From positions 1 to 9,904 of the forward strand of contig SLMR01000364.1 of the NCBI GenBank assembly GCA_007133445.1: a DNA stretch of 9,904 bases. The letters run 5' to 3'. The position numbers and the translations under genes were made by a program. Shown here piece by piece: positions 1 through 9,904 of the stretch (its first letter is position 1; every line of letters begins with the position of its first letter). Origin of the DNA: Aquisalimonas sp. GTDB lineage: Bacteria; Pseudomonadota; Gammaproteobacteria; Nitrococcales; Aquisalimonadaceae. The notes under the pieces are model-generated. The model saw nothing but the letters and a program-made list of their open reading frames with translations. It ran no database searches and was not told the DNA's origin.

Positions 1-1
1 C

Positions 2-103
2 CAGGCCATCACGAGCCCGTGCCTGGTGGTGGCCCTCCCGCGCGGGGATTATGACGCCTTTGTCGCGGTGGATCAGGAGGGAGCCACCCGGGCACGGGAC
101 TGA
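2..103 (+). CDS. C-terminal end of an unrecognised protein (partial)
   Basis: A frame open from the left edge runs to a TGA at 101-103 and encodes the last 33 residues of a protein that starts outside the window. The visible part has a hydrophobic strand (CLVVALP), then RGDYDAFVAVDQEG and a charged end (TRARD). Third codon positions are almost all G or C, as in the real genes nearby, which supports coding. It converges on the SDR gene, with only 14 bases between the two stop codons. I do not recognise the family from this fragment, so no function is assigned. It could also be a chance open frame, but codon usage argues against that. Confidence 0.5.
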   Translation, partial: QAITSPCLVVALPRGDYDAFVAVDQEGATRARD

Positions 104-117
104 GACGGCACCGCGGC

Positions 118-855
118 TCAGGATTTCCCGGCCAGGAATCCACCATCCACCGGCAGATCCGCCCCGGTGATGAAGCTCGCCTCGTCGGACGCCAGGAACA
201 GCGCCGCGTTGGCCACCTCTTCGGAGCGACCCAGCCGCCCCACCGGATGCAGGGAGATGAGGAAATCCTTCAGCTCCTGATCGAGCAACTCCAGCAACGG
301 CGTATCGATGTAGCCTGGGGAGATGCTGTTGACGCGGATGCCCTCCGGAGCCCCTTCCAGGGCCAGCGTCCGGGTGAGGTTGACCACGCCGCCCTTGGCC
401 GCCGTGTATGGCGCCGTGCTCGACTGCCCGAAATGCCCGAGGATGGAGGCGCAGTTGATGATGCTGCCCCCGCGCCCCTGCATGTACCGCATGGCCTCGC
501 GCGCTACCCGGAACACGCCGGTCAGATTGATGCCGATGACCTGCCCCCACTCCTCGTCGGTGACATCCACCGCCGCCGCCTGGTGGCCGATACCCGCATT
601 GTTGAATACCGCGTCCACACCTCCGAATGCGGCAGCCTCCTTGAAAAGCGCCTCGACCTGCTGCTGGTCGGTGACGTCCGTGCGCAGGAAGCGGACCTTG
701 TCGTCACCGAGTTCCCGCACCAGGGCAGCACCCAGCTCCTCGTTCATGTCGGCGACCACCACCCGGGCACCTTCCTCTACCATCCGGCGGACAGCCGCCG
801 CTCCGATGCCGCTGGCACCCCCCGTCACGATGACACCCTTGCCCTGCATGCGCAT
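118..855 (-). CDS. SDR family NAD(P)-dependent oxidoreductase
   Basis: A classical short-chain dehydrogenase/reductase of 245 residues, usual length for the family. These cytoplasmic enzymes move hydride between NAD(P)(H) and an alcohol/carbonyl pair. Visible motifs: cofactor loop TGGASGIG (11-18), Asp36 at the end of the second strand (favours NAD over NADP), NNAG (85-88), Asn110, Ser137, and the catalytic YTAAK with Tyr150 and Lys154, followed by SPGYIDTP. The complete Asn-Ser-Tyr-Lys set predicts an active enzyme. The start is placed at ATG 855 because GGAGAG lies 5 bases upstream; a GTG at 861 and an ATG at 849 are alternatives. The racemase-family gene lies upstream on the same strand, 159 bases away, so co-transcription is possible but unproven. 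Substrate cannot be told: 3-oxoacyl, hydroxybutyrate and sugar dehydrogenases all look alike at this level. Confidence 0.9.
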   Translation of the reverse strand: MRMQGKGVIVTGGASGIGAAAVRRMVEEGARVVVADMNEELGAALVRELGDDKVRFLRTDVTDQQQVEALFKEAAAFGGVDAVFNNAGIGHQAAAVDVTDEEWGQVIGINLTGVFRVAREAMRYMQGRGGSIINCASILGHFGQSSTAPYTAAKGGVVNLTRTLALEGAPEGIRVNSISPGYIDTPLLELLDQELKDFLISLHPVGRLGRSEEVANAALFLASDEASFITGADLPVDGGFLAGKS

Positions 856-880
856 GATCACTCTCCATTAGCCGCAACGC

Positions 881-903
881 GGCCAGTCCGTTGAATCCTG
901 GCC
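881..903. repeat. Small inverted repeat in the SDR leader region
   Basis: GGCCAG (881-886) and CTGGCC (898-903) form a perfect 6-bp inverted repeat around an 11-base spacer, about 26 bases upstream of the SDR start codon. It could be a leader hairpin or a short operator. It has no T-tract and is short for a G+C-rich region, so chance is a real possibility. Nothing else was recognised in the 856-1014 gap. Confidence 0.25.
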
Positions 904-1014
904 ACACCATAGGCCATCAGTCCGGGGCACGGGTTGATCGAGAGCAAGATAATCCCGAATACCGGCCGTATCGCCCGCGCCAGACACCGAAACGTCGCCA
1001 ACAACGGTCGTGGT

Positions 1015-2073
1015 TCACGTTCTTGCGTTCGGCCTGCAATCAAGCACGTGATCCAGCGCGTAGCGACGCAGCATGGGTGCGTCCACGTCGACGGTGAGGT
1101 CCATGTAGGCCATTGGGTAGGGATCGGCCGTGATGGTGTTGTCGATGGCGGGGTAATCACCCACACGGGTGTGCCCGGTGATCACCCCGCGAAAGGCGTT
1201 CCCCCACGGGGAGACCGTCTCGAACACGGTGCCCGGGCTCAGCGTACCCGCCCGCGCCATGCGCGCCATGCGCGCCGACGTGCCGGTACCGGTCGGGCAG
1301 TGCCAGATGACGCCGGGGTGGCCGTAGGTCGCCGACGGGGACCGAATGGAGCCATCGGACTGCTGTTCCAGCGGCCCCATGAAATGCAGAAACCGTGGCA
1401 GGCCCACGTCCCCGAGCTCCGGATGACGGTGTGCGAATCCCTGTTGCACCGCGCGCACGACCCGGTCCGCGGCATCGATCATGCCGTCGATGCTGGATTC
1501 GTTGATCTCGAAGCCAAGGGCCGCCGCTTCCACCAGCAGGTAGTAGCCGCCACTCCAGGCGAGATCATAGGTCACCGGGCCAAGGCCGGGGACGTCCACG
1601 GTCTGCTCCGCGGCCTGGATGAAGGCGGCACCACCCTGCGTGGTGACCGAGCGCACGCACCCGCCCTCGTTGTGGGCGACAATGGTGTTCACGCCGGCGG
1701 GGGATTCCAGGCGTACGGTCTGGCTGCCCTCCTCCATGGGGATCAGCCCTGCCTCCAGCACCGCCGCCGTGGTGGCGATGGTGTTGGAGCCGGAGTAATA
1801 GGGATACCCCATCACCTCCATGATCACGAACCCGAGCTGTGCCTCCGGCATGGATGCCGGCATGACCAGATCCACGCACATGCTCTCGTAACCAAAGGGC
1901 TCAGTGATCAGAAGCCGGCGCAATCCGTCGGCCCTGGCTTCCATGTAGTCCATGCTCTCACGCACGGATTGCCCGGGCGCCGGCGCCACACCGTCGAGGA
2001 CGATACGGTGCAGGTCACCACCGACATCCACGTCCACGAGACGTAGACGGCGCAGGTTGTCATGGGCTCGCAT
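1015..2073 (-). CDS. Proline racemase superfamily enzyme, possibly trans-3-hydroxy-L-proline dehydratase-like
   Basis: This 352-residue protein has the proline racemase fold length and signature blocks: GYPYYSGSNTIA (89-100) aligns with the first catalytic block of proline racemase (GY..MCGHNSIA) and PTGTGTSARMA (260-270) with the second (PCGTGTSA). Classical racemases and 4-hydroxyproline epimerases use a Cys at both sites. Here they are Ser94 and Thr261, and the His of CGH is Ser96. In the human trans-3-hydroxy-L-proline dehydratase the second site is also Thr, so dehydration of 3-hydroxyproline (giving pyrroline-2-carboxylate) is a reasonable guess; racemisation by the two-thiol mechanism is not expected. 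ATG 2073 is chosen because a perfect AGGAGG sits 5 bases upstream; the frame stays open to 2124. The protein has no signal peptide, so it is cytoplasmic. The SDR gene follows on the same strand. No other hydroxyproline pathway gene is in the window, so the substrate is uncertain. Confidence 0.85.
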   Translation of the reverse strand: MRAHDNLRRLRLVDVDVGGDLHRIVLDGVAPAPGQSVRESMDYMEARADGLRRLLITEPFGYESMCVDLVMPASMPEAQLGFVIMEVMGYPYYSGSNTIATTAAVLEAGLIPMEEGSQTVRLESPAGVNTIVAHNEGGCVRSVTTQGGAAFIQAAEQTVDVPGLGPVTYDLAWSGGYYLLVEAAALGFEINESSIDGMIDAADRVVRAVQQGFAHRHPELGDVGLPRFLHFMGPLEQQSDGSIRSPSATYGHPGVIWHCPTGTGTSARMARMARAGTLSPGTVFETVSPWGNAFRGVITGHTRVGDYPAIDNTITADPYPMAYMDLTVDVDAPMLRRYALDHVLDCRPNART

Positions 2074-2323
2074 CGGGGCCTCCTGATGGCATCCTGGCAA
2101 TCGACCCGAGTCTATCAGGCGCAAGGCGCCGTCGAGTCAGGGACGCGCCACCAGACGACCAACCCGTCGTCGCCCCATCGGGGACCGTCTACCTGGAACT
2201 CCCGGGCCACGGCCACAGGTTCATGGTCGAACCCGGCCGCCAAGACCGCGCACGGCAACTCCGGCGAGTGGCTGCGCGATCCTGGCCGAGGCGGCCTGAA
2301 GGCCCAGGCTGTCGCGGCGCCAT
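2074..2323. other. 250-bp gap between lipoprotein and racemase-family genes
   Basis: No recognisable gene, terminator or promoter is seen here apart from the ribosome site of the racemase-family gene. The region stays G+C rich. A minus-strand frame ending at TGA 2117-2115 is open back through 2338, has G/C-rich third positions, and ends in a plausible peptide (for example DDGLVVWWRVPD), but has no convincing start or ribosome site. It may be a decayed gene end or chance. Confidence 0.4.
2079..2084 (-). promoter_or_regulatory. Shine-Dalgarno site fixing the racemase-family start
   Basis: On the minus strand the sequence AGGAGG is followed by five bases (CCCCG) and the ATG at 2073. This strong site decides between that ATG and the start 17 codons upstream, which has no comparable site. 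Confidence 0.8.
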
Positions 2324-3430
2324 TCAGTTGAGCTCGTCGAGGAGCGTCTTCAGAAGCTCAAACTCCTGCTGGTACCCCATCTTGTCATCGAGTTGGTAGT
2401 CCGAACACGTACCGGGAGCTGTATTGTCGAGCCAGAGGGTCTCACCAGTTCCGTCAGGATTTGACTCAGCCTCGATTTCCACAAAGCCCCGATCCCCGGC
2501 TTCCTTGTAATCATCCACTCCCTCATTTTCTCCACCGCAATGGTCATCGAAGAAGCTGTCGATGCCCTTCTTCTCGGCGGTGAACGAACCCTCGATCAGC
2601 GTTGAGGCGATGGTCATCGTGTAGTACGCATTGGCGTCATCCGTCTCGCCCCCGACTTCGCCTTCGCGCATGATCATGTGCTCTTCGCCGCCGACCTCCA
2701 GCACCATGGAGGTGGCCTCGTAGCCATCGACATCCGGACCGCCATCGCCTGGGCCACCCGAATGAACGGTGCCACTCGCATTCTTGCCGGTGAGCTCGAA
2801 AACCTCACCGCGGCTGTCACTCATGTCGAAGGTCAGGCCATTGTCCGTGAAATCTATGGTGGACTCCGCGACCATCCCCCCGTCCATCTGCGTGAATTCC
2901 GTTTCTCCTTCAAGGCTGCCGTCGATGACGACGTGGCGACCGTCACCGGAGTCGGTCGCTGTCAGCGGTTTGTGGATGCAGTACTCATCAAAAACGTACT
3001 CAAAGGTGCCGCTGCCGCTGACCTCCTCCGGCGATTGCTCATCGAAATCGTACTCATGGGTGACCGTGACCGTGTTGGTACCAGGGGTAGACGTACAGGT
3101 TCCGTCAACCTCCTCGATCTCCTCGTTTTCGGGGAGATCGTCGAGTCCCTGTTCCACTTCGTGGGTCATGCGGGTGATTACTGTGTCAAGGCGTGAGGCG
3201 AGGTAGGTGAGATCGCCGGCCAGTGCGGCGTCCGTGTCAGAGTCAAGATCTGCCTTTCCCTCGTCATCGTAATCGGGCTCGTGCAGCTCCATGGCAGTCA
3301 CTGGGTCGAGATTGTCCGCCAGGTTGACGGCGTCGTCGCTGCTGTCGCTGCTGTCGCTGCTGCTCAAACAGCCCGAGAGGGCAAGAGCGCTTGCGGTCAG
3401 GGCGCAAGTGGCAAAATGCTGGGTCTTCAT
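2324..3430 (-). CDS. Acidic outer-membrane-type lipoprotein, unknown function
   Basis: A 368-residue protein that begins with a type II signal peptide: charged start MKTQH, hydrophobic stretch, and lipobox LSGC with Cys21 as the lipidated residue. Residue +2 is Leu, not Asp, so sorting to the outer membrane is expected. A Ser/Asp-rich linker (23-33) follows. The mature part is crowded with Asp and Glu and looks beta-rich, with alternating strands such as TNTVTVTHEYDF and a TIDFTDNGLTFDM segment. Four further cysteines (112, 151, 298, 342) could form two disulfides in the periplasm. I do not recognise a family. ATG 3430 is chosen because the signal peptide starts there and GAGGT lies just upstream; the 20 codons before it are not protein-like. 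G+C is lower than in its neighbours (32 of 60 bases in 2461-2520), suggesting transfer or different selection. It has no close operon partner. Confidence 0.8.
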   Translation of the reverse strand: MKTQHFATCALTASALALSGCLSSSDSSDSSDDAVNLADNLDPVTAMELHEPDYDDEGKADLDSDTDAALAGDLTYLASRLDTVITRMTHEVEQGLDDLPENEEIEEVDGTCTSTPGTNTVTVTHEYDFDEQSPEEVSGSGTFEYVFDEYCIHKPLTATDSGDGRHVVIDGSLEGETEFTQMDGGMVAESTIDFTDNGLTFDMSDSRGEVFELTGKNASGTVHSGGPGDGGPDVDGYEATSMVLEVGGEEHMIMREGEVGGETDDANAYYTMTIASTLIEGSFTAEKKGIDSFFDDHCGGENEGVDDYKEAGDRGFVEIEAESNPDGTGETLWLDNTAPGTCSDYQLDDKMGYQQEFELLKTLLDELN

Positions 3431-3489
3431 GGCGCACCTCGTGTCCTTATACGTCTCATTTATCCACGGGGGCAGGGTGTCACAGAGCA

Positions 3490-3507
3490 CCTTACAAACG
3501 CCTTACA
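3490..3507. promoter_or_regulatory. Candidate 11-bp direct-repeat regulator site
   Basis: CCTTACA occurs at 3490-3496 and again at 3501-3507, an exact 11-bp step; on the minus strand it reads TGTAAGG twice. It lies 60-77 bases upstream of the lipoprotein start, a normal place for an activator site. PhoB/OmpR-type response regulators bind repeats with one-turn spacing, but this sequence matches no consensus I know. No terminator or gene was recognised in the rest of the 3431-3679 gap. Confidence 0.3.
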
Positions 3508-3679
3508 CGGCTGTCCTGCCGGATGAACGGCTCAAGCCTGGGCAATCATCCCCCGCGGGACTATCTCGCCGGTGCCCCCGGGCAGTCAACCCGTGCAATG
3601 CCCCGCGATTGGCGATGTGGTGATGGTCGGCCAGTCCATGTTCATCGATGCGGTCCGGCGGCCTGGTTGCTGCCTTTCC

Positions 3680-4375
3680 CTAGCGCGTTGCTCCCTGGAA
3701 GAGCCGGACCCGCCGGTACTTGAACAGCGGGATCAGCAGGAGGCCCGCAACGAAACCGCCGATGTGCGCGAGGAACGCCACGCCGGGCTCGTCCGGGGCC
3801 ACCCCGGCGCTGCTGACGAGCTGGAATCCGAACCAGAGCAGCAACACCAGCCCGGCCGGCAAGCGCAGCAGGTAAGGGATGATAATGAGTGGAATCACCA
3901 CCGTGATGCGCGAGAAGGGGTGCAGCACCAGGTAGGCGCCGAGCACACCCGAGATGGCGCCACTGGCACCGATCATGGGGATCTCGGAGCCCGGCGCCGC
4001 GGCTCCGTGGACGAGCGCGGCGACCACCCCGCAGAGCAGATAGAACACGATGAAACGAAAGTGCCCCATGGCGTCTTCGACGTTATTGGCGAATACCCAC
4101 AGGTAGAGCATGTTGCTGATGAGGTGCATCCAGCCGCCATGCAGGAACATGGACGTGAACAGGGTGGCCCAGGCGGGGGCCAGCACCATGTCGGGATGCA
4201 GCCGGGCCTCGCCGAAGAACACGGCGGGGATGAAGCCGAGGCCGTGGATCACGGCAACGTGAGCACGTTGATCCAGGCCCACCTGCCAGACGAAGACACC
4301 GATGCTGGCCGCGAGCAGCCCCCATGTCACGATGGGCAGGATGCGCGTCGGATTCTCGTCGGCAACCGGGATCAT
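3680..4375 (-). CDS. Rhomboid family intramembrane serine protease
   Basis: A 231-residue polytopic inner-membrane protein of the short six-helix bacterial rhomboid type. Rhomboids cut transmembrane segments of other proteins within the membrane with a Ser-His dyad. Visible: N-terminal [11 protein letters not shown], typical of this subgroup; a helix at about 13-33; the oxyanion/loop block [17 protein letters not shown] (78-94) with His79, His84 and Asn88; the catalytic GASG with Ser138; and AHIGGFVAG (203-211) with catalytic His204. All key residues are present. No extra domain is seen, and the C-terminus is a short basic tail (KYRRVR) expected in the cytoplasm. ATG 4375 is preferred on family similarity although no good ribosome site precedes it; a GTG at 4438 would add 21 residues with no family support. 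The natural substrate is not inferable. The DUF2256 gene is divergent, 64 bases away. Confidence 0.9.
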
Positions 4376-4427
4376 GGACTGGACAGGCTCGTTGCTGAGG
4401 GAGCCGGTCTCCTGCGCCGGCTTCGGG

Positions 4428-4433
4428 CATAAT
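4428..4433 (+). promoter_or_regulatory. Possible -10 element giving a leaderless DUF2256 transcript
   Basis: CATAAT is the only A+T-rich hexamer in a G+C-rich stretch and ends 6 bases before the DUF2256 ATG at 4440. A transcript started the usual distance downstream would begin at or next to the ATG. No Shine-Dalgarno sequence precedes that ATG, which fits leaderless translation. No clear -35 box is seen, so support is modest. Confidence 0.3.
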
Positions 4434-4439
4434 GCCACA

Positions 4440-4577
4440 ATGCCCCATACGAAACCGCCCCTGCCAGAGAAGACCTGCCCGGTCTGTCAGCGGCCGTTCC
4501 GCTGGCGCAAGAAATGGCGCAACAACTGGGATGCGGTGCGCTACTGCTCCGAGCGCTGCCGACGCCAGGGAATCTGA
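4440..4577 (+). CDS. DUF2256 small zinc-ribbon protein
   Basis: A 45-residue protein with the full DUF2256 signature: CPVC (Cys13, Cys16), then RPFRWRKKW (18-26), W30, and YCSERC (Cys36, Cys40). The CxxC...CxxxC arrangement should bind one zinc ion, and the very basic centre suggests nucleic-acid contact; both are inference, because the family has no established function. From memory of other genomes, DUF2256 genes often sit beside photolyase/cryptochrome genes of the iron-sulfur class, and that is the case here: the photolyase gene converges on it with 20 bases between stops. ATG 4440 is the start that gives family-like length. It has no visible ribosome site and may be translated from a leaderless mRNA. 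Upstream in-frame ATGs back to 4302 run antisense to the rhomboid gene and are unlikely. Confidence 0.85.
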
Positions 4578-4597
4578 CCCCGGAAAGCGCCAGCGGT

Positions 4598-6154
4598 CTA
4601 GGCCTGAACCTCCCGAGAACACTGCAGCACAGCGTGCCGGTGGCTCTCCGCGGTGGCCTGAATGGCGTCCCGGTCGGCACCACTCAGCCTCTTGAGGTTG
4701 CGGACCTGCAGCGCCGTGCGCGGATTGCGTCCCAGGCGCTGCTCATGGCGAATCAGGAAGTCCCAGTACAACACGGTGAACGGGCAGGCCGTCTCACCAC
4801 TGCGCTGCTCGGGCGAGAAGGCACAATGATCGCAGTAGTTGCTCATGCGCTGGACGTACTTGCCCGAGGCGCAGTAGGGCTTCGACGCCAGGACCCCATC
4901 ATCGGCAAACTGGGACATCCCCAGGGTGTTCGGGGCCTCCACCCATTCCACGGCATCCACGTAGACGGCCAGGTACCATTCATGCACCTGGCGCGGCTCG
5001 ACACCGAGCATCAGGGTGTACAGCCCGGTGATCATGAGGCGCTGAATGTGGTGCGCGTAACCGTAGTCCAGGGTCTGCCGGACGGCCTGCTGCAGGCAGA
5101 CCATGTCCGTGTCTCCGGTCCAGAAGAAATCCGGCAGTGGATGCCCGGCGTCCAGGGCATTCTTCCCCAGGTACTCCGGCATCTGCTGCCAGTAGATGCC
5201 GCGGACGAACTCCCTCCAGCCAAGCACCTGGCGAATGAATCCTTCAACGGATTGCAGTGGCGCCCGCCCCTCCCGATACGCGTGCTCGACGGCGGCCACC
5301 ACGACTCGCGGTGAGATCAGCTTCAGATTCAGCGCGGCCGAGAGCCGCGAGTGATAGAGCCATGGCTCATCCGTCCACAACGCATCCTGATACGGACCGA
5401 ACGCGGGCAGTCGGTGCTCGATGAAATCATCCAGCGCCTGCCATGCCTGCTCGGGGGTGACAGGCCAGTCGAAGTGGCTCAGTTCCCCCGGATGGTCTTC
5501 GAAACGCCTGGCGACCAGGTCCAGCACCCCGCGGGTGGTGGCGTCGTGGCTGAAGCCGCACGGACGCGGCAGCATGCCCGGCCCCTGGCGCCCGAATGCA
5601 TGGCGGTTCTCGCTATCCAGGTTCCAGGTCCCGCCCACGGGCTCATCACCGTCCATCAGCACATGGTGGTCGCGGCGCAATGCCCGATAGTAATCTTCCA
5701 GCCGTAACCGCTTGCGGTCCCGCGCCCACACCCGGAAGCGTTCCGGGGAATCGAAGAAATGCCGGTCGCGGACGATCACCAGCCGTTTGCCCGCCACCCG
5801 GACCGTGCGCCGGAGTTCCTGAAGAACGCGGTGGTCACCGGGCTGGGTCACCAGCACATGCTCCGGTTGCAGACGCTCGATGTCGGCGGACAGCGCCTCA
5901 CCCAGGGTTCTGCAGGCGTGCTGGTCCAGATACCGGTACTGCACGCTGACCCCGGAGCGCCGCAGTTCCTCGGCGAAATGCCGCATGGCTGCCAGGAACA
6001 GGGCGATTCGCGCCTTGTGTGACCACACATGGGTTGCTTCCTGCCCGACTTCGGCCATCCATACGGCATCCTTATCGCGGTCAAAGTTGTCGAAGACAGC
6101 GGCGTCAGAGTTAAGCTGATCACCGAGACAGATCACGAGTTGTCGCAGCCCCAC
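4598..6154 (-). CDS. Iron-sulfur bacterial photolyase/cryptochrome (PhrB/CryB class)
   Basis: A 518-residue flavoprotein of the FeS-BCP class (photolyase-related DPRP domain at the N-terminus, FAD-binding helical domain after about 200). Members such as Agrobacterium PhrB repair (6-4) photoproducts in UV-damaged DNA with blue light, using FAD, a ribityllumazine antenna and a [4Fe-4S] cluster. N-terminal LVICLGDQLN (6-15) is typical. Four cysteines (353, 441, 444, 457) have exactly the spacing of the PhrB cluster ligands 350, 438, 441, 454, and HHIQRLMITG (368-377) holds the His pair matching PhrB His365/His366, the latter needed for (6-4) repair. So an active (6-4) photolyase is likely, although some relatives (Rhodobacter CryB) also act as light sensors. 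Start GTG 6154 has GGAGG 9 bases upstream; an ATG at 6190 would give 530 residues. The frame beyond runs antisense to the exonuclease gene. Regulation: see the 11-bp repeats at 6208-6240. Confidence 0.93.
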   Translation of the reverse strand: MGLRQLVICLGDQLNSDAAVFDNFDRDKDAVWMAEVGQEATHVWSHKARIALFLAAMRHFAEELRRSGVSVQYRYLDQHACRTLGEALSADIERLQPEHVLVTQPGDHRVLQELRRTVRVAGKRLVIVRDRHFFDSPERFRVWARDRKRLRLEDYYRALRRDHHVLMDGDEPVGGTWNLDSENRHAFGRQGPGMLPRPCGFSHDATTRGVLDLVARRFEDHPGELSHFDWPVTPEQAWQALDDFIEHRLPAFGPYQDALWTDEPWLYHSRLSAALNLKLISPRVVVAAVEHAYREGRAPLQSVEGFIRQVLGWREFVRGIYWQQMPEYLGKNALDAGHPLPDFFWTGDTDMVCLQQAVRQTLDYGYAHHIQRLMITGLYTLMLGVEPRQVHEWYLAVYVDAVEWVEAPNTLGMSQFADDGVLASKPYCASGKYVQRMSNYCDHCAFSPEQRSGETACPFTVLYWDFLIRHEQRLGRNPRTALQVRNLKRLSGADRDAIQATAESHRHAVLQCSREVQA

Positions 6155-6205
6155 GGGCAGGTACCTCCGGTTGCGGGCACGGCACGGCATTGGTTGCCGA
6201 CATCC

Positions 6206-6211
6206 TTTATA
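6206..6211 (-). promoter_or_regulatory. Predicted -10 box of the photolyase gene
   Basis: TATAAA on the minus strand, in otherwise G+C-rich DNA, would place a transcript start near 6199 and give a leader of about 45 bases to the GTG start at 6154. That supports GTG 6154 over ATG 6190. No good -35 hexamer is visible at 16-18 bases, as is common for regulated promoters. The box overlaps the first of the 11-bp repeats. Confidence 0.4.
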
Positions 6212-6240
6212 CAGATAGTGTACAGGAGATGTACGAATGT
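6208..6240 (+). promoter_or_regulatory. Three 11-bp direct repeats, candidate CarH/LitR-type light operator
   Basis: Three consecutive 11-mers begin TATACA (6208), TGTACA (6219) and TGTACG (6230), followed by GATAG, GGAGA and AATGT. The common core is T-N-T-A-C-(A/G) at an exact 11-bp period; a weaker fourth match, CCGACA, lies one period upstream at 6197. Tandem 11-bp repeats with a TNTACA core are the described operators of CarH, a MerR-family repressor that uses adenosylcobalamin to sense light, and LitR is its close relative. The array covers the predicted photolyase -10 box. The exonuclease Shine-Dalgarno sequence lies across the second repeat unit, and the third lies between it and the ATG, so a bound dark-state repressor could block both divergent genes. 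No CarH/LitR gene is in the window. The repeats are seen; the regulator is inferred. Confidence 0.55.
6224..6229 (+). promoter_or_regulatory. Shine-Dalgarno site of the exonuclease, embedded in the repeats
   Basis: AGGAGA lies 7 bases before the ATG at 6237. It starts at the last base of the second TNTACA core and fills the spacer between repeats two and three, so operator and ribosome site share the same bases. Confidence 0.75.
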
Positions 6241-6863
6241 CACGATTCCGCAAACCGCCCCACGACGTGTTCGTGTCCACGGACATTGAGGCAGACGGGC
6301 CGGCCCCCGGCCTGAATTCCATGCTGTCACTGGGTTCGGCCGCGTACTCGGCGGAGGGGGATCTGCTGGATACGTTCAGCGTCAACCTGGAGACGCTACC
6401 GGAAGCCAGCGCGCACCCGAAGACGGTGGAGTGGTGGAAACAGTGGCCGGAGGCCTGGGAACTTGCGCGCCGGGACGCGCGCCCGCCGGAGGAAGCCATG
6501 CAGGCGTACCTGGACTGGCTCAAGGGGCTGGATGGGCGGCCCGTGTTCGTGGCCTGGCCCGTGGGGTTCGACTTTCCCTTCGTGAACTACTACCTTCTGC
6601 GCTTCACCGGCGAAGCGCCGTTCGGGTTCACCGCGCTGGACATCAAGACCTACGCTATGGCGCTGACATCCCGCAGCTCCTACCACCGCACCACCAAGGA
6701 CCGACTTCCCGATCGCTGGTTCGAGCCGGAACTCAAGCACAACCACGTGGCACTGGACGATGCCCTGGAGCAGGGTGCCCTGTTCATGGCCATGTTTCGT
6801 GAAGTCATGGCCGGTGGCGAGACGGCCATCAACCCGCAGGATTTCAGCGAGTATCCCGAATAG
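6237..6863 (+). CDS. DEDDh-type 3'-5' exonuclease domain protein
   Basis: A single-domain 208-residue protein of the DnaQ-like exonuclease superfamily, which removes nucleotides from 3' ends of DNA or RNA with two metal ions. The metal ligands can be read directly: Asp16 and Glu18 in STDIEADG (14-21), Asp112 in GFDFPF (110-115), and His170 with Asp175 in HVALDDA (170-176), the H-x4-D spacing of the DEDDh subgroup. So it should be active. It lacks any extra domain and is shorter than the polymerase III epsilon subunit; similarity to Rv2179c-like exoribonucleases is possible but I cannot settle DNA versus RNA. The start is ATG 6237 with AGGAGA 7 bases upstream. It is transcribed divergently from the photolyase gene across a shared 82-base region holding the 11-bp repeats, which suggests common control and perhaps a role in repair or recovery after light/UV damage. 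It converges on the META lipoprotein gene. Confidence 0.88.
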   Translation: MSRFRKPPHDVFVSTDIEADGPAPGLNSMLSLGSAAYSAEGDLLDTFSVNLETLPEASAHPKTVEWWKQWPEAWELARRDARPPEEAMQAYLDWLKGLDGRPVFVAWPVGFDFPFVNYYLLRFTGEAPFGFTALDIKTYAMALTSRSSYHRTTKDRLPDRWFEPELKHNHVALDDALEQGALFMAMFREVMAGGETAINPQDFSEYPE

Positions 6864-6905
6864 GCAACGATGGGTGACGGCGGCACCGGACGCATCATGG
6901 TTGCC
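6863..6905. terminator. Long imperfect inverted repeat between convergent genes
   Basis: GGCAACGATG (6863-6872) pairs with CATGGTTGCC (6896-6905) at nine of ten positions, and GGTG/CACC can pair inside the loop. It lies exactly between the exonuclease stop and the META lipoprotein stop, where a two-way terminator would be useful. There is no T-tract on either side, so it is not a standard intrinsic terminator; it could instead protect 3' ends. Confidence 0.35.
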
Positions 6906-6929
6906 GCCCGCCACCGCGAGCGGGATGAA

Positions 6930-7430
6930 TCAGTCAGAGGCGGGCGTAAGCTCCCACTCCTGCCCATCCTGGAACTGCAGAACCAGGGTGTCGCTGGAAC
7001 GGGACCACTCCATGGTGCGCGTGAGGTTGTTGACGAAGTCCCGCTCAAAGGTCTGGCTGTCCTGATCCTCGATGTTGCACTGCTCCGTGGTCAGGCCAAT
7101 GGCGCCGAACCGCAGGTACTCCTCATCCACGTGTTCAACACTGCCATTCCAGTTATTGCATGCGGCACGACCCGCGACGTTGCCGTCACCAGTGATCTCC
7201 ACCGTGAACGGTGCCGCGTCCGGCTGCAGGTGCTGACCCTGGGCGTCCACCGCACCGGTGACGCGCCACTGCCCGGCGAGTTCCTCCGGCGGCGCATCCA
7301 TGGACGCCACGCGGATACCCTCCTCTTCCGGCTCCGGGCCGGTTCCGCAGCCGGCAAGGACCAGTGCAGCGGCAGTGGCCAGCAACAAACCTTGGGCCTG
7401 GAGTCCGGATGTCTTCGTCTGCATGTTCAT
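6930..7430 (-). CDS. META domain (HslJ-like) lipoprotein
   Basis: A 166-residue lipoprotein. The signal peptide is MNMQTKTSGLQAQG plus a hydrophobic run ending in the lipobox LAGC with Cys28; residue +2 is Gly, so outer-membrane sorting is likely. An acidic linker (PEPEEEG) leads to a META domain at about 50-163: ELAGQWRV, then CNNWNGSV and LRFGAIGLTTEQC, the typical META core with its conserved Asn-rich turn and Cys pair. META proteins such as HslJ are envelope proteins linked to heat-shock and drug (novobiocin) tolerance in E. coli, with no known enzymatic activity. ATG 7430 is preferred because GGAGG lies 6 bases upstream; a second in-frame ATG is two codons later. The gene follows der by 44 bases on the same strand, so it may share its transcript. 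It ends facing the exonuclease gene. Confidence 0.88.
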   Translation of the reverse strand: MNMQTKTSGLQAQGLLLATAAALVLAGCGTGPEPEEEGIRVASMDAPPEELAGQWRVTGAVDAQGQHLQPDAAPFTVEITGDGNVAGRAACNNWNGSVEHVDEEYLRFGAIGLTTEQCNIEDQDSQTFERDFVNNLTRTMEWSRSSDTLVLQFQDGQEWELTPASD

Positions 7431-7474
7431 CGTAATCCTCCGTGTGTGAAGGGCCTGACGCTTCCCACTCGTCG

Positions 7475-8896
7475 TCAACGGCGCTTCTTGCGCGCGTTCT
7501 TCTTGACGTGACGCATCAGGCGCTTGCGGCGTTGCATCTGTCGCGGGCTCAGCGTGTTGGTCTTGCCCTCGTAGGGGTTGTCGGTGGTCTTGAACTCAAG
7601 ACGCACCGGGGTGCCCTGGAGTTCCAGCACGCTCCGGAACGTGTTGGCGAGATACCGCCGATAATCCCGTGGCGTGCGCTCGGCCTGATTGCCATGGACC
7701 ACGATCACCGGCGGGTTGCGCCCACCTTGGTGGGCGTAACGCAGCTTGATGCGACGCCCCCTCACAAGCGGCGGCGGATGCCGATCCACGGCATCTTCGA
7801 GAATCTGCGTCAGCCGCCCGGTGGAGAGATCCCGGCTGCCCGCCGCGTGGGCCTGGTCCACCGCCTCCAGCAGCAGGCCGACACCGGTGCCGTGGAGTGC
7901 GGAAATGAAATGCACCTCGGCGAAATCGATGAACCCCAGTTTCACGCGCAGCGTGCGGCGCACGTCCTCGCGCTCGTCGGGGTCGAGCCCGTCCCACTTG
8001 TTGACGGCGATCACCAGTCCACGCCCCGCCTCGATGGCGTGGCCCACGAGATGCGCATCCTGCTCGGTGACCCGGCCGCGGGCATCCAGCACCATGATCA
8101 CCACATGCGCTGCGTCGATGGCCGCCAGCGTCTTGATGACGCTGAACTTCTCCACTGACTCCTGGACCCGGCTGCGACGCCGGACCCCGGCGGTATCGAT
8201 CAGCGTGTAGGGCCGCCCGTCCCGCTCAAACGGGATGGCAATGCTGTCCCGGGTGGTCCCGGGGGCATCGTAGACCAGCACCCGGTCCTCCCCCAGCAGG
8301 CGGTTCACCAGTGTGGACTTGCCCACATTCGGTCGCCCGATCACGGCCACGCGGGTGCCCTGCTCCTCGGCCGTCTCGGCGTCCGCCTCCGCCTGCAGGC
8401 GTTCCGCTGGCAGCGCTGCGAACACCTGCTCCAGCAGTCGACTGATGCCGTGGCCATGGGCGGCCGCGATGGGCCAGGGCGCACCCAGCCCCAGGGCGTG
8501 AAAGTCCGCGCCCGCCGCCCCGGGCTCCATGCCCTCGGTCTTGTTGACTGCCACGACCAGCGGTTTGCCGGCACGGCGCAACAATGCGGCGATCTCCTGG
8601 TCCGCCGCAGTCACGCCCGTTCGCCCGTCCACCAGCAGGACCACGCCATCGGCCTCGTTGACGGCCTGCAGGGCCTGCTGGTGCATCCCCGCCTCGACGC
8701 CCTCCGGGTCGTCCCCAAGGCCGCCGGTATCCACCACCACGAACGGTTGCCGGCCAAACCGTGCCCGGCCGTACTGGCGATCCCGGGTGAGCCCCGGAAA
8801 ATCCGCCACCAGGGCATCCCGACTGCGGGTCAGATGGTTGAACAGTGTGGACTTGCCCACGTTGGGCCGGCCCACCAGCGCGATCACGGGATCCAT
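7475..8896 (-). CDS. der: Ribosome biogenesis GTPase Der (EngA)
   Basis: Der is an essential tandem-GTPase protein that binds the 50S precursor and helps its maturation. At 473 residues it is slightly shorter than the E. coli protein (490). First G domain: GRPNVGKS (9-16), DTGG (56-59), NKTE (118-121). Second: GRPNVGKS (187-194), DTAG (234-237), NKWD (299-302) and SAL (332-334). A KH-like RNA-binding domain follows (about 355-445), and the end is strongly basic ([18 protein letters not shown]), suited to rRNA contact. In the first domain the usual Asp of NKxD is Glu, a variant I recall from other proteobacteria. ATG 8896 gives the canonical start [16 protein letters not shown]; the ribosome site is weak (GCGAG). 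The frame beyond to 9097 is antisense to fabI. Many gammaproteobacteria have bamB just upstream of der; here fabI lies there, in the opposite direction. Confidence 0.97.
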
Positions 8897-8928
8897 GTTG
8901 GCTCGCCAGGGAGAAGGAATCGCCGGGC

Positions 8929-8934
8929 AGGATA
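8929..8934 (-). promoter_or_regulatory. Predicted -10 box of der
   Basis: TATCCT on the minus strand lies 33 bases upstream of the der ATG and would give a leader of about 26 bases. The -35 region (CTGCCT or similar, 16-17 bases upstream) is poor and falls inside the palindrome at 8938-8960. Confidence 0.35.
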
Positions 8935-8937
8935 GCA

Positions 8938-8960
8938 GAACTGGCCTCGCGAGGCAGTTC
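8938..8960. repeat. Interrupted palindrome in the der/fabI promoter region
   Basis: GAACTG (8938-8943), one extra G, the perfect palindrome CCTCGCGAGG (8945-8954), then CAGTTC (8955-8960): 16 bases of paired arms' outer and inner halves with a single unpaired base. It lies between the predicted -10 and -35 of der and about 35 bases upstream of the fabI -10. It could be an operator for a dimeric repressor or a cruciform/hairpin. It does not match the FabR or FadR consensus as I remember them. Confidence 0.4.
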
Positions 8961-8995
8961 ACCCCCGCCCCTGCCGCCGCCGGCCCGGAATGCGT

Positions 8996-9001
8996 TATAG
9001 T
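8996..9001 (+). promoter_or_regulatory. Predicted -10 box of fabI
   Basis: TATAGT matches the sigma-70 -10 consensus at five of six positions and is the only A+T-rich stretch in a very G+C-rich leader. The transcript would start near 9008, about 30 bases before the ATG. No good -35 is visible at 16-18 bases. Confidence 0.45.
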
Positions 9002-9038
9002 CCGCCCCTGCGAGCAACCCACCGCGAGGAGAACAGAC

Positions 9039-9839
9039 ATGGGGTTCCTGTCAGGAAAAAAAGCGCTGATTACCGGCGTGGCCAGCAACCGCTCCATTGC
9101 CTATGGCGTCGCGAAGTCGATGCGCCGCGAGGGCGCCGAACTCGCCTTCACCTACCTGGGCGACAAGCTCAAGCCGCGGGTGGAGAAGATCGCCGCGGAG
9201 ATGGGCAGTGACATCGTCCTGCCGCTGGACGTCGCCACGGATGCGGATTTCGACTCCCTGGCTCCGGAACTGGGCAAACACTGGGACCGGCTGGACACGG
9301 TGGTGCACTCCATCGGTTTCGCCCCGCAGGAGGCTCTCAAGGGCTCCTTCGTGGACAACACCAGTCGCGACAGCTTCCGCATTGCCCACGACATCAGCGC
9401 CTACAGCTTCGTGGCCCTGGCGCGCGCGCTGCGTGGCATGCTGCACGAGGAATCCTCCCTGCTGACGCTCACCTACCTGGGCTCCGAGCGCGCGCTGCCC
9501 AGCTACAACGTCATGGGCGCGGCCAAGGCCAGCCTGGAGGCGAACGTGCGCTACATGGCCTATGACCTGGGCCCCGACGGGATCCGCGTCAACGGCCTCT
9601 CCGCCGGCCCGATCAAGACGCTCGCCGCAGCCGGCATCGGCAGCTTCAGCAAGATGCTGAAGTACAACGCCCGCTCGGCCCCCCTGCGCCGCAACGTCAC
9701 CACTGACGAGGTCGGCGACGCCGCGGCGTTCCTCTGCTCCGACCTGGCCCGTGGCGTGACCGGTGAAGTCCTGCACGTGGACAGCGGTTTCCACATCGTC
9801 GGGCTGCCTGGCCTCGACGGCCTGGAAGAAGACGAGTAA
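9039..9839 (+). CDS. fabI: Enoyl-[acyl-carrier-protein] reductase (NADH) FabI
   Basis: FabI reduces the trans-2-enoyl-ACP double bond with NADH, the last step of each fatty-acid elongation cycle, in the cytoplasm. The 266 residues align with E. coli FabI (262) in the same numbering through the core: [11 protein letters not shown] (13-23), the cofactor loop special to FabI; SIGFAP (91-96) with Gly93; Tyr146; Tyr156 and Lys163 of the Y-x6-K catalytic motif; Ser-Ala-Gly-Pro (188-191); and Phe203. Gly93 and Phe203 are the wild-type residues at positions where changes give triclosan resistance, so a normal inhibitor-sensitive enzyme is expected. The C-terminus ends in an acidic tail (GLEEDE). The start is ATG 9039 with GAGGAG 7 bases upstream; the longer open frame to 8529 is antisense to der. 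It is divergent from der and followed at once by a strong terminator, so it is probably a single-gene unit on the right. Confidence 0.98.
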
Positions 9840-9844
9840 CAAAA

Positions 9845-9874
9845 AAAAGCGGGGCGCCATGGCGCCCCGCTTTT
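9845..9874. terminator. Symmetric intrinsic terminator after fabI
   Basis: A perfect 30-bp palindrome five bases after the fabI stop: AAAAGCGGGGCGC, a four-base CATG loop, then GCGCCCCGCTTTT. The G+C-rich 9-bp stem followed by TTTT is a Rho-independent terminator; the A8 run on the left makes it work on the minus strand as well, probably stopping a convergent gene beyond the window. The last 30 bases of the window hold nothing recognisable. Confidence 0.92.
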
Positions 9875-9904
9875 CCAACTGCCCGATTCAAACCGCGGCT
9901 AGCG

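Follow-up and report, generated by a model that had tools for sequence, protein, structure and literature searches.

The stretch of Aquisalimonas DNA analysed here (9,904 nucleotides of contig SLMR01000364.1, hereafter the window) carries two genes that diverge from a common intergenic region: a photolyase gene on the minus strand (4598..6154) and a gene for a 3'-5' exonuclease on the plus strand (6237..6863). The photolyase, a predicted protein of 518 aa, matches the Pfam family DPRP (E 1.9e-69, the longer frame being tested) and aligns with the solved structures 5kcm and 4dja, which represent the (6-4) photolyase PhrB, at E about 1e-143 over residues 4-502 of 518; this full-length homology to solved members places the putative enzyme in the (6-4)/FeS-BCP (PhrB) type. 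Translation is more likely to start at the GTG at 6154 than at the ATG at 6190, which was set aside; a Shine-Dalgarno sequence for the GTG, GGAGG, is found at 6164..6168 on the minus strand (with a similar sequence in the alignment of relatives). The photolyase gene converges with a DUF2256 gene (4302-4577, plus strand), the two being arranged tail to tail; the DUF2256 match is limited to the C-terminal part of the frame, and the real gene is thus probably shorter. The exonuclease (208 aa) is recognized by its similarity to the solved structure 7t2s (E 8.2e-19), the Pfam family Rv2179c-like falling slightly below the cut-off, and the Shine-Dalgarno sequence that would serve its ATG at 6237 (AGGAG, 6224..6228, plus strand) is part of a repeat array.

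This array abuts the exonuclease ATG, is separated from the photolyase GTG by 53 bp, and consists of three tandem 11-bp units (6208..6235, no strand assigned) with the plus-strand cores TATACA (repeat 1, 6208..6213), TGTACA (repeat 2, 6219..6224) and TGTACG (repeat 3, 6230..6235), the minus-strand reading being CGTACA, TGTACA and TGTATA. The three cores and their 11-bp period had been singled out in a reading made from the letters alone, together with the claim that they were unlikely to be fortuitous, and both points were borne out. A scan of the window for the pair TNTACA-N5-TNTACA, with up to two mismatches and on both strands, gave 6 matches (four from the array on its two strands, one from a pair at 6197, and one from an unrelated pair at 3491), the mean across 200 shuffles being 1.01, with 0/200 shuffles reaching 6. 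Three tandem units at up to one mismatch occur a single time in the window (6208, plus strand), where base composition leads to an expectation of 4e-5, and 60 first-order Markov sequences contained no triples, even at 2 mismatches.

The alignment of the window with four loci of relatives (L189-L192; 5 sequences) distinguishes the array from its surroundings. Invariant columns amount to 5/6, 6/6 and 4/6 in repeats 1, 2 and 3, 1/5 in the first spacer, 5/5 in the second, which holds the Shine-Dalgarno sequence of the exonuclease, and 7/42 in the remaining intergenic DNA at 6155-6196; the array is conserved amid diverged intergenic DNA and a variable first spacer. A fourth, partial repeat that the sequence-only reading had placed at 6197 (CCGACA) was dropped, since positions 6197-6202 are invariant in 0/6 columns of the same 5 sequences. 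The overlap with the exonuclease ribosome site that it had pointed out is real, being conserved in 5/5 aligned sequences, and is accounted for by the array being placed where the second of the two divergent genes begins. On the photolyase side, a possible -10 element, TATAAA (6206..6211, minus strand), overlaps repeat 1, a suggestion made by eye; no consensus sigma-70-type promoter at the locus passes a promoter scan, so that the geometry of any repression is a guess.

The distribution of the array was followed at photolyase loci from a contig scan and in 144 relatives of one Aquisalimonas MAG (the two Aquisalimonas MAGs being G001 and G002). At 67 photolyase loci taken from one contig scan, in which a pair with up to one mismatch was looked for between -300 and +60, the array was found at 2/67, both in the Aquisalimonas MAGs; one of the contigs (L049) begins inside the gene and carries no upstream DNA. 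The idea that photolyases of this kind generally have the array was consequently rejected, and the photolyase-linked array is specific to this lineage. The photolyase itself was found in 43/144 relatives (E <=1e-60), and the pair scan covered 30 photolyase loci of these 43 genomes, 27 of which entered an anchor-motif comparison (L215, L217 and L218 being without the anchor motif). Four of the 30, in G001, G002, G004 and G005, have the array ahead of the photolyase and against the exonuclease ATG; 24 have no pair anywhere; and two (L198, L199) have pairs that lie away from the photolyase start. Conservation ahead of orthologous photolyases, whose absence the earlier reading had named as a refutation, is found in those four relatives and at none of the other loci among the 30. 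The exonuclease adjoins the photolyase in the four array-bearing genomes and also in G007, which is without the array. G007 and G012 (L194, L196), neither of which has an array at the photolyase, have an upstream motif in common, GCAAAACCTTACAC, perhaps another stress-type promoter.

The same pair recurs elsewhere in the relatives' genomes. Counting strands apart, G001 has 5 perfect pairs against 1 for the reversed control, and G002 has 13 against 0. Pair neighbors supported by Pfam comprise, in G001, a chalcone isomerase-like protein and a methyltransferase, and, in G002, GTP cyclohydrolase I (FolE), CMAS, DUF1295, DCC1, an aromatic amino acid lyase and a PAS protein, the latter being a photoactive yellow protein (PYP) by sequence (1kou, E 2.7e-64); one of the G002 pairs has a SRAP gene at a distance of about 0.45 kb. 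Some of these sites, such as the one before the G001 methyltransferase, with its TCTACA core, may be chance matches. Pairs were counted in all 144 relatives, and the comparison with the presence of a LitR-type regulator used the first-listed 54 (G001-G054), omitting 90 relatives whose control counts were mostly higher. Among these 54, the 26 genomes with LitR hold 119 pairs (control 9) and the 28 without LitR hold 22 (control 14); in addition, 21/30 litR loci have pairs no more than 250 bp ahead of litR itself. The array is enriched in close relatives that carry a LitR/CarH-type MerR gene. As a rough background for the pyp promoters treated below, 22 loci with a LOV motif (66,528 bp) contained no pairs.

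LitR was found in 41/144 relatives (E <=1e-20), including all four that share the array, and G001 and G002 each encode one long LitR-type MerR protein beside a DNA photolyase gene (Pfam was run on the G001 copy). The best solved match of the lineage LitR is CarH, at E 2.4e-17. The array at 6208-6235 resembles a known type of site: CarH operators consist of three or four units of an 11-bp consensus, according to the available text of PMC8156234, and CarH of Thermus thermophilus, Bacillus megaterium and Myxococcus, which belongs to class I LitR, likewise acts at three tandem 11-bp direct repeats with a TnnACA core in that account. It is very likely that the array is an operator of the LitR/CarH family, and this part of the proposed light operator stands, with conservation, recurrence at light-damage genes and enrichment with LitR in its favor.

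The B12-dependent CarH photoreceptor that had been put forward as the sensor is not supported by the relatives. Columns of the B12 site (CarH W131, E141, H142 and H177) were read in one LitR per genome in the 41 genomes (G097 has a second copy), and the residues are intact in 11/41 (G062 having Ser for E175) and lost in 30/41. The LitR proteins of G001-G005, read as those of relatives of the window, have all lost them, so that the four array-sharing relatives lack the residues of the AdoB12 pocket. The PF02310 domain is below the cut-off for the G002 LitR and absent from the Pfam matches of the G001 LitR, and the LitR alignment is weak in the B12 region, where an ERH of the G002 protein aligns to the CarH His motif in phmmer. 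By loss of the B12 site these regulators are likely to be class II-like, an assignment for which PDB and Pfam matches give the family and not the class, the LitR tree having been built without Pseudomonas LitR.

Class II LitR proteins are also MerR/LitR regulators without a working B12 site, PmlR2 of P. mendocina, which is paired with PmSB-LOV, and PplR of P. putida being the examples described in the accessible part of PMC9758184. The relatives of the window share with these systems T(G/A)TACA cores, short LOV orthologs and a regulon with photolyase and folE-type genes. As reported there, blue-light-activated PmSB-LOV inhibits DNA binding by PmlR2, which provides a precedent for the mechanism considered below. 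In comparison with PmlR2/PmSB-LOV as covered in that text, there are extra targets here, namely PYP and the pair formed by the (6-4) photolyase and the exonuclease. The spacing differs, since the published Pseudomonas sites read T(G/A)TACA-N12-TGTA(C/T)A in the same portion of the source, while the array has N5 and an 11-bp period, a discrepancy that argues against the explanation preferred here.

Orthologs of the short LOV protein SB-LOV are present in 18/144 relatives (60-100% identity, E <=4.4e-28, the next match being at 6.1e-20), are 136-145 residues long in all 18 when counted from the match start, and find their best solved match in a group of Pseudomonas-type short LOV chains that includes 3sw1, which we take to be PpSB1-LOV. 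All 18 genomes, G001, G002, G004 and G005 among them, have a degenerate LitR, and SB-LOV co-occurs with LitR across the 144 relatives with a Fisher value of 5.5e-12 that is inflated by kinship. Two observations weigh against a LitR/SB-LOV switch: no arrays were found near SB-LOV genes in the relatives, and G003 has SB-LOV and LitR yet no match to this photolyase. litR and the SB-LOV gene are usually not adjacent; in G107 (L256) they lie close together, at about 1125-1340 (plus strand) and 1964-2446 (minus strand), an arrangement also seen for PmSB-LOV and PmlR2 of P. mendocina. An exact LOV codon pattern was discarded as a marker of the partner, being too coarse (most of its 22 matches are in long multi-domain frames) and missing SB-LOV, whose motif reads DCRFLQ. 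Another family of short LOV proteins (MTFVVEKDP...) was discounted as a LitR partner, since it is also present in 12 genomes without a LitR match (G019, G022, G025, G027, G029, G031, G033, G045, G047, G049, G051 and G052).

Taken with the window genome assumed to resemble its relatives, these data make it probable that the array is worked by a B12-independent LitR together with SB-LOV, and this reading is preferred to CarH proper because the four array-bearing relatives combine a degenerate LitR with SB-LOV. The array would serve as a single operator for two divergent genes, photolyase and exonuclease. In the dark, a class II-like, B12-independent MerR repressor of the LitR/CarH family would occupy the 11-bp units and block both genes; in blue light, LitR would be bound by an SB-LOV-type short LOV protein and taken off the DNA, and its release would induce both genes along with a wider regulon of responses to light damage. 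Within this scheme we infer DNA binding, dark repression, the likeness of the window genome to its relatives and, with PmlR2/PmSB-LOV as the model, the partnership with LOV.

A true class I CarH, in which an AdoB12 photoreceptor would stay bound to the 11-bp repeats until light made it come apart unaided, is unlikely to be the regulator. The spacing and core of the array do fit the 11-bp consensus nAnnTnnACAn given in the part of PMC8156234 available, and an intact B12-site LitR is found in the 11 of 41 LitR genomes mentioned above, some with arrays upstream of litR; the consensus A, however, is matched solely before repeat 3, and the array-sharing relatives have lost the B12-site residues and possess SB-LOV without exception. 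Known CarH targets are carotenoid genes, as far as the same text goes, and LitR operons with photolyase and RudS are described in the accessible portion of PMC11417400.

It is improbable, too, that at this locus LitR represses while the light signal comes from PYP, or from PYP and SB-LOV together. PYP is encoded in 12/144 relatives, all 12 with LitR (Fisher 7.6e-8, inflated by kinship), and the array precedes pyp in 9/12 of them; moreover, eight genomes with a degenerate LitR and no SB-LOV have PYP. However, co-occurrence does not amount to contact, and G001 and G005 have the array and SB-LOV with no PYP match, G002 and G004 carrying both proteins. A further explanation, that the block is kept only as translation signals of the exonuclease with TNTACA incidental, or that another TGTACA-binding protein uses it, can be given very little credence: the Shine-Dalgarno sequence and start codon do form part of the block and more distant photolyase loci are without an array, but the Shine-Dalgarno sequence is preceded by repeats 1 and 2, which are conserved with a variable spacer, and this pair is found again at unlinked genes and tracks the presence of LitR.

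Beyond the locus itself, the case of PYP merits separate treatment. SB-LOV or PYP is present in 26/30 genomes with a degenerate LitR and in 1/11 with an intact one (Fisher 8.7e-6), and among degenerate-LitR genomes PYP is found in 8/12 without SB-LOV and in 3/18 with it (Fisher 0.009), both values being inflated by kinship; neither protein accompanies the degenerate LitR of G023, G056, G095 and G127. Seven of the eight genomes with PYP only cluster in one group of the LitR tree and G035 stands apart, so that the number of events may be no more than two. In a class-wide sample, PYP occurs in 7/369 genomes and LitR in 61/369, LitR being present in 6/7 PYP genomes (p 1e-4, or 0.003 on five PYP genomes not seen before); in this sample G332 has no LitR match, G301 has only a weak LitR match that contains a stop, and in G199 and G301 PYP lies within a long frame.

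The promoters of pyp genes are where the array reappears. Eight of the nine arrays are perfect, with pairs on one or both strands 73-92 bp before the main pyp (L120, L122, L123, L124, L126, L127, L128 and L130), and that of G142 is seen at one mismatch; pyp of G004 has two-mismatch pairs only, and no pairs precede pyp in G032 and G042. Second pyp copies (L132-L136) have the array in 0/5 cases, and of the PYP loci beyond the close relatives (L219-L223) four are without a pair at up to one mismatch, L222 having one pair about 1.3 kb from the PYP match. In G020, G026, G034 and G036 the pair lies, by eye, between TTGTT(A/G) and TANGCT hexamers 17 bp apart. The PYP of G026 differs by one residue from the crystallized protein 1kou, and downstream of pyp in G020 come two large ORFs, putative pCL and TAL genes by their order, as in the pyp-pCL-TAL operon of Halorhodospira halophila in the part of PMC12826048 at hand; the array upstream of pyp is what distinguishes the relatives from the operons presented there. 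The Halorhodospira identity of these PYP genomes is one that we infer.

It is tentatively suggested by these patterns, at rather low odds, that a B12-blind LitR can take its light signal either from a short LOV protein or from PYP. In the seven Halorhodospira-like genomes and G035, which have a degenerate LitR and PYP without SB-LOV, PYP would then be the blue-light anti-repressor of LitR, and pyp itself would be under a LitR operator in most of them, closing a feedback loop. The signal chain of PYP is described as a knowledge gap in the text of PMC12826048 that could be accessed, and a word search of its main text, as available, returned no mention of MerR, LitR, CarH, promoter or photolyase. 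Literature on PYP with LitR, CarH or MerR, covered by title and the start of the abstract and with most subscription journals outside its scope, contained no PYP-LitR link.

In the preferred reading, that of a B12-independent LitR with SB-LOV, the operator brings an exonuclease and a photolyase of the (6-4) type into a LitR light regulon, one in which the 11-bp spacing is like that of CarH while the repressor seems to have lost B12. The same operator leads to the promoters of pyp genes, one of which encodes a protein nearly identical to 1kou, and a link made through promoters only would escape searches based on operons or fused domains. The association of LitR with PYP is the most valuable lead to come from this analysis, as it names a concrete candidate partner for PYP; if true, single-domain PYP would act on gene regulation, with DNA repair among its outputs.
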